Part shown: piece after piece, positions 1 through 64,000 of the stretch
Layout of the letters: each line of letters opens with the position of its first letter
Numbering within the stretch: position 1 is the first letter of the stretch
DNA from: Acidimicrobiaceae bacterium
Lineage (GTDB): Bacteria; Actinomycetota; Acidimicrobiia; Acidimicrobiales; RAAP-2
Reading direction: 5' to 3'
Length of the DNA stretch: 64,000 nt
Assembly (NCBI GenBank): GCA_003158855.1
Contig: PMLJ01000048.1
Span: 66,594-130,593, forward strand
Position numbers and translations under genes: made by a program
Notes under the pieces: generated by a model
What the model was told of the DNA's origin: nothing
Database searches by the model: none
Seen by the model: only the letters and a program-made list of their open reading frames with translations

Positions 1-1451
1 CCCTTGAACTCCTCGAAAATGACCTCGTCCATCTTGGATCCGGTCTCGACGAGCGCGCTCGCGAGGATGGTCAGCGAGCCGCCTTCTTCGATGTTTCGCG
101 CGGCGCCAAAGAACTTCTTCGGCGGGTAGAGCGCTCCCGAGTCGACGCCGCCGGACATGATGCGTCCGGTCGCCGGGGCGGCGAGGTTGTAGGCACGCGC
201 GAGGCGTGTGATGCCGTCGAGGATGATGACGACGTCACGGCCCTGCTCGACGAGGCGCTTGGCGCGCTCGATGCAGAGCTCGGCGACGTGGGTGTGCTCC
301 TCGGCGGGTCGGTCGAAGGTCGAGGCGATCACTTCGCCGCGCACGCTCCGGCGCATGTCGGTCACTTCCTCGGGACGCTCGTCGACCAGAAGCACCATCA
401 GGTGCACTTCGGGGTTGTTCTCCTCGATGGACTGCGCGATCTGCTTCATGACCGTGGTCTTGCCGGCCTTGGGCGGCGACACGATGAGTCCGCGCTGACC
501 CTTTCCGATGGGCGCCAGGAGGTCCACGATGCGCGGCGTGAGGTCGGTCTTTCCCGCGGGAGTCTCCATCTTCAGCTTCTCGTCGGGGAACAACGGCGTG
601 AGGTCCTCGAAACGCGGCCGCAGACGCGCGACCTCGGGGTCGACTCCGGCGACGCTGTCGACACGGAGCAGCGCCGGGTACTTCTCGTTCGACGCCGCCG
701 GACGGAATCCGCCAACGATTGCGTCGCCCTTGCGCAGGTGGTAGCGACGAACCTGGTTGATCGAGACGTAGACGTCGTTGGGCGACGGGTGGAAGCTCTT
801 CGTGCGCAAGAAGCCGTAGCCGTCGTCGCGAAGGTCGAGCAGACCCTCCACCTCGACGAGCTCGCCCGCGTAGGGCTGGTCGGCGTTGGGCATCGCTTCA
901 CCGCCGAAGCGCTCGCGGCCGGTCGGGCGGTTGCGACGGTTGCGACGATTGCGTCCGCCGGGCTCGTTCGAGAAGTCGCGGGGCTGGCGCTCGCGGGTCT
1001 GGTTGCCCTGATTACCTTGGTTGTTCTGGTTGCCTTGGTTGTTCTGGCGAGCCTGGCGCTCGACGGGGGCCTGGCGCTCGACGGGGGCATCGCTGGAATC
1101 GGGCGCGGCCTCAGCCAACGCGGAGCCGGTGACGCTCGAGGCGTCATCCTTGCCGTTCGACTTACCGTTCGACTTGGCGTCCGGGACGAACTCGCCGAGC
1201 AGGGCTTCGAAGTCATCCTCGGGGGTCGCCACCGTGCGCCGCGAGCGAACGGACCGGGTGCTCGGCTGGTCGCTCGACGCGGACGAGGCGCTCGGCTTGG
1301 ACGAGGGTACGTCGCCCATGATCGACTCAATGAGTGCGGCCTTGCTCGCGCGCGTGGATACTTCCACGCCCTTCACTTTGGCGATTGTTTGGAGATCTTC
1401 GCGAGTCTTCGACTCGAGATCTGAACGGTCTGGGGTGGGCTTTGCAGCCAT
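1..1451 (-). CDS. rho: Transcription termination factor Rho (3' end outside window)
   Basis: Hexameric RNA-dependent ATPase that terminates transcription. My translation of the minus strand from ATG 1451 gives a Rho_N-like head (about residues 8-50), an Asn/Gln/Arg-rich low-complexity insertion (about 100-175), the cold-shock-like RNA-binding domain with GYGFLRT (about 190-260) and the ATPase core. The Walker A region reads PPKAGKTT near residue 325, followed by [13 protein letters not shown]. The ORF is still open at base 1, so the C-terminus is missing here. The start is supported by GAAAGGAACACC just upstream. The basic, Asn/Gln-rich insertion is known in actinobacterial Rho proteins and is thought to add RNA contacts. 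The gene precedes no other gene in the window; thrC lies upstream, read in the same direction, after a 161 bp gap. Confidence 0.97.
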
Positions 1452-1612
1452 TGGTGTTCCTTTCTCACCGCTCGCAGAAGTTCAGTAGAACGGAGAAGAA
1501 AAACAAGAGATGTCGAGTTAGGAAGAGTTCCGCACGTCGGCGAGAGGCCGGACGCGTACGACAATTAGAAGTGTAGCCGACGTTCGAACGAACGCAAGCA
1601 CCCTCGCGATTC

Positions 1613-2650
1613 CTAGGAAAGTTCCCCGAGAAGGGCCTTCAGCGTGGCGTCGACGACCACGGGCTTCTCGCTCGTGTCCACCGCGGTGTCGGGGTCCTTG
1701 AGACCATTGCCCGTCAGCACGCAGACGACCGTCGAGCCCTTCGGAACGCCGAATTTCAGGATCCCGGCGACCGACGCGGCCGACGCGGGCTCGCAGAAGA
1801 TCGACTCGTAACGCGCCACGTATCGGTAGGCGTCGAGGATCTCGTCGTCAGTCACGGCGCGGATATCGCCCAGCGACTCGTGGATCACCTCGAGCGCGGG
1901 CACCCAGCTCGCGGGGTTGCCGATGCGGATCGCCGTGGCGATGGTCTCGGGGTTCGTGACCGGGTGTCCGAGCACGATCGGGGCGGCGCCGGCCGCTTGG
2001 AAGCCCCACATCCGCGGCAGCGTCTTCGCGTTGCCGGCGAAGTGGTACTGCGTGAAGCCCCGCCAGTAGGCGGTGATGTTGCCCGCGTTCCCGACGGGGA
2101 TCGACAGGATGTCGGGGGCCTTGCCGAGCACGTCGACGATCTCAAAGGCCCCGGTCTTCTGGCCCTCGATGCGGTCGGGGTTGATCGAGTTGACGATGGT
2201 GATCGGCAGGTGCTGGGTGAGCTCGCGCGCGAGGTTGAGCGCCTGGTCGAAGTTCCCGCGGATCTGAATCACCTGGGCGCCGTAGACGATCGCCTGGGCG
2301 AGCTTGCCCATCGCGATCTTGCCTTCGGGCACCAGCACGACGCAGTCCATGCCGGCCTTCGCGGCGTACGCGGCGGCGGCGGCGGACGTGTTGCCGGTCG
2401 AGCCGCAGATGACGGTCTTGGCTCCCAGGGCCTTCGCCTTGGTGATCGCCATCGTCATGCCGCGATCCTTGAACGAGCCCGAGGGGTTCAGCCCCTCGCA
2501 CTTCAGCCAGACGTCGGCCTCCACGCGCTCGGAGAGGCGCTCGGCGTAGAGCAGCGGCGTGTGGCCCTCTTGGAGTGTGACGACGTCGTGCACCCCTTCG
2601 AGGTCGAACCACTCGGCGTACTCCTTGATCAGACCCTTCCAACCAATCAT
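1613..2650 (-). CDS. thrC: Threonine synthase
   Basis: PLP enzyme converting O-phosphohomoserine to threonine, the last step of threonine synthesis. The 345-residue product has the fold-type II PLP signature SGSFKDRGM with the Schiff-base lysine at about K61, a downstream [15 protein letters not shown] phosphate-binding segment, and a C-terminal [13 protein letters not shown] motif typical of ThrC. I chose ATG 2650, which overlaps the hom stop as ATGA; a start 30 bp further upstream is possible but would lie deeper inside hom. Position and overlap indicate translational coupling in a lysA-hom-thrC unit. Confidence 0.96.
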
Positions 2651-3948
2651 GCGGCGCCTCCATCGATCACGCGAAAACAAGCGCCCACGGAGTCGACCGA
2701 CTCCAGCTTGGCCAGATCATCAATCGTGGCGTGCACGTTCTGCGCGAGAGCCGAGTGGGTCAGGAACGACAGGCGCGCCTCGTCGCCGAAGCCCGACTGC
2801 TCCATTGACTGGATCGACACGCCGTGGTTCCCGAAGATGCCCGCGACGCTCGCGAGCACTCCAGGCTCGTCCAGCACGTCGAGACTGATGTAGAAGACGC
2901 TCTTGATGTCGCCGGCGCTGACGCTTTCCAGCCGGTCGTCAACGCTGAAGGGAACGTCGTGGCGGCCGCTGACGCGGTTGCGCGCGGCGTGGAGCACGTC
3001 GCCGAGCACGGCCGTGGCGGTGGGTTCGCCGCCCGCGCCTTGCCCGAGCCACATGAGCGGGCCGCTCTTGGCCCCCTCGACGAACACCGCGTTCATCGCG
3101 CCGTGTACCGAGGCGAGCGGATGCTCCACCGGGACCATGGCCGGATGGGCGCGGCGCGAGATGCCGTGCTCGCCCACCCGCTCGGCGACGCCGAGCAGCT
3201 TGATGACGTAGCCGGTTCGCCGGGCGAAGTCGACGTCGATGGCACGCACGCCGGTGATGCCCTCGCGGTAGATCTCTTCGCCGCTCAGCTCGGTTCCGAA
3301 CGCCAGGGACGAGAGGATCTGCACCTTGGCGGCGGCGTCGAAGGCTTCGACGTCGGCGGTCGGGTCCGCTTCGGCGTAGCCGAGGGCCTGTGCCTCGGCG
3401 AGCGCGACGTCGTAGTCGCAGCCCTCGCTCGTCATCTTCGAGAGGACGAAGTTCGTCGTGCCGTTCACGATGCCCATCACGCGCTCGATGCGCTCGCCGG
3501 CGAGCGAGGTGCGAAGGGCCCGCAGGATCGGGATGCCTCCCCCGACGGCCGCCTCGTAGAAGAGGTCCGCGCCGTGCTCGTGGGCGATCTGGCTGAGCTC
3601 GGTGCCGCACTCGGCCATCAGCGCCTTGTTCGCCGTCACGACCGAGACCCCGCGGCGAAGCGCCGCCTCGATGTAGGTCCGCGCGGGCTCGACGCCGCCG
3701 ACGAGTTCGACGAGGATGTCGAGGTCCTCGCGGTTGGCGAGCGCCAGGGCGTCGGTGGTGAGAAGGGCCGGATCGATGCCCGCGCGGGGCTTCTGCGCGT
3801 CGCGCACCGCGACGCCGACGACCTCGAGCGATGCGGTCGCCGCGTCGAGCAGGGCAATGTGGCGAGATTCATCGCTCAACAGCTGGACGAGGGCGCCGCC
3901 CACAAATCCAGCCCCAATGACTCCGACGCGAATTTTCGGCGTGTTCAT
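2647..3948 (-). CDS. hom: Homoserine dehydrogenase with ACT domain
   Basis: Reduces aspartate semialdehyde to homoserine with NAD(P)H, the branch point towards threonine and methionine. The 433-residue protein starts with a Rossmann motif ([17 protein letters not shown]), carries the family segments VTANKALMA and [14 protein letters not shown], and ends with an ACT domain (about residues 350-425, beginning [21 protein letters not shown]). The ACT domain is normally the site of threonine feedback inhibition in this long form. It lies 36 bp downstream of lysA and overlaps thrC by 4 bp, so the three genes probably form one operon for the aspartate family. Confidence 0.97.
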
Positions 3949-3984
3949 TGAATAAGGCTAACCGCAATCACGATATTGAGAACT

Positions 3985-5256
3985 TCACGCCTCGAGGCAC
4001 GCGAGGTCGTCGAAGGTCTCACGTCGAAGCACTTCGCGGGCTTTCCCGTCGCCCACGAACACCACCGCGGGGCGCGGCACCCGGTTGTAGTTCGAGGCCA
4101 TCGAGTAGCCGTAGGCCCCGGTCACCGGCGTCGCGATGACGCTGCCCACACCTGTTTCACTGGGCAGCCACGCCTCGTCGATGAGCACGTCGCCGCTCTC
4201 GCAGTGCTTGCCCACGAGGCGCACCTCCTGGGGGCGCGGCGCGAGCGGGTGGTCCACGTCGAACGCCTCGTAGCCCGACCCGTAGAGGACGGGCCGGGGG
4301 TTGTCGCTCATGCCGCCGTCGACGGCCATGTAGGTGCGCTGGGTGACCGGCTTCACCGCGCCCACGCGGTAGAGCGTCACGCCCGCCTGGGCCACGATGG
4401 CCCGCCCGGGCTCGGCGAGGAGACGAATCCTGGCGTCGAGTCCGACCTCCTCGGCGGCCCTTCGAAGAGCAGCGGCCCACTGCGAAATCGACGGCGCGCG
4501 CTCGTCCGCAACGTAGGCAACGCCGAGGCCTCCGCCAATGCAGAGCTCGTCGAAGCCGTCGTCCTTCGTGAAGTCCCAGAGAATCTTCATCGTTTCGAGG
4601 TAACCGTCGACCTCGAAGATCTGCGAGCCAATGTGCGCGTGCACGCCGTGCAGGGTGACCCCAGGGATCTCGCTCACGAGCGAGATCGCCTTGCGCGCGT
4701 CGCCGGTCGCCACCGAGAACCCGAACTTGGTGTCCTCTTGGCCGGTGCGCACGAACTCGTGCGTGTGCGCCTCGACCCCGGGCGTGACCCGGATCAGGCA
4801 GTCGAGCGTTGCGCTGGGGGTGACCAGCGAGCGGATCCGCTCGATCTCGTCGAAGCTGTCGACCACCAGCCGATGCACGCCGACGGCGAGGGCGCGCTCG
4901 AGCTCGTCGTGCGACTTGTTGTTGCCGTGCACGATGATCCGGCTCGCGGGGACTCCGGATCGAAGCACGATGTCGAGCTCGCCCCCGGTCGCCACGTCGA
5001 TGCAGAGGCCCTCTTCGAAGGCCAGACGGGCCATTGCCCCGCAGAGGAACGACTTCGACGCGAAGGCCACCCCGTCGTCAAAGGCGCTCGCCGCCTCGCG
5101 GCAGCGCGAACGCAGCGTCGACTCGTCGTAGACGAACAGCGGCGTGCCGTAGGTCGCGGCGAGATCGCGCAACGAGACCCCGCCGATCGTGACGTCGTCA
5201 CCGCGCAGCGTCGCGGTGTCGGGCATCAGCGAGGCGAGTATCGGTTCAGCGCTCAT
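3985..5256 (-). CDS. lysA: Diaminopimelate decarboxylase
   Basis: PLP enzyme that decarboxylates meso-diaminopimelate to lysine. The 423-residue protein is an alanine-racemase-type TIM barrel: PLP lysine in FASKSF (K68), HAHIGSQI, the glycine-rich CIGGGLGVAY loop, AEPGRAIV, and the C-terminal substrate-binding GKHCESGDVL and YGYSMASNYN motifs. Start ATG 5256. It is the first gene of the lysA-hom-thrC unit, which is a common actinobacterial arrangement, and is divergent from the tRNA-Arg gene. Confidence 0.97.
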   Translation of the reverse strand: MSAEPILASLMPDTATLRGDDVTIGGVSLRDLAATYGTPLFVYDESTLRSRCREAASAFDDGVAFASKSFLCGAMARLAFEEGLCIDVATGGELDIVLRSGVPASRIIVHGNNKSHDELERALAVGVHRLVVDSFDEIERIRSLVTPSATLDCLIRVTPGVEAHTHEFVRTGQEDTKFGFSVATGDARKAISLVSEIPGVTLHGVHAHIGSQIFEVDGYLETMKILWDFTKDDGFDELCIGGGLGVAYVADERAPSISQWAAALRRAAEEVGLDARIRLLAEPGRAIVAQAGVTLYRVGAVKPVTQRTYMAVDGGMSDNPRPVLYGSGYEAFDVDHPLAPRPQEVRLVGKHCESGDVLIDEAWLPSETGVGSVIATPVTGAYGYSMASNYNRVPRPAVVFVGDGKAREVLRRETFDDLACLEA

Positions 5257-5328
5257 ACGTGCACCTTAGAAGTTGACGTGGTGCGCCAAGGTGGGCATCG
5301 CAACCTAGTCCGGTAGGCTGGCTCGGAA

Positions 5329-5403
5329 GCCCTCGTAGCTCAGCGGATAGAGCATTGGCCTCCGAAGCCATGTGCGCAGGTTCGATTCCTGCCGGGGGCA
5401 CCA
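5329..5403 (+). tRNA. tRNA-Arg (anticodon CCG)
   Basis: A cloverleaf is visible. The acceptor strand GCCCTCG (5329-5335) pairs with CGGGGGC (5393-5399). The D-arm is AGCTCAGCGGATAGAGC. The anticodon loop CTCCGAA places CCG at 5362-5364, and the T-arm is GCAGG-TTCGATT-CCTGC. Discriminator A at 5400 is followed by an encoded CCA (5401-5403). It would decode CGG, a frequent Arg codon in this GC-rich window. Confidence 0.95.
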
Positions 5404-5712
5404 CCAAGACGGAGGCCTGACCATCGATTGGCCAGATTTGTAGGAGTTTTGGAGAGTTGGCCACCGTTCCATTATGTCCCGCCAAGTTCGGTGAGCTCGA
5501 CGCCAGCGTGGGCGCCCCGTGGGCAAAGACACCAACCGCCGACTGCAGCGCTCGCGCCGGCCGTCGTCGTCGTCGCGCCGATTCTCGTCCATAGCGCGAT
5601 CTCTCTCAGCCGGGTGCCGACCGTTCGTGTTCATGCTTGCGCCGGTGCACGTCGGCACGGGGGTCCGTCACGCCCGCCAGGTACGTCAGCAACCTGTCGG
5701 GGAACAGAACAT
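5404..5712. other. Intergenic region, no gene seen
   Basis: About 310 bp between the tRNA-Arg and the end of the large secreted-protein gene. Open frames exist on both strands, but they lack a recognisable domain and a convincing ribosome binding site. The minus-strand frames run antisense through the tRNA and are artefacts. I see no clear terminator hairpin or promoter. Confidence 0.5.
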
Positions 5713-8700
5713 CTAGTTCTCGATGATGACGATTCTGTCCTCGGCGCTGCTGCGCCCGGCCCTGCGGATTCCTCTTCCAGCCTCATTGAGCTGCAAAGTC
5801 TTGTAACCCAGCGAGTGGACTTGCGCGAACAGATAGTGACCCACTTCGTACGCTCGCTGTCCACTTAGGACGTCGTTGAAAACGTGACTGCCCGCGCTAT
5901 CGGCGTATCCCGTCACAGTCAACCGACGAATCCTCGAGTTGACCACGGCCTTGGCCAGTCTCTGCAGCGCGTGCTTGTCAGCGGTCGTGAGGGCGAAGGA
6001 GTCGAAGGCGAATCTGGCTGTGACCACGATCTGACCAACTGCGGTCCTCGACGAGCCCGATACCCCGCGAGCAGAAGAGCCCGTCGCATTGATTGCAATG
6101 ACCGAGAAGCGGTAGGTCTGTCCGGCATTGAGACCTTTGACGGTGCAACTGGTCTCGCCGTTCGTGGTGCAGTGCAATTTCCCCGGCGACGCGACCACCT
6201 CGTAGCGGACAATCTCTGAGCCACCGTCCGAGGATGGAGCATTCCAGGTGACCACCGCGCTCAGGTTGTTGATCGATACGTCGACTCCTAGCGGCGCCGA
6301 GGGAACCGACGATGGGATTCCTGTTGCCGGGAACGTCGTGGTGCCCGCAAATGAACTGCCCTCACTGTCGAGGGCGACAACCGAGATCGTGTACGTTGTG
6401 GTGCTGAGAAGTCCCACCAGCGTGCAGCTGGTTGCCCCTTTGGTTGAGCAGGTAGCACTGCCCGGTGACGCGGAGACGGTGTAGCCGACAATCGGTGATG
6501 TCCCCAAACCAGCGGGAGTTGACCACGACACCAACACTCCACCTCCGGACGCGTTGGCAGTGACATTGAGAGGCGCCGAGGGGACTGTCGCACTCGCGGT
6601 GGCGCCAACCTGAACATTCTGCTGGACCTGGCTGGCGGGCAGGTAGTTCGAATTCCCGGCCTGGTTGGCGTCGATCACACAGACTCCAGGGCTTCGGAAC
6701 GTGACCGTCGCCCCGCTCAAAGTGCACACCGACGAGCTCGACGAGTCAATGGTGAGCACGACCCCGAGTTCGGCGCTCGAAGTGGCAACCGGCGCGTAGG
6801 TGCCACCCACGACGACGCCACGGGGAGCTGACGAGGTGAACATAAGACTCTGGGATCCCAACAGGGCGACCGTTGTCACGACGGAACTCGCGCTCGCGTA
6901 GTCCACGTCATCGGCCTTCATCACGGTGACCAGGCACGTGCCCGGACCGGTCGAGCGCAGGACTCCGGGACTGGGTTGTGCGCAGGCGGCGGTTCCATCC
7001 GCCACCAGATACGTAACCGCTCCGGTGCCCGAACCGCCGGAGCTCGTGAGGGTCAAATCCGTTCCCGACGCGCCCGAGAGTGAAGTCAGGGTGAGTGCGC
7101 GTTGGACGGACTGGCCCACGTCAAAGGAAAGTGGGGGGCTCGTCGACGTCGTGAAATTACCATCGCCCGAATAGACGGCCGTTAGTGACTCCCCGGACCC
7201 TGCGGGTGTCGCGGTCGTCACGCACTGTGCGCTGCCCGACGACACCGTTACAGCCCCACACGATCCAATGGTCGCGCCCCCGGCCTCGAAGTTGACGGTG
7301 CCGGTGGCCCCGGTCGTCACCGTCGCGGTAAGCGTCACCGACTCACCGAAGGTGGATGAGGAAGGGTTTGCGCCAAGTGAAGTGGAGGACGCCGCCTGGT
7401 TGACCGTGAACAATGTGCTCGAAGATGACACGGGGTTGTAGTCAGCGCTTCCAGCCATGGTTGCCACGAGTGAGCAACTACCCGATGAGCCATACGTTAG
7501 GAGAGATCCGGTCACTGAACATCCGGCGGAGTTGCCCGAAACCCCCACAGCGTACGTCACCACTCCCGAAGTTGAGCCGCCCGTGGTGGCCAAGGTCGCG
7601 GAATTATGGGGACTCGGGGCGAAGGTCGTCGAGAGCGAGGCAATCGAGAGAGCGGCCTGGCTGGCCGCGCCCACCGTGAAACTTGTCGACGAACTGGTAG
7701 ATGACGCGTACGTCGAGTTTCCCGAGTACTGGGCCTGCAGTATGTCAGTGCCAACCGCCAGTGCCGACGTCACGCACTGTGCGCTCCCCGACGACACCGT
7801 TACAGCCCCACACGAACCAATCGTCGCGCCCCCGGCTTGGAAGTTGACGGTGCCGTTGGCCCCGGTCGTCACCGTCGCGGTGAGCGTCACCGACTGGCCG
7901 AAGGTGGACGAAGCGGGGTTCTCAGCCAACGTCACTGTCGAAGAGGCCCCCGGAACAACCGGGATGAGGGGCGACGATCGCAGACTGTACTGCGAGTGGA
8001 TGTTTACGGACTGAATTGATATGTAGTACGTCGTTCCATTGCTCAGCCCACCCAACGTGCAACTAAGACTCGACGTCGTGCAGGTGGACATTTGAGTTCC
8101 GCCAACGGCGGCGCTGAACGCCGTGACGGTGTAGCTGGCAATCGCCGCGCCATTGTCATTTGGCGCGAGCCAACTCACGGTCACGTTTCCGCTCCCCGCG
8201 ACGTAACTCGTCGTGGCGTTCGACGTGGCGTCGGGCGCGGCGTACGGCATTCCCACTTCACTGTTCGAAGGCGCTCCCGCGCCACTGGCACTAAGCGCAC
8301 GGAGCTCAACGGTGTACGACGTTCCGTTGGTCAGGCCCGAGATTGTGATTGGCGAGCTCGCCTCCGAGGCGGCCTGCCAACTACTTCCGCCGTCGGTCGA
8401 ATACTGGTAGGAAGTCACGGGATTGTTGCTGTCCTGGGTCCCGGCGCTGAACGGCACCGCAAGGTACGAATTACCGGCGGTGAGGGCGGAAATGGTGGGC
8501 GCTCCTGGCAGCGCTACCGGCTCAGCGGTGACTCTCGGGTTGGAAGGGGCGCCGGCGCCGGCGGCGTTCGTGGCGATCACCGAGAAGTAGTACGTCGTGT
8601 CGTTGGTAAGTCCCGCGACAACGCAGGACAGGGCCGACGTGGTGCATGTTGCGATCGCGCTGCCGCCCGAAGAAGTGCTAAACGCTGACGCGGTGTAGCT

Positions 8701-10878
8701 CAATACCGTGGCCCCGCCATTGCTCGCCGGAGTGCTCCATGACACGTGAGCCAACGACGGGCCGCCGGTCGCCACGACCTGCGTCGGCGCGTCAGGAATC
8801 GTCCGCGGCGTCGCCGACGCCGGGGTCGAACTGGCGCTCGATCCAACACCGTTATCCGCCCGGAGTATGACGTTGTAGGCGGTGCCGTTGGTCAGTGAAG
8901 AGATGGTGAAGGGATCTGACAGCGTGCCTGCGTTCACCCATGTTGCGCCGCCGTCAAGTGAGTAGTCGATCCCCGAGATCGGCGATCCCCCGTCGTTCGC
9001 CGATGTGTACGGTGCGTAGGTGATTTGAAGAGTCGAATCACCCGGCGTGATGTGCGTGATCGATGGCCCTTGGGGTGCGGTCAGCGTGACGCCCACTTCG
9101 TAGACCGATCCAGGACCCGCTCCATCTGTGTTGAGTGCCCGCAACTCGACGCTATAGGTCGTGCCATTCGCGAGCCCCGTGATGGTGAGTGGTGACGAGG
9201 TTCCCGACGCGGTGGTCCACGCGCCAAACGCCTCGGTTCCGGCACCGACGCTCGTCGCGTACTGATAACTGGTGATGGCTGAGCCGCCGCTGTAGCCGGG
9301 AACGAACGCCACCGTGAGCGAAGTGCCGTCGGATCCCGGTGTGATGGTCGTGATGGTCGGAGCGCCCGGAAGGGCGCTCGGGGTCCCCGTGACGGGAGAT
9401 GAGGGGGCGCCGGAGCCGGCCGAGTTGACCCCGCGAAGCTCCACTGAATACTCCGTCCCGTTCGTGAGGCCACTGATGACCAGAGGTGACGACGTCGCAC
9501 CACCCGAGACCCACGTGACTCCTCCGTCAAGTGAGTACTGATAGTCGAGTAGTGGAAGTGCCGAAGTCGCCGCGTTGAATGACGCCGAGAGCGATCCGTC
9601 CGAGGGTGTCAGACCCGTGATCGTCGGGGCACCCGGAGGGCCCGACGGGGCAACGGGGGCTGACGGGGACGAGTAAAGACCCTGACCGATCGAGTTCACC
9701 GCGGCGATTCGAAATTCGTAGTTCGTTCCATTGACGAGACCGGTTACCGTGCACGAGGTTGCCGTGCCCGTGCACATTGACGCGGCGGCCCATGAGGAGT
9801 ACGGACTCGTCGAATACTGCACCGCGTAGCTGCTGATGGCCGCGTCGCCGCTCGACGAGGGCGCCGACCAGTAGACGTTCACCTGCGAATTGCCGGGCGC
9901 TCCATTGACGTTAGTTGGCGCCCCCGGGGCTCCGGTCGAGTACGACAGCACGACTGAACCGTTGGCGTTATCGTCGCTGTAGTAGCCGTACTGCGAGCCG
10001 AGGCCACTGAGTCCGCCGGTCGAGTTCTCTCCGGGATTGCCGCCCAGCCCAAACCATTCGTCCGACGTTCCTGATCCAAACTCCACGAATCCGGCAGATC
10101 CCCCCTGCGCGCCGCCGCCCCCTCCGGCGCCACCGCCCCCATCACACTGCTCACCGGTGACCTGATGGCACGCGGTGTACACCGACTCGCCGTCTTCACC
10201 GGTCGTCGTCGTCGCGTCGGGGCGCGCGAAGAATGTTGGAAGCGAGATTTGACCGAGTGTCGGGGAGAACTGCCCGCTGCCACCCGAGCCGCCCGAGCCG
10301 CCCCCCACAATTGTCGCCACGCTCGTGGGAGCGCCTGCCGTGCCGATTTCCACCACCGAAGCGGCGCCGCCCGAACCGCCATAGCCGGAGCAACCTGAAG
10401 CGCCCGGCGCTCCGCCGGCTCCTCCCCCGTAACCACTCAGGGGATTCGTCCCGCCCACCGCATCGCTGGGGTCTCCCGTTGGCTGGTTGGCTCCCGTCGA
10501 GCAGCTATTCCAAACAGGCGAGTTGGCGCCACCTTGGCCCACTCCGATGGTCAGGACCTGACCCGGGACCACCGAAATCGTCCCGGTCACCACTCCCTGG
10601 TAACCACCGGCCGGGGCGGTGCCCGACGAGTCTCGTCCACCCCGTCCGCCCTCGGCGCCTGTGACGGTCAAGGTGAGCCGTGTCACGTTCGCCGGCACCG
10701 TGAATGTTTCGGTAGCACCCGTGTAGCTGTACGTATTGGTCAAGGTCGTACCGGACGTCACCGTGGTGACCGCGCCAGCTAATGAGGGAAGCGTACCCAG
10801 AGCCAGGAGCGTCACGAGCGAGCTCGTCACTACGCCCTTGCGGATTTTCGATAGCCCCTGCAGTCCTCGACGCTTCAT
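5713..10878 (-). CDS. Large secreted Gly-rich / FN3 / Ig-like protein with OmpA-like C-terminus
   Basis: Predicted exported 1721-residue surface or wall protein; function unknown. Order of parts: basic signal peptide ending about residue 36 (MKRRGLQGL..., then a hydrophobic stretch to SLAGA); a Gly/Ser-rich region to about 315; seven fibronectin type III modules (about 318-976), several containing S-x-L-x-NGT-x-Y; a region of bacterial Ig-like repeats (about 976-1426); two more FN3 modules (about 1426-1614); and an OmpA-like domain (about 1615-1721) with GYADSAG...N..LS.QRA. The Asp and Arg of that motif bind diaminopimelate in the OmpA family, so peptidoglycan anchoring is a reasonable inference. 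I chose ATG 10878 because GGGGGAG precedes it; an upstream in-frame ATG at 10932 lacks this. The FN3 and Ig-like parts suggest adhesion or matrix binding. Confidence 0.85.
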   Translation of the reverse strand: MKRRGLQGLSKIRKGVVTSSLVTLLALGTLPSLAGAVTTVTSGTTLTNTYSYTGATETFTVPANVTRLTLTVTGAEGGRGGRDSSGTAPAGGYQGVVTGTISVVPGQVLTIGVGQGGANSPVWNSCSTGANQPTGDPSDAVGGTNPLSGYGGGAGGAPGASGCSGYGGSGGAASVVEIGTAGAPTSVATIVGGGSGGSGGSGQFSPTLGQISLPTFFARPDATTTTGEDGESVYTACHQVTGEQCDGGGGAGGGGGAQGGSAGFVEFGSGTSDEWFGLGGNPGENSTGGLSGLGSQYGYYSDDNANGSVVLSYSTGAPGAPTNVNGAPGNSQVNVYWSAPSSSGDAAISSYAVQYSTSPYSSWAAASMCTGTATSCTVTGLVNGTNYEFRIAAVNSIGQGLYSSPSAPVAPSGPPGAPTITGLTPSDGSLSASFNAATSALPLLDYQYSLDGGVTWVSGGATSSPLVISGLTNGTEYSVELRGVNSAGSGAPSSPVTGTPSALPGAPTITTITPGSDGTSLTVAFVPGYSGGSAITSYQYATSVGAGTEAFGAWTTASGTSSPLTITGLANGTTYSVELRALNTDGAGPGSVYEVGVTLTAPQGPSITHITPGDSTLQITYAPYTSANDGGSPISGIDYSLDGGATWVNAGTLSDPFTISSLTNGTAYNVILRADNGVGSSASSTPASATPRTIPDAPTQVVATGGPSLAHVSWSTPASNGGATVLSYTASAFSTSSGGSAIATCTTSALSCVVAGLTNDTTYYFSVIATNAAGAGAPSNPRVTAEPVALPGAPTISALTAGNSYLAVPFSAGTQDSNNPVTSYQYSTDGGSSWQAASEASSPITISGLTNGTSYTVELRALSASGAGAPSNSEVGMPYAAPDATSNATTSYVAGSGNVTVSWLAPNDNGAAIASYTVTAFSAAVGGTQMSTCTTSSLSCTLGGLSNGTTYYISIQSVNIHSQYSLRSSPLIPVVPGASSTVTLAENPASSTFGQSVTLTATVTTGANGTVNFQAGGATIGSCGAVTVSSGSAQCVTSALAVGTDILQAQYSGNSTYASSTSSSTSFTVGAASQAALSIASLSTTFAPSPHNSATLATTGGSTSGVVTYAVGVSGNSAGCSVTGSLLTYGSSGSCSLVATMAGSADYNPVSSSSTLFTVNQAASSTSLGANPSSSTFGESVTLTATVTTGATGTVNFEAGGATIGSCGAVTVSSGSAQCVTTATPAGSGESLTAVYSGDGNFTTSTSPPLSFDVGQSVQRALTLTSLSGASGTDLTLTSSGGSGTGAVTYLVADGTAACAQPSPGVLRSTGPGTCLVTVMKADDVDYASASSVVTTVALLGSQSLMFTSSAPRGVVVGGTYAPVATSSAELGVVLTIDSSSSSVCTLSGATVTFRSPGVCVIDANQAGNSNYLPASQVQQNVQVGATASATVPSAPLNVTANASGGGVLVSWSTPAGLGTSPIVGYTVSASPGSATCSTKGATSCTLVGLLSTTTYTISVVALDSEGSSFAGTTTFPATGIPSSVPSAPLGVDVSINNLSAVVTWNAPSSDGGSEIVRYEVVASPGKLHCTTNGETSCTVKGLNAGQTYRFSVIAINATGSSARGVSGSSRTAVGQIVVTARFAFDSFALTTADKHALQRLAKAVVNSRIRRLTVTGYADSAGSHVFNDVLSGQRAYEVGHYLFAQVHSLGYKTLQLNEAGRGIRRAGRSSAEDRIVIIEN
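7217..7907. repeat. Internal duplicated segment in the FN3/Ig-like gene (7217-7355 and 7769-7907)
   Basis: Two 139 bp segments are nearly identical at the DNA level, differing at a handful of positions. They encode the Ig-like stretch around GTVNF-AGGATIGSCGAV in both copies. The low divergence against otherwise diverged modules points to a recent internal duplication or gene conversion. Confidence 0.85.
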
Positions 10879-11303
10879 GATCTCCCCCGAGTGACACGAC
10901 AGAAGATTCGTGCCCTTTTCCACTTTTGCCACTCACGGAGAATAGATGTTCTGAATAACTAATTGGAGGATGCCTGCCAAATCAACGGATGACGGCTTGT
11001 CCTTCGATGCGAGATTTTAGACTGAGCCGAAGCGCCGACCACGCGGAGATCGACGTGAAGTGGTTGTCAGGAGTTTCGTCGAACTACTCCTGGATGAGCA
11101 TGAGAGTGCGCCATCAACCACCGCAGTCGCCCGCCGTTGCCAGCGTGTTCAAAGACGCCGTCTCGATGAGGGGCGTGACGTGGCCAGAAACGGGACTTCG
11201 CGAAATCCTGGCGAAGAATCGCTCACCAGGGCCTCAATCAAGTTCAAGAAAGGCGTGGTCCTACGCCGTGTGCCTGGGTTCGACTACCCGGACACCACCA
11301 GGG
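10879..11303. other. Intergenic region with a tRNA 3'-end-like stretch
   Basis: About 425 bp between two genes, the promoter side of the large secreted protein and the 3' end of pyk. No convincing coding frame was seen. At about 11274-11300 the plus strand reads CTGGGTTCGACTACCCGG followed by ACACCACCA. This looks like a T-arm plus CCA end, but no matching 5' acceptor strand or D-arm is visible and the T-loop would have 8 nt, so it is not called a tRNA. Confidence 0.4.
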
Positions 11304-12722
11304 TCAAGGGACGATGACCATTCGAACGGTGTCGGTGATCGCGGCGCCACCCGACTGCGAACCGGCCATGATCACGACGGGGTCGCCCGATTGGGCGATG
11401 CCCGCCTTCATGATCTGGGCGATGGCGAAGTCGCAGAGCTCGTCGATGTCCGTCGAGGGCGACATGAAGACTTCCTGGACACCCCAGGAGCTCTTCAGCT
11501 GGCGCGCCGTTGACTCGCTCGGGGTGATCGCGATGATCGGCATCGGCGGTCGGAAGCGCGAAATGGCCCTCGCGGTCATGCCCGATCGGGTGCACGCCAC
11601 GATGGCGACGGCCTTCTCCTCCATCGCCGCGCGCCAGGCGGCGCCGGTGATTGCCGCGGTGATCCGTGTGGACTGGGTGCCGGTGCCCACGATCTGCTGC
11701 ACGCCGAGCGACGATCCCCACTTGGCGTAGTCGAACGACTCCTCGGCGCGACTCACGATGCGGTCCATCGTGATCACGGTGCCGACGGGGTCGTCACCAA
11801 TCGCTGTTTCACCGCTCAACATCACGGCGCTCGCGCCGTCGAGAACGGCGTTCGCGACGTCGGTCACCTCGGCGCGGGTTGGCACCTGCGCGTGGGTCAT
11901 CGACTCGAGCATCTGGGTCGCCACCACGACGGGCCGCGCGTAGCGGATTCCGTGGCGCACGATGAGCTTCTGCAGGTGGGGAACCTCTTCGATCGGCATG
12001 CGCACCCCGAGGTCGCCGCGGGCGACCATGATGGCGTCGGATACGGCGATGATCTCGTCGAGGTTCTCGACGCCTTCGCCGGTCTCGATCTTCGCCATCA
12101 TCATGACGTCGTCGCGAGACAAGACGGTGCGCACCGACACCACGTCGAAGGCCGAGCGGACGAACGAGACCGCGAGGATCTCGAACTCCTCGGAACGAAG
12201 CGCCTCGAGCCGGGCACGGTCGTCCTCGGTGGGCAGGCGGTCGTTGAGGATCGAGGAGGGAAGCGAGAGGCCGGGCTTGCCCATGACCGCTCCGCCGGAA
12301 GTGACCAGCGCTTTGGTGACCTTGCCCGACGCGATGACCTGGAGCGACACTCCGCCGTCACCGATGTGGATGCGGTCGCCCGACTTCAGTTGGGAAAGGA
12401 TATCGACGCGCTCGACGGTAATCCGCTCGGAGGTGGACGTCTCGCCGAACGCCTCGCACAGCTCCATCTCGTGGCCAACGGTGAGGGTGACGGGAGTCGT
12501 GCCGAAGGAGCCAGCGCGGATCTTCGGTCCGGGAATGTCGACCATGATCGCCAAGTCCGGAGCGAGGGCCCGCACGCGACGCAGCCGCTCGATGCAGGAG
12601 GGAATGTCGCCGTGGGCGAAGGACAGACGAAAGACGTCCACCCCGGCCTTGACCAGCGCCAAAAGGACTTCGTCGCTGTCTGAGGCCGGTCCGATGGTGG
12701 CTACGATTCGCGTGCGTCGCAC
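11304..12722 (-). CDS. pyk: Pyruvate kinase
   Basis: Transfers phosphate from phosphoenolpyruvate to ADP, the last step of glycolysis. The 472-residue protein shows the N-terminal RRTRIVATIGPAS motif, the active-site MMAKIETGEG segment with the catalytic lysine, the VARGDLGV motif and a C-terminal effector-domain fold. I chose GTG 12722 because AAGGGAAAG precedes it and because the family signature begins at once; the longer frame to 12806 adds a non-homologous head. The strand after the first substrate loop reads DIPGPKIRAG rather than the common TKGPEIR. The Lys at the Glu position marks potassium-independent enzymes in the published E/K117 dichotomy. Confidence 0.96.
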   Translation of the reverse strand: MRRTRIVATIGPASDSDEVLLALVKAGVDVFRLSFAHGDIPSCIERLRRVRALAPDLAIMVDIPGPKIRAGSFGTTPVTLTVGHEMELCEAFGETSTSERITVERVDILSQLKSGDRIHIGDGGVSLQVIASGKVTKALVTSGGAVMGKPGLSLPSSILNDRLPTEDDRARLEALRSEEFEILAVSFVRSAFDVVSVRTVLSRDDVMMMAKIETGEGVENLDEIIAVSDAIMVARGDLGVRMPIEEVPHLQKLIVRHGIRYARPVVVATQMLESMTHAQVPTRAEVTDVANAVLDGASAVMLSGETAIGDDPVGTVITMDRIVSRAEESFDYAKWGSSLGVQQIVGTGTQSTRITAAITGAAWRAAMEEKAVAIVACTRSGMTARAISRFRPPMPIIAITPSESTARQLKSSWGVQEVFMSPSTDIDELCDFAIAQIMKAGIAQSGDPVVIMAGSQSGGAAITDTVRMVIVP

Positions 12723-12892
12723 GTCTTTCCCTTCGCTGCTTTTGCCAAGTCTATTGGAAAGCAACGTCGCGCCCGTCTGGCATTTGCGATGAAGCACTCG
12801 CCTCACGTGTCATCGGCGTGAACTTCATCGATACCAGCGGGTAATCACCCTGCGCCGGCGGCTCCCGCGCGGTCACGGAGAAATAATGTCAA

Positions 12893-13666
12893 TCAATGTC
12901 GAACGGGAACGACCACGTCGCTGCCATCCACGTCGACGACGCGCAGGTTCATCCCGTACCGTTCGGAGAGTTCGGGGCTACGAACCACCTCGCGAGCGGC
13001 ACCGTCGAGCACGACGTTGCCCTTGTCGAGCAGCACCAGGCGGTCCGCGAACTGGCCCGCGAGCGTGAGGTCGTGCAGCGTCGCCACGACGGTGAGCCCG
13101 CACTCTTGGACCTCGGTCTTCAAGAGCTCCAGGATTTCCATCTGATGGCGCAGGTCGAGTCCGGTGATCGGCTCGTCGAGCACGATCACCATGGTCGACT
13201 GGGCGAGCGCGCGACCGAGCACCATGCGTTGACGCTCGCCCCCCGACAGCGTCACGACGTCGCGATCGCAGAACTCGAGGAGGGACAGCCGCTCGAGCAC
13301 CGTCTCGACGATGCGACGGTCGCCGGCGCTCGGCGCGCGCAGCAGCCCGTGGTACGCGACGCGCCCGAGCGACACGTAGTCGCGCACCGTCATGCCGCTC
13401 GGGACCTCGGGATGCTGGGGCACGAGCGACACCAGGCGCGCGCGCTCGCGCTCGTGGAGCGAACTGAGCGAGTGGCCCGAGATGGCGATCGAGCCTTTCG
13501 CGATGCGCCGCAGCCCGGCGACCGTTTCGACGAGGGTGGTCTTGCCCGCGCCGTTCGGCCCGACAATCGTGCACCAGGTGCCGGACTCGATGTTGAGCGT
13601 GACGTCCGACACCAGCGTCGCCGAACCGGCCTTCACCGTCAGGTCACGTATCTCCACCGCGTTCAT
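12893..13666 (-). CDS. btuD: ABC transporter ATP-binding protein, BtuD/FecE-type
   Basis: ATPase subunit of a corrinoid/siderophore-class importer, 257 residues. Visible motifs: Walker A GPNGAGKTT (about 36-44), Q-loop LVPQHPE, signature LSGGERQRM, Walker B VIVLDEPITGLD and the switch histidine in ATLHDLTLA. The start ATG 13666 overlaps the permease stop (ATGA at 13663-13666); the longer frame to 14272 is antisense-like shadow across the permease gene. As last gene of btuF-btuC-btuD it is predicted to import vitamin B12, because a cobalamin riboswitch heads the operon. Confidence 0.93.
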   Translation of the reverse strand: MNAVEIRDLTVKAGSATLVSDVTLNIESGTWCTIVGPNGAGKTTLVETVAGLRRIAKGSIAISGHSLSSLHERERARLVSLVPQHPEVPSGMTVRDYVSLGRVAYHGLLRAPSAGDRRIVETVLERLSLLEFCDRDVVTLSGGERQRMVLGRALAQSTMVIVLDEPITGLDLRHQMEILELLKTEVQECGLTVVATLHDLTLAGQFADRLVLLDKGNVVLDGAAREVVRSPELSERYGMNLRVVDVDGSDVVVPVRH

Positions 13667-14703
13667 CGGACCACCGGCCTTCGAAGGCTCAGGATCAGGA
13701 CGAACACCGGCGCGCCGATGACCGCGGTCACGACCCCCAACGGTAGCTCCGAGGGGGCCATCACGGTTCGCGCGATGGTGTCGGCGAAGACCAGGAACAT
13801 CGCGCCGAACGCGACCGAGATCGGCAGGATCCGCCGGTACGAGGTGCCCACGAGCAGGCGCACGATGTGGGGCACGATGATGCCCACGAAGCCAATGAGC
13901 CCGACCGCCGAGACGATCGCGGCGGTGCCGAGCGACGACGCGGCGATCACGACGAAGCGAACCTGACGCACGCGGATCCCGAGCGACCTCGACTCGTCCT
14001 CCCCCACGCTCATCACGTCGAGGGCCCGGCCCGACGCCACGCAGATCAGCGTGCACAGCGCCACGTACGGCAGCACCATCGTCACCGAGTGCCAGTTCGC
14101 GCTCGCGAGCGAGCCCAGCAGCCATATGTAGACCCGCGCGATCGAGTTCGAGGACGACTGCTGCTGCAGGAACGTCTGCATGCTCGTGAGCAACGCCGAC
14201 ACCGCCACGCCCGCGAGGATCAGCGTCGAGGCGTTCGAGCGCATTCCCCTTCCGCCGATCAGCCACGTGCACGACACCGCGACCATGGCCCCGAGGAAGG
14301 CCAGCAGGGGTGTCCAGGTGGGCGTCGCGACGCCCGTTCCCGCCCCCACGATGGCGAACGTGGCCCCGAGCCCGGCGCCGGCGGCGACGCCGAGCAGGTA
14401 GGGGTCGGCGAGCGGGTTTCGAAAGACGCCCTGGTAGGTGCCGCCCGCGACCGACAGCATCGCCCCGGCGAGCAGCCCGAGGACCATCCTCGGCGCGCGA
14501 AGCTGCCAGATGATCGTCGACTGGAGCCCGCTCAACGTGCTGTGGCCGATGCCCACGTGGCTGAACACGTCGCCGATGACCCGCCAGGTCCCGATGGACG
14601 TTGGCCCGACCACCATCCCGCAGACCATGGCGACGACGAGACCCGCGACGGTCAGCGTCGCCACTATCGCCATCCGGCGACGGGTCGGAGGCTTGGCCAC
14701 CAC
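13663..14703 (-). CDS. btuC: ABC transporter permease, BtuC/FecCD family
   Basis: Inner-membrane channel subunit, 346 residues, rich in hydrophobic segments consistent with about ten helices. Family motifs are LRAPRMVLGLLAGAMLSVAGGTYQGVFRNPLADPYLLGV (split over residues about 67-105) and the loop that contacts the ATPase, VGLIGFVGIIVPHIVRLLVG. The start is GTG 14703; a second GTG codon follows directly. It lies 4 bp downstream of the binding-protein gene and overlaps the ATPase gene. The family covers both B12 and ferric-siderophore systems; the riboswitch upstream decides for corrinoids. Confidence 0.94.
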   Translation of the reverse strand: MVAKPPTRRRMAIVATLTVAGLVVAMVCGMVVGPTSIGTWRVIGDVFSHVGIGHSTLSGLQSTIIWQLRAPRMVLGLLAGAMLSVAGGTYQGVFRNPLADPYLLGVAAGAGLGATFAIVGAGTGVATPTWTPLLAFLGAMVAVSCTWLIGGRGMRSNASTLILAGVAVSALLTSMQTFLQQQSSSNSIARVYIWLLGSLASANWHSVTMVLPYVALCTLICVASGRALDVMSVGEDESRSLGIRVRQVRFVVIAASSLGTAAIVSAVGLIGFVGIIVPHIVRLLVGTSYRRILPISVAFGAMFLVFADTIARTVMAPSELPLGVVTAVIGAPVFVLILSLRRPVVR

Positions 14704-14707
14704 CGTG

Positions 14708-15628
14708 CTACTTCCAGGCCTTCGGGTCCTTCAGCACGCCCTTCACCGCTTTGGTCAGTTCGTTCATCAAGATGCCGAGGCGCGGCCCCCAGCGTGACGC
14801 GACGTCGTCGTTCAGGTTCACGACGTGGCCGTTGACGACGGCGTTCACCTTGGCGAAGCCGGCGCGCTTGGCGACCTTCGCGGGGGTCATCTTGCAGCAC
14901 ACGGTGTCGGCGAGGAGGATCAACTTCGGGTTCGCGCTCGCGATGTACTCGGCGCTCAGCTGCGGATAGCCGGCGTCGGCGCTCGTGGACTCCGCGTCGG
15001 CGACGTTGAGCGCCCCGAGGTCCTTCAAGAGCGAGCCGACGAACGTGTCGCTCGTGAGCGAGTAGTACGTGGGATCGAGCTCGTAGTAGATCGTCACCCT
15101 CTTCTTCGGGTGCGCGGGCATCGACGCGACGTCGGCCTTGACGGTCTGCTTCAGCGACGCCACGAGGTCGTCCGCCCTCCTGACGTGGCCGGTGAGCGCG
15201 CCGAGCTGGGTGATCTCTGCGTAGGCCCCCGCGAGGTTCGACGGAGCATCCTGCTCCACGACTTTGACGCCGAGTCCGGTCAACTTCTCCTTGATCTGGT
15301 TCGCGTCGTAGGAGATGATCACCAGGTCCGGCTTCGTCGACGGGTGCGACGCCGAGGTCTTGCAGATCCCTATGACCGCCTCGACGCTCGGGTTGAGGGC
15401 GTTGATGCGCTTGGCGGGCAGGCCCGACGTCGGAAAGTCAGAGTCGGAGTCGACCGCTTGGACCTGGGGACCCGCGCCGATGGCGAAGAGGGTCTCGCTC
15501 GCCGTGGGCGAAAGCGAGACGACGCACTGCGCGGGTACGCTGCTCGCGCCCGCCATCGGTGCACCGAGCAGGGGCAACGCCACAACACTCACGCCGAGTG
15601 CGAGGAATAACCGGGGGAACTTGAACAT
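14708..15628 (-). CDS. btuF: Periplasmic/lipid-side substrate-binding protein, BtuF-type
   Basis: Extracytoplasmic receptor delivering the ligand to BtuC, 306 residues. It has a Sec signal peptide (MFKFPRLFLALGVSVVALPL, cleavage likely near AGASS). The two-lobe class III binding fold is marked by VVSLSPTASETLFAIGAG at the mature N-terminus and PDLVIISYDA. No lipobox cysteine is seen in the signal peptide, which is unusual for a single-membrane actinobacterium. ATG 15628 is preceded by AAGGAG at 15635-15640. The cobalamin riboswitch upstream supports B12 or cobamide as ligand. Confidence 0.9.
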   Translation of the reverse strand: MFKFPRLFLALGVSVVALPLLGAPMAGASSVPAQCVVSLSPTASETLFAIGAGPQVQAVDSDSDFPTSGLPAKRINALNPSVEAVIGICKTSASHPSTKPDLVIISYDANQIKEKLTGLGVKVVEQDAPSNLAGAYAEITQLGALTGHVRRADDLVASLKQTVKADVASMPAHPKKRVTIYYELDPTYYSLTSDTFVGSLLKDLGALNVADAESTSADAGYPQLSAEYIASANPKLILLADTVCCKMTPAKVAKRAGFAKVNAVVNGHVVNLNDDVASRWGPRLGILMNELTKAVKGVLKDPKAWK

Positions 15629-15640
15629 GGATATCTCCTT

Positions 15641-15666
15641 TCCGTCGAAGTGGTGTGGGCGACGGA
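15641..15666 (-). promoter_or_regulatory. Hairpin abutting the btuF ribosome binding site
   Basis: On the mRNA strand TCCGTCG and CGACGGA form a perfect 7 bp stem with a 12 nt loop. The 3' arm touches the AAGGAG Shine-Dalgarno (15635-15640). This is a plausible expression platform for translational control by the cobalamin aptamer just upstream. Confidence 0.6.
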
Positions 15667-15714
15667 TGGATATCCGAACGACCGCTCCTTACCTCGAGAG
15701 CTGTCTTTCAAATC

Positions 15715-15830
15715 TCCTCGCAGCAGGCGACCTGGCTACATGGTCTTCAATCGAAGGCCACTTACAGTTGCGGGACAGCGTTGGAATCGCACCAACTTCG
15801 CTGCCGCGAGGCACCGCCGACCTTATCGCA
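15715..15830 (-). ncRNA. Cobalamin riboswitch
   Basis: On the minus strand the leader of btuF contains the conserved core CCCGCAACTGTAAG (GCAACTGT at 15764-15771). Just 5' of it is the stem TTGGTGC-gatt-CCAA (15781-15795), which matches the GGTG...AATCC...CAGC pattern of the class. Downstream is the B12-box-like AGCCAGGTCGCCTGC (15723-15737). Spacing between these elements fits the aptamer. It is expected to repress the btuFCD operon when cobalamin is abundant. The exact ends were not determined. Confidence 0.92.
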
Positions 15831-15889
15831 CCTTCGGATTGGCGCCCGCAAGGCTTGCCCGGCTCCGCACGGCGTTGGGAGGCCTGGCT

Positions 15890-17557
15890 TCAAAGAACCG
15901 GTACGTGCGCCTGTTCGACGAGCGCTGCGTCGCGAAGGACCACCCGCCGGGTGGCGTTCACGAGGTCCGCGTCGCGATGCGAGATGACGAGCACCGCTCC
16001 GTCTCGGTAGTGGTTGACGATCGACGCCATGACGTTCGCCGCGGTCTCCTCGTCGAGGCCCTCGGTTGGCTCGTCGAAGATGACGACCGGACGACGGAGC
16101 AGGAGTTCGCGCGCGACTCCGAGGCGGCGCTGCTCGCCACCGGACAGTCCGGTGCTGGCCCCACCCAGCTGGGTGTCGAGCCCTTGGGGCATGGTCGAGA
16201 GCAACTGGGTGAGGCCCGACGTCTCGACGGCGGCCTCGAGCTCCTCGTCACTGGCGCCCGGCCGGGCGATCCGGAGGTTCCCGGCGAACGAGGTCGCGAA
16301 CACGTGCGGGGCGTCGTCCACGAAACCGACCAGCTCGCGGACCTGGCGTGATTCGAGGTCCTCGTAGCGCGACGTCCCGATTCGAAGGGAGCCCTCGCTC
16401 GGATCGAGGAACTTGGCGAGCACTCGCGCGAGCGTCGTCTTTCCCCCGCCGCTCGGTCCCTCGAGGACGACGACGTCGCCCTTGGCCAGTTGCAGCGACA
16501 CGTTGGAGATCACTCGATGCCCCTCGAAGCTCCGCCCCACTCCGTTCGCCACGAGTTCGCGGGCGCCCCCGTCGAGCGCGCCCGCCAGTTCAGGCTCCTT
16601 CACGGGCGCCTCGATGTCTGAAAGGTCCTCGAGTCTCGACCGGGCTGCCCGGTCGCCGCGAAGGCCAACCAGCGAGGGCGCGACCCCGCCGACCAGCTCC
16701 AGTGCCGTGACGCTCAGCAACGCCGGGACCGCCAAGAGCGCCGCTCCCACCTCGCCGCGGCGAAGCGCGACCGCCGTGAGAGCGACGACCCCGATGACGC
16801 AGAGGCCCGAGACCATGGTCGTGAGACCGCCGATCACCCCCATCATCGCGGTTCGACGATGAAGGGCCCCGTCGAATCGGTCCTCGAGGGCGTTGAGTTC
16901 GCGTTCCAGCGAGAGCGACGCGCCGCTCATCACGTACTCGTCGCCGCCCTGGGCGATGCGGTCGAAGAGCGAGACGATCTCGCTTCGCACCCGGTCCATC
17001 TCTTCCTCGCTGGCCTCGCCGAGGCGCGACGCCAGCAGCGGCAGCGCCACCGCGCTCACCACCAACCCCGTCAGCAAGATCAGCGCAGTCCACGGGACAA
17101 CGACGCCCGCGACCGCGACCGTCACGAGACCGGCGACAGCGCTCGTGATCAGCGGGCCCGCCACGGCGGTGAGCAGGTCCTGGACTCGTTCGACGTCGCC
17201 CAGCACGGCGTCGACCACGTCGGCGCTGTTGGGTCCCAGCCCCGAGGGCACGAGCGGCTCGAGCAGACGCGCCACCGAGGCGCGGACGTGTCCCATGACG
17301 CCGAGCGCCGCCCGGTGCGTCTGGGTCCTCTCGAGGTAGCGACCGGCGGCCTTGGAGAGCGCGAAGAGTTGCACGAGCCCCATCGGGACGGTCAGCGAGA
17401 GCACCACCGGCTCCTGCGCCGACCTGACGATGAGCCACGCGGACGTCCCGCTCAAGCCGATCGTCGACAACGTGACCGCGAGACCGGCGAACAGGGCGCG
17501 GCGAATTGCCGGACGCTCCTGCTCCAGCGCGCGGCGGACCACTCCCCTAGTTGGCAT
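15890..17557 (-). CDS. cydC: Cytochrome bd biogenesis ABC exporter subunit CydC
   Basis: Half-transporter that with CydD exports glutathione/cysteine-type thiols or supports heme insertion, required for cytochrome bd assembly. The 555-residue protein has an N-terminal membrane domain (about 1-310) and an ATPase domain with Walker A GPSGGGKTT, signature LSGGEQRRLGVAR, Walker B VVIFDEPTEGLD and H-loop SHRDAD. It overlaps cydD by 11 bp and is the last gene of cydA-cydB-cydD-cydC. Confidence 0.93.
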   Translation of the reverse strand: MPTRGVVRRALEQERPAIRRALFAGLAVTLSTIGLSGTSAWLIVRSAQEPVVLSLTVPMGLVQLFALSKAAGRYLERTQTHRAALGVMGHVRASVARLLEPLVPSGLGPNSADVVDAVLGDVERVQDLLTAVAGPLITSAVAGLVTVAVAGVVVPWTALILLTGLVVSAVALPLLASRLGEASEEEMDRVRSEIVSLFDRIAQGGDEYVMSGASLSLERELNALEDRFDGALHRRTAMMGVIGGLTTMVSGLCVIGVVALTAVALRRGEVGAALLAVPALLSVTALELVGGVAPSLVGLRGDRAARSRLEDLSDIEAPVKEPELAGALDGGARELVANGVGRSFEGHRVISNVSLQLAKGDVVVLEGPSGGGKTTLARVLAKFLDPSEGSLRIGTSRYEDLESRQVRELVGFVDDAPHVFATSFAGNLRIARPGASDEELEAAVETSGLTQLLSTMPQGLDTQLGGASTGLSGGEQRRLGVARELLLRRPVVIFDEPTEGLDEETAANVMASIVNHYRDGAVLVISHRDADLVNATRRVVLRDAALVEQAHVPVL

Positions 17558-19160
17558 TGGTCACCGCCGCATCGAGCGAGATGGACTGGTCGGCATCGAA
17601 GGGTCGATGCGTCGCGACTATCCGGGTCATGGAGAGTTTGGTGATCGCCTCGATGACCAGCCGAGCGTTCGGCGCGTCGAGGTGGGCGGTCGGCTCGTCA
17701 AGCACCAGCACGAGGGGGTTCCTCACGATGCAACGCACCAGGGCGAGTCGGCGGCGCTGGCCCGCTGAGAGCTCGGTCGAACCTTCGCCCAGCGGACGGT
17801 CGAGGCCGAGGTCGAGTCCCACCTGGTTCATCGCGCGCTCGATCGACGAGTCGTCGATGCTGTCGTCGCCCATCTGGACGACGCCACGAACCGTGTCGCC
17901 GGGCAGCACCGGATCCTGGGGCAGCCACGCGACTCTTCGCTGCCAGGACCCGAGGTCGATCGACGCCAGGTCCACCCCGTCGACGAGCACCGAACCGCTT
18001 CTCGGTTCTGCGAGCCCGCAGAGCACGCGCAGCAGCGTCGACTTTCCCGAGCCCGATGGCCCAACGACGCTGACGAGGCTTCCGGCGTCGATCGTCGCGC
18101 TGATCGGGGCATCGGAGGTCGCGTGCCTCGAAGCGTGGGTCAGGACCACGTCACGTATCTCGATGGAGGGCGCAGCGGCGGGCGCCGGCGCCACACCACG
18201 GTGTTGGGGTTCTCCCAGGCTCGCCAGCAGATCCGTCGCCGCGGCGATTCCGTCAGCGGACGCGTGGAACTGCGCGGCCGACCGGCGAAGGGGAAGAAAG
18301 ACCTCCGGGGTCAAGAGCAGTACGGCAAGGGCGGTCGACAGGCCCAGCGAGCCATTGAGCAGGCGCAGTCCGAGCACAAGGGCGACGAGCGCCGTCGCGA
18401 GCGAAGAAAGCAACTCGAGGGCGAAGCTCGACAGAAACGCCACCCTCAGGGTTCCCATCGTCGTGCGCTGCAGCGCCTCGCCGACTTCGTCGAGGTTCTT
18501 CACGGCGTCGCTCGACCGGTTGAAGGACTTCAGCACCGTCATGCCGCGAACGACGTCTCCGAAGTACCCCGCCAGTTCCTGCTGCTCGTGCCAGCGCTGC
18601 TCCATCTTCTCCTTGGCCTCAAGGCCCAGCAGGATCATGAAAACCGGGAGCAGCGCGACGCTGACGAGCACGATGGATGCGCTCCATAGATCGTGCAGCG
18701 CCAGCCATCCGAGCACCAGCACCGGAGCCATCGCCGCGAGCACCAGCGACGGCACGTACTTGGCGATGTAGTTCTCGATGGCGTCGACGCCGCGGGTGCA
18801 GAGTTGAACCGTCGCGTCCACGCTCGACATTGGCCCACCCGCGAGCACCTGTCGTAGCGCCCGGCGCCGAAGCTCGCGCCGGATCGGGCTCGCGATCCGC
18901 GACGTCACCGGCTCGGCCAGCCCGACCGCGAGCATTCGCACCGTCGTTGCTCCAGTGAAGTCAAGCGCCTCACGGAGGACGCCCGCGTGCGAGTTGTGGA
19001 AGAGCGCCCCCAGGAGCGACGCCAACGCGACCGCCTGGCCAATGATCGCCGCCGTCGAGACGAGGCCCAGGACGACCGCCGCGACGAGCGCTCGCCGCAC
19101 CAACGGCGAAGTGCGGCGAAGTCGTCCGACCAGGGCCGAAGGCCGTTCGGCCCTGGTCAT
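17547..19160 (-). CDS. cydD: Cytochrome bd biogenesis ABC exporter subunit CydD
   Basis: Partner half-transporter of CydC, 537 residues. The transmembrane domain carries VDAIENYIAKYVPSL and the coupling region LAGYFGDVVRGMTVLKSFNRS, both typical of CydD. The ATPase domain has Walker A GPSGSGKST, the signature LSAGQRRRLALVR and Walker B LVLDEPTAHLD. The signature reads LSAGQ rather than LSGGQ, a common exporter variant. It starts 3 bp after cydB, so all four cyd genes are likely cotranscribed. Confidence 0.93.
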   Translation of the reverse strand: MTRAERPSALVGRLRRTSPLVRRALVAAVVLGLVSTAAIIGQAVALASLLGALFHNSHAGVLREALDFTGATTVRMLAVGLAEPVTSRIASPIRRELRRRALRQVLAGGPMSSVDATVQLCTRGVDAIENYIAKYVPSLVLAAMAPVLVLGWLALHDLWSASIVLVSVALLPVFMILLGLEAKEKMEQRWHEQQELAGYFGDVVRGMTVLKSFNRSSDAVKNLDEVGEALQRTTMGTLRVAFLSSFALELLSSLATALVALVLGLRLLNGSLGLSTALAVLLLTPEVFLPLRRSAAQFHASADGIAAATDLLASLGEPQHRGVAPAPAAAPSIEIRDVVLTHASRHATSDAPISATIDAGSLVSVVGPSGSGKSTLLRVLCGLAEPRSGSVLVDGVDLASIDLGSWQRRVAWLPQDPVLPGDTVRGVVQMGDDSIDDSSIERAMNQVGLDLGLDRPLGEGSTELSAGQRRRLALVRCIVRNPLVLVLDEPTAHLDAPNARLVIEAITKLSMTRIVATHRPFDADQSISLDAAVTNAN

Positions 19161-19163
19161 GGA

Positions 19164-20231
19164 TCAGACGTTCGTGGCGGTGTGGTGCGTCTCGTTGGCT
19201 TCACCGGGACGACTCACGCGCTTCTTGAAGATCCAGTACGTCCAGCTCTGGTAGAGCAGCACGAGTGGGGTGAAGATCAAGGCGACCCAGCTCATGACCT
19301 CCAGCGTGTAGCGGTGCGAGGCCGCTGCCACGATGGTGATGTCGAAGTGGGGGCTCACCGAGGAGATCAGCACGTTGGGGTACAGGTTCAAGAACAGTGT
19401 CGTGAAGAACGCCACGATGACGAGCGCCGTCGCGATGAACGCCCAACCCTCGAGATGCTCGCGAACGAGCCAGCCCACGCCAGCGAGGGCCAGCAGGCCA
19501 ACGATGGGCAGCAACGGAGGGACGAGGCCGACGTGGTGCATCGTGTGAGCGGTCTGGTACGTCCATGCGAGGAACGCGGTCACGGCCACGAACGTGAGCG
19601 GGGCAAGTCGCAGCGCGATCTTGTGGGCGCGAACGCGCACGTCGCCCTCGGTCTTGAGGCCCAGGTACGTGGCGCCGTGAAGGGTGAACAGCAGCAGCGT
19701 GCTGAGTCCTCCGAGCAGGGCGTACGGCTTCACGAGATCGAAGAAGTTACCGGTCCACGTGGCGTTGGCGGCGACGGGCACTCCGTGCACGAAGTCCGCG
19801 AAGGCCACGCCCCACAGGAGAGCCGGCAGCGCCGAGCCCCAGAAGATGGCCCGGTCCCACCACCTCACCCACTTGGCGTCCTCGCGCTTGTGGCGGAACT
19901 CGAACGCCATTCCGCGAAAGATCAGCGCCGCGAGAATCAGGAAGAGCGCGAGGTAGAAGCCGCTGAAGACGGTCGCGTACCAGAGCGGGAAGGCGGCAAA
20001 GGTCGCCCCACCCGCGGTCAGCAGCCAGACTTCGTTGCCGTCCCACACTGGGCCAATGGTGTTGATGACCACCCGGCGGTCGAGGTCGTCCTTCGACACG
20101 AACGGCATCAGCGTGCCGACGCCGAAGTCGAAACCCTCGAGGAAGAAGTAGCCCAGCCAGAGCACGAGGATCAGGAAGAACCAGAGCTGTTCGAGTCCGC
20201 TGGGTGAGAGTGGGTGAATGGTGAGCAACAT
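19164..20231 (-). CDS. cydB: Cytochrome bd ubiquinol/menaquinol oxidase subunit II
   Basis: Structural partner of CydA in the membrane, 355 residues with about eight or nine hydrophobic helices. The N-terminal LEGFDFGVGTLMPF and NTIGPVWDGNEVWLL motifs are diagnostic of CydB. The start ATG 20231 follows cydA by 8 bp. Its role is to stabilise the heme-bearing subunit; the enzyme reduces oxygen at high affinity and, in characterised bacteria, is resistant to sulfide and nitric oxide. Confidence 0.95.
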   Translation of the reverse strand: MLLTIHPLSPSGLEQLWFFLILVLWLGYFFLEGFDFGVGTLMPFVSKDDLDRRVVINTIGPVWDGNEVWLLTAGGATFAAFPLWYATVFSGFYLALFLILAALIFRGMAFEFRHKREDAKWVRWWDRAIFWGSALPALLWGVAFADFVHGVPVAANATWTGNFFDLVKPYALLGGLSTLLLFTLHGATYLGLKTEGDVRVRAHKIALRLAPLTFVAVTAFLAWTYQTAHTMHHVGLVPPLLPIVGLLALAGVGWLVREHLEGWAFIATALVIVAFFTTLFLNLYPNVLISSVSPHFDITIVAAASHRYTLEVMSWVALIFTPLVLLYQSWTYWIFKKRVSRPGEANETHHTATNV

Positions 20232-20239
20232 GATGTCTC

Positions 20240-21637
20240 CTAGTAGATGAGCTCGGGAACGCGCTCAGCTTCTTCGGGCGTTTCGATGACGGGTGGGATC
20301 TTGGCGAGTCGAAGCATGAGTCCGATTTCAATGACTGCCAAGAGTGAGTAGATGGCGGTGAATCCAATGAGACTGGTTGCCACGTATCCCGGTGAGATAA
20401 GCGTGACCGCCTTGGACGTCTTCAGAAGTCCGTAGACCACCCACGGCTGACGGCCGACCTCGGTGAAGATCCATCCGAAGGAGTTGGCGAGGAACGGCGC
20501 CAACAGCATCCAGGTCGCGAAGCGCAAGAAGCGGGGCGACTTTTCGAGCCGTCGCTTGCGCACGAGCCAGAGGGCAACGCCGCCGAGGATGAAGAGCAGG
20601 ATGCCGAGTCCGACCATCAGGCGGAACGACCAGTAGCAGACCCAGATGACCGGGACGTAACTTCCGGCGCCGTACTTCTTGGCGGCCTGCTTCTGGATCT
20701 GGTTGATGCCGAGGACCTTGCCGTCCCAGGTGTTGGTCGCGAGGACGCTCAAGATGTGCGGGACGCGGACCTGGAAGACGGGGTTGTCCGACAGGTCACC
20801 GATCGTGAGCAGCGAGAAACTCGCCCCGCTCTCGGTGTTGTAGAGCGCCTCCGCGGCGGCCATCTTCATGGGCTGCTGCGCTTCCATCTCCTTCGCCTGG
20901 TTGTCGCCGAGGAACATCGTGGCGATGGCGGCGATGACGGTGACCACAATCGCGACACGCGCGGCCTTGCCAAACCCGGCGAGGTCGTGACCCTTGCGAA
21001 GGTGCCACGCCGCGATGGCCAGCATGAAGACCGAGCCCGTCAGGAACGCCGACGCGAGCACGTGGCCGTAGGCGGCGATGAAGGTCGAGTTCGTCATGAC
21101 GGCCCAGAAATTCGTCATGACCGCCTGGTGCGTCTTTGCGTCGATCGTGTAGCCCACGGGGTGCTGCATCCAGGAGTTCGCGGCGACGATAAAGGCTGCC
21201 GAAAGAATTGTGCCGAGGCTGGCCATCCAGATCGATGCGAGATGGATGCGCTTGCTCACCCGGCCACGACCGAAGATCCATATCCCGAGGAACGTGGACT
21301 CCATGAAGAACGCCAAAAGGCCTTCGATGGCGAGCGGCGCGCCGAAGATATTGCCGACGAACACCGAGTAGCGAGACCAGTCCATACCGAACTGGAACTC
21401 TTGGACGATCCCCGTGACGACGCCAATGGCGAAATTAACGAGGAACAACTTTCCGAAGAACTTGGTCATCCGGTCCCAGGCGACATCTCCGGTTCGATAC
21501 GCCGCCGTCTGCAGCACCGCCACCAACAGACCGAGGCCAATGGTGAGCGGTACGAAGAGGAAGTGAAAGACAGTGGTGATGCCAAATTGCCAGCGAGCCA
21601 ACGACAAAGTGGATATGCCTGCAATAAACGTTTCCAT
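20240..21637 (-). CDS. cydA: Cytochrome bd oxidase subunit I
   Basis: Heme-bearing subunit of cytochrome bd, which oxidises quinol and reduces oxygen to water. The 465-residue protein shows the N-terminal LARWQFGITTVFHFLFVPLT with the conserved heme b595 histidine (H25), an internal histidine in FIAAYGHVLASAFLTG, and GRQPWVVYG. The region before GRQPW is short, so this is the short Q-loop form seen in Gram-positives. ATG 21637 follows a promoter with an inverted repeat. It heads the cydABDC operon. Confidence 0.96.
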   Translation of the reverse strand: METFIAGISTLSLARWQFGITTVFHFLFVPLTIGLGLLVAVLQTAAYRTGDVAWDRMTKFFGKLFLVNFAIGVVTGIVQEFQFGMDWSRYSVFVGNIFGAPLAIEGLLAFFMESTFLGIWIFGRGRVSKRIHLASIWMASLGTILSAAFIVAANSWMQHPVGYTIDAKTHQAVMTNFWAVMTNSTFIAAYGHVLASAFLTGSVFMLAIAAWHLRKGHDLAGFGKAARVAIVVTVIAAIATMFLGDNQAKEMEAQQPMKMAAAEALYNTESGASFSLLTIGDLSDNPVFQVRVPHILSVLATNTWDGKVLGINQIQKQAAKKYGAGSYVPVIWVCYWSFRLMVGLGILLFILGGVALWLVRKRRLEKSPRFLRFATWMLLAPFLANSFGWIFTEVGRQPWVVYGLLKTSKAVTLISPGYVATSLIGFTAIYSLLAVIEIGLMLRLAKIPPVIETPEEAERVPELIY

Positions 21638-21705
21638 AATCCCGACCTTAGAATTCGCTAAACATCGTCAGTTCAGAAAAAATGGGGACTTAAGTCACCA
21701 AAAAT

Positions 21706-21735
21706 GTCGTTTGGGTCCAAACGACATCGAGTATA
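21706..21735 (-). promoter_or_regulatory. cydA promoter with perfect inverted-repeat operator
   Basis: On the minus strand a -10-like TATACT (21730-21735) is followed 4 bp later by GTCGTTTGGACCCAAACGAC (21706-21725), a perfect 9 bp inverted repeat with a 2 bp centre. The repeat would cover the transcription start, a typical repressor position. The cydA start codon lies about 70 bp downstream. No regulator gene next to cyd identifies the binding protein, and the motif is unlike the Rex consensus. Confidence 0.6.
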
Positions 21736-21878
21736 GAGAATGCCGATGTGGGCAATCTTCAAGAGTGATGTTTGACTCTCGCGGTGTCGGAATCGAGACC
21801 CGAGCGGCCCGCGAAATGATGTGAGAAGTCGAGGCTTCGTTGGCAAGACCGCCTCGACGGATGTGGAGCTCCGGTGTC

Positions 21879-22052
21879 TCAACGACCACGAAGTCGAGCG
21901 AACAGACCTCCGCTGGCGTTCGGCGCCGCGCTGTTCTGGGCGCAGGTGCACCGCTGATTCTTCGGCACGCCGGCCAGAGCCTGTTCAATGTGCTTCCCAC
22001 ATCCCTTCCAGGTGGCCTTGCTGCACTTCTTACAGGTTGCCTTGTGGCACAT
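21879..22052 (-). CDS. Small Cys-rich protein, copy 1 (57 aa)
   Basis: Small cytoplasmic protein of unknown function. Translation from ATG 22050-22052 gives MCHKATCKKC, then SKATWKGCGKHIEQALAGVP, then KNQRCTCAQ and a weakly conserved tail to TGA at 21879-21881. Six cysteines and two histidines suggest metal or persulfide binding (CxxC, CG-x-H, CTC). RBS-like GAAAGG precedes it. It is the last gene of the DUF2892-csoR-CoADR unit, 47 bp after CoADR. A paralogue at 28239-28427 shares the CH-x-x-TC-x-x-C...TW-x-GCG-x-HIEQAL-x-GVP core, which shows that both are real genes. Confidence 0.85.
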   Translation of the reverse strand: MCHKATCKKCSKATWKGCGKHIEQALAGVPKNQRCTCAQNSAAPNASGGLFARLRGR

Positions 22053-22099
22053 CGGTGTTGCCTTTCTCTCTTGGTGTATTGATAAATCTTGTCCGTTGC

Positions 22100-23743
22100 T
22101 CAGCTAACGGGTTCGAGTTCGATCGACGCGGGCGAGCAGTGCCACGTCCGGTAACCGCCGTCCAGGTTCTTCGCATGCAAGCCGAGTTCGTTGAGCAGCA
22201 TCGTCGCCACGTGACCGCGCTGACCGACCTGACAGTTGACGACAATGTCGCCGTGGCCTAGCTCGCCGGCTCGCTCGCGGAGCTCGTCGACTGGGATGTT
22301 GATCGCCCCGGGTAAAGTGCCGCGTGCGAACTCCTCGGGCGTGCGAACGTCGACGAATTGCGCACCTTGTGCGCGATACCCGTCAACCTCGTGCCACTGG
22401 ACTGTCTCGACCAAACCCGAGAGGACGTTCTCAGCGATGTAACCGAGCATGTTCACGGGGTCCTTCGCCGAACCGAACGGCGGTGCGTAGGCGAGTTCCA
22501 GGTCCGCGAGTTCCGGGGCCGTGAGTCCGGCCCGGATGGCGGTCGCGATTACGTCGATCCGCTTGTCGAGGCCCTCTTTGCCAACACCCTGGGCACCGAG
22601 GATCTTGCCCGTCGACGGCTCGAAGAGCATCTTCAGACACATGGATTTCGCGCCGGGGTAGTAACCGGCGTGCGAAGTGGGGTGAGTGTGGACCGCGAAG
22701 TATGAGCGACCCTGGGCGATGAGTCTCTTCTCGTTCCAGCCAGTTGTCGCGATCGTGAGGTCGAAGACCTTGACGATGGCGGTGCCAATGGTGGTGCGGG
22801 GTCGCACGATTCGTCCGGCGATGTGGTCCGCGACCACCCGCCCGTGGCGGTTGGCGATATTGGCGAGGGGTACCAGGGTGGCTGATCCGTCGAGGGCGTC
22901 CGTCTTCTCGGCGGCGTCACCGACCGCGTACACGTTCTCGACACTCGTACGGTTGAACTGGTCGACGGCGATGCCGCCACGCTCGCCGATCGCGAGATTC
23001 GCCAGTCGCGCGAGTCCGGTCTCGGGTCGAACACCAATCGCCACGATGACCAGTTCCGCGGGGACGAACTGACCCGACGCCAGTCGCACGTGGGTGGGCG
23101 TGATCGCCTCGACCGAGTCACCGAGGTGCAGCGTCACGCCGTGTCGGCGCAGCTCGTCAGCAACCGGCGATGCCATCTCGGGGTCGAGCGGCGCCAGGAC
23201 CTGGTTCGTCGCCTCCACGAGCGTCGTCGCGATGCCGCGGCGCATGAGGTTCTCCGCGAGTTCGACGCCGATGAAACCGGCGCCGATGACGACGGCGGTC
23301 TTGGGCGCGCTCTCGACCTCGCTCACGAGACGCTCAACGTCCTCCACGGTTCGAAGGGGCATCGCGCGCTCAATGCCGGGAATCGACGGGACGACGGGCG
23401 ACGCGCCGGGACTGAGGACCAGGAAGTCGAAGCTAATCTCGTAGGTCTTGTCCTTCACCAGGTCGCGCGCCGTGACCGTGTTCGTAGAGGTATCGATGGC
23501 GACGGCCTCGGTGTCGACGCGCACGTCGAGGCGGAACCGGTTGAAGAGCGACGCCGGCGTCTGAAGCAGCAGCGAATCCTCTTCTTCGATCACGCCACCG
23601 ACGAAGTACGGCAGGCCGCAGTTGGCGTAGGAGACGTGGCCGCTACGTTCGAGCACGATGATCTCGGCCTCGTTGTCGAGCCGGCGAAGCCTCGTCGCGG
23701 CTGACATTCCCCCGGCTACTCCCCCGATGATGACGACTTTCAC
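22100..23743 (-). CDS. CoA-disulfide reductase-like flavoprotein fused to a rhodanese domain
   Basis: Class of NAD(P)H-dependent CoA-disulfide/persulfide reductases (CoADR-Rhd), 547 residues. The N-terminal FAD motif is VVIIGGVAGGMSAATRLRR, the redox cysteine is C42 in SYANCGLPYF, a second nucleotide-binding motif is VVIGAGFIGVELAENL, and the ENVYAVGDAAE segment closes the FAD domain. From about residue 455 a rhodanese domain begins (QFVDVRTPEEFARGTLPGA) with its active cysteine in VVNCQVGQRGH. Such fusions reduce CoA or protein persulfides and polysulfide. It starts at GTG 23743, 9 bp after the csoR stop, inside a unit controlled by a CsoR-type operator. Confidence 0.9.
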   Translation of the reverse strand: MKVVIIGGVAGGMSAATRLRRLDNEAEIIVLERSGHVSYANCGLPYFVGGVIEEEDSLLLQTPASLFNRFRLDVRVDTEAVAIDTSTNTVTARDLVKDKTYEISFDFLVLSPGASPVVPSIPGIERAMPLRTVEDVERLVSEVESAPKTAVVIGAGFIGVELAENLMRRGIATTLVEATNQVLAPLDPEMASPVADELRRHGVTLHLGDSVEAITPTHVRLASGQFVPAELVIVAIGVRPETGLARLANLAIGERGGIAVDQFNRTSVENVYAVGDAAEKTDALDGSATLVPLANIANRHGRVVADHIAGRIVRPRTTIGTAIVKVFDLTIATTGWNEKRLIAQGRSYFAVHTHPTSHAGYYPGAKSMCLKMLFEPSTGKILGAQGVGKEGLDKRIDVIATAIRAGLTAPELADLELAYAPPFGSAKDPVNMLGYIAENVLSGLVETVQWHEVDGYRAQGAQFVDVRTPEEFARGTLPGAINIPVDELRERAGELGHGDIVVNCQVGQRGHVATMLLNELGLHAKNLDGGYRTWHCSPASIELEPVS

Positions 23744-23752
23744 TAATCTCCC

Positions 23753-24037
23753 TTAGGCCAAGCTCAAGAAGAGCTTCTGAAACTTCTCGGTCATTGGACC
23801 ACTGTCGACGTCCGGATCGACCAGGCATTGCTTCAGACTCGCCGATATCAGGCTGAAGGCGGCAGTATTGACGGCTTTGCTCACGGCGGCCATCTGGGTG
23901 ACGATCTCTTCGCACGAGGAACCTTCGTCGAGCATGCGAACGACCGCGCCCAATTGCCCGTGGGCCCGCTTCAGTCGCTTATGGATCGCAATGAGCTGCT
24001 CATTGTCGTCAAGCGTGTGCGATGCGGTCGAAACCAT
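23753..24037 (-). CDS. CsoR/FrmR-family repressor, CstR-like (copy 1)
   Basis: Small all-helical DNA-binding repressor, 94 residues. Family core: KRLKRAHGQLGAVVRMLDEG, then C42 in SSCEEIVTQ and C71 in SASLKQCL. Copper-sensing CsoR has Cys-His-Cys, the His four residues before the second Cys. Here that position is S67, so copper binding is unlikely, while the two cysteines needed for CstR-type di- or trisulfide sensing remain. ATG 24037 is preceded by GGAAGG. It lies between DUF2892 and the CoADR-rhodanese gene and probably controls its own operon through the site at 24378-24393. Confidence 0.9.
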   Translation of the reverse strand: MVSTASHTLDDNEQLIAIHKRLKRAHGQLGAVVRMLDEGSSCEEIVTQMAAVSKAVNTAAFSLISASLKQCLVDPDVDSGPMTEKFQKLFLSLA

Positions 24038-24104
24038 GATCCACTACCTTCCAGTCCGTGTTGGTGCACTGTCTTCGCGCCGGGCGCGAGCGAGCGACAT
24101 GGGT

Positions 24105-24305
24105 CTATCGACCCTTGAGCGGCTGGCCCACGAATGGCGCCAGCAGACACACGTTGAACGCTCCGGCCAAGAAAGGAATCAACCCGACGATTGACAGCGT
24201 CAGCCAACCGCCGCCGAGCGCGAAGCCGATGACGATGAGAGCCAATCCGGCGATCACACGGAGCAGGCGCCCGGCGCTCGATGACATGAACTTGATGAGA
24301 CTCAC
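24105..24305 (-). CDS. DUF2892 small membrane protein
   Basis: 66-residue inner-membrane protein with two hydrophobic helices (about 14-34 and 37-58). The pattern R-LLRVIAGLALIVIGF...LIPFLAGAFNVCLLAPF is that of DUF2892, the membrane part found in YgaP-type rhodaneses. GTG 24305 has a strong AAGGAGGACCC site; the longer ATG frame to 24365 lacks one. As first gene after the operator-containing promoter it is probably part of the sulfur-response operon. Its molecular job is unknown. Confidence 0.85.
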   Translation of the reverse strand: MSLIKFMSSSAGRLLRVIAGLALIVIGFALGGGWLTLSIVGLIPFLAGAFNVCLLAPFVGQPLKGR

Positions 24306-24372
24306 GGGTCCTCCTTCTGGAGCTGGGCCGAAACCCTCGCTCGACCGGCGCTGTAACCGGTTCACCTGACTC

Positions 24373-24401
24373 AGTATATACCCCCTAGGGTATTATTGCA
24401 A
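24373..24401 (-). promoter_or_regulatory. Promoter with CsoR/CstR-type operator, site 1
   Basis: Reading the minus strand: -35 TTGCAA (24396-24401), a 17 bp spacer and -10 TATACT (24373-24378). The pseudo-palindrome ATACCCTAGGGGGTAT (24378-24393) fills the spacer. Bound repressor would block RNA polymerase from the DUF2892-csoR-CoADR-Cys-rich operon. Confidence 0.8.
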
Positions 24402-24718
24402 GTCGACGGGGCGCTGTGTTCTCTAGGTGTCGAGGGTGCGGGCAGTCGCGACGGAAGGTCCGAGATCCGGACTCGATCGTGAGGGCCGAAGTCGCGAATC
24501 GTCAAGAGTCGCTCACTCGCGAGTCAATGTCATCCGGACGAGCCGCCGCGCGAGCCAGCGTCAACGAGCCAACCGGTCCCCCGGTCGAGAAAGCAATCCT
24601 CTTCCACCCCGATAGAAACTCGATTACGACGGCAGAAACTCGTTGGCCCGGTTCGCCACCGAATGCAACTCCCTGTCGACTTGCTCACGCGAGCAACCAT
24701 TCATCGACCCTTCTGCAT
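24402..24718. other. Intergenic region between divergent units, no gene seen
   Basis: About 320 bp between operator site 1 and operator site 2. Short open frames on the plus strand (for example 24427-24615) show no recognisable domain and no good ribosome binding site. It may hold leader sequence of the MMPL gene, but I see no distinct structured RNA. Confidence 0.45.
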
Positions 24719-24734
24719 ATACCCTATGGGGTAT
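24719..24734 (+). promoter_or_regulatory. CsoR/CstR-type operator, site 2
   Basis: ATACCCTATGGGGTAT, a near-palindrome matching the three other sites in this window. It lies about 80 bp upstream of the MMPL start. The downstream flank GTATCTGCT is shared with site 3. The -10/-35 boxes are not clear here. Confidence 0.75.
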
Positions 24735-24812
24735 CTGCTACAGTCGGTCAATACCCACCCGGCCACACTGCAACCCGTAGTCGGCCTCATCGACCACGAG
24801 GAGATTTCCGTG

Positions 24813-27017
24813 ATGAATAGCGACGTCGGACTTCCGCCCACCCCAACACCCTCTGACCGCCACGCGCCGGCGTCGCGCGAGCGGGTCAGCGCCTTTGCGC
24901 GCCTGGGCCACTGGACGGCGACCCGTCTGCGTCTGGTACTGCTCTCGTGGCTCGCCATTCTCGTGGTCTTCGGCATTTTCGCCCCGCAGGTCGAAACCGC
25001 CCTCTCCGGAGCGGGGTGGCAGGATTCGTCGAGCCAGTCGGTCCACGCGCGTGACATCATCCAGCACGATTTCTCGGGACTCGGCTCGGCGGCGCTCGAA
25101 GTGGTGGTGGTGGACCATCGCGGACCGATCGCCAGCGACCCCGCCGCGCTCGCGCTCATGAACAAAGCGGCAGCGCTGCTGCGCGCTGACGCGCACGTCT
25201 CGAAGGTCGTCATGCCCAGCGCCGGCACGTCCATCTCTCGAAACGGCCGCACCGCGATCATCACTGCGGGCTCGGCTGCGGGTACCAACGTCATGGTGAA
25301 GGCCGCCAACGACCTCGCCGGACCAATCCAGGATCTCTCGGGGTCGGGCGTGACCCTCACGCTCAGCGGCGACAGCGCGCTGTGGGCGGACTTCAACAAC
25401 GCCAACCGCTCGGCGATGCTGCGCTCGGAGATGCTGTCGTGGCCCGTGACCATGATCATCCTCGTGATTGCGTTCGGAAGTCTCGTCGCCGCCGGGCTGC
25501 CACTGCTGCTCACGATGGTGGGTTTGCTAGTCGCGGCGGGTGCGTTGGTGATGCTCACGCACGCGTTCCCCGTCTCGATCTGGGCACTCAACTTCGCGCT
25601 TATGTTCGCGCTCGCCCTCGGCATCGACTACGCGCTCTTCATCGTCGTCCGGTTCCGTTCGGCCCTGAAGCGTCGAGGCGCGACGCCGGGTGATCGCGAC
25701 GTGGTGATCGCCTCGGTCGCCGAGGCAATGGACACTGCGGGCAAGGCCGTGGCGTTCAGCGCGATCACCGTGCTGGCGTCCCTGGCGTCCATCCTCCTCG
25801 TGCCGAGCCCGGCCTTTCGCAGCATGGCGCTGGGCATCATGCTGTCAGTCGTGGCCGTACTCGCCGCGACGCTGACCCTGCTGCCGGCGGTGCTCGGTCG
25901 GCTCGGCATGCGGATAAGCAGCGGACAGGTGCGACTCTGGCGACGTCACCCCGATCCCGAGCACCCCGGTCGGCTCGACATCATGCTCCACTCGTGGGGG
26001 CGGACCATGTGGCGCCACCCGGCGTGGCTGGGTCTGGGCGCCCTCGCGGTATTACTGCTCGCCGCGTCACCGGTGATCGGACTTCGAACAAACATGCCCT
26101 CGATCACGATCATCCCTCCGAGCGCCAACGCCCGTGTTGGTTACGGCGAGGTGGCGTCGGCGTTCGGGGCCGGCGCCCCCGGCGCCCTGCAGGTACTCGT
26201 GCCCGCTGCGCACCAGAGCCAGGCGCTCGCCTCGCTCGCGACGACCAAGGGCGTCGCGGGCGTGTCGCCGGGGCCCACCAACGACGGCTGGAGCCTCGAC
26301 CAGGTCATCGCGACGACGGGTCCCTCGACGACCGCGACCGAGGCGACCATCGTGCGGGTGCGCTCCGTGCTACCGGCGGCATCGCTGGTCGGCGGGGCCG
26401 CCGCGGAGAACTACGACCTTCAGCAGTCGCTGTCGCACTACACCCCCATTGTCTTCGGAGTGCTCATCGCGCTCGGCTTCATCCTCCTGCTCATTGCGCT
26501 CGGAGCTCCGCTGATCGCGGCCGCGGGAGTGCTGCTCACCGCGTTGTCGGTCGCTGGCGCCTTTGGCGTCGCCCGACTGATCTTCCAGAACGGCGACCTC
26601 TCGGGCCTTCTGCACTTCCAGTCGCAGGGCTTCGTCGACGCGTGGGGACCCCTCTTCTTCGGTGCCATGGTCTTTGGCGTCGCGATGGACTACACGCTCT
26701 TCATGTTGTCAGCGGCGAAAGAGCACTACGAGACCCACGCGCACCCCGAACACGCGATGATCGGTTCAGTGCGCAGTTCGGGCCGCGTGGTCCTGTCGGC
26801 GGCCGCGGTGATGATCGCGGTCTTCTTGACCTTCGCGCTCTCGGGTCCCCTCGCCCCGAAAGAGATGGGCGTGATCCTCGCCGTCGCGGTCGCCCTCGAC
26901 GCGCTCGTGGTGCGACTCGTGCTGCTGCCGATCATCCTGCGCTACGGCCAACACCACAGCTGGCATCTGCCCAAGTGGCTGGGTCGATTCCTGCCCAAGG
27001 TCCGCTTCTCGCACTAG
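24813..27017 (+). CDS. MMPL/RND-family transporter
   Basis: Proton-driven membrane exporter of about 734 residues. It has the MMPL double layout: first helix (about 37-57), extracytoplasmic domain, five helices with the ALGIDYALFIVVRFR motif, then a second helix, second external domain and helices containing GVAMDYTLFMLSAAKEHYE. The two G-x-x-x-DY motifs supply the proton-relay Asp/Tyr pairs. The start is ATG 24813 or the GTG directly before it, preceded by GAGGAG; the frame back to 24663 crosses the operator. MMPL proteins export lipids or small toxic molecules; substrate unknown. Control by a CsoR-type site suggests induction with the thiol genes. Confidence 0.9.
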   Translation: MNSDVGLPPTPTPSDRHAPASRERVSAFARLGHWTATRLRLVLLSWLAILVVFGIFAPQVETALSGAGWQDSSSQSVHARDIIQHDFSGLGSAALEVVVVDHRGPIASDPAALALMNKAAALLRADAHVSKVVMPSAGTSISRNGRTAIITAGSAAGTNVMVKAANDLAGPIQDLSGSGVTLTLSGDSALWADFNNANRSAMLRSEMLSWPVTMIILVIAFGSLVAAGLPLLLTMVGLLVAAGALVMLTHAFPVSIWALNFALMFALALGIDYALFIVVRFRSALKRRGATPGDRDVVIASVAEAMDTAGKAVAFSAITVLASLASILLVPSPAFRSMALGIMLSVVAVLAATLTLLPAVLGRLGMRISSGQVRLWRRHPDPEHPGRLDIMLHSWGRTMWRHPAWLGLGALAVLLLAASPVIGLRTNMPSITIIPPSANARVGYGEVASAFGAGAPGALQVLVPAAHQSQALASLATTKGVAGVSPGPTNDGWSLDQVIATTGPSTTATEATIVRVRSVLPAASLVGGAAAENYDLQQSLSHYTPIVFGVLIALGFILLLIALGAPLIAAAGVLLTALSVAGAFGVARLIFQNGDLSGLLHFQSQGFVDAWGPLFFGAMVFGVAMDYTLFMLSAAKEHYETHAHPEHAMIGSVRSSGRVVLSAAAVMIAVFLTFALSGPLAPKEMGVILAVAVALDALVVRLVLLPIILRYGQHHSWHLPKWLGRFLPKVRFSH

Positions 27018-27024
27018 ACCTCCC

Positions 27025-27059
27025 TCCCAGAGCACCGACCACACTTTGGCGCTCTGGGA
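27025..27059 (+). terminator. Hairpin after the MMPL gene
   Basis: TCCCAGAGC (27025-27033) and GCTCTGGGA (27051-27059) form a perfect 9 bp stem with a 17 nt loop, 8 bp after the MMPL stop. No U-tract follows, so termination may be partial or Rho-assisted. Confidence 0.5.
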
Positions 27060-27151
27060 CGCAGAGCGATCAAGTGACAATGCGTGGGTCTGTTGATTAG
27101 GGCATACGAACCAGCCGAGCGCGAGTGTCCGCTCGACAATGACCCCGGCCT

Positions 27152-27457
27152 TCACTTCGCTTCGGGACCGGGCGCCTGGCGCTCGAGTTCGCGCTTCACC
27201 TCACGCGGCGTCGGGTTGCGCATGGCGGTTGCCCCGACGACCACCGTGGGAACCGTCTCGTCGCCCCCGTTGACGGACCGCACGAACGCGGCGGCGCTCG
27301 GATCGCTCCAGATGTTCAACTCTTCGCTCGCCACGTTCATTCGCCGAAGGCCCATCCGCAGACGTATGCAGTAGGGGCAACCCGGGCGCCAGTAGACGAC
27401 GACCGCTGGGGGCCCTGCGCTCTGTGCGCCGTCGCCATTCACTTGGCCGCTCATCAT
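27152..27457 (-). CDS. Glutaredoxin / mycoredoxin-like protein
   Basis: Thiol-disulfide oxidoreductase of about 101 residues with the glutaredoxin active site CPYC (C27 and C30) in VVVYWRPGCPYCIRLRM and the cis-proline ETVPTVVV segment. In actinobacteria such proteins (mycoredoxins) reduce mixed disulfides of mycothiol. The start is ATG 27457, overlapping the methyltransferase stop (ATGA). It is the last gene of the Cys-rich-methyltransferase-glutaredoxin unit that is divergent from thioredoxin. Confidence 0.88.
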   Translation of the reverse strand: MMSGQVNGDGAQSAGPPAVVVYWRPGCPYCIRLRMGLRRMNVASEELNIWSDPSAAAFVRSVNGGDETVPTVVVGATAMRNPTPREVKRELERQAPGPEAK

Positions 27458-28242
27458 GCGTCGCGTGGCGCGACGTCCCACCAGATCGTGGTCAGTTCTC
27501 GGGCCGCCGGCGCCTGGTGCGACGTGAGAAAGTCACGGACCTCGTCCTCGCGCGACTCGGGCAGGCAAAGGCGGATGCGCATGAAATGCGCCGCCTGATC
27601 GAGGTTCTGCTCGACCCGCATCCGACCCCTCCATTGTTCGCGATGCGCGTCGATGTTGAGCTCGTGAAGGACGTCGAGCAGGTCCGATGGCGTCGGACCT
27701 TCGGGACGCTCGAGTTCCCAGAAATGGCGCCACGCCTCGGACATCGACGCGAGCGGATGGTGATCGGGCATCTCGACGACCACGCGGGCCCTCGCGTGGT
27801 CATCCAGGGCTCGAAGAAACGGGACGATGTCGGCGACGTTGTAGACGACGTGGTGCGCGGTCACGACGTCCGCCTCGGGGGTCCGGTCCGCGACCGACGG
27901 CCAGAAGCCCTCGACAGCCTCGCAGGTGACCCCACGCCTGGCGGCGTTCGCGCTGAACATCACCAACATCTCCGGCTGGTGGTCGACGCCGATCACGTGG
28001 GCCGCCGGAGGAGTCAGGGCGAAGGCCGCGATGCCACCTCCGCAGCCCACGTCGAGAACCGTGGCGCCCGGCGACAGGACTTCGCGCGCGCGATCGTGCG
28101 ATGGCGACGGTGGAATCTGGTCGGGAACTTCGAACAGCACGGGCGGGTGAATCCACGGGCTTTGCGGTGCCGAGTTCACAATCTCGTCGGGCAGCGCCCA
28201 CGCGTCGAGTGCCTGGCGCCAGTTCTGGGCGGCCGAGGTCAC
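27454..28242 (-). CDS. Class I SAM-dependent methyltransferase
   Basis: 262-residue methyltransferase with motif I VLDVGCGGGIAAFAL (about 62-76), an acidic loop GVDHQPEML and motif II-like ADVVTAHHVVYNV. The substrate cannot be read from the sequence. It starts at GTG 28242, overlapping the Cys-rich gene stop (GTGA), and overlaps glutaredoxin at the other end, so all three genes are translationally coupled. Its place among thiol genes suggests a small thiol or a detoxification substrate, which is inference only. Confidence 0.85.
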   Translation of the reverse strand: MTSAAQNWRQALDAWALPDEIVNSAPQSPWIHPPVLFEVPDQIPPSPSHDRAREVLSPGATVLDVGCGGGIAAFALTPPAAHVIGVDHQPEMLVMFSANAARRGVTCEAVEGFWPSVADRTPEADVVTAHHVVYNVADIVPFLRALDDHARARVVVEMPDHHPLASMSEAWRHFWELERPEGPTPSDLLDVLHELNIDAHREQWRGRMRVEQNLDQAAHFMRIRLCLPESREDEVRDFLTSHQAPAARELTTIWWDVAPRDA

Positions 28243-28427
28243 GGTCGGCGTCCTAGAAGACGAGCGACGGAGCCCTCAGTCGAATCCGAATTCGACGATG
28301 CGGCGAAGTCCTGATCGCACGTGCACCGCTCATCCTTCGGCACGCCATCGAGCGCCTGCTCGATATGACTCCCACATCCGCTCCACGTCGGCCTGCCGCA
28401 CGTCTCGCACGTCACTTGATGACACAT
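28239..28427 (-). CDS. Small Cys-rich protein, copy 2 (62 aa)
   Basis: Paralogue of the gene at 21879-22052. Starts MCHQVTCETCGRPTW, then SGCGSHIEQALDGVP, then ERCTCDQ; the tail is Ser/Asp-rich. It has six cysteines in CxxC, GCG and CTC arrangement. Starting at ATG 28427 it is preceded by AAGGAGAGAGGTAAGG; the longer frame to 28541 runs into the leader. It is first gene of a three-gene unit ending in glutaredoxin. The family is known only as hypothetical proteins of actinobacteria as far as I recall. Confidence 0.87.
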   Translation of the reverse strand: MCHQVTCETCGRPTWSGCGSHIEQALDGVPKDERCTCDQDFAASSNSDSTEGSVARLLGRRP

Positions 28428-28579
28428 TGTCCTTACCTCTCTCCTTGTCCATTCTTCTCGAACTGAGCGAGCCAGCGGAACCTCACCGACTGCATTCGAT
28501 GTTGGTGCCTTCCACGCTGGCACCGCGCGCTTTCTGAGCAACGCGCCACCATCGGTGGCGCAACCACCCTTCGCCCTGT

Positions 28580-28600
28580 AGTATATACCCCTAGGGGTAT
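28580..28600. promoter_or_regulatory. CsoR/CstR-type operator, site 3, in divergent promoter
   Basis: ATACCCCTAGGGGTAT (28585-28600) is a perfect 16 bp palindrome between the Cys-rich gene (minus) and thioredoxin (plus). On the minus strand a -10 TATACT (28580-28585) abuts it, as at sites 1 and 4; the matching -35 is poor. One site could control both directions. Confidence 0.8.
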
Positions 28601-28636
28601 CTGCTCGACGGCGTCAGCGGAACCAGAGGAGGAGCC

Positions 28637-29008
28637 ATGGCAACTACACAAATGACAGAGCAGAACTTCGAGGAGATCGTCGCGTCCAACGAAATCGTGC
28701 TCATCGACTTCTGGGCGGCCTGGTGCGGCCCGTGCCGGTCATTCGCGCCGACCTACGAGAAGGTCGCAGGAAAGTACCCCGACATCGTGTTCGCCAAAGT
28801 CGACACCGAAGTCGAGCAGGGTCTGGCGGCGACGTTCAACATCATGTCGATCCCCACGCTGATGATCATCCGCGAAAACGTAGTGATCTTCAGCCAGGCG
28901 GGCGCCTTGCCCGAGCGCGCTCTGGACGAACTCGTGGAGAAGGTGCGCGACCTCGACATGCAAGAGGTCCACCGTCAGGTGCTCGAACAGCAGAACGCCA
29001 ACTCCTAG
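28637..29008 (+). CDS. Thioredoxin
   Basis: 123-residue thioredoxin fold with the WCGPC active site (C30, C33) in LIDFWAAWCGPCRSFAP and the cis-proline SIPTLMI. It reduces protein disulfides or persulfides in the cytoplasm. The C-terminal extension after the fold (about residues 105-123) is short and polar. ATG 28637 is preceded by AGGAGGAG. It is transcribed away from site 3, so control by the CsoR-family repressor is likely. I give no gene number because several trx paralogues usually exist. Confidence 0.94.
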   Translation: MATTQMTEQNFEEIVASNEIVLIDFWAAWCGPCRSFAPTYEKVAGKYPDIVFAKVDTEVEQGLAATFNIMSIPTLMIIRENVVIFSQAGALPERALDELVEKVRDLDMQEVHRQVLEQQNANS

Positions 29009-29056
29009 GCTGTTTCGCGTTCGTCTCCCCGCTCACTGACATCGCACGATCTGAAC

Positions 29057-29581
29057 TCACTCCCACTCGTCGACGCGGAACCCCAGTTGAGCGGGCGTCG
29101 CTCGGGTGAGCACCAGCAGCAGCGTGATCATCACGACGTGCACGCCGGTACACCACAGACAGATGTGGCCAATGATCAGCACTTCGGCAGTAATGAGCCA
29201 AAGGACGAAGATCACGCCGGCAACCGCGAGTAACGAGCGCGTAAGCGCCAGCCATCGCTCGCTGCGTCGCCAGACCCGTGGCCAGACGAGGATGCTCATG
29301 ACGACGAAGAAACCGAGCCCGAGCAGCGCGACGGGGATTCCCAGCACGCGTGACTGGGGTGACGTCGTGACCGCGGTGCAGCTGAGTTCACCACTCCCCG
29401 AGCACGCGAGGATCGTCGCCTCCGTGAAGTGTGCAATCGTCATGTACGTCGACAGGCCCACACCAACCAGGCTCAGCGCGAACGCCGCCATGCCGACCCA
29501 GCGCGTCGCTGGCGTCAAAGGAGAGCTGGCGACCGGGGTGGACTCGTCAAGGGAATCGGCGCCGCCGGGCTGAAGCCTCAA
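29057..29581 (-). CDS. Vitamin K epoxide reductase (VKOR) family protein
   Basis: Integral membrane disulfide-forming enzyme of about 174 residues with four hydrophobic helices. Loop cysteines lie in LACSGSGELSCTAV, and the redox motif CLWC sits in the last helix (IGHICLWCTGVHV). Bacterial VKOR reoxidises DsbA-like proteins and passes electrons to quinone. The start assigned is TTG 29581; the true start may be slightly later. It follows the small basic protein by 58 bp and probably shares the sqr transcript. Confidence 0.87.
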   Translation of the reverse strand: MRLQPGGADSLDESTPVASSPLTPATRWVGMAAFALSLVGVGLSTYMTIAHFTEATILACSGSGELSCTAVTTSPQSRVLGIPVALLGLGFFVVMSILVWPRVWRRSERWLALTRSLLAVAGVIFVLWLITAEVLIIGHICLWCTGVHVVMITLLLVLTRATPAQLGFRVDEWE

Positions 29582-29639
29582 CTGACCTGTTCCCTCTGTG
29601 GTCGCGCCACGACCGACATTCCTTGCGGCCGTTCGGGCA

Positions 29640-29810
29640 TCAGTGGTGCGCCCTCGTCACCATCTTCATCATTCGAAAATTGAACGCGATGAACCGCGTT
29701 GCCTGATAGCCGAGGCTCTTTCGACGCCGGAGCGTCTTCACTGTGGGCAAAGGTGCCTCAGCGATGCTGCGATCCACGTCACTCATCTGTTCCATCTTTT
29801 CGATCTCCAT
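29640..29810 (-). CDS. Small basic protein (48-56 aa)
   Basis: Short ORF between sqr and VKOR. From ATG 29786 it reads MSDVDRSIAEAPLPTVKTLR and ends NFRMMKMVTRAHH before TGA 29640-29642. Two further in-frame ATGs lie at 29795 and 29810; 29795 has the better spaced GGAG. It is basic, with an amphipathic C-terminal stretch FIAFNFRMMKMV. Similar short proteins ending in a basic His-His tail occur in actinobacteria as hypothetical proteins, by my recollection. It starts 18 bp after the sqr stop, so it is likely cotranscribed. Function unknown. Confidence 0.65.
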   Translation of the reverse strand: MEIEKMEQMSDVDRSIAEAPLPTVKTLRRRKSLGYQATRFIAFNFRMMKMVTRAHH

Positions 29811-29828
29811 CTCTCACGTCAATACTGA

Positions 29829-31286
29829 TCATTCGGGGATAACGAACCAACCGAAGCGGGCCTTCGCCTTGTAGATAAACAAGTAGTGCAGGAGCAACTT
29901 CGTCCAGTGCCCGCTGAGCCCGATCTCTCCCGAGGTCTGGGTGAGGTCGCGACCGGAGCCCGGAAAGCGACGCCGGTCGGGGATGATCGGATACATGGTG
30001 ATTGCGGCGGCGCTCCCCTTGCGAAGTCCGGTTCCCGCCGACGCGATGCACGCGGCACCCATGGCCGCCATCGAGGCCGTGCGCAACGTCGCCTGGTCCC
30101 CGCGTCGTATCCGGTCCGCGATCGAGAGCGCTACGGTGCGTCCTATGACGCCCGAGGGCATACCCGTGCGCGGAGGCGCGGGTGAGATGACAGTGCCATT
30201 CGGGCTCTTCCTCGGTTCCGAGATGGCGTGAGGCGGCGCGAAGGCGATCCCGACGCCGAAGATATTCGCGTAGCGCGGACACTGGTAAGTCTTCGGCCAG
30301 TCCTCGGGGGCCCACTGCTCAAAGGGCTTAGTCTCGTAGTCCGCGTCGACCCTGAGGAACCCGTTGGGAGCGAAGAGGTCCTCGGTGATGTCTTCGCCGT
30401 TGCTCGCATAGGCCTTCATGTCGACACCGCGAAACGGCGGCAGGAGCATGGCAAAGTCGAAGTCGAGCGTGTGGCGCGAGCCGTCGAGCTCCTCGTAATG
30501 GATCACGCCCGGATCGACCTTCTCCACGTGGGCGCGCAGTATCGCGCGCACCCCGCGCTCGCGAAACAGTGATTCGGTCCAGAGTTTGCTGCTCGTCTCA
30601 AAGCCGTTCTGGGCGAAGATCATCCCGCCGACGCCCAGGTCCCCGAGGTCGTACTCGTTGGACAGATAGACCACGTCGGCGCGTTCGCGCACGCCGCGCT
30701 CCCTGAGTTCGTGCTCAACGTTGAAGGTGTACTCGAAGGCCGCCCCCTCGCACGTGCAGGTCCCGTGACCCACGCCGATGACGAGCGTCTTTCGCTCGCC
30801 GGCCTTCAGTGCCTCGATGATCGTCTCAAGCGCGGCGGCCGACTGCTCGGCGTGTCCCGCGGTGCAGACCGACCAGGAGTTGGCGTCGGGCCCAAGCCCA
30901 GGGGTGGCCGCAAAGTTCAGTTTTGGTCCGGTCGCGACGATGAGGTAGTCGTAAGTGAGCTGCTCCTCTTCACCTACCCTGGTCGGATCGGTGTAGACGA
31001 TGTCGACGAAGCCTTGGGGATTGTCAGGGCTGCCCTCGGGGTGGATCGCCACGGCCTTGGCCTGGCGAAACCCGATGTGCTTGCGCTTGTAGATCGGCGC
31101 CAGAGGAAAGGTCACCTGGTCCTTGGTCATCTTGCCGACCCCGACCCAGATATTCGAAGGTATCCAGTTCCAATTGGAGTTGGGCGACACGACGATGATC
31201 TCGGCCTTACTCTTCAGTTGACGCTGCAGGTGTAGTGCCGCGGTGTGACCCGAAATACCGGCACCGAGGATTACGACGCGAGCCAT
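29829..31286 (-). CDS. sqr: Sulfide:quinone oxidoreductase family flavoprotein
   Basis: Membrane-associated flavoprotein predicted to oxidise sulfide and pass electrons to quinone, forming polysulfide or persulfide. The 485-residue product begins RVVILGAGISGHTAALHL (FAD motif), carries VVATGPK-type central residues (LIVATGPKLNF), the cysteine-bearing GVGHGTCTCEGAAFEY, a later cysteine in YQCPRYANIFGVG, and a C-terminal amphipathic stretch with LLLHYLFIYKAK. The subtype (III-like) is a guess. ATG 31286 has GGGGAGG upstream; the frame continuing to 31610 would cross the promoter. It is divergent from the second csoR. Confidence 0.85.
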   Translation of the reverse strand: MARVVILGAGISGHTAALHLQRQLKSKAEIIVVSPNSNWNWIPSNIWVGVGKMTKDQVTFPLAPIYKRKHIGFRQAKAVAIHPEGSPDNPQGFVDIVYTDPTRVGEEEQLTYDYLIVATGPKLNFAATPGLGPDANSWSVCTAGHAEQSAAALETIIEALKAGERKTLVIGVGHGTCTCEGAAFEYTFNVEHELRERGVRERADVVYLSNEYDLGDLGVGGMIFAQNGFETSSKLWTESLFRERGVRAILRAHVEKVDPGVIHYEELDGSRHTLDFDFAMLLPPFRGVDMKAYASNGEDITEDLFAPNGFLRVDADYETKPFEQWAPEDWPKTYQCPRYANIFGVGIAFAPPHAISEPRKSPNGTVISPAPPRTGMPSGVIGRTVALSIADRIRRGDQATLRTASMAAMGAACIASAGTGLRKGSAAAITMYPIIPDRRRFPGSGRDLTQTSGEIGLSGHWTKLLLHYLFIYKAKARFGWFVIPE

Positions 31287-31433
31287 GGCAACCTCCCCGC
31301 CTTCATTGCGGCCTGGCGCCCCGCGAGAACCCCTGTGACACGGTGCCGAGACTCTGATCTGACCAAGTTCATTGACTCCCCATTTCCGATGCAACCGCCG
31401 GACCGACGTGTAACCACCCCTGTAACCACCTGT

Positions 31434-31462
31434 AGTATATACCCGTAGGGGTATTTCTTCAA
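31434..31462 (-). promoter_or_regulatory. sqr promoter with CsoR/CstR-type operator, site 4
   Basis: Minus strand: -35 TTGAAG (31457-31462), a 17 bp spacer and -10 TATACT (31434-31439). The operator ATACCCCTACGGGTAT (31439-31454) fills the spacer, the same geometry as site 1. The second csoR begins 76 bp away on the plus strand and may also be controlled from here. Confidence 0.8.
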
Positions 31463-31529
31463 TTTGAAGCAAGTGATTCGACAGAATCTCGGTGATACTG
31501 AAACGAACTAGATCAGCCAAGGAGAACTC

Positions 31530-31817
31530 ATGGCCACCAAGAAGACCCCGCATGTCCTCCAGGACCAGTCGCAACTTGAGAAGATCACCAAGCGCGTCAA
31601 GCGCGCGCACGGTCAGATGGGGGCCATCGTGCGAATGCTCGAAGAAGGTCGCAGCTGCGAGGACATCGTCACCCAGATGGCGGCGGTCGCCAAAGCCGTG
31701 AACACCGCCGCGTTCACGCTCATTTCAGCGAACTTGAAGGAATGTCTCGTCGATCCCGAGAACGACACCGATGAGATCGTGACCCGATTGCAGAAACTGT
31801 TCCTGAGCCTCGCCTAG
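31530..31817 (+). CDS. CsoR/FrmR-family repressor, CstR-like (copy 2)
   Basis: 95-residue repressor, close paralogue of the protein at 23753-24037 (shared KRAHGQ, EGxSCE-IVTQMAAV-KAVNTAAF-LIS). Cysteines are C43 and C72; the position of the copper-ligand histidine is N68. A persulfide or related thiol signal is therefore more likely than Cu(I). ATG 31530 is preceded by AAGGAG. It is divergent from sqr across operator site 4. Which paralogue acts at which site cannot be read from sequence. Confidence 0.9.
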   Translation: MATKKTPHVLQDQSQLEKITKRVKRAHGQMGAIVRMLEEGRSCEDIVTQMAAVAKAVNTAAFTLISANLKECLVDPENDTDEIVTRLQKLFLSLA

Positions 31818-32025
31818 CGGGCCCTCGTCCGAAATTCAGCACACCACGACCGCCGGTCGCCTCGTCGTCCTTTGCTCGTGCGGGCTCGGGGGGCCCGGGT
31901 GCCGCAAAGCCCAGCGCCCGATCGCCCGCCGAAACACCAATATCCCGATCTCGGCGGCGCGACGAATCACGCAGGTGGCCGTGACACCGGCGTGGAAGGG
32001 TACAAACTCGAAACTCGAGTGAGGG

Positions 32026-32811
32026 CTAGGAAACCGTCATCCCACCGTCGACCGCGATGTCGGCGCCGGTGATGGCCGATGCGGCGGGCGAGCAGAGCCA
32101 CGCGATCGACGCCGCGACTTCGTAGGGTTCGATGAGGCGGCCGATGGGCTGGCTCTTCGCGAACTCCTCTTCGCTCGAGAGCCCGTACACGTCCGCCGAC
32201 GCCTTCAGGATCGCGGTGCGCGTCGAGCCCGGGCTCACCGCGTTCGCGGTGACGCCGTGCTCCGCGAGGTCCATCGCCACCCCGCGGATGAGGCCCACGA
32301 CCGCGTGCTTGGCGGCCGAATACGCCGCCAGATGGTAGAGGCCGGTGCTGCCCGCCGCCGAGGCGACCGCGACGATGCGACTCTGGGCGTCGCGACCGTT
32401 CGCGATCAGCGTGGGCGCGGCGGCGTCAATGAGGCGCCTGGTGCCGAGCACGTTCACCGACCACACGGCGTCCCACGCGGCGTCGGAGATCTCCCACAAC
32501 GGCGCGCCCGCGCCAATGACCCCCGCGCAGGCAACGACCGTGTCGAGGCGACCGAAGTGGCGAGACGCCGTTTCCACGGCGAGCTGCATGTCGGTGGCGC
32601 TTCGGACATCGCCGACGAGGCCGAGCACCGCGTCGCCGTGTCGCGCCACCACGCCGTCCAGATCCGCGGGCGTCGCGAGCGCGTACGGGACGTCGAGGAT
32701 GTCGCGACAACGGTCGACCGCGACGACGTGGTAGCCGTCGTTCACGAGCGCGTCCACGGTCGCCGCGCCGATTCCCCGGGCGGCCCCCGTGACGATGGCC
32801 ACGCGGTTCAC
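32026..32811 (-). CDS. Mycofactocin-coupled SDR oxidoreductase
   Basis: Short-chain dehydrogenase, 261 residues: TGAARGIG cofactor motif, CAGVIG, catalytic Ser in VASAAGS and YSAAK. A segment after strand 2 (about DRCRDILDVPYALATP) lengthens the loop near the nicotinamide. This is the mark of mycofactocin-coupled SDRs, whose NAD(H) stays bound and is recycled by the peptide cofactor. It overlaps mftD by 4 bp (ATGA), which firmly ties it to the cofactor operon. Substrate is unknown, probably an alcohol. Confidence 0.92.
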   Translation of the reverse strand: MNRVAIVTGAARGIGAATVDALVNDGYHVVAVDRCRDILDVPYALATPADLDGVVARHGDAVLGLVGDVRSATDMQLAVETASRHFGRLDTVVACAGVIGAGAPLWEISDAAWDAVWSVNVLGTRRLIDAAAPTLIANGRDAQSRIVAVASAAGSTGLYHLAAYSAAKHAVVGLIRGVAMDLAEHGVTANAVSPGSTRTAILKASADVYGLSSEEEFAKSQPIGRLIEPYEVAASIAWLCSPAASAITGADIAVDGGMTVS

Positions 32812-33980
32812 GGGCCCAGCTTTCGAAAGAAGTCCGCCGGCGCGACGACGTCGTCGCGGCTCAACTCGCTGATGCTCGATCTTCCGAGTCCGAGCAGCGT
32901 CGAATCAATGCCGCCGCGCAGCACGTCGAGCACGTTCTCGACGCCCGCCTGGCCGTTCGCGGCGAGCCCCCACAGGTACGCGCGCCCGATCATGACCGCG
33001 CGCGCACCCAGGGCGAGCGCCTTCACGACGTCGCTGCCGCGTCGAACGCCGCCGTCGAGGACCACCTCGATCTGGTCGCCCACCGCGTCGACAATGGCCG
33101 GCAGCGACCGAATCGGCGCGGGCGTCCCGTCCAGGTTGTTGCCGCCGTGGTTCGAGACCGACAGCGTCGTCGCGCCCAGGTCGACGACGCGCTTCGCGTC
33201 GTCGATGCGGCTCACGCCCTTCACCATGAACGGTCCGTCCCACTGGGCGCGCAGCCACGCCACGTCCGGCCAGCTCGGCAGCACGCTCTGCATCCACTCG
33301 TAGTAGGCGCCGAAGAAGGTGGGTGGCTTCGTGCCGACGGGCGCCATGTTGGGCGTCGTCAGGTCGGGCAGGTGACCGGTCTTCGCGAACGACCACAGCC
33401 AACGCGGCCTCGCGATGGCCTCGGGCGCCAACTTCACCGCGTTCGTGAAGTTGATCTTCTCGGGGATCCAGGGGCTGCCCCAGTCACGGCCGTTCGAGAA
33501 CGACCAGTCGAGGGTCAGGATGACCCCCTTGGCCCCGGCGGCCTTGGCCCTCTCGAGGCGCTGGACCATCGTGTCGCGGTCGCCCGACCAGTACATCTGG
33601 AAGAACACCTGGTTGTTCACGGCGCAGACGTCCTCAATGGAGCGACTGGCGAACGAGCTGAGGCCCATCGCCACGCCGCGGTTCGCCGCCGCGCGCCCGA
33701 CGGCGACCTCGCCCTCGGGGTACACGGCTTGGACGCCGGTCGGAGAGATGATGACCGGCATCGAAACCGACTGGCCCATGACGGTGGTGGCCATCAGGCG
33801 CTCGCTCGAAAGCCCGGCGATGTGGGGGGCGAAACCCAACTGATCGAACGACTCGAGGTTGTCCTTCGAGGAGAGCCCCTTTTCGGAGCCGGCGATCAGG
33901 GCGCCGTAGACCGACTTCGGCAGGCGCTTCTCGGCGCGACGCTGAGCAACGGCCACTGTCTCAAACCATTTACTCGCCAC
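32808..33980 (-). CDS. mftD: Mycofactocin maturation dehydrogenase MftD
   Basis: FMN-dependent alpha-hydroxy-acid-dehydrogenase-like enzyme of 390 residues. In mycofactocin synthesis MftD oxidatively deaminates the AHDP intermediate to give the redox-active premycofactocin. Visible: TIM-barrel segments MPVIISPTGVQAVYPEGEVAVGRAA and the FMN-phosphate loop VSNHGGNNLDG...IEVVLDGGVRRGSDVVKALALGARAVMIGR. The start is GTG 33980, preceded by GGGGGG. It is 55 bp after mftC. Confidence 0.93.
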   Translation of the reverse strand: MASKWFETVAVAQRRAEKRLPKSVYGALIAGSEKGLSSKDNLESFDQLGFAPHIAGLSSERLMATTVMGQSVSMPVIISPTGVQAVYPEGEVAVGRAAANRGVAMGLSSFASRSIEDVCAVNNQVFFQMYWSGDRDTMVQRLERAKAAGAKGVILTLDWSFSNGRDWGSPWIPEKINFTNAVKLAPEAIARPRWLWSFAKTGHLPDLTTPNMAPVGTKPPTFFGAYYEWMQSVLPSWPDVAWLRAQWDGPFMVKGVSRIDDAKRVVDLGATTLSVSNHGGNNLDGTPAPIRSLPAIVDAVGDQIEVVLDGGVRRGSDVVKALALGARAVMIGRAYLWGLAANGQAGVENVLDVLRGGIDSTLLGLGRSSISELSRDDVVAPADFFRKLGP

Positions 33981-34035
33981 GTGCCCCCCAGAAGACTCAT
34001 TGCGACAATACAGGAGCCTTCGAAAGACCGGTCCT

Positions 34036-35151
34036 TCAGCGCGACGTAATCGCGACCGCCACCCTCTTCGAGTGGTCGGGCGACGGGGTCGGGCGAATCG
34101 TGAGCCTCTTCTTCTCGAGCGCGACCTCGCCGTGACCGAAGACGCACTCGGGATCGGGGTCGCTCATCTCGAGTCCCGTGAAGAACTTGGCCGCCATGCA
34201 TCCCCCGCGGCACGCGTCGTAGGAACCGCACGACCCGCACGCTCCGGGGTTTCCCGGCTCGCGCAGGGACCGGAACAGCTCACTCGCGGTCCACACCTGC
34301 GCGAATCCGGCGTCGCGGACGTTGCCGGCCTTGAACTCGTCGTGAATCACGAAGGGGCAGGCGTACACCTCGCCCACCGGATCGATGAGGCACACCACTC
34401 GTCCCGCGCCGCAGAGATTGAGGCCCTCGAGCGGGTCCCCGAGGGCCGAGAGATGGAAGAAGGAGTCGCCCGTGAGCACGTTCGGTCGCGCCAGCAGCCA
34501 CTGGTAGAGGCGCCGGTTCTGCTCGCGCGTCGGGTGCAGCTCCTCCCAGACGTCGACGCCGCGCCCCGAGGGACGAAGCCGCGTGAGGCGCAGCTCGGCG
34601 CCGTAGTGCTGCGCCAACGTTTCGAACTCGTCGAGCTGCTCGATGCTCTCGCGCGTCATCACCACCGAGATCTTGAACTGGCCGAAGTCCGCGGCCTGCA
34701 GGTTGTCCATGGCCCGGCGGGCCTGGTCGTAGCTTCCCGCGCCGCGGATCCGGTCGCTCGTCTGCGCGTCGGCGCCGTCGATCGAGATCTGGATGTCGAG
34801 GTAGTCGATCGCGGCGAGACGTCGGGCCGCCTCCTCATCGATGCGCGTCCCATTCGTCGAGAACTTGACGCCGACCTTCTGTTTGACGGCGTGCTCGATG
34901 AGCTCGAAGAAGTCGCGGCGGATCATCGGCTCGCCCCCGCCGATGTTGATGTAGAAGATCTGCATCGCGGCGATCTCGTCGATGAGGTCCTTCGCCTCCT
35001 TCGTCGAGAGCTCCATCGGGTCGCGCCGGCCCGAGGACGAAAGACAGTGGGTGCAGGCGAGGTTGCACGCGTAGGTGAGCTCCCAGGTGAGGCAGATCGG
35101 CGCCGCCAACCCCCGCTCAAAGCGGTTGCGAAGCGAGAAGTCAGCGCCCAC
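34036..35151 (-). CDS. mftC: Mycofactocin radical SAM maturase MftC
   Basis: Radical SAM/SPASM enzyme of 371 residues that decarboxylates the C-terminal Tyr of MftA and links it to the penultimate Val. The cluster-binding C-x3-C-x2-C appears in TYACNLACTHC; a GGGEP motif follows (NIGGGEPMIRRD). The SPASM domain has CGAGR, VYACPF, CGSCGSYDACRGGC and a final Cys in ECVFG. I chose GTG 35151, overlapping the mftB stop by 11 bp, because GGAG stands 6 bp before it; the frame continuing to 35226 would cover more of mftB. Confidence 0.95.
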   Translation of the reverse strand: MGADFSLRNRFERGLAAPICLTWELTYACNLACTHCLSSSGRRDPMELSTKEAKDLIDEIAAMQIFYINIGGGEPMIRRDFFELIEHAVKQKVGVKFSTNGTRIDEEAARRLAAIDYLDIQISIDGADAQTSDRIRGAGSYDQARRAMDNLQAADFGQFKISVVMTRESIEQLDEFETLAQHYGAELRLTRLRPSGRGVDVWEELHPTREQNRRLYQWLLARPNVLTGDSFFHLSALGDPLEGLNLCGAGRVVCLIDPVGEVYACPFVIHDEFKAGNVRDAGFAQVWTASELFRSLREPGNPGACGSCGSYDACRGGCMAAKFFTGLEMSDPDPECVFGHGEVALEKKRLTIRPTPSPDHSKRVAVAITSR

Positions 35152-35422
35152 AGAGGATCTCCGAATTGAGCAGCGACGACAGCGCCTGGACGTAGCGCTG
35201 ATGCTGCCCGGAAGCGACAACCGCATCGATCGCCTCGTCGGCGCTCGCGAACTCCTCGAGACTGCGCACGAGCGCTACGAGCTCAGGTGACTTCAAGAAG
35301 ACGAGACGTCGGTTGCCGTGGTGATAGGCGAGCGCACCAAAGGCCTCGTCGCGCAGCGAGACCTGATTACTCAACCTCCAGGGACTCGACGCGTCAAAGA
35401 CGTGCACCGCCGAAGGCATCAC
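35141..35422 (-). CDS. mftB: Mycofactocin precursor-binding chaperone MftB
   Basis: PqqD-like RiPP recognition element, 92-93 residues, that binds MftA and presents it to MftC. Sequence: SNQVSLRDEAFGALAYHHGNRRLVFLKSPELVALV followed in separate helices by SADEAIDAVV. The start is GTG 35422 or ATG 35419, only 3-6 bp after mftA, so coupled translation is likely. Confidence 0.92.
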   Translation of the reverse strand: MMPSAVHVFDASSPWRLSNQVSLRDEAFGALAYHHGNRRLVFLKSPELVALVRSLEEFASADEAIDAVVASGQHQRYVQALSSLLNSEILCGR

Positions 35423-35425
35423 GAT

Positions 35426-35533
35426 CTAGTAGACGCCGCAGAGTCCGTCAATGGAGACTTCCTCGACGAGCAACTCCTCACTCTCCCCGATCTCGACTAC
35501 CTCTTCATCAGCAATGAGTGTTTCTGTTGGCAC
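35426..35533 (-). CDS. mftA: Mycofactocin precursor peptide MftA (35 aa)
   Basis: Precursor of the redox cofactor mycofactocin. GTG 35533 gives an acidic leader (VPTETLIADEEVVEIGESEE) and the diagnostic end VEEVSIDGLCGVY before TAG 35426-35428. The C-terminal Val-Tyr is what MftC modifies. The classical core is IDGMCGVY; here Leu replaces Met. An AGGAGGGTAC site precedes the GTG. An in-frame ATG at 35620 would extend into the divergent mftF and is rejected. Confidence 0.96.
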   Translation of the reverse strand: MPTETLIADEEVVEIGESEELLVEEVSIDGLCGVY

Positions 35534-35606
35534 GTACCCTCCTGGTCTCCTCCTATTCTGCCGTGTCCGAACACCCCGCGCGACCACGCCATGGCAAACT
35601 GCCTGC

Positions 35607-37049
35607 GTGGCCGACCTCATCCCCTCCGCTCGCGCGCCCGTCGCCGCGCCGGTGCCCGCCGGGACGCTGGTAATCCTTGATGAGCAGGCGCAGTTCCTTG
35701 ATCGCGACTACGTCGCGGGCGGATCGCCGTGGCGCCTCCTTCGCCTTCCCGGTGGATCGAGATCGGTGGCGGATCGTTGGAGGGGCGGCGCCGCGGTGCG
35801 CGCCGGCGAGGAGCGGTTTGCGAGGACGCTCGTGCAACAGGGGCTGCTTCACCCCCTCTACCGTGGAGCGCTCAATGTCGAGAGCATCGACGTGGTCATT
35901 CCGGTTCGCGACGACGTCGCCTCGCTGCGGCCACTGCTGAGCCAGCTTCGGGGCCTGCACGTCACCGTGGTCGATGATGCCTCGCTCAATCCGATCCTCG
36001 TCGCGCAATGCGCCCGTCAGTTCGAGGTCGCGCTCATCCGCCTGGAAGCGAACAGGGGGCCGGGCGGAGCCCGCAACGCCGGCGCCGATGCCACGACCAG
36101 GCCGCTGCTCTGCTTCCTCGATGCCGACGTTTCCCTCGATGACGCCGCTGACGTCCTCGGGCGACTCAGTGCCCAGTTCCAGGATCCACTCCTCGCGGCC
36201 TGCGCTCCACGGATTCGCGGCGGGACGGGCGCCTCGGCGCGCGCGAGGTTCGAGCGAAAGTTCAGCCCTCTCGACATGGGGGCGAGGAATGCCCTCGTCG
36301 TTCCCGGTGGGCCGGTCAGCTACGTCCCGAGTGCCTGCCTCGTGGTCCGCAGGAGCGCATTCGGATCAGGATTCGACGAGCAGTTGCGAACCGGAGAGGA
36401 TGTCGATCTGGTCTGGCGCCTGCACGACCGGGGCTGGCTCGTTCGCTACGTCGCGAGCGTGGTCGTGACCCATGAGGCCAGGGGTACGTGGCGCCACTGG
36501 TTCTACCAGCGGATTGCGTACGGGGCGTCGTCGGGCGAGCTCGCGCAACGCCACGGGGATCGCCTGGCGCCGGTTCGCTCCGACCCCTGGACCCTCGCCG
36601 CATGGTCATCGGTCCTGCTCGGACAACCCATGCTCGGTGCGCGAGTCGTCCGCGTCACGCGCGATCACCTTCGAGCGCGCATCGCCAACGAGGGCGGCGA
36701 CGTTGGCGAGGTCGCGAACAAGGTCGTCAACAAGGCGATGGTCGGAGCCGGCGGGCCCTTGGCCCGGGCCCTGGTTCGAACGTTCGGGCTGGGGATCCTG
36801 GCCTGCGCCCTGCACCCGAGGCTGCGACGCCGGGCCCTCATCGTGTTGGGCGTCGGCACCGCGTGGCGCTGGCGCCATGAACGGTTTCACCCGGGCGACG
36901 TTCCCCTGGCGCTCGCCGATGACGCCGCCTACGGCGTCGGCGTCATCAAGGGCGCGTGGCGCACCAAGTCCCTCGCCTCGCTCACTCCGCGCATCACCAA
37001 GTCATCGGTGCGCGTGCGCGACGTGCTCGGCCTCTCGAAGGCGAAGTAG
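35607..37049 (+). CDS. mftF: Mycofactocin glycosyltransferase MftF
   Basis: GT2-family enzyme of 480 residues that adds glucose units to mycofactocin. Residues about 90-100 start the GT-A domain: VVIPVRDDVASLRPLL, LHVTVVDDAS, NRGPGGARNAGADAT and the DxD-like FLDADVS. The region RTGEDVDLVWRLHDRGW follows. The N-terminal part resembles a PqqD-like wing seen in MftF. I chose GTG 35607, at which homology begins; upstream Met codons of the frame run antisense over mftA. No clear Shine-Dalgarno is seen and CAAACT lies 6 bp before the GTG, so a leaderless mRNA is possible. It is divergent from mftA across 73 bp. Confidence 0.9.
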   Translation: MADLIPSARAPVAAPVPAGTLVILDEQAQFLDRDYVAGGSPWRLLRLPGGSRSVADRWRGGAAVRAGEERFARTLVQQGLLHPLYRGALNVESIDVVIPVRDDVASLRPLLSQLRGLHVTVVDDASLNPILVAQCARQFEVALIRLEANRGPGGARNAGADATTRPLLCFLDADVSLDDAADVLGRLSAQFQDPLLAACAPRIRGGTGASARARFERKFSPLDMGARNALVVPGGPVSYVPSACLVVRRSAFGSGFDEQLRTGEDVDLVWRLHDRGWLVRYVASVVVTHEARGTWRHWFYQRIAYGASSGELAQRHGDRLAPVRSDPWTLAAWSSVLLGQPMLGARVVRVTRDHLRARIANEGGDVGEVANKVVNKAMVGAGGPLARALVRTFGLGILACALHPRLRRRALIVLGVGTAWRWRHERFHPGDVPLALADDAAYGVGVIKGAWRTKSLASLTPRITKSSVRVRDVLGLSKAK

Positions 37050-37060
37050 ATCCCGCTCCT

Positions 37061-38212
37061 CTAGAAGCGGATGACTCCTCGGAGGTTCTCGCCCGAGGCG
37101 AGGTCGTCCGCGGCGTCCTGCACCTGGTCGATCGTGTACTCCTTGGTGACCAGTTCGTCGATGAAGAACTTTCCCTCGTGGTGCAGGCGAAGCAGGCGCG
37201 GAACTTGGATCCGGGGGTTCTCCGAACCGAAGACCGTGCCGCGAAGCTCCTGGTTGGACATCGAGAACATCATCATGTTGATCTCGACGCTCGTGAGGGT
37301 GTTCGCCGCCAGCGATGTCGCGACGATGACGCCGCCCTTCGCGGTGATCGACCTGGCCTGCTCGAGCAGTTCCGAGGTGAGGTTGTCCACGGTGATGATC
37401 ACGACGTCGCAGTTCTTTCCCCACGTGAGTTCAGGCAAGATGTTGAACGCGGCGTCGAGGGTCGTCGCGCAGCCGTGCGTGGCCCCGATCTTCAAGGCCC
37501 GGTCGATCTTCGACTGGTTGGTGTCGATCGCGATAACGGCCCGCGCGCCCGCGAGGGCCGCCCCCTGGACCGCACCCGACCCGACGCCGCCGCAGCCAAT
37601 CACGGCCACCGTGTCGCCGGGCTTCACGTCGCCGCGGTTCACGGCCGAGCCGAAGCCCGTCGAGATGCCGCACGAGATCAGCGCCGCCGCGCGAAGGTCG
37701 TACCAGGGCTCGATGCGGATGAGCGAAGCCTCGTGCACGACGATGTACTCGGAGAATGAACCGATCTGGCACATCCGGTTCAGCACCTCGTCGCCCAGGT
37801 GGTGGCGCCACGTGGCGTCAGAGATCATCGGGCCCGCGAGGATGGTCGAGCCCATGTCGCAGATGTACTGACGACCCGACAGGCAGTATTCGCACGTGCC
37901 GCACGACGGCACGAACGAGACCGCGACGTGGTCGCCGGGCTTCAGCGACGTGACGTCGGGACCGACGGATTCGACGACTCCCGAACCCTCGTGCCCACCA
38001 ATCGCCGGGAACATCGACTCTCGCCCGGAGATCATCGCCATCACTTCGGGGGCCATGCCGATGTCGCCGTGGCGCAGGTGCTCGTCCGAGAAGCACAGAC
38101 CCGAAAACGCCATCTTGACTTTGACCTCATTGGCGTGCGGCTCGTCGATTTCGATGAGCTCGGTGTGCCATGGTCCGTGTGCTTCAGTAACAATCGCGGC
38201 CTTAACCTGCAT
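37061..38212 (-). CDS. NDMA-type zinc-dependent alcohol dehydrogenase
   Basis: 383-residue medium-chain dehydrogenase: catalytic-zinc region [14 protein letters not shown] with [10 protein letters not shown], structural zinc cysteines in [16 protein letters not shown], nucleotide loop [15 protein letters not shown]. The subfamily (NDMA-dependent, nicotinoprotein alcohol dehydrogenases) keeps NAD(H) tightly bound and is reoxidised in vivo by mycofactocin. Convergent with mftF across 11 bp, which supports the cofactor link. Substrate probably a primary alcohol; unknown here. Confidence 0.92.
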
Positions 38213-38297
38213 GATTCCCCCCGGGTGCCTTTGTCGCGCTCCGCGCCACGGTTCGTACTCTACAGACCAGGCGCCGTGGCCCGCGAACGTGAAGCGA

Positions 38298-40016
38298 CTA
38301 CATCTGATCCGGGGCTTCGATGCCGAGGAGCGAGAGCCCGAGGCTGAGCGCGCGGGCGCTCAGCTCGCACAGCGCGAGACGCTCGTCGCGCAGCGCGCCC
38401 TCGGCGGACAGCACCGGGCAGGCGTCGTAGAAGGAGGTGAATCGCTGGGCCAGATCGAAGAGGTACACGCAGAGCCGGTGCGGCTGCAGCGGCGCGAGCG
38501 CCAGCTCGAACGCCTCGGGGAAGGCCAGCAGACCCAAGGCGAGTTCGCGCTCCGCGGGCGCTTCGAGCGCGAAGCTCGCGGCGCTCGGGTCCCAGAGCGT
38601 GCCGAGCCGGCGAAAGATCGAGCGAACCCGGGCGTGCGCGTACTGCAGGTAGGGACCGGTGTCGCCTTCGAAGGCGATCATGCGGTCGAGGTCGAAGATG
38701 TAGTCGCGCTGACGCTCGGTCGAGAGGTCGGCGTACTTGACCGCGGCCCGGGCGATCTGCGTGGCCAGGTGGAGCTTCTCGGGCTCGGAGAGGCCACTGC
38801 GGCGCCCCTCGAGCGCGGCGTGGGCGCGCTCGGTCGCCTCATCGAGCAGGCCAATGAGCTTCACCGTCTCGCCGCTGCGGGTCTTGAACATCTTGCGGTC
38901 GGGACCGAGCACGTTGCCGAAGGCCACGTGCTCGCAGCGCACGTTCTCGGGCAGCCAGCCCGCGAGGCGGGCCACCGCGTAGATCATCTCGAAGTGCTGG
39001 CCCTGGGGGGCGCCCACGACGTACAGCAGTTCGTCGGCGTGCAGGTTCCTCACCCGGTCGCGAACCGCGGCCAGGTCCGTGGCGGCGTAGCCGAAGCCCT
39101 CGTCGCGCTTGCGCACGATCAGGGGAAGCGGCTCGTTGTCGCGATTGGTGAACCCGGGCGGAAAGACGCAGAGCGCCCCGTCGCTTTCGACGAGGAGGCC
39201 CGCCCGGTCAAGATCGCGCACGACGTCCTCGAGCATGTCGTTGTAGTAGGACTCGCCGACCACGTCCTCGGGCGCCAGCGTGATGTCGAGCTTCGCGTAG
39301 ACCTCGGCGAAGTACGCGACCGACTCGTTGACGAGGATGCCCCACAGCCGACGGGTTTCGCCGTCGCCCGCCTGCAGCGCCACCACGCGGGCCCGGCTGC
39401 GCTCCTTGAACGCGTCGTCGGCGTCGAACTTCTCGCGCGCCGCGCGATAGAACGAGTCGAGGTCGCCAATCGAGAGCGACGCCATGGCCTCGTCCTCGCC
39501 CAGGTCCACCAGGTGCTCGATCAGCATGCCGAAGGGCGTTCCCCAGTCGCCAACGTGGTTGCGCGCGATGACGTGATGCCCCGCGAACCGGTTCATCCGG
39601 GCCAACGCGTCGCCGATCACGGTCGAGCGCAGGTGGCCCACGTGCATCTCCTTCGCGACGTTCGGAGCCGAGTAGTCAATGACCACATTCTTCGCCGGGC
39701 TGGCGACGGCGACCCCCAGGCGGGCATCGCCGAGCATCGTGCGCAGTTGGGTGTTGAGGAATGGCGGGCTGATCGTGAGGTTCAAGAATCCGGGGCCCGC
39801 GATCTCCACGGTCGCCACCTCGTCGAGGTTGACCAAGCCCACTATCTCCTCGGCGACGTCACGGGGTGGGCGTCCAACCTGCTTGGCGAGCGACATCACG
39901 CCGTTCGCCTGGTAGTCGCCGCGCTCGGACTGTCGCAGAACGGGGTCGGCGCCCGGGGCCACGCGATCAAAGGCCGCCTGCAGGCGTTCGAGCAATACGT
40001 CGTACGTCGAGGTCAT
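38298..40016 (-). CDS. argS: Arginyl-tRNA synthetase
   Basis: Class I synthetase charging tRNA-Arg, 572 residues. N-terminal Arg-tRNA synthetase domain (about 1-95), then the HIGH motif as HVGH in [30 protein letters not shown], and a KMSKS-position segment [15 protein letters not shown] in which the usual KMSKS is degenerate, normal for ArgRS. The C-terminal anticodon-binding domain (DALR type) follows. It stands alone; the divergent neighbour is aconitase. Confidence 0.97.
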
Positions 40017-40097
40017 GGCGCCAGTCTCCCACTCGGGCCGGGCGCGAAGGAATCGGGGGCCGTAACGCGGCCCGCGTCGACACGGCAGACTAGGGGG

Positions 40098-42782
40098 ATG
40101 ACCACTTCCTCCCTCAACTCATTTGGCTCAAAGGACACCCTCGAGGTTGGGGGCCGTTCGCTCGTCTACTACTCGCTCCAGGCGAGTGCCCTTCGCGACC
40201 TCGGCGTCGACCGGTTGCCGTACTCCATCAAGGTACTGCTGGAGAATCTCCTTCGCCACGAGGACGGCGTGAAGGTCCGAGCCGCCGACATCGAAGCCCT
40301 CGCGCGCTGGGGCGAGACCCCCACGCGCCACGGCGAAGCGGCGGGCGACGACGCCCAGGAGATCGCCTTCACCCCCGAGCGCGTCCTGATGCAGGACCTC
40401 ACCGGGGTGCCGGCGGTCGTCGACCTCGCGTCCATGCGCGACGCCATCATCGCCCTCGGCGGCGACCCCAACAAGATCAACCCCCTCGTGCCGGTCGAAC
40501 TGGTCATCGACCACTCGGTGATCCTCGAGCGCACCGGGACGCCGGAGAGCTACGAGGAGAACGTCGCGATCGAATACGACCGCAACGTCGAGCGCTACAC
40601 CTTCTTGAAGTGGGCCCAGAGCTCGTTCAAGCTGTTCCGAGTGGTTCCCCCGGGGATGGGCATCTGCCACCAGGTGAACCTCGAGCACCTGGCGCGGGTG
40701 GTCTTCGAGCACGAGGGCGTGGCGTACCTCGACACCGTCGTGGGCACGGACTCGCACACCACGATGGTGAACGGACTCGGCGTCCTCGGTTGGGGCGTCG
40801 GCGGCATCGAGGCCGAAGCCGGCATGCTCGGCCAGCCAACGTCGATGCTGATTCCGCCCGTCGTGGGACTACGCCTCTCGGGCGCCACCCGTGAAGGCGT
40901 GACCGCCACCGACGTCGTGCTCACCATCACTGAACTGCTGCGCCGCCACGGCGTCGTGGGCAAGTTCCTCGAGGCCTACGGTCCCGGCGTCGCCTCGCTC
41001 TCGCTCGAGACCCGCGCGACGATCGGCAACATGTCGCCCGAGTACGGGGCCACCTGCGCCATCTTTCCCATCGACCAGGTCACGCTCGACTACCTGGCGT
41101 TCACGGGCCGCCCGAAGGCGCAGCTCGAGCTCGTCGAGGCCTACGCCAAGGCCCAGGGCATCTGGCACGACGCCCACGCCGTCGAGCCCATCTACTCCGA
41201 GTACGTCGAGCTCGACCTCGCGACCGTCGAGCCGAGCCTCGCCGGACCGAAGCGTCCCCAGGACCGCGTCTCGCTCTCGGGCGCCCGGGCTGCGTTTCGC
41301 AACGCGCTCGGCCGCGAGCCCATCGAGGTTCGCGGGCTCGACAATGCCGACCACCTGCGCGACGGTGACGTCACCGTCGCGGCGATCACGTCGTGCACGA
41401 ACACGTCGAATCCCGCCGTGCTCGTCGCCGCCGGCCTCGTGGCCAAGCGCGCCGTCGAGCGCGGCCTCGAGTCCAAGCCCTGGGTGAAGACGTCGCTCGC
41501 CCCGGGAAGCCGCGTGGTCATGGACTACCTCGAGCGGGCGAACCTCGTCGACTCGCTCGACCAGCTGGGCTTCTACCTCGCTGGCTACGGCTGCACCACC
41601 TGCATTGGCAACACTGGACCGCTCCTCAACGGCGTGTCCGACGCCGTCATCGAGCACGACCTGTCGGTCGTCTCGGTGCTCTCGGGAAACCGCAACTTCG
41701 AGGGGCGCATCCACCCCGACGTGAAGCAGAACTTCCTCGCGAGCCCGCCGCTGGTCGTCGCCTACGCCTTGGCGGGAACGATCGACATCGACCTCAGCTC
41801 CGAACCGCTCGGCACCGACAAGGACGGGAAGTCCGTCTTCTTGTCCGACCTCTGGCCGAGCGACGCCGAGGTCGCTGACGCCGTTCGCGCGTCGCTCAGC
41901 CCCGAGATGTTCGAGGAGCGCTACGCCAGCGCCTTCAGCGGCGACGAGCGTTGGCAGGGCGTGCCCACGACCAACGCCGTGACCTACGCCTGGGACTCGA
42001 AGTCCACCTACGTGAAACTGCCTCCGTACTTCGAGGGCCTCACGATGGGGCTCGACGCCGTGAAGGACATCGAAGGCGCGCGCGTGCTCGCCAAGCTGGG
42101 TGATTCGGTGACGACCGACCACATCTCACCGGCGGGCAACATCCGCCCCAACGTTCCCGCGGGTCGCTACCTCACCGACGGGGGCGTCGAACAGGGCGAC
42201 TTCAACAGCTACGGCACCCGGCGAGGGAACCACGAGATCATGGTCCGCGGAACGTTCGCCAACGTGCGCCTGCGCAACCAGCTGGCCCCCGGCACCGAGG
42301 GCGGCGTCACGATCAAGTTTCCCGAGGGGATCCAGATGTCGATCTTCGACGCGGCGATGGCCTACGCCGACGAGGGCACGCCGCTCGTGATCCTCGGCGG
42401 CAAGGAGTACGGCAGCGGCTCGAGTCGCGATTGGGCGGCCAAGGGCACCAAGCTGCTCGGCGTGAAGGCCGTGCTCGTCGAGAGCTTCGAGCGCATTCAC
42501 CGTTCGAACCTGGTCGGCATGGGCGTCTTGCCCCTGCAGTACGCGGCCGGGCAGTCGGCGCAGACCTACGGCCTCGAGGGCACCGAGATCTTCTCGATCA
42601 CCGGCCTCGAACCGCTCAACCGTGGCGAGACGGTTCCGCTCGTCACCGTCACGGCGACGCGAGAGAACGGTGAGGCGGTCACCTTCGAGGCGCGACTTCG
42701 CATCGACACCCCGACCGAGGCGGACTACTACCGTCACGGCGGCGTGCTCAACTTCGTGCTGCGCCAGTTGGCGTCGAGCTAG
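40098..42782 (+). CDS. acn: Aconitate hydratase A
   Basis: 4Fe-4S enzyme interconverting citrate and isocitrate in the TCA cycle, 894 residues. Cluster cysteines are in [11 protein letters not shown] and [14 protein letters not shown]. Other family segments: [28 protein letters not shown] and the swivel-domain [21 protein letters not shown] (in two parts). It is the AcnA/IRP1 long form. The start ATG 40098 is preceded by GGGGG only 1 bp away; the frame stays open far upstream, antisense to argS, which is an artefact. It ends on a CTAG shared with sulP. Confidence 0.96.
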
Positions 42783-44491
42783 TTCTTCGAACCATCCAGC
42801 GCGTCGGTCGCCGCGGCGTCGACACTGTCGAAGAGCTTGATGTGGCGGATGGCCTTGTCGGTCGACTTCGCCAGCTTCGACTTCACGTTCTCGTTCGCGC
42901 GGGCCATCGACACCGACACGTGGTCGTTCGTGAGGTCGTCGACGATCCGGCTCAAGGCCACGAGCGCCGTGTAGTCGATATCCGACATCGCGACGGCGTC
43001 GATGATCAGGTGCTTGGTCTGCGGGTTCTTCTTGATGTGATCGTGCAGGTCCCGGCGAAAGACCCCGGCGTTCGCGTAGAAGAGGTCCTCGTCGAAGAAG
43101 AGGGCGAGGATGTGGTCGACGTGTTCGACGGCGTGCGCGTCGTAGGACTCCCAGCTGGTGGTGCCCTTGCGGCGTCCGATCTCGACCATGCGCGGCCGGG
43201 CCGCGTGCCAGGTCTGCTCGAGGATCGCGAGTCCGACCGCCAGGGCGAGGCCGAGTTCCACCCCGAGGAATACCACGCCGAGTCCCGCGATCGCCGCGAG
43301 GGCGAACTCCGCCCGGCTCGTTCGAAGGACTTCCTTCAGCTGGCCGATCTTTACGAGTCGACCGGCGACGAAGAGCAGCACCCCCGCGAGAGCGGCCAGC
43401 GGGATGGCGTGGGCGTAGGTGGCGAGTGGGGAAAGCAGCAGCGCGAGAATGCCGGCGGCGAAGCCCACCATCTTGGTGCGCCCACCCGCCAAGCGAGAGA
43501 TGGTGGTGCGCGCCGGACTGGCGTTGACCGGAAACGAACCGAGCACCCCCGTCGCGATGTTCGCGAGCCCGATGCCCACGAAGTCCCGGCTGAGGTTGTC
43601 GGCCACGCCGATCTCGTCCGCCGAGGTGCGCGCGGTCGCCGCGCTTTGGCTCATGATGACGACGAGCAGCGTGAGCGAGGTCGTGACGACGACGCTCCAG
43701 TCGTGGGTGCTGAACAGACGAAGGCGCCACGTCGGTGACCCGACGATCACCGTGCCGAGCTGCTCGACGCCGTGGGCCGAGAGCGACAGCACCGAGGTGA
43801 GCACCGTCGCGACCAGCACTGCGGCGAGGGCCCACGGCAGCTGGGCGTTCACCTTCTCGCCGATCAGCATAACCGCGAGCGTCCCGAGCGAGATGATCAC
43901 CGACCACGCGCTGATGTGACCGAGATGGCGGGCGAGCGAGTCGAGCCTCTGCATCACCGAATCCCCGCCGGAAGTGACGCCGAAGACCCGTGGGAGCTGG
44001 TGGACGATGATGATAATCCCGATGCCGCTCAAGAAGCCCGCCACGATGGGCGCGGAGAGGAAGTCCGCCAGCCAACCGAGCTTCAGCACGCCGACGGCCA
44101 TGACCAGGATCCCCGTCACCACTGCCGTCGCGGCGACGAGCGCGTAGTACTGCGACGAGGCCGGCAGGGCGAGCTTCAGCAGAGCCACTGCGAACAGGGG
44201 CGCGATCGTCGAGTCGGCGCCCACCGAGAGAATCGGGTTCGAGCCAGCGAAGGAGAAGACGAGCGTCGCCGCGATGAAGGCGATCATCGCCGCGAATGCG
44301 GGCACGCCCGCGAGTTGCGCGGTCGCCAACTGCTCGGGGATTGCGATGGCGAGCAGCGTGACGCCGGCGAGAAGTTGGCTCGGGAAGTTCTCCCGGGTCA
44401 GGCCGACGAATGTCTCGTTGATCCCCCGCGCGACGACCCGGCGTTCAATTGGCGTGCGCTCGATCTCGTGCCTCTTGGAGCCATGACCCAT
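42779..44491 (-). CDS. SulP-family anion transporter with STAS domain
   Basis: 570-residue membrane transporter of the SLC26/SulP family: cytoplasmic N-terminus, 12-14 predicted hydrophobic segments (about 35-430) including [23 protein letters not shown] and [29 protein letters not shown], and a C-terminal STAS domain (about 450-560; [20 protein letters not shown]). SulP proteins carry sulfate, bicarbonate or dicarboxylates; the substrate cannot be fixed here. Convergent with acn, sharing CTAG. Confidence 0.92.
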
Positions 44492-44526
44492 AGCGACACC
44501 CTACGACGCCGAGATTTGAGGTCGCG

Positions 44527-45270
44527 CTAGTTCGTCGAGATGACTTTGTAGCCTTCGGCCAATCGGCCCTTGCCGAGCCCGGCGTCCTTGGCCGTCTTGC
44601 GGGCCCAGAGTCTCAGCATCGCCTTGAGGTCCTTGCGATGGCCGACCTGGCTCTTGTGCCTGGCGAGTGCCTTGTACTTGCGCTTGAACACCTTGGTGAT
44701 GTCCACGACCATCGTTGGCTGCGCGCTCGACACCCAGACCACCCACACCGCATGGGGTTCGAGGCCTTCTCGAAGCAGTTCGGGAAACGCGTGGGGATTG
44801 CGGGCGTCGGGATAGACCGCGCGCATCGTCGCTTCCCCCGTCGCCAGGTGGTCGGGGTGGCTCGCAAAGATGCGCTCCCAGTTGCGCTCGGGGTTCTGCG
44901 TGATGACGAGGTCGGGCCTCTGGATGCGGATGACGCGCGCGATCTCGCGGCGAAGGAGCAACGTCGGCTCCACCTGTCCGTCGGGCCAGTGCAGAAACGT
45001 GAGCTTCGTGACCCCAACGACCGCGGCCGCCTCGGTCTGCTCGGCCTCTCGGATCGCGACCCGCTCTTCCTTGGTGTGCTCCGAGTCATCGCCGCCGGCG
45101 TCACCCGAGGTGACGAGGCAGTAGGAAACCTCGACGCCTTTCTTGGTCAGCGTCGCGACAGCCCCTGCGGTGCCGAATTCGATGTCGTCGGGGTGCGCCA
45201 CCACCACGAGCGCCCGCTTGATCGACTTGTGATATTTGAAGACGGGCAAGGGCGTCTTGGACTTGCTCAC
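44527..45270 (-). CDS. PIG-L family deacetylase
   Basis: Zinc-dependent LmbE/PIG-L-type deacetylase, 247 residues. Zinc motif VVAHPDDIEFG (His-x-Asp-Asp) near residue 25 and SHPDHLATGEAT. Actinobacterial members include MshB and Mca of mycothiol metabolism, but this short version without other clues could deacetylate many N-acetyl-sugar substrates. It overlaps the DEAD-box gene by 4 bp (ATGA-type coupling). Confidence 0.85.
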   Translation of the reverse strand: MSKSKTPLPVFKYHKSIKRALVVVAHPDDIEFGTAGAVATLTKKGVEVSYCLVTSGDAGGDDSEHTKEERVAIREAEQTEAAAVVGVTKLTFLHWPDGQVEPTLLLRREIARVIRIQRPDLVITQNPERNWERIFASHPDHLATGEATMRAVYPDARNPHAFPELLREGLEPHAVWVVWVSSAQPTMVVDITKVFKRKYKALARHKSQVGHRKDLKAMLRLWARKTAKDAGLGKGRLAEGYKVISTN

Positions 45271-46517
45271 AGTACGGACTCCTCCTTGGTCGGGTCCCAG
45301 CTGGCCAGGTCCTTCAGGCGCGGGTCATTCGAGAATACCTCGATGATCGGCCGCTTCAGTGCCAAGCGACGCATGATTATCTCTGCTTCGATCGTCTGAT
45401 TCCAGAGCAGCAGCGACACGACGACGCCGGTGGACCCGGCGCGCGCGGTGCGCCCCGAGCGGTGGATGTACGCCTTGTGGTCTTCTGGCGGATCGAAGTG
45501 CATGACGCAGTCGACGCCGTCGATGTGCAGACCGCGCGCGGCGACGTCGGTCGCCACCAGCACCGCGAGCTTGTCCGCGCCGAAGTCGGCGAGCGCCTTC
45601 TCGCGCTGGCTCTGGCGCAGGTCGCCGTGGATCGCGGCGGCGTCAACGCCTTCCTTCTGGAGCTGTTCGACTAGGCGGTCGGCCCCGCGCTTGGTGCGAC
45701 AGAAGATGATGGTCTTGTCGAACGACTTGCAGATCGTGGCGGCGACCTTGATGCGGTCCATCTGATGGACGTTGAAGAAGTGGTGCACCATCAGCGACAC
45801 GGTCTGGGTGTCGCTCGCGACTTCGTGGAAGACCGGGTCGGTGAGGTAACGCTTCACCAGGCGGTCGACCGCCCCGTCGAGGGTCGCCGAGAACAGCAGC
45901 GTCTGATGCGGGTGCTCGGCGATGCGCCGAAGGACCCATTCGACCTGGGGCATGAAACCCATGTCGGCCATGCGGTCCGCTTCGTCGAGCACGAGGACGT
46001 CGAGGTTCTCGACGTTCAGCTCGCCGCGGTCGCCGAGGTCGATCAGTCGACCGGGCGTAGCGATGATGACGTCACAGCCCCTTCGAAGCGACTTCACCTG
46101 GCGCTCGATGTCGGCGCCGCCGTAGACGGCGTTCACGTGCAGACCGAGCGCCTTTCCGAGGGGTTCGAGCACTTCGTGGACCTGGACGGCGAGTTCGCGG
46201 GTCGGCAGCAGCACCAGCCCGCGCGGGCGCGCGGGCCCGCCTTCGCCAGTTGAGAAGGACTTCCCGGCGGCGATGCGCTGAAGCATCGGGAGCCCGAAGC
46301 CCAGGGTCTTGCCTGATCCGGTCTTGGCCTTTCCACAGATGTCGCGTCCGGCCAGGGCGTCGTGGATGGTCATGGCCTGGATCGGGAAGGCGGTCGTTAT
46401 GCCCTGCTTCTCGAGGACGGCGCAGAGTTCTGCTTGGACGCCGAGGCCGGCGAAGGTCATATTGGTTGCGTATGAGTCCTGTGAGGACGTCACAGGCTCG
46501 AGGGTTTCACTACTCAC
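45267..46517 (-). CDS. DEAD-box RNA helicase
   Basis: ATP-dependent RNA helicase, 416 residues, comprising just the two RecA domains without an extension. Motifs in order: Q-motif TTAFPIQAMT, I AKTGSGKT, Ia PTRELA, Ib ATPGR, II VLDEADRM, III SAT, V VATDVAARGLHIDG, VI HRSGRTARAG. Likely functions in ribosome assembly or mRNA decay. It is followed by the overlapping PIG-L deacetylase. Confidence 0.95.
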   Translation of the reverse strand: MSSETLEPVTSSQDSYATNMTFAGLGVQAELCAVLEKQGITTAFPIQAMTIHDALAGRDICGKAKTGSGKTLGFGLPMLQRIAAGKSFSTGEGGPARPRGLVLLPTRELAVQVHEVLEPLGKALGLHVNAVYGGADIERQVKSLRRGCDVIIATPGRLIDLGDRGELNVENLDVLVLDEADRMADMGFMPQVEWVLRRIAEHPHQTLLFSATLDGAVDRLVKRYLTDPVFHEVASDTQTVSLMVHHFFNVHQMDRIKVAATICKSFDKTIIFCRTKRGADRLVEQLQKEGVDAAAIHGDLRQSQREKALADFGADKLAVLVATDVAARGLHIDGVDCVMHFDPPEDHKAYIHRSGRTARAGSTGVVVSLLLWNQTIEAEIIMRRLALKRPIIEVFSNDPRLKDLASWDPTKEESVL

Positions 46518-46648
46518 GGGACAAACGGTCTTTTCTCGGTTGGACCCGGAACCGGCGTTCGAAAGTGTGGGCCCAAGCTCAATTCGTAGAGCTTCCCCTC
46601 TAGTCTACGTGAGAGATTCCCTTGTTCACCAGAAACTTAAGGAGCACC

Positions 46649-47113
46649 ATGGCACGACTCGAAGCGGGCGCGAAGGCCCCCGCCTTCACCCTGGAGGACC
46701 AGAACGGCAAGAAGGTCGCGCTGAAGGACCTCGCGGGCGAGCGTTTCGTCCTCTACTTCTACCCCGCCGACGACACTCCGGGTTGCACGAAGGAGGCGTG
46801 CCAGTTCAACGACGAGACCACCCGGTTCAAGAAGCTCGGCGTCACGGTGCTCGGCGTGTCACCCGACGGGGCGGAGAAGCACATCGCCTTTCGAAAGAAG
46901 TACGGGCTCGGCTTCGACCTGCTCAGCGATCCCGGCAAGAAGGTCATGGAGAAGTACGGGGCGTTCGGCGAGAAGATGATGTACGGCAAGAAGGTGCTCG
47001 GCGTGATCCGCTCGACGTTCGTCATCGGGCCGACCGGAAAGATCGAGCACGCCTGGTACGCGGTGCGAGCCGACGGCCACGCCGCCAAGGTGCTCAGCTC
47101 GCTCGAGGGCTAA
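46649..47113 (+). CDS. bcp: Thioredoxin-dependent thiol peroxidase (Bcp/PrxQ)
   Basis: Peroxiredoxin Q of 154 residues that reduces hydrogen peroxide and lipid hydroperoxides. Peroxidatic Cys in DDTPGCTKEACQF with the resolving Cys five residues later. ATG 46649 is preceded by AAGGAG; the frame back to TTG 46622 is unlikely. It ends directly against the dedA stop (TAA then CTA). Confidence 0.95.
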   Translation: MARLEAGAKAPAFTLEDQNGKKVALKDLAGERFVLYFYPADDTPGCTKEACQFNDETTRFKKLGVTVLGVSPDGAEKHIAFRKKYGLGFDLLSDPGKKVMEKYGAFGEKMMYGKKVLGVIRSTFVIGPTGKIEHAWYAVRADGHAAKVLSSLEG

Positions 47114-47740
47114 CTAACTCGCGTTGTGGCGACGCACCGTGCGGATGCGGTGCCAGAGGCCCGCGACCAGCACCAGCACGATCAGGATGATGATCGGGTA
47201 CTGCGCGTAGTGGAAGTCCTTGCTCACGCGGTCCCAGTTACTTCCCGCCGCGTAGCCGAGGCCCGCGAGCAACGCGACCCACGCGGCTGAACCAATCGTG
47301 GTGAGGATCGCGAAGGGTCCGCGCTTCATCTCGGCGAGTCCCGCCGGCACCGAAATGAAGCTTCGCACCACCGGCAGCACCCTTCCGACCAGCACCGAGA
47401 TCGCGCCGTACTTCTCGAACCAACGCTCGGCCGAGTCGAGGTCCTTGTGCGTGAGGAGCAACCACTTGCCCCAGCGGTCGACGATGGTGCGTCCCGCGCT
47501 GCGCCCGACCTCGTAAGCGATGATCGCGCCGACCAGCGAGCCAATGGTGCCGTCGACGATCACTGCCCATACCGAGAACTGCGCATGGCCCGTCAGCGCC
47601 GTGGTGCACAGGGCCCCCGCGAACCCGTAGGCGACCTCGGAGGGTATGGGAAGGCAGGCCGAGGAGAGCACCGAGAGCACGAAGATGGCGAAGTAGCCGT
47701 AATGAGTTATGAATGACTGCATTCGTCCATTCTGACTCAT
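47114..47740 (-). CDS. DedA-family membrane protein
   Basis: DedA/SNARE-associated (VTT domain) protein, about 208 residues, with 4-5 hydrophobic segments. Motifs SACLPIPSEVAYGFAGAL, GSLVGAIIAYEVGRSAGR (G-x-x-x-G-rich), and the charged GRVLPVVRSFISVPAGLAEM typical of the family. DedA proteins act in membrane lipid homeostasis and scrambling. Starts at ATG 47740 or 47722. The frame to 48841 is antisense to the next gene and rejected. Confidence 0.9.
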   Translation of the reverse strand: MSQNGRMQSFITHYGYFAIFVLSVLSSACLPIPSEVAYGFAGALCTTALTGHAQFSVWAVIVDGTIGSLVGAIIAYEVGRSAGRTIVDRWGKWLLLTHKDLDSAERWFEKYGAISVLVGRVLPVVRSFISVPAGLAEMKRGPFAILTTIGSAAWVALLAGLGYAAGSNWDRVSKDFHYAQYPIIILIVLVLVAGLWHRIRTVRRHNAS

Positions 47741-47794
47741 GGCCGAGTCCGCCGCGGGCCCGCCGTTTCGGGCAGACTTCAGGCGGGGGGTGTC

Positions 47795-48853
47795 ATGAAC
47801 AAGGTTCCACAGATCGCCGACGTCGAGGCCTCGTGGCTCGCGGCCCGACTCGGTCTCGAAGGCGAGTTCGAGCTCGACGTTGAGCCGGTGGGATCGGGCC
47901 AGGTCGCCAACTGCTACCGGCTCACCCTCACGGACCGCGACGGTGCGGCGACGAGCGTCATCGCCAAGGCTCCTTCGTTGGACGAGACGAGCCGGTCCAC
48001 GGCGTCGATGCAGCATCTGTACCTGCGCGAGACATCCTTCTACCACGTGCTCGCCCAGAACGTCGCGACGCGCACCCCGAAGTGCTTTTTCGTGCAACAC
48101 GACGAGGACGACAACTTCCTGCTCCTGCTCGAGGACATGTCCCCCGCGCGGATCGTTGACCAGTTCGACAGTCTCGACCTCGAAACCGCGAAGAACGGAC
48201 TCGAGCATCTGGCGGGGCTGCACGGACCCACCACAGGGCTCGACGAACTGCACGGCGCCACCTGGCTCGGCGGGGTCGCCACGTCCCTGAAGCCACTCTA
48301 CGAAGCCGTGCTGCCCGCGCTCTTCCAGGAGTTCCTCGAGCGCTACGTGAACGAGATCGACGACGAGACGGCGGCGTTCATCCGTCGTCTGGGCGAGAAC
48401 CTCTCGGCGTTCAGCGACTACGACGCCTACGCGCCGTGCGTCGTCCACGGGGACTTTCGCACCGACAACCTGCTCTTCGACGCCCGCGACGCCGAGGTCG
48501 CGCTCTGCGTCGTCGACTGGCAGACCATCGGGGTCGCCAGTCCCATGCTCGACGTGGCGTACTTCCTCACGACGAGCTTGAGTGTGGCGGACCGCGAAGC
48601 CCACGAGGAGGAGCTCCTCGCCTTCTACCTGGAGCAACTCGCCGTCTTCGGCGTGGATCTGCCCCTCGACGTCGCTCGAAGCGAATTCGCCCGCTACACG
48701 CTGCAGCCGGTCGTGATGCTGGTCTGCGCCGCGGGGCTCGTCGAGCGCACCGAGCGCGGCGACCGGATGTTCCTGTCGATGATCGATCGAGGCATCCGCG
48801 CCGCGCGCGCGTGGGACGCGTTCGGCGAGTTGGAGCGACATGCTTCTGCCTGA
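47795..48853 (+). CDS. Phosphotransferase, ecdysteroid-kinase-like/APH family
   Basis: 352-residue protein-kinase-like phosphotransferase. Visible: N-terminal nucleotide loop EPVGSGQVANCYRLTL, catalytic loop VVHGDFRTDNLLF (Brenner-type HGDxxxxN) and metal motif VVDWQTIG. The family phosphorylates small hydroxylated molecules; substrate unknown. It overlaps the following CDS by 14 bp, so the two are a functional pair. ATG 47795 is preceded by GGGGGG. Confidence 0.88.
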   Translation: MNKVPQIADVEASWLAARLGLEGEFELDVEPVGSGQVANCYRLTLTDRDGAATSVIAKAPSLDETSRSTASMQHLYLRETSFYHVLAQNVATRTPKCFFVQHDEDDNFLLLLEDMSPARIVDQFDSLDLETAKNGLEHLAGLHGPTTGLDELHGATWLGGVATSLKPLYEAVLPALFQEFLERYVNEIDDETAAFIRRLGENLSAFSDYDAYAPCVVHGDFRTDNLLFDARDAEVALCVVDWQTIGVASPMLDVAYFLTTSLSVADREAHEEELLAFYLEQLAVFGVDLPLDVARSEFARYTLQPVVMLVCAAGLVERTERGDRMFLSMIDRGIRAARAWDAFGELERHASA

Positions 48854-49898
48854 AGACGACTATCCGCTGCACCAGAGCGCGCGGCCACTCGCCCACGCCA
48901 TGGACGGCCACCCGAACGCCTACGACCGCTTCTGGTTCAACGGCTACAACGAGGAGTTCTACTTCGCGCTCGCGCTCGGCCTCTACCCGAACCGTGGGGT
49001 CATTGACGCGGCGTTCTCCGTCGTGCTCGCCAACCACCAGTATTCGGTCTTCGCGAGCGACGCGCTCGTCGGGCGCCCGACCGCCGTGGGTCCCGTCAGC
49101 ATCGAGATCATCGAGCCGCTGCGCGTGAACCGTATTCGAGTCGACGCGCCCGAGCAGGCGATATTCGCCGACTTGGTCTACCGACAGCGCTCCGCCACGT
49201 GCGAAGAGCCCCGCCAGACCATGTACGACGGACCGAGGATCTTCATGGACGTGACTCGCGCGACCCAGCTCGGCACGTGGTCGGGATGGATCGAGACTCC
49301 CGAGGGACGCTTCGAGCTACCCGGCGACGTGGTCGGCACGAAGGACCGCTCGTGGGGAGTGCGCCCGGTCGGCGAACCGCTCCCCGGGGCGCCGAGCACC
49401 CGGGCGCCCCAGCTCTGCTTCTTGTGGGCGCCGCTCAACTTCGCCGACCGTGGCCTCCACTTCATGACGTTCAATGATTCGAGCGGCAACGCGCTCAGCC
49501 GCTCGGCGTCGCTCCTGCCGTTGCGTGACGACGGGGAAGCGGTCGCGACGTCGGGATCGCTCGAGCTCCGTCTGCAGCCGGGAACGCGCTGGCTCAGAAG
49601 CGCGCTGCTCACCATGGGCGCGGACGAGATCGAACTGACGCCGATCCTGCGCTTCCAAATGCGCGGCGCGGGCTATTCGCATCCGGAGTTCGCCCACGGC
49701 CGTTGGCACGGCGGGCCGGTGCGGGCGGGCGAGGTCCTCGCCCTCGATGAGCTCGACCCGCTCGACTACGCGAACATCCACGTGCAGCACGTGGTGCGCG
49801 CGACGTCGTCGCGAGGCACCGGCCTCGGCGTGCTCGAACAGTTGATCATCGGGCCCTACGGGCCCTGCGGTCTCGAGGGCCTCCTCGACGGGGCCTAG
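48840..49898 (+). CDS. Conserved hypothetical, possible AttH/CrtC-like lipocalin-fold protein
   Basis: 352 residues, no signal peptide, rich in Trp, Gly and beta-type stretches (for example GTWSGWIETPEGRFELPGD, SWGVRPVGEPLPG, FLWAPLNFADRGLHFMTFND). The pattern of a DRSWG-x-R segment and paired beta domains recalls the AttH/carotenoid-hydratase-like family, often placed beside phosphotransferase genes in actinobacteria. This is a tentative fold assignment. It overlaps the kinase-like gene by 14 bp and is convergent with fpg, sharing CTAG. Confidence 0.7.
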   Translation: MLLPEDDYPLHQSARPLAHAMDGHPNAYDRFWFNGYNEEFYFALALGLYPNRGVIDAAFSVVLANHQYSVFASDALVGRPTAVGPVSIEIIEPLRVNRIRVDAPEQAIFADLVYRQRSATCEEPRQTMYDGPRIFMDVTRATQLGTWSGWIETPEGRFELPGDVVGTKDRSWGVRPVGEPLPGAPSTRAPQLCFLWAPLNFADRGLHFMTFNDSSGNALSRSASLLPLRDDGEAVATSGSLELRLQPGTRWLRSALLTMGADEIELTPILRFQMRGAGYSHPEFAHGRWHGGPVRAGEVLALDELDPLDYANIHVQHVVRATSSRGTGLGVLEQLIIGPYGPCGLEGLLDGA

Positions 49899-50680
49899 GG
49901 CTGGTGGACCGAGCACCAGTAGGTGGTTCGCCCACCCACCGTCGCCGACAACATGCTGCCCCCGTCGAGCGGGCAGTGCCCGCCGGGGAAACGCCCCTCC
50001 ATGTGCTCGCCGGTGTGGGACCCGCCACGGCGTTGGAGGGTCCGCATGGTCTGGGTGAACGCCTTGTAGAGGCGATTTCGGTCGTCGGTCGATAACAGCG
50101 CCGTCGGCGTCCTCGGATCGATGCCCGCGCGAAAGAGGATCTCGTCGCCGAGCAGGTTGCCAACGCCCGCCACCACCGACTGGTCGAGGAGGCGCGCCTT
50201 GATCGCCGGCCCTTCGCCTCGCGCGATGCGCAGGACGCCCACGAACTCCTTGCGGGTGAGCGAGAGCGCGTCGGGCCCCAGCTCGCTGAGGTCCGGGTCG
50301 ATCTCGCACCTCGCGAGCCGACGCGGATCGTGCAGCACGAGCTTGCGGCCGTCGTCGAACTCGAGGCCGGCGCGCACCCAGTCGGACTTGTAGGTGTGGG
50401 GGCCGTAGAAGAGCCCGTCGATGGCGGCGTCATCGTCGATGAGGAGCACCCCGGTCATCCCGAAACGCATGCCGAGGGTGACCCCGGTGGTTTCGAGCAG
50501 CATCAGCTTGCCGCGCCGCGAGGTCCCGGTCACGGTGAGGCCCTTGACGGTACGCGCCCACGCCGACGGCGACGTCAGTTTCTTCGCGGCGAAGACGTCC
50601 GCCCAGCCCCGCACGACCGTGGCGCCCACCACGCGATCGGCGAGCATTCGATACGACTCCACTTCGAGGACTTCGGGCAC
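49895..50680 (-). CDS. Fpg/Nei-family DNA glycosylase
   Basis: Base-excision-repair glycosylase/AP lyase of 261 residues. Starting at GTG 50680 the mature N-terminus is Pro2-Glu3 (PEVLEVESYRML), as required for catalysis; the frame further upstream would destroy this. Further motifs: RRGKLMLLE (the conserved Lys loop), GRKLVLHDPRRL, LLDQSVVAGVGNLLGDEILFRAGI (helix-two-turn-helix). The C-terminal finger reads HCPLDGG...GRTTYWCSVHQ, so two of the four usual cysteines are Asp and His. Confidence 0.92.
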   Translation of the reverse strand: MPEVLEVESYRMLADRVVGATVVRGWADVFAAKKLTSPSAWARTVKGLTVTGTSRRGKLMLLETTGVTLGMRFGMTGVLLIDDDAAIDGLFYGPHTYKSDWVRAGLEFDDGRKLVLHDPRRLARCEIDPDLSELGPDALSLTRKEFVGVLRIARGEGPAIKARLLDQSVVAGVGNLLGDEILFRAGIDPRTPTALLSTDDRNRLYKAFTQTMRTLQRRGGSHTGEHMEGRFPGGHCPLDGGSMLSATVGGRTTYWCSVHQP

Positions 50681-50733
50681 GGGCGCAGCGTACCCCCAAC
50701 TCAACTTCGAGACGTCCTTACTAAGGTTGGACC

Positions 50734-51858
50734 ATGGCTTTAGAGAAACCGCAATGGAAAGAGCTCTTCAGTGAGGTCGTCACGTCCGGACTCTGCACGG
50801 GCTGCGCGGCCTGCGTGGTCGCGTGCCCCCACGACGTGCTCGACTACGAGTCGAACGACGGGATCTACAAGCCCTGGCACCTCGACATCGACGGCGGCCG
50901 CGAGGACTGCACCCACGGCGTGAAGGGCTGCACGATGTGCACCAGGGCCTGCCCGCGCTTTCGCAACTGGGAAGGCGAGATTGACACGCACCGTTTCGCG
51001 CGCGAGCGCACCGACGACGAGGTCTGGGGCATCGGCGACGTGCTGCTCGCGCGCTCGAGCGACCCCTCGGTCCTCGAGAACGGGCAGGACGGGGGCTTCG
51101 TCTCGACGCTGCTGATCTACGCCCTCGAGCACGACGTCATCGACGCCGCGCTCGTGAGCGGGCTCGAGGGCGACGGCTCGACGTGGCGCGCCACGCCGCG
51201 CGTGGCGCGCAACCGCGACGAGGTGCTCGACACCGCGAAGTCGCGCTACACCTACAGCGCGAACCTGCTCGCCTACCCCGAAGCCGTCGAGGGCGGCGCC
51301 GAGCGCATCGCACTCGTCGGCATGGGCTGCATGGCGTCGGCGACCGGCGCGATGCAAACACGCAAGGCCGGCAAGATCGCGCGCCGACTCAGCCTCACGA
51401 TCGGGCTGCTCTGCTCCAAGACCTTCGACGACGCGATCTTCGAGGAGCTCTTCGAGGCGAAGTACAACATCAAGCGCTCCGACATCAAGAAGATGAACAT
51501 CAAGGGCGTCTTCCAGATCTGGACCCACGACGGCAACTTCCACGAGGTCCCGCTGAAGGAGGCCCACGCGTACACCCGCGAGGGCTGCACGCAGTGCCCC
51601 GACTTCGCGGCCGAGCACGCCGATATCTCGACGGGGGGCATCGGGGCCTTCGGCGACTGGACGCTCGTCATCGTGCGAACAGACCAGGGCCGGGCGCTGA
51701 TGAGCGCGCTGGTCGAGCACGGCCTCATCGAGACCCGCCCCGGCGACGACGACCCCGGTGCGGTGGCCCTGCTGCACAAGCTCGCCCAGCTGTCGCGAAA
51801 GCGCTGGCCCGCGGACGCGAACCCCGGTCCGCGTCGCATCCCAGTGAAGATCAACTAG
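50734..51858 (+). CDS. Coenzyme F420 hydrogenase/dehydrogenase beta-subunit-like (FrhB) protein
   Basis: 374-residue iron-sulfur flavoprotein of the FrhB/FdhB family. Two 4Fe-4S motifs sit N-terminally: CTGCAACVVACP and CTMCTRACP; the F420/FAD-binding domain follows (LLARSSDP...GQDGGFVSTLLIYAL) with a Cys-containing GMGCMASATG and GCTQCPDF. It should link F420 to ferredoxin or another electron carrier. No hydrogenase or dehydrogenase partner is next to it, so its partner is unknown. Confidence 0.88.
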   Translation: MALEKPQWKELFSEVVTSGLCTGCAACVVACPHDVLDYESNDGIYKPWHLDIDGGREDCTHGVKGCTMCTRACPRFRNWEGEIDTHRFARERTDDEVWGIGDVLLARSSDPSVLENGQDGGFVSTLLIYALEHDVIDAALVSGLEGDGSTWRATPRVARNRDEVLDTAKSRYTYSANLLAYPEAVEGGAERIALVGMGCMASATGAMQTRKAGKIARRLSLTIGLLCSKTFDDAIFEELFEAKYNIKRSDIKKMNIKGVFQIWTHDGNFHEVPLKEAHAYTREGCTQCPDFAAEHADISTGGIGAFGDWTLVIVRTDQGRALMSALVEHGLIETRPGDDDPGAVALLHKLAQLSRKRWPADANPGPRRIPVKIN

Positions 51859-51878
51859 GCGAACGTTAAAGTCGTTCC

Positions 51879-52517
51879 ATGGCGTCATCCCCTTCGTTCA
51901 CGACGATCCTCCTCGTACGCCACGGCGCGACCGCGACGACCGGCACCGTGCTGCCCGGAAGAGCGGCGGGTCTGCACCTCGCCGAGAAGGGAGTCGCCCA
52001 GGCGGAGGGCGTCGCCCGGCGAATCGCCGAGCTGGGAAAGAAGCCCGTCGCCGTGTACGTCTCGCCCCTGGAGCGCGCCCGCGAGACCGCGGCGCCCATC
52101 GCCCAAGCCCTGAAACTGCGTCCCGTCGCAGAACGCGGCCTCCTCGAGTGCGATTTCGGCTCCTGGACCGGGAAGAAGCTGGACCTGCTTCGCCGCAAAC
52201 CCGAATGGAAGACCGTGCTCAACGCCCCGAGCACCTTCCGGTTCCCCGAGGGCGAGTCGTTCGCCGAGATGCAGCTTCGGATGTGGAGCACGCTCGAAAA
52301 ACTGGCGCGCACGCACCGGAATCGGACCATCGTGGTCGTGAGCCACGCCGACACCATCAAGGCGGCCGTCACCTACGCCATGGGGGTCCCCCTCGACCTG
52401 TTCCAGCGCACCGTCATCTCGACCTGCTCGGTCAGCGCCATCGCGTTCACCAACTCCACGCCGGTGGTCTTGTGCGTGAACAACACCGGTTCCCTGAAGG
52501 AGCTCGCACCGTCATGA
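51879..52517 (+). CDS. Histidine phosphatase family protein (MSMEG_4193 type)
   Basis: Phosphoglycerate-mutase-like phosphatase, 212 residues: LLVRHGAT with the phospho-accepting His near residue 15, SPLERARETA, ECDFGSWTGKKL and the second His in VVSHADTIKAA. It overlaps the DUF3090 gene by 4 bp (ATGA), forming the conserved actinobacterial trio with DUF3090 and SCO1664-family proteins. Confidence 0.92.
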   Translation: MASSPSFTTILLVRHGATATTGTVLPGRAAGLHLAEKGVAQAEGVARRIAELGKKPVAVYVSPLERARETAAPIAQALKLRPVAERGLLECDFGSWTGKKLDLLRRKPEWKTVLNAPSTFRFPEGESFAEMQLRMWSTLEKLARTHRNRTIVVVSHADTIKAAVTYAMGVPLDLFQRTVISTCSVSAIAFTNSTPVVLCVNNTGSLKELAPS

Positions 52518-52993
52518 ACTACGTCTTTGACGCCCCCGACAAGGTGATGGTGGGCGTGCTCGGCGAGGTCGGCAACCGGCTCTTTCTGTTGCAGGCCCGC
52601 CAGGGCCGCCGCCTGGTCATCGTGAAGTGCGAGAAGCTGCAGCTGAGTGCCCTCGCCGAGTGGCTGGCCCAGGTCGTCGGCACCCTGGGCCGCCCGGGAC
52701 ACCTCCCCAGCGACTTCGTCCTCGAGCCCGAGTACGAGGAGGACTTCGTGGTCGGTGACATCGCGATCGCCGTCGACGAGGAGAACGAGACCGTCGAGGT
52801 CTCGCTCGAATCGATCGAGGAGGACGACGCCCTCGAGCTGACCCTCTCGAAGGAGTGGGCCGGCGGGCTCGCCATCGCCATCACCCGTCTCGTCGAGGCC
52901 GGACGTCCCCCGTGCCCCCTCTGCGGCGGACCCCTCGACCCCCAGGGCCACGACTGTCCCCGCACCAACGGACACCGGCCACCGATCCGCTAG
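52514..52993 (+). CDS. DUF3090 family protein
   Basis: 159-residue actinobacterial protein of unknown function. It starts MNYVFDAPDKVMVGVLGEVG and is rich in Glu/Asp. A C-terminal zinc-ribbon-like CPLCGGPLDP...DCPR ends the fold. Coupled to the phosphatase by ATGA, and followed by the SCO1664-family gene after 6 bp. Start ATG 52514; the longer frame beginning 52148 is a shadow of the phosphatase gene. Confidence 0.92.
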   Translation: MNYVFDAPDKVMVGVLGEVGNRLFLLQARQGRRLVIVKCEKLQLSALAEWLAQVVGTLGRPGHLPSDFVLEPEYEEDFVVGDIAIAVDEENETVEVSLESIEEDDALELTLSKEWAGGLAIAITRLVEAGRPPCPLCGGPLDPQGHDCPRTNGHRPPIR

Positions 52994-52999
52994 GGCCGG

Positions 53000-53707
53000 A
53001 TGAACCGCGACGAACAGCGAACACTCCTGAGCGAGGGTTCCATCGCGGTCGAAGGTCGCGTGGCGGGGTCGTCGAACCAGGCGCTGCTCGTGACCGTCTC
53101 GCTCGGCGGGTCATCGGCGCTGGCCTGCTACAAGCCCGAAGCCGGTGAGCGCCCGCTCTGGGACTTCCCCGACGGCCTGTGGCGCCGCGAGGTCGCCGCC
53201 TACGAGCTCGACGTCGTGCTCGAGACCGACCTCGTGCCCACGACCGTCGTTCGAGAGGACGCGCCCTTCGGAATCGGCTCGCTGCAGTGGTGGGTCCAGG
53301 ACAACCTCGAGGACCACTACTTCACGCTTCGCGAACGCCCCGAACTCTACGACTGGTTCGCGTCGTTGGCGGCCTTCGACGTGGTGGCGAACAACGCGGA
53401 CCGCAAGGCCGGCCACGTCCTCTTCGACGGGGTGCGCTGCTGGGCCATCGACAACGGGCTGTGCTTCCACGAGGAGGAGAAGCTGCGAACCGTCATCTGG
53501 GAGTACGCCGGGCTGCAGATCAACCCCCACCTGCTCGAGCGCATCGACCGGTTCGCCCAAGGTGACGTCGGCGCTCTCGCCAACTTCTTGAACGCCCACG
53601 AGCTCGCCTTCGCCCAGATGCGCGCGCACAACCTCGTCGAGAGCTCGCAGTACCCGACGCCCGACGACGATCGCGACTGGCCGCCCTATCCCTGGCCGCT
53701 CATCTAG
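53000..53707 (+). CDS. SCO1664 family protein
   Basis: 235-residue protein with distant PI3/PI4-kinase-like features: a YKPEAGERPLWDFPDGLWRREVAAY N-terminal lobe (in two pieces), DVVANNADRKAGHVLF and AIDNGLCFH, which resemble a catalytic loop and metal-binding DN. The family is actinobacterial and its activity unproven. It completes the trio with the phosphatase and DUF3090 genes. Convergent with the MFS gene, sharing CTAG. Confidence 0.9.
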   Translation: MNRDEQRTLLSEGSIAVEGRVAGSSNQALLVTVSLGGSSALACYKPEAGERPLWDFPDGLWRREVAAYELDVVLETDLVPTTVVREDAPFGIGSLQWWVQDNLEDHYFTLRERPELYDWFASLAAFDVVANNADRKAGHVLFDGVRCWAIDNGLCFHEEEKLRTVIWEYAGLQINPHLLERIDRFAQGDVGALANFLNAHELAFAQMRAHNLVESSQYPTPDDDRDWPPYPWPLI

Positions 53708-55176
53708 GTCAGGGGAACGAGCTCACCCTCGAACTCGGGCACCCCTGACTCGAGCATCAGGAACGTGAGCACCGCCCCGACGCCGAAGAACGCCGCGGCC
53801 CACCAGAAGGCCACCGCGTAGCCGTGCAGCGTCGCCTCCGTGGCGTAGTTGCGCACCACCGTCGCATCGTTGGATCTGGGCAGCTTCGAAAGGGACCGCA
53901 CCGTCGCCGACACGGCGATGGTGTTGAGCAGCGCGGTCCCCATCGAGCCGCCCACCTGCTGGGTCGTGTTCACCAGTGCCGACGCGGCGCCGGCGTCGCG
54001 GTGCTCGATCGACGCGGTCGCGCTGGCGATCGCCGGGGCGAAGATCAGTCCGAGGCCGAGTCCGGTGACGACGAGTCCCGGCAGGACGTGGCCGAAGTAG
54101 TCCGAGTTGGGTGGCAACTTCGTGAAGAGCACCATCCCCATGGTCGCGAGGACCATCCCGACCGGCACCAGGGGACGTGGACCGACCGTGTGGAGCAGGC
54201 GGGCGCTCGCGACGAAGGCCGAGAAGGCGATCGCCGCGACGAGGGGAAGAAAGGCGATGCCGGTGCGCATGGGGGAAAAGCCCAGCGTGTTCTGCAGGTA
54301 GTACGCGAGGAACAGCGAGGCGGCGAAGATGCCGATGTTGGTGATGAAGAGCGCGACCAGTGATCCGGCGCGGGTCCGATTGCTCAGCAGGCGAAGCGGC
54401 AGCAGCGGATGCGTCGAACGCTGCTGCCAGGAGACGAACAGGATCAGCAGCACGACGCCGAGGATCAGGCTCCCCCAGGTGAGGTGGTTCGACCAACTCG
54501 TCGTCACCGCGTGACCGAAACCGTAGACGACGAAGAACAGCCCGGCACTGGCGAGCACGGTGCCGAGCACGTCGAGACGCGTGCGCTGCTCGCCCTGGGC
54601 ACTCCGCACGAACAGGGCGACGCCGATGATGGCCACGAGGGCGAAGAACACGTTGATGAAGAGGCACCAGCGCCACGACATCCACTGGGTCAACGCTCCT
54701 CCGAGCAAGAGCCCCACCGCGGCGCCCGATCCGCCGATGGCGCCGTAGATGGCGAACGCCTTGGCGCGCTCCTTGGGCTCGCCGAACGTGACCGTCAGAG
54801 CCGCGAGCGCCGCCGGGGCCAGGAGGGCACCGAAGAGACCCTGGACCGCTCTCGCGGTGACCAGCATGGAGAAGCTGTTCGCTGCGCCCCCGATCGCCGA
54901 CGCGACCGCAAAGCCGACGAGGCCGGCGAGCAGGGCGTTGCGGCGACCCCACAGGTCACTGAGGCGCCCACCGAGCAACAAGAGCGATCCGAACGCCAGC
55001 GCGTACGCCGTGATGAGCCACTGCCTGTTCGCCGTCGAGAAGTGCAGGGCCAGCTGCGCACGAGGAAGCGCGATGTTGATCACCGTGGCGTCCAAGGTAA
55101 CCATGAGCTGAGCGATGCTCAACACCGCCAACGTCCACCATCGACGGGCGCGCGAAGAGACGTGGAAGTCAACCAT
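53704..55176 (-). CDS. MFS transporter, DHA2 (14-TM) drug exporter family
   Basis: 490-residue multidrug-type exporter with about 14 hydrophobic helices. Motifs: LDATVINIALP (motif D1-like at helix 1), GGRLSDLWGRRNALL (motif A), and the motif C region GAIGGSGAAVGLLLGGALTQW. Substrate is unknown; typical members export antibiotics, dyes or lipids by proton antiport. No regulator is adjacent. ATG 55176. Confidence 0.93.
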   Translation of the reverse strand: MVDFHVSSRARRWWTLAVLSIAQLMVTLDATVINIALPRAQLALHFSTANRQWLITAYALAFGSLLLLGGRLSDLWGRRNALLAGLVGFAVASAIGGAANSFSMLVTARAVQGLFGALLAPAALAALTVTFGEPKERAKAFAIYGAIGGSGAAVGLLLGGALTQWMSWRWCLFINVFFALVAIIGVALFVRSAQGEQRTRLDVLGTVLASAGLFFVVYGFGHAVTTSWSNHLTWGSLILGVVLLILFVSWQQRSTHPLLPLRLLSNRTRAGSLVALFITNIGIFAASLFLAYYLQNTLGFSPMRTGIAFLPLVAAIAFSAFVASARLLHTVGPRPLVPVGMVLATMGMVLFTKLPPNSDYFGHVLPGLVVTGLGLGLIFAPAIASATASIEHRDAGAASALVNTTQQVGGSMGTALLNTIAVSATVRSLSKLPRSNDATVVRNYATEATLHGYAVAFWWAAAFFGVGAVLTFLMLESGVPEFEGELVPLT

Positions 55177-55274
55177 AACCTTCTGACCAGCCTAAAGAGC
55201 CCGGGCTCGCCAGCGGCGCATTCGACACAAGACCCTGGCCAACGGCTGCGGTCTCCACGCGAACTTCCTGCGAA

Positions 55275-56243
55275 CTAGCCGCGCGCCTTCAATGCTTCGA
55301 TCAACGCTGGCAGCACCTTGTGCACGTCGCCCACGATGCCGAAGTCGGCGATCTGGAAGATTGGCGCATCGGCGTCCTTGTTGATCGCGACGATGTTCTT
55401 CGAACCCTTCATTCCCACCATGTGCTGGGTGGCGCCCGAGATGCCGCACGCGATGTAGACCGTGGGCTTCACGGTCTTGCCGGTCTGGCCCACCTGGTGC
55501 GAGTAGGGAACCCAACCGGCGTCGACGATCGCCCGGCTGGCGCCCGCGGCGCCGCCCAGGAGCTTCGCCGCTTCCTCGATGAGCGCGTACTTGCCGGCTT
55601 CACCGAGTCCGCGTCCGCCCGACACGACGACGGCGGCCTCCTCGAGCTTCGGGCCGGTGCGCTCCTCGACGTGGCTCGTCGTGATCGTGGCGGCACCGGC
55701 GGTGCCGGTGTCACCGGCGGGCGCGGCGACCACCGTCGCGGCGAGCCCCTCGGTCGGCTCGACGACGAACGACTTCGCGCGCACCACGATGATCCCGGGG
55801 CCCTCGCCCGTGAAGCGCGCCTTCACTGTTTGGCTGCCGCCGAAGCCCGGGTGCTCGGTGACGAGACCACCCTCGTCCGAAAGACCGGTCACGTTGGTGA
55901 GAACCGGACGGTCCAGACGAGCCGACAGGCGTCCGGCGACGTCGCGTCCGTCGTAGCTGGTGGGAATCAGGATTGCGTCCGGCGCTCCTTGACTCGCGAT
56001 CAGCGCGGCGATCGCCGCCGCCACGGGAACCCCGGGCAACGCGCCATTGAGAGGTCCGACGTCGTACAGGGTTGTCGCGCCGAACTCGCCGGCTTCCTGG
56101 CTGAGCGCGGTGGCGTCGTCGCCCCACGTGATCGCCGACACGGTGGCGGAAAAGTTGCGCGCGTGACTCAGCAGTTCGAGCGACGTGGTGGTGAGGGTTC
56201 CGTTGGATGGCTCGACGACCACCCAGATGTTTGACAGTGACAT
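55275..56243 (-). CDS. etfA: Electron transfer flavoprotein alpha subunit
   Basis: FAD-bearing ETF subunit, 322 residues. The C-terminal FAD domain shows [38 protein letters not shown] (in two parts), [13 protein letters not shown] and [19 protein letters not shown]. It accepts electrons from acyl-CoA dehydrogenases and passes them to ETF:quinone oxidoreductase. It follows etfB by 9 bp. Confidence 0.97.
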
Positions 56244-56252
56244 TTCGCTCTC

Positions 56253-57026
56253 CTACAGAACTTTGATTGACTCGAGGAACGCGACGATCTTCTCGGCGCC
56301 ATCTCCTTCATCGACGTACTTCTCGCCCGCGGCGCGCGACTCCGAGGCAACGACCTCGGTGATCTGCTGGCGCGCGCCCGAAGGGCCCACGTCGCTGGCG
56401 AGCCCGAGGTCCGCGACGCTCAACACCTCGACGGGCTTGGACTTGGCGGCCATGATGCCCTTGAACGACGCGTAGCGGGGCTCAACAACGCCGGCGGTGA
56501 CGGTGACGACCGCGGGAATCGGTGCCGTGACCTCGTCGTAGCCGGACTCGGTCTGGCGGTCGACCTTCACGGTCGAGCCTTCGACGGTGACCGACTTGGC
56601 GAAGGTGATCGACGGCAGACCGAGCAGCTCGGCGAGCTGGACCGGCGTGGTGCCGGTGTAGCCGTCGGACGATTCGGTGGCGCACAGGATCAGGTCCGGC
56701 ATCGCGCGTCGAATGACGGCGGCGAGCACCTTGGCGGTCCCGAGCGAATCGGTGCCACGGATCGAGTCGTCACTCACGATGACGGCCTTCGCGGCACCCA
56801 TGGCGAGCGCATTGCGAAGTCCCGCGACGTCAGCGGCGGAACCCATCGAGACGACCGTGACCTCACCACCGCCAGCCTTGTCGACCAGTTGGAGAGCCAT
56901 TTCGACACCGTAGGTGTCGGCCTCGTCAAGGATCAGCTTGCCCGAACGATCCAAGTTGTGCGACGCGTCAAACGACTGGGGCGCAGCGGGATCAGGAATT
57001 TGTTTTACACAGACGACAACGTTCAT
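56253..57026 (-). CDS. etfB: Electron transfer flavoprotein beta subunit
   Basis: ETF subunit, 257 residues, binding AMP: MNVVVCVKQIPDPAAP start, DTYGVEMALQLVD, CATESSDGYTGTTPVQLAELL and the C-terminal AKSKPVEVLSV. Group I ETF, serving beta-oxidation. It forms an operon with etfA. Confidence 0.97.
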   Translation of the reverse strand: MNVVVCVKQIPDPAAPQSFDASHNLDRSGKLILDEADTYGVEMALQLVDKAGGGEVTVVSMGSAADVAGLRNALAMGAAKAVIVSDDSIRGTDSLGTAKVLAAVIRRAMPDLILCATESSDGYTGTTPVQLAELLGLPSITFAKSVTVEGSTVKVDRQTESGYDEVTAPIPAVVTVTAGVVEPRYASFKGIMAAKSKPVEVLSVADLGLASDVGPSGARQQITEVVASESRAAGEKYVDEGDGAEKIVAFLESIKVL

Positions 57027-57072
57027 GCCCTTTAATCTAGGGCATTACCGACCAGTACAAATCAAATTCCGA

Positions 57073-57753
57073 TCAGCCCGCGAGCGCGAGAGCCGTGGCT
57101 GGATCGTCGGTGATGATGCTCTTCACGCCGAGTTCCGCCATCTCCTTTATATCCAAGGGATTATTGACCGTCCAGACATTCAGGTCGAGCTCGAGCTCGT
57201 TGGCCAGCGCCATCGACTCGGGCCCGACGGTGCTGAAATGCGCGTTCACCGCGTCAAGGCCCAGCACGTGGGCCTGGGTCATGGCGCTCGCGAGCTCGAC
57301 ATCCCAGACGAGCCAGCCCACGGGCATGGCGTCGTCGAACGAGCGCACCACCGCGCACGTCGCGAGGTCGAAGCAGGAGATGAGCACCGAATCGGCCCGG
57401 TTGACGTCGTGCAGGAGGGTGACGACCTGGCGCGCGAGCTCCCCCGTTGGCTCGTAGGTCGGCTCACTCGAATGTTGAATGTTCTTGATCTCCACGTTGA
57501 CCTGGATCCCCCGGCAGGCGTCCAGGGCCACTTGAAGGGTGGGGACGTAGGAGGGCAGATCGCGTCGCTCGCAGTACGCGATGACGAGGTCGCCAATGAC
57601 CGGATCGTGGTGAACGACGAGCTCCCCGTCGCCAGTGCGGCGCACGTCGAGCTCGACGCCGTGGACCCCGATCCCCTTCGCGGCGACGAAAGCGCGAACC
57701 GTGTTTTCCCTCTCCACGACGTGCAGTCCCCGGTGGGCGTAGATCTCGGTCAC
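57073..57753 (-). CDS. Glycerophosphodiester phosphodiesterase
   Basis: GDPD-family TIM-barrel enzyme, 226 residues, no signal peptide, so cytoplasmic. Motifs: HRGLHVVERENTVRAF, GVELDVRRTGDGELVVHHDP (catalytic Glu-x-Asp and His) and VNVEIKN; near the C-terminus LNVWTVN. It hydrolyses glycerophosphodiesters to glycerol-3-phosphate and an alcohol. The start is GTG 57753. Confidence 0.92.
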   Translation of the reverse strand: MTEIYAHRGLHVVERENTVRAFVAAKGIGVHGVELDVRRTGDGELVVHHDPVIGDLVIAYCERRDLPSYVPTLQVALDACRGIQVNVEIKNIQHSSEPTYEPTGELARQVVTLLHDVNRADSVLISCFDLATCAVVRSFDDAMPVGWLVWDVELASAMTQAHVLGLDAVNAHFSTVGPESMALANELELDLNVWTVNNPLDIKEMAELGVKSIITDDPATALALAG

Positions 57754-57819
57754 GACCTCGAGTTTGGCAGGTGGGGCCCCAAACCCTCCGGTTAAGGGTA
57801 AGAAATGCCTAAAACACCC

Positions 57820-57848
57820 TTGTATTTCAACAGGGACTTAAGTAAAAT
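57820..57848 (+). promoter_or_regulatory. Predicted whiB promoter
   Basis: TTGTAT (57820-57825), 17 bp spacer, TAAAAT (57843-57848). The start would lie near 57855, giving a leader of about 55 nt with AAAGG before ATG 57910. It is the best match to a housekeeping promoter that I saw in this part of the window. Confidence 0.65.
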
Positions 57849-57909
57849 TGAAACTCCCGCCCGCCAAAGCTTTCTGGGAAAGCCACGCGGATTTACCAAA
57901 GGATTTGTC

Positions 57910-58206
57910 ATGTCGTTGATCTGGAACCGTACCCACGCCTGGGATGACGCCGACTGGCGTGCGGCGGCCGCGTGCCGCGATACCGAGCCGGAGCTCTTCT
58001 TCCCGGTGGGCACCACCGGCATGGCGACCGACCAGATTGAGTCCGCCAAGCGGGTCTGTGACAACTGTGACGCCCAGAAGGCCTGCCTGGAGTTCGCCTT
58101 GGCGACCAACCAGGAATCGGGCGTCTGGGGCGGAACCACCGAGGACGAGCGCCGCAAACTGCGCAAGCAGTGGCTGGCCGCGCGTCGCCGCTCCGCCGCG
58201 AGTTAG
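57910..58206 (+). CDS. WhiB-family transcriptional regulator, WhiB1-like
   Basis: Iron-sulfur regulator of 98 residues. Cluster cysteines C22, C50, C53 and C59 (AAC, RVCDNCDAQKAC), then the turn GVWGG and a basic C-terminal tail ERRKLRKQW that binds DNA or sigma factor. PELFFPVGTTG before the Cys triplet recalls WhiB1/WhiB2-type proteins. ATG 57910 has AAAGG; the in-frame ATG at 57805 precedes the promoter's -10 and is rejected. In studied bacteria WhiB1 responds to nitric oxide. Convergent with pdtaS. Confidence 0.93.
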   Translation: MSLIWNRTHAWDDADWRAAAACRDTEPELFFPVGTTGMATDQIESAKRVCDNCDAQKACLEFALATNQESGVWGGTTEDERRKLRKQWLAARRRSAAS

Positions 58207-59690
58207 AGCCGAGCGGTCGTAGGAACGACCACGCGCACGAACGTCCCCCCGCCCTGGGAGTACGGGACCGAGTTCATCTCAATGCTGCCGTGCAGCTGGG
58301 TGCGCACGAGGTCGCGCACAATCGAAAGCCCGAGGCTCGTCGGGACCTCGAGCGAGAAGTCGTCGCCGAGACCGCGGCCGTTATCGCGTATTTCGGCGAC
58401 GGCGTTGCCGTCCTCTTGATAGAGGTTCAGCGTCACGACGCCGACGTGATCGTTGGCCGCGCCCCCGAAGTCAACGAAGGCGTGCTCCACGGCGTTGGTG
58501 AGCAGCTCCGCGAGCGCCACCGCGAGCGGCGTCGCGAGGTCGGTGGGCAACGTTCCGAGTTCGCCGTTCACGACAATCTCCACGGGATGCAGGGCCAAGA
58601 CCGTGTCTTCCACCAGCAGGACGAGCGAACGAACGATTTCGTCGAAAACCACTTCCTCACCCGGTTCGCGAGAGAGCACCTCGTGCACCACGGCGATCGA
58701 GCGTACGCGGCGTTCGGCTTCCTGCAACGCGGTGCGCGTCTCGATCTCGTCACTGCGCCGGGCCTGCAGGCGCAGCAGCGATGAGATCGTCTGAAGGTTG
58801 TTCTTCACGCGGTGGTGGACTTCCCGCACCGCCGCTTCCTTGCTCAAGACCAGTCGGTTGAGTTGGCGAAGGTCCGAGACGTCTCGCACGAGGACGACAA
58901 CCCCGGTGACGATGCCGTGGTCGAAGAGCGGGACGCAGTGAAAGAGGATCGCGACGTCCTGGCCGCGGTCGATCTCCTCCATGGCAGGAATCCCGAACTC
59001 GAGCGATCGCTCGACCACGCGCACTCGGAGCCCCAAGGCGCGAAGGGTGTGGCCCTCCACCGAGGCGTAGATCCCCAACCGGTGCAGCGCGTTCGTCGCG
59101 TTGGGCGTCGAGAACTCGACTTCGCCGCGCTCGTCGAGCAGGAGGATGCCGTCACCCACCCGCGGCATGCCCGGTCCGGCGACGTCATCCTCGCGGTACG
59201 GGAACGTCGCGTCGGCGACCATCGAGCACAGGCGCTCGAAGATTGAGAGGTACACCTGCTCGTAGAGCGACGCCGGTCCGTGCAGCGGACCCTGCAGGCG
59301 CACGAGCACGGCCACGATCTTGCCGTCGAAGCTCACGGGCACGCACCAGACCGGCACCGCACCTTCGATCTTGTCGATCTTCAACTCTCCGACGACGCGC
59401 GCGCCGCTCTCGATCGCCAGGCCCACGAGGGGCCAGGCGTCGGGCTCTTGGATGGTCCCGACCAGGTCGTCGTTCAGCAACGTCGATCGGTTGTTCGGCC
59501 GCATCTGGCCCAGGACGACGAAGTCCCCGGACCCGCGATCGGAGGGCTCATCGACCTTCGCCATCAGCAGCATGTCGGAGAACGAAAGGTCCGACAACAG
59601 CGACCACGACGCCGTGAGGCGAAGAAGGTGGTCGATCGCCGCGTCGTCGAGCTTCGTGCGCGATGAGGCGAGTTCGGCGAGGGTGGCCAT
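58203..59690 (-). CDS. pdtaS: Sensor histidine kinase, PdtaS-like
   Basis: Cytosolic sensor kinase, 495 residues, no membrane segment. N-terminal GAF domain (about 10-160), PAS domain (about 180-290; MPRVGDGILLLDERGEVEF), HisKA_2 with the phospho-accepting His in VREVHHRVKNNLQTISSLLRLQ, and an HATPase_c domain with LAELLTNAVEHAF and IRDNGRGLG. In actinobacteria PdtaS partners PdtaR, an antitermination response regulator; no pdtaR is in this window. ATG 59690 overlaps the PHP-gene stop by one base. The longer frame to 60158 is antisense-type shadow within the PHP gene. Confidence 0.9.
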   Translation of the reverse strand: MATLAELASSRTKLDDAAIDHLLRLTASWSLLSDLSFSDMLLMAKVDEPSDRGSGDFVVLGQMRPNNRSTLLNDDLVGTIQEPDAWPLVGLAIESGARVVGELKIDKIEGAVPVWCVPVSFDGKIVAVLVRLQGPLHGPASLYEQVYLSIFERLCSMVADATFPYREDDVAGPGMPRVGDGILLLDERGEVEFSTPNATNALHRLGIYASVEGHTLRALGLRVRVVERSLEFGIPAMEEIDRGQDVAILFHCVPLFDHGIVTGVVVLVRDVSDLRQLNRLVLSKEAAVREVHHRVKNNLQTISSLLRLQARRSDEIETRTALQEAERRVRSIAVVHEVLSREPGEEVVFDEIVRSLVLLVEDTVLALHPVEIVVNGELGTLPTDLATPLAVALAELLTNAVEHAFVDFGGAANDHVGVVTLNLYQEDGNAVAEIRDNGRGLGDDFSLEVPTSLGLSIVRDLVRTQLHGSIEMNSVPYSQGGGTFVRVVVPTTARL

Positions 59691-60565
59691 CAGAGGGCCC
59701 GCAGGGGAACGAGCTGACGCTGGCGGTTCGTGTAAGTGGCGAGCTCGGTGACGCCTCGCGCCTCGAGAAGGTCTGCCAGGTCGCCCGCCCGCTCTCCGAC
59801 GCGCTCGAGCCGGTGGGCGTCGCTCGCCGTCGTGAACGTGAGTCCACCGGCCACTAATCGGTCGAGGAAACCTTCGGCTGGGTACTGCTCGCCGACGGGC
59901 TTCACCCAACCCGCCGACGAGCACTCGATCGACACGTCGGCGGACGCGGCGGCGCCGGCCATGCGGTCCCAGTGCTCGGCGGGGTTCGGAGAGAAGAAAC
60001 CGGCGACCTTGATGAGATCCGGGTGCGCCAGCACGTCGACCGAGTTCGACGCCGCGAGCTCCTCGAGGGCCTCCGCGTAGTCGGCCCAGCACCGGTCGAC
60101 GTCGCGAACGCTCCACTCGTGCATCTGGACCTCGTTGTCGATGTCGTCGAACTGCCACGTTCCGAGCCAGTGCACCGATCCGATCAGGACGTCGAACGGG
60201 TACTGCGCGAGCAGCGCGGAAACCTCGTCCATCTGTCCGCGGTAGTAGTCGACCTCCAGGCCGATCTTCACGGGCAGTCCCTGGTCCTTCGCGGCCTGGG
60301 CCAGGTTGACGTACTCCTCGAGGGAGTTTTTCGCGTGAAAGTTGAAATACTCGGCCATGATCGGGCTCGTCGGCTCGTGGCCGAAGCGCTCCCAGAACGG
60401 TCCGACGGTCGACATCACGTCGACGAAACGGTGGGCGTGCTCGGTGAGGGCGAGTTCGGTGACGCCGTGGATCGCGGCCTCGTCGCAGTACGTGGCGATC
60501 TGGTCGAGATCGAACCAGACCGATGACTTCGAATGCGGCCAGAGATGCAGGTGGTAGTCAATCAC
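59690..60565 (-). CDS. PHP-domain phosphatase (histidinol-phosphatase type)
   Basis: Metal-dependent phosphoesterase, 291 residues: DYHLHLWPHS, EHAHRF, GLEVDYYRG, GSVHWLG, DVLAHPDL and SDAH, the metal-binding motifs of the PHP superfamily in the right order. Histidinol-phosphatase (HisJ-type) is the nearest known member; no other his gene is nearby, so the substrate remains open. The TGATG junction couples it to pdtaS. Confidence 0.85.
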   Translation of the reverse strand: MIDYHLHLWPHSKSSVWFDLDQIATYCDEAAIHGVTELALTEHAHRFVDVMSTVGPFWERFGHEPTSPIMAEYFNFHAKNSLEEYVNLAQAAKDQGLPVKIGLEVDYYRGQMDEVSALLAQYPFDVLIGSVHWLGTWQFDDIDNEVQMHEWSVRDVDRCWADYAEALEELAASNSVDVLAHPDLIKVAGFFSPNPAEHWDRMAGAAASADVSIECSSAGWVKPVGEQYPAEGFLDRLVAGGLTFTTASDAHRLERVGERAGDLADLLEARGVTELATYTNRQRQLVPLRAL

Positions 60566-60583
60566 GGCGGTCCCCTCAGGGGA

Positions 60584-60817
60584 TCAGGCGTTGCCGAAGC
60601 CGACGACGCGCTCGCTCGCCGACGTTGCGAACTCCACGTAGGAGATGCGCGAGGCGGGGACGCCGACCCGGCGGCCCTTTCGATCGGTGAGCCAGAGGAT
60701 GTGGTCGCTCGCGAGGGCGGCCTCGACTTCCTTCATGATCTGCTCTCGATTGGCGTCCTCGGGAAGTTCGACCTCGAGTTCCTTCATCGACTGCACGATG
60801 CCAATACGAATATCCAT
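60584..60817 (-). CDS. DUF3107 family protein
   Basis: 77-residue actinobacterial protein: MDIRIGIVQSMKELEVELPE with a C-terminal RVGVPASRISYVEFATS. The family is conserved in Actinobacteria with unknown function. It lies 18 bp upstream of the PHP gene on the same strand. Confidence 0.9.
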   Translation of the reverse strand: MDIRIGIVQSMKELEVELPEDANREQIMKEVEAALASDHILWLTDRKGRRVGVPASRISYVEFATSASERVVGFGNA

Positions 60818-60868
60818 TACGACTCCTCTGTCACGATGGCGACTTTCCCCATGTTACGGCGTTGGGGC

Positions 60869-62035
60869 ATGATTGATTTCGTGAGCAGTGAATCGATCTC
60901 CGATCGCAACCGGCGCTGGGCCGCGACGATGGAGGGCTACGAAGGCGGAGCCGACGACGTCACCGTCGCCCACCAGGACTCGAAAGCGACGATCAACGTC
61001 GAGGGGGTGACGAGCGCCACCATCACCGGAACGCTTCGCGAGCGCGAGGCGCAGCTCGACGCGCAGCTCGTGAACGGCGCCACCCGCTCGCGTGGCGCGG
61101 GTGCGCGAGTGCGCGAGGAGGCGCCCGACGAGTACCGAACCTGCTTCGAACGCGACCGTGACCGGATCCTGCACTCGAGCGCGTTTCGCCGCCTCGCCGG
61201 AAAGACCCAGGTCTTCGTCTTTCCTGACGATCACATGCGCACCCGGCTCACCCACGCCCTGGAAGTCGCCCAGGTGGCGACCGGCGTGGCGCGCGCGGTG
61301 GGTCTCAACGTGGCGCTGACCGAAGCGATCGCGCTCGGCCACGACTGCGGCCACGGGCCCGGGGGCCACGCCAGCGAGGAGGCGCTCGAGCCGTACGTGC
61401 TCGGTGGATTCGATCACGCGACGTGGGGCGCCGACGTGTCGCTCCTGCCCCTCAATCTCTGCCTCGAGACCCTCGACGGCATTCGCAACCACTCCTGGTC
61501 GCGACCCGCTCCCGGCACCCCCGAAGGTGAGGTCGTCAGTTGGGCCGACCGCATTGCCTACGTCTGCCACGACTTCGAGGACGCGGTATCGGCCGGCATA
61601 GTGAGCGCGGACGATCTTCCCGCGCTCGTGCGCGATCGCTGCGGCGTGCGACGCGGCCAGCAACTCGGCGCCTTCATCAACACCATGATCCGAACGATTC
61701 GACTGACCGGCGTTATCGGGATGGACGCGCGCCACGCCGAGGCGCTCGCGGCGTTCCGGTCGTTCAACTACGAGTCGATCTACCTGCGCAGCGCTTCGCG
61801 CCAGCAGGCGTCGGCGGTCGTCGGGATGCTGCGGGCGCTCGTCGAGTACTACGCCGCCCATCCCCGGCTCATCCCCGACGTCGCCGAACAAGACAGCGAC
61901 GTCGAAAGCCCGTCGCGTGCGCTCGCGGAGGCGGTGGCCTACGTCGCGGGCATGACCGACCGGTTCGCGTGCCGCAGCGCGGTGTCGCTACTCGACTGGC
62001 CCATTGATCGACTGCCCAACGGGATTGACCGCTAG
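60869..62035 (+). CDS. dgt: dGTP triphosphohydrolase (HD-domain)
   Basis: HD-domain dNTP triphosphohydrolase, 388 residues from ATG 60869. Motifs: ERDRDRILHSSAFRRLAGKTQVF, RTRLTHALEVAQVA (first metal His), GHDCGHGPGGHASEE (HD motif), and SWADRIAYVCHD (final Asp). It cleaves dGTP and other dNTPs to nucleosides and triphosphate. About 85 residues precede the first motif, longer than usual, so an internal start is possible. Ends on a CTAG shared with the SDR gene. Confidence 0.9.
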   Translation: MIDFVSSESISDRNRRWAATMEGYEGGADDVTVAHQDSKATINVEGVTSATITGTLREREAQLDAQLVNGATRSRGAGARVREEAPDEYRTCFERDRDRILHSSAFRRLAGKTQVFVFPDDHMRTRLTHALEVAQVATGVARAVGLNVALTEAIALGHDCGHGPGGHASEEALEPYVLGGFDHATWGADVSLLPLNLCLETLDGIRNHSWSRPAPGTPEGEVVSWADRIAYVCHDFEDAVSAGIVSADDLPALVRDRCGVRRGQQLGAFINTMIRTIRLTGVIGMDARHAEALAAFRSFNYESIYLRSASRQQASAVVGMLRALVEYYAAHPRLIPDVAEQDSDVESPSRALAEAVAYVAGMTDRFACRSAVSLLDWPIDRLPNGIDR

Positions 62036-62877
62036 GGCTTGGTCGCCTTTTCGAGGTTGATCCCCGGAGGCGGTCCGCCGTCCATCCAGGCGGCTCGCTG
62101 CTCGGTGGTGCGGATGGCGGCGTGCTCGTGGGTGAGGATCCAGAACAACTTGTTGCGGATCGCGGTCTCGACCGCGATGGCGACCTCCGACGCGTCGATG
62201 CCGGCGTTCACCGCAGCGGACGCGAAGTCCGTGGCGGCCTTGGTCGCCGGCTTCTCGGTGTAGTTCACGAGCTCGTCGGGCATGTTGCGGTGCGACTCGT
62301 GGATCCGGGTGCGGACGAATCCGGGACAGAGCGCCGACACGCCCACGTTCCTTCCGCTGAGCAGAAGCTCGTGAAACAGGCACTCGGAGATTCCCACCAC
62401 CGCGAACTTGCTCGCGCAGTAGGCGCCCATCCCCGGAACGCCGCCAAGCCCCGCCAGCGAACCCGTGTTGACGACGTGGCCCTCGTTCTGTTCGAGGAAG
62501 ATCGGAACGAAGGCGTTGATGCCGTTGATCACGCCGTCGACGTTGACACCCATGACCCAGTCCCACACCTTCTTCGGCGTTCCAATGGCCGGGCCGCCTC
62601 CCACGCCCGCGTTGTTGAAGATCACGTGCGCGGTGCCGAACTCGGCGAGTGCGGCGTCGCGAAGGGCCAGCACGTCGGCTTCCTTGCTCACGTCGCCCAC
62701 GACCCCGATGGCGTTGGCGCCTTCGCTTCGCAGGTCCTCGAGAGCGGCGAACAGGGGCTCGGACTCGATGTCGCCGAGAACCAGGTTCATGCCCGACGAC
62801 GCGAGCTGACGCGCGGTGGCGAGTCCGATGCCGCTCGCCCCACCGGTTATTACCGCAGTCTTTCCTTGTAGCTCCAC
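62032..62877 (-). CDS. SDR family oxidoreductase
   Basis: Short-chain dehydrogenase of 281 residues: TGGASGIGLATA, NNAGVGGG, catalytic Ser in NTGSLAGLGG and YCASK. It is longer than a minimal SDR, with a C-terminal extension (about 240-281) that ends in WMDGGPPPGINL. It lacks the loop insertion seen in the mycofactocin-coupled SDR at 32026-32811. Substrate unknown. Confidence 0.9.
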   Translation of the reverse strand: MELQGKTAVITGGASGIGLATARQLASSGMNLVLGDIESEPLFAALEDLRSEGANAIGVVGDVSKEADVLALRDAALAEFGTAHVIFNNAGVGGGPAIGTPKKVWDWVMGVNVDGVINGINAFVPIFLEQNEGHVVNTGSLAGLGGVPGMGAYCASKFAVVGISECLFHELLLSGRNVGVSALCPGFVRTRIHESHRNMPDELVNYTEKPATKAATDFASAAVNAGIDASEVAIAVETAIRNKLFWILTHEHAAIRTTEQRAAWMDGGPPPGINLEKATKP

Positions 62878-62900
62878 AACCGCCCCCTGTGTTTGATGGA

Positions 62901-64000
62901 TTAAAGCAGTCTGAGTTCCTGACGATAGACGCGCGCCGGGCCCTGGGACGCCACATTCTTCGCCAACGCCTCAAACGCCTTCGCCACGTCGCTCTCGGGC
63001 GCCGCCACCACCACGGGCTCACCGCTGTCGCCGCCGATGCGCAGTTGCGTCTCGAGGGGAATCTGTCCGAGCAGCGCCACGCCCAGGTCCTTGGCCAGCT
63101 TCTCGCCGCCACCGGAACCGAAGATCTCGTAGCGCTGGCCGTCGTCGCCGGTGAACCAGCTCATGTTCTCGATGACGCCGCGAACGGCGAGCTTCAACTT
63201 GCGCGCGGCGTAGGCCGAGCGCTGGGCGACGCGCTGGGCCGCGGCCTGCGGGGTCGTCACCACGTACATCTCTATCCGCGGCAGCACCTCGGAAAGGGTG
63301 AGCGCGACGTCGCCGGTGCCCGGCGGCATGTCGATGAGCAGGAAGTCGGGCTCGTCCCACCACGCCTCGGTCACGAGCTGCTCGATGGCCTTGTGCAGCA
63401 TTGGTCCGCGCCAGATGACCGGCTGTTCGTCGGGCACGAAGTAGCCCATCGAGACGCAGCGCACCCCGTGCGCCAGCGTCGGGATGACCGTGTCACCGAG
63501 CACGATGGGGTCGTTCACCGCGCCGAGCATCTTGGGCAGCGAGAACCCGTAGACGTCGGCGTCGAGCACGCCGACCTGGTAGCCGGCCCGGGCGAGGGAG
63601 ATCGCGAGATTGACCGTCACCGACGACTTCCCGACGCCGCCCTTGCCCGAGGAGATCCCGAGGATCCGGGTCTTCGAAAGCTTGTCCATGAAACGCGGCT
63701 GGGGGTCGCCGTGGTCGTGCTGACCGGGGCCCTTCTCGCCCGCCATAGCCCCGCGAAGAAAGTTGCGCAGTCCGAGTCGCTCATCGTCGTTCATCGCTCG
63801 CACCACCACACTGGCCCCGGGAGCCTTCTCGCCGATGGCCGCCTCGAGCACGGCCAAATTCGGCCAGCCGGTGACCGGAAGGACAAGCTCGACGCGCACC
63901 GAGCCGTTCACCTCGCCAATGGCGCCGAGGAAGCCCAGCTCGCCCAGGGTGCGTATTAACTGCGGTTCGACGATGCTTTCGAGTTCACTGCGGAGTTGGG
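62901..64000 (-). CDS. mrp: Mrp/ApbC iron-sulfur carrier ATPase (5' end outside window)
   Basis: MinD-like P-loop ATPase for Fe-S cluster loading. The minus-strand frame stays open to base 64000: the last visible residues before the NGSVRVELVLPV segment read ESIVEPQLIRTLGELGF, i.e. the MIP18/DUF59 domain. The P-loop is GISSGKGGVGKSSVTVNLA with VDADVYGFSLPKML (deviant Walker A) and DFLLIDMPPGTGD. No CxxC near the C-terminus was seen. A start at 63911 would cut the DUF59 domain, so the gene continues beyond the window. Confidence 0.93.
   Translation of the reverse strand, partial: QLRSELESIVEPQLIRTLGELGFLGAIGEVNGSVRVELVLPVTGWPNLAVLEAAIGEKAPGASVVVRAMNDDERLGLRNFLRGAMAGEKGPGQHDHGDPQPRFMDKLSKTRILGISSGKGGVGKSSVTVNLAISLARAGYQVGVLDADVYGFSLPKMLGAVNDPIVLGDTVIPTLAHGVRCVSMGYFVPDEQPVIWRGPMLHKAIEQLVTEAWWDEPDFLLIDMPPGTGDVALTLSEVLPRIEMYVVTTPQAAAQRVAQRSAYAARKLKLAVRGVIENMSWFTGDDGQRYEIFGSGGGEKLAKDLGVALLGQIPLETQLRIGGDSGEPVVVAAPESDVAKAFEALAKNVASQGPARVYRQELRLL

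Follow-up and report, generated by a model that had tools for sequence, protein, structure and literature searches.

How might the product of a mycofactocin cluster be released when mftE, the gene for its dedicated leader peptidase, is missing? The question is raised by a locus on contig PMLJ01000048.1 of an Acidimicrobiaceae bacterium, within a window (the whole stretch of DNA analysed) of 64,000 nucleotides. The locus is probably a working mycofactocin cluster from which the peptidase gene has been lost naturally, its product being released by a peptidase encoded elsewhere; we infer both production and release from the genes.

The locus and the genes missing from its genome

All seven gene products of the locus (MftA, MftB, MftC, MftD, MftF, the SDR and the alcohol dehydrogenase, ADH) score above the curated NCBIfam cut-offs in profile searches. 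The features are as follows.

35426..35533, minus strand: mftA, precursor peptide of 35 amino acids with C-terminal SIDGLCGVY (TIGR03969, 40.6 bits, cut-off 25)
35141..35422, minus strand: mftB, precursor-binding chaperone (TIGR03967, 91.3 bits, cut-off 33)
34036..35226 (open frame), minus strand: mftC, radical SAM maturase (TIGR03962, 603.2 bits, cut-off 265)
33981..34035, minus strand: mftC/mftD junction of 55 bp, where seven relatives in the genus have mftE; free of any mftE remnant
32808..33980, minus strand: mftD, pre-mycofactocin synthase, occupying the mftE slot (TIGR03966, 673.6 bits, cut-off 470.85)
32026..32811, minus strand: mycofactocin-coupled SDR, client enzyme (TIGR04504, 334.7 bits, cut-off 250)
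35607..37049, plus strand: mftF, glycosyltransferase (TIGR03965, 293.6 bits, cut-off 280)
37061..38212, minus strand: NDMA-type (nicotinoprotein) alcohol dehydrogenase, client enzyme (TIGR03989, 462.9 bits, cut-off 440)

The minus-strand order mftA, mftB, mftC, mftD, SDR, with mftF divergent from mftA across 73 bp, had been given in a preliminary description of this DNA and is borne out. As read from the sequence, mftA starts with GTG and has an AGGAGG-type ribosome site upstream; mftF also starts with GTG, at 35607, and the true start of mftC is, by inspection, probably a GTG near 35151. The SDR gene overlaps mftD by 4 bp, mftD is the sole copy in the genome above the TIGR03966 cut-off, and the alcohol dehydrogenase gene is convergent with mftF. 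The matches to TIGR04504 and TIGR03989 support the earlier assignment of two client enzymes, the SDR and the NDMA-type alcohol dehydrogenase, as predicted mycofactocin-dependent nicotinoproteins.

The same description reported mftE, mftR and mftG missing from the window and proposed a genome-wide search, as an mftE elsewhere would make the layout ordinary. The genome consists of 2,716,189 bases in 50 contigs (96.48% complete, 2.49% contaminated), and none of the three genes is found in it above the cut-offs. There are no matches to the MftE model TIGR03964 and none to the creatininase family, PF02633, at E ≤ 0.001, ruling out an mftE beyond the window; the highest score for MftG is 19.2 bits (cut-off 387.45), and the highest TetR-type score for MftR is 83 bits (cut-off 224.9). 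A remnant of mftE in the slot is likewise ruled out: tblastn with 11 MftE proteins against 66 mftE-less loci, that of the window among them, reached an E no better than 0.19, while among the matches listed MftE proteins match one another's loci at E 1e-61 or better. The lack of mftR and mftG is real and ordinary in this genus: of 120 genomes sampled from the family, 27 have MftR above the cut-off, the window's genus contributing none, and 0 have MftG. According to excerpts of the respective papers, MftR is a repressor in Mycobacterium smegmatis (PMC8728441) and roughly one in four MftC genomes lacks MftG (PMC11778925).

Exchange of mftD for mftE across the genus

In the genus, 99 genomes were searched for MftC and creatininase-family proteins, and the locus was read in all 70 genomes with MftC; 29 have no MftC match, and 18 of the 99 have a creatininase match. 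The mft gene next after mftC is mftD in 59 of the 70, mftE in seven (G009, G028, G056, G078, G088, G118 and G477) and a mycofactocin OYE gene in one, with the contig ending there in the remaining three. The pattern recognised in the first 32 loci was tested on a second batch of 38, read afterwards, which yielded 33 with mftD, one with mftE and four with neither seen. An eighth mftE genome is G072, where mftE lies behind an mftC fragment. The seven mftE-slot genomes retain mftD at another place, which in G009 and G028 lies some 3.6 kb past ArgS; for G477 this is read from a locus (L038) assigned to it by the length of its contig. Unrelated genes separate mftC from mftD in four of the 59 mftD-slot genomes (G086, G116, G440 and G446). 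The mftD gene is split over two open frames in G101, G442 and G443, as is mftC in G111, and the contig of G474 ends within mftD, leaving its start alone visible.

No PF02633 match is present in 53 of the 59 mftD-slot genomes. The remaining six contain seven creatininase-family proteins, none on a contig link with mftC, and their scores of 49.7–90.0 bits, where MftE requires 172, rule them out as a hidden MftE. Proteins of the same kind occur in G445, G457 and G460, all without an MftC match; the one scanned, from G460, reaches 78.5 bits. The in-slot MftE of G009 scores 169.9 bits, just below the cut-off, and four others scanned score 207–240. Of 33 mftD-slot genomes that are at least 90% complete, 31 are without a creatininase match, and gaps are therefore no explanation for the absence of mftE; the clade-wide pattern also rules out an assembly gap in the window's own genome. 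The locus in the window is a natural, clade-wide mycofactocin variant, unusual in that mftE is lost and mftD stands in its place. The divergent mftF, also presented earlier as notable, is present but ordinary in the genus, since every one of the 71 genomes of g1, g7, g10 and g14 that show both mftC and mftF has it, mftE-bearing genomes included.

In a six-gene IQ-TREE phylogeny rooted on g7, g10 and g14, the mftE-slot genomes are basal and the 59 tips labelled mftD form one clade (SH-aLRT 96.6, bootstrap 94); mftD was seen in the slot in 55 of these tips, while in G439, G444, G450 and G473 mftD itself was not seen despite the label. This tree left out G040 and G095, which have long branches, and G441, G486 and G072, which have too few columns; a FastTree phylogeny with G040 and G095 restored keeps the mftD-slot clade (0.998). 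Because the six-gene tree groups the mftD-slot genomes as one clade, it suggests that mftE may have been exchanged for mftD in the slot a single time; the smaller gene sets leave the number of losses unsettled. With FastTree, neither ArgS plus ADH nor the mft genes alone recover a single mftD-slot clade, which ArgS plus ADH nonetheless does not reject (p-AU 0.451), and with IQ-TREE the mft genes do recover it, with support 77. A tree of MftC only, including g14 and outgroups, requires four label changes, at least two of them forced by well-supported branches. The MftD tree, much of which is unresolved, gives no sign of a foreign mftD acquired by transfer.

Genus g14 is represented by G014 and G030 (96 and 97% complete), which have MftC, with mftC followed directly by the SDR gene and mftD far off; a creatininase match is found in neither. 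As g14 groups with an mftE-bearing g7 genome in the tree, this is a separate loss of mftE. In a phylum sample of 326 genomes at least 90% complete, MftC is above the cut-off in 57; outside the home family, 44 of 47 MftC genomes also have a creatininase-family match. The three that do not are G338, G420 and G434, the MftC of the last two scoring just 325–340 bits. In G338, a 4.8-Mb genome of another family without a creatininase match, mftA and mftC are followed by mftF at locus L207, and mftD and mftE were not found within 18 kb of that locus. Many genomes of g3, g5, g15, g20 and g21 present the opposite lack to that of the window: they have MftC, a creatininase match and MftR, and no MftD above the cut-off (one g15 genome, G042, does have MftD).

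Several genes around these clusters were recorded as separate observations. Beside the cluster of the window are a gene for a pyridine-nucleotide/FAD oxidoreductase distantly like sulfide:quinone reductase (29829-31310, minus strand) and a metal-sensitive-repressor gene of the CsoR family (31530-31817, plus strand). The oxidoreductase family is found at 18 of 62 mftD-slot loci and in none of ten mftE-slot stretches, which come from seven genomes and have short flanks; one guess is that a quinone-linked flavoprotein reoxidises the cofactor, MftG being missing. A saccharopine-dehydrogenase-like gene follows the SDR gene in 24 of 62 mftD-slot loci (for example L111:4913-6472 and L116:12147-13607), the window not being among them, and PALP-type and aldehyde dehydrogenase genes recur near mftD-slot loci. 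Between mftD and mftC of G086 (L119:4934-6238) lie genes for an S11 D-Ala-D-Ala carboxypeptidase, a YkuD-domain protein and a LysR regulator. In G444 (L178:1-3022), which is nested in the mftD-slot clade, a mycofactocin OYE_1 gene (839.9 bits) stands directly after mftC, and no mftD, mftE or SDR gene was seen within 3 kb.

Probable release of the product without MftE

A cluster without its peptidase gene might be decaying, or might make a different product, with no mycofactocin formed; the missing regulator and MftG, and the 29 genus genomes without an MftC match, would fit such a course. The genes that remain argue against it. Six pairs of mftE-less genomes give dN/dS values of 0.050–0.127 for MftC, 0.064–0.135 for MftD, 0.129–0.307 for MftB and 0.109–0.240 for MftF, and likewise low values for the SDR and the ADH; the comparison gene, ArgS, gives 0.088–0.219 in the five pairs having it. 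MftC and MftD are under purifying selection in the mftE-less genomes. The C-terminus of MftA reads IDG[LMI]CGVY in all 36 loci listed, with or without mftE, under a search pattern that itself demanded C-x-V-Y, and the client enzymes are kept. Decay or a changed product is thus an improbable reading.

Residues that go with the loss of mftE were sought in alignments of 54–58 mftE-less and 8–17 mftE-bearing rows, a column being counted as separating if a residue was at least 90% fixed on one side and present in at most 15% on the other. No such column exists in MftB, MftC or MftD, while MftF has one and the SDR and the ADH three each; five MftD columns from a smaller, earlier alignment were only half-separated. 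The absence of a residue signature speaks against neofunctionalisation of MftD. Taken together, the low dN/dS values, the conserved MftA end and the lack of a signature in MftB, MftC and MftD indicate a pathway that is kept but not visibly adapted.

These alignments also bear on the idea that MftD, or another protein of the cluster, releases the product itself, to which we give very little credence. In the proposed chemistry, MftD would act on the cyclised valine before its separation from the glycine of the leader and oxidise its alpha carbon. Hydrolysis of the acylimine thus formed would give pre-mycofactocin and a leader amide in one step, with no peptidase needed to break the peptide bond. 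The position of the gene is suggestive: wherever mftD is visible in an mftE-less cluster of the genus it occupies the mftE slot (59 of 59), and it does so in none of the seven mftE-slot genomes. However, MftD, MftC and MftB show no near-fixed substitution that accompanies the loss, g14 is without mftE yet has mftD far from mftC, and M. smegmatis makes AHDP without MftE and needs MftD afterwards (PMC7491314). Such a one-step release by MftD is highly improbable.

The M. smegmatis data, from excerpts of two papers, point elsewhere. Deletion of mftE reduces mycofactocin production but does not abolish it (PMC7491314); the mutant grows slowly on ethanol (PMC7491314, PMC6529628) and piles up glycyl-AHDP species (PMC7491314); the authors infer an unknown peptidase and consider that an aminopeptidase would be enough (PMC7491314). 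The earlier statement that MftE is needed to cut the modified peptide was thus too strong, and a genome without mftE should not be taken to lack the cofactor. That statement had left two ways out, an mftE elsewhere or another peptidase; the first is excluded for the genome and the clade, and the second is the better explanation. MftD works on AHDP after its release, according to the same excerpts of PMC7491314, and MftD is conserved in the clade, so release would take place, by an enzyme outside the cluster.

In the sequence of events that we favour, MftA would be bound by MftB, and its C-terminal Val-Tyr would be decarboxylated and cyclised by MftC. The leader would then be trimmed to AHDP by an unlinked peptidase, probably one or more general aminopeptidases, after which MftD would oxidise AHDP to pre-mycofactocin, MftF would add sugars, and the SDR and the NDMA-type alcohol dehydrogenase would use the cofactor. 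One candidate is the M17 leucyl aminopeptidase, found in each of the 38 genomes tested for it. As these include genomes with mftE, without mftE and without MftC, it was rejected as a discriminating candidate.

The bypass in M. smegmatis is poor, with its accumulation of glycyl-AHDP (PMC7491314), and a clade relying on the bypass alone would therefore need a better enzyme. The ancestor of the mftD-slot clade could have recruited, a single time, a specific, non-homologous peptidase encoded away from the cluster. A loss fixed over a clade as wide as 59 tips is easier to understand with an efficient substitute than with a leaky one, but the neighbourhood and g14 make this recruitment rather unlikely. 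When ten protein seeds from conserved neighbours were scanned against Pfam, no peptidase was found: six belong to the saccharopine dehydrogenase, PALP, aldehyde dehydrogenase, periplasmic binding protein, FAD oxidoreductase and methyltransferase families, and four have no Pfam family. The S11 carboxypeptidase between mftC and mftD is confined to G086, and g14 also lacks mftE (2/2), so that a tailored enzyme would be needed twice. As to a replacement peptidase beside the cluster, none is common to the clade, although the SDR-side flanks are short in most mftE-slot loci, making absence there weak evidence. Release by general peptidases encoded elsewhere is the reading we retain. The search for the enzyme that stands in for MftE in M. 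smegmatis (PMC7491314) can draw on the MftE-free clade and its mftE-bearing sisters, whose gene sets can be compared and whose proteins lend themselves to a simple biochemical test.

Comparison with known systems

Among the open-licence papers searched, none on mftE-less mycofactocin clusters in this group was found. The locus shares with the mycobacterial mftABCDEF clusters of M. smegmatis and M. tuberculosis the genes mftA, mftB, mftC, mftD and mftF, the same VY core, an NDMA-type alcohol dehydrogenase and a mycofactocin-coupled SDR; it differs from them in being without mftE, mftR and mftG, in its divergent mftF and in having mftD in the mftE slot. The closest comparison is with the seven sister genomes with the order mftA-B-C-E-SDR, which are of the same genus and have the same ArgS, ADH, divergent mftF and SDR; in these, mftE is in the slot and mftD elsewhere.

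Mycofactocin biosynthesis without MftE, here deduced from the gene content, has its experimental counterpart in the M. smegmatis mutant (PMC7491314, as excerpted). There the deletion was made in the laboratory and led to reduced yield and glycyl-AHDP, whereas in the clade of the window the loss is natural and clade-wide. Genomes lacking mftE had already been recorded: in Haft 2011 (PMC3023750), the creatininase-family gene is said to occur in most, not all, species with the cluster. To this the present analysis adds the exchange of mftD for mftE within one genus of the Acidimicrobiales, together with the analysis of selection.
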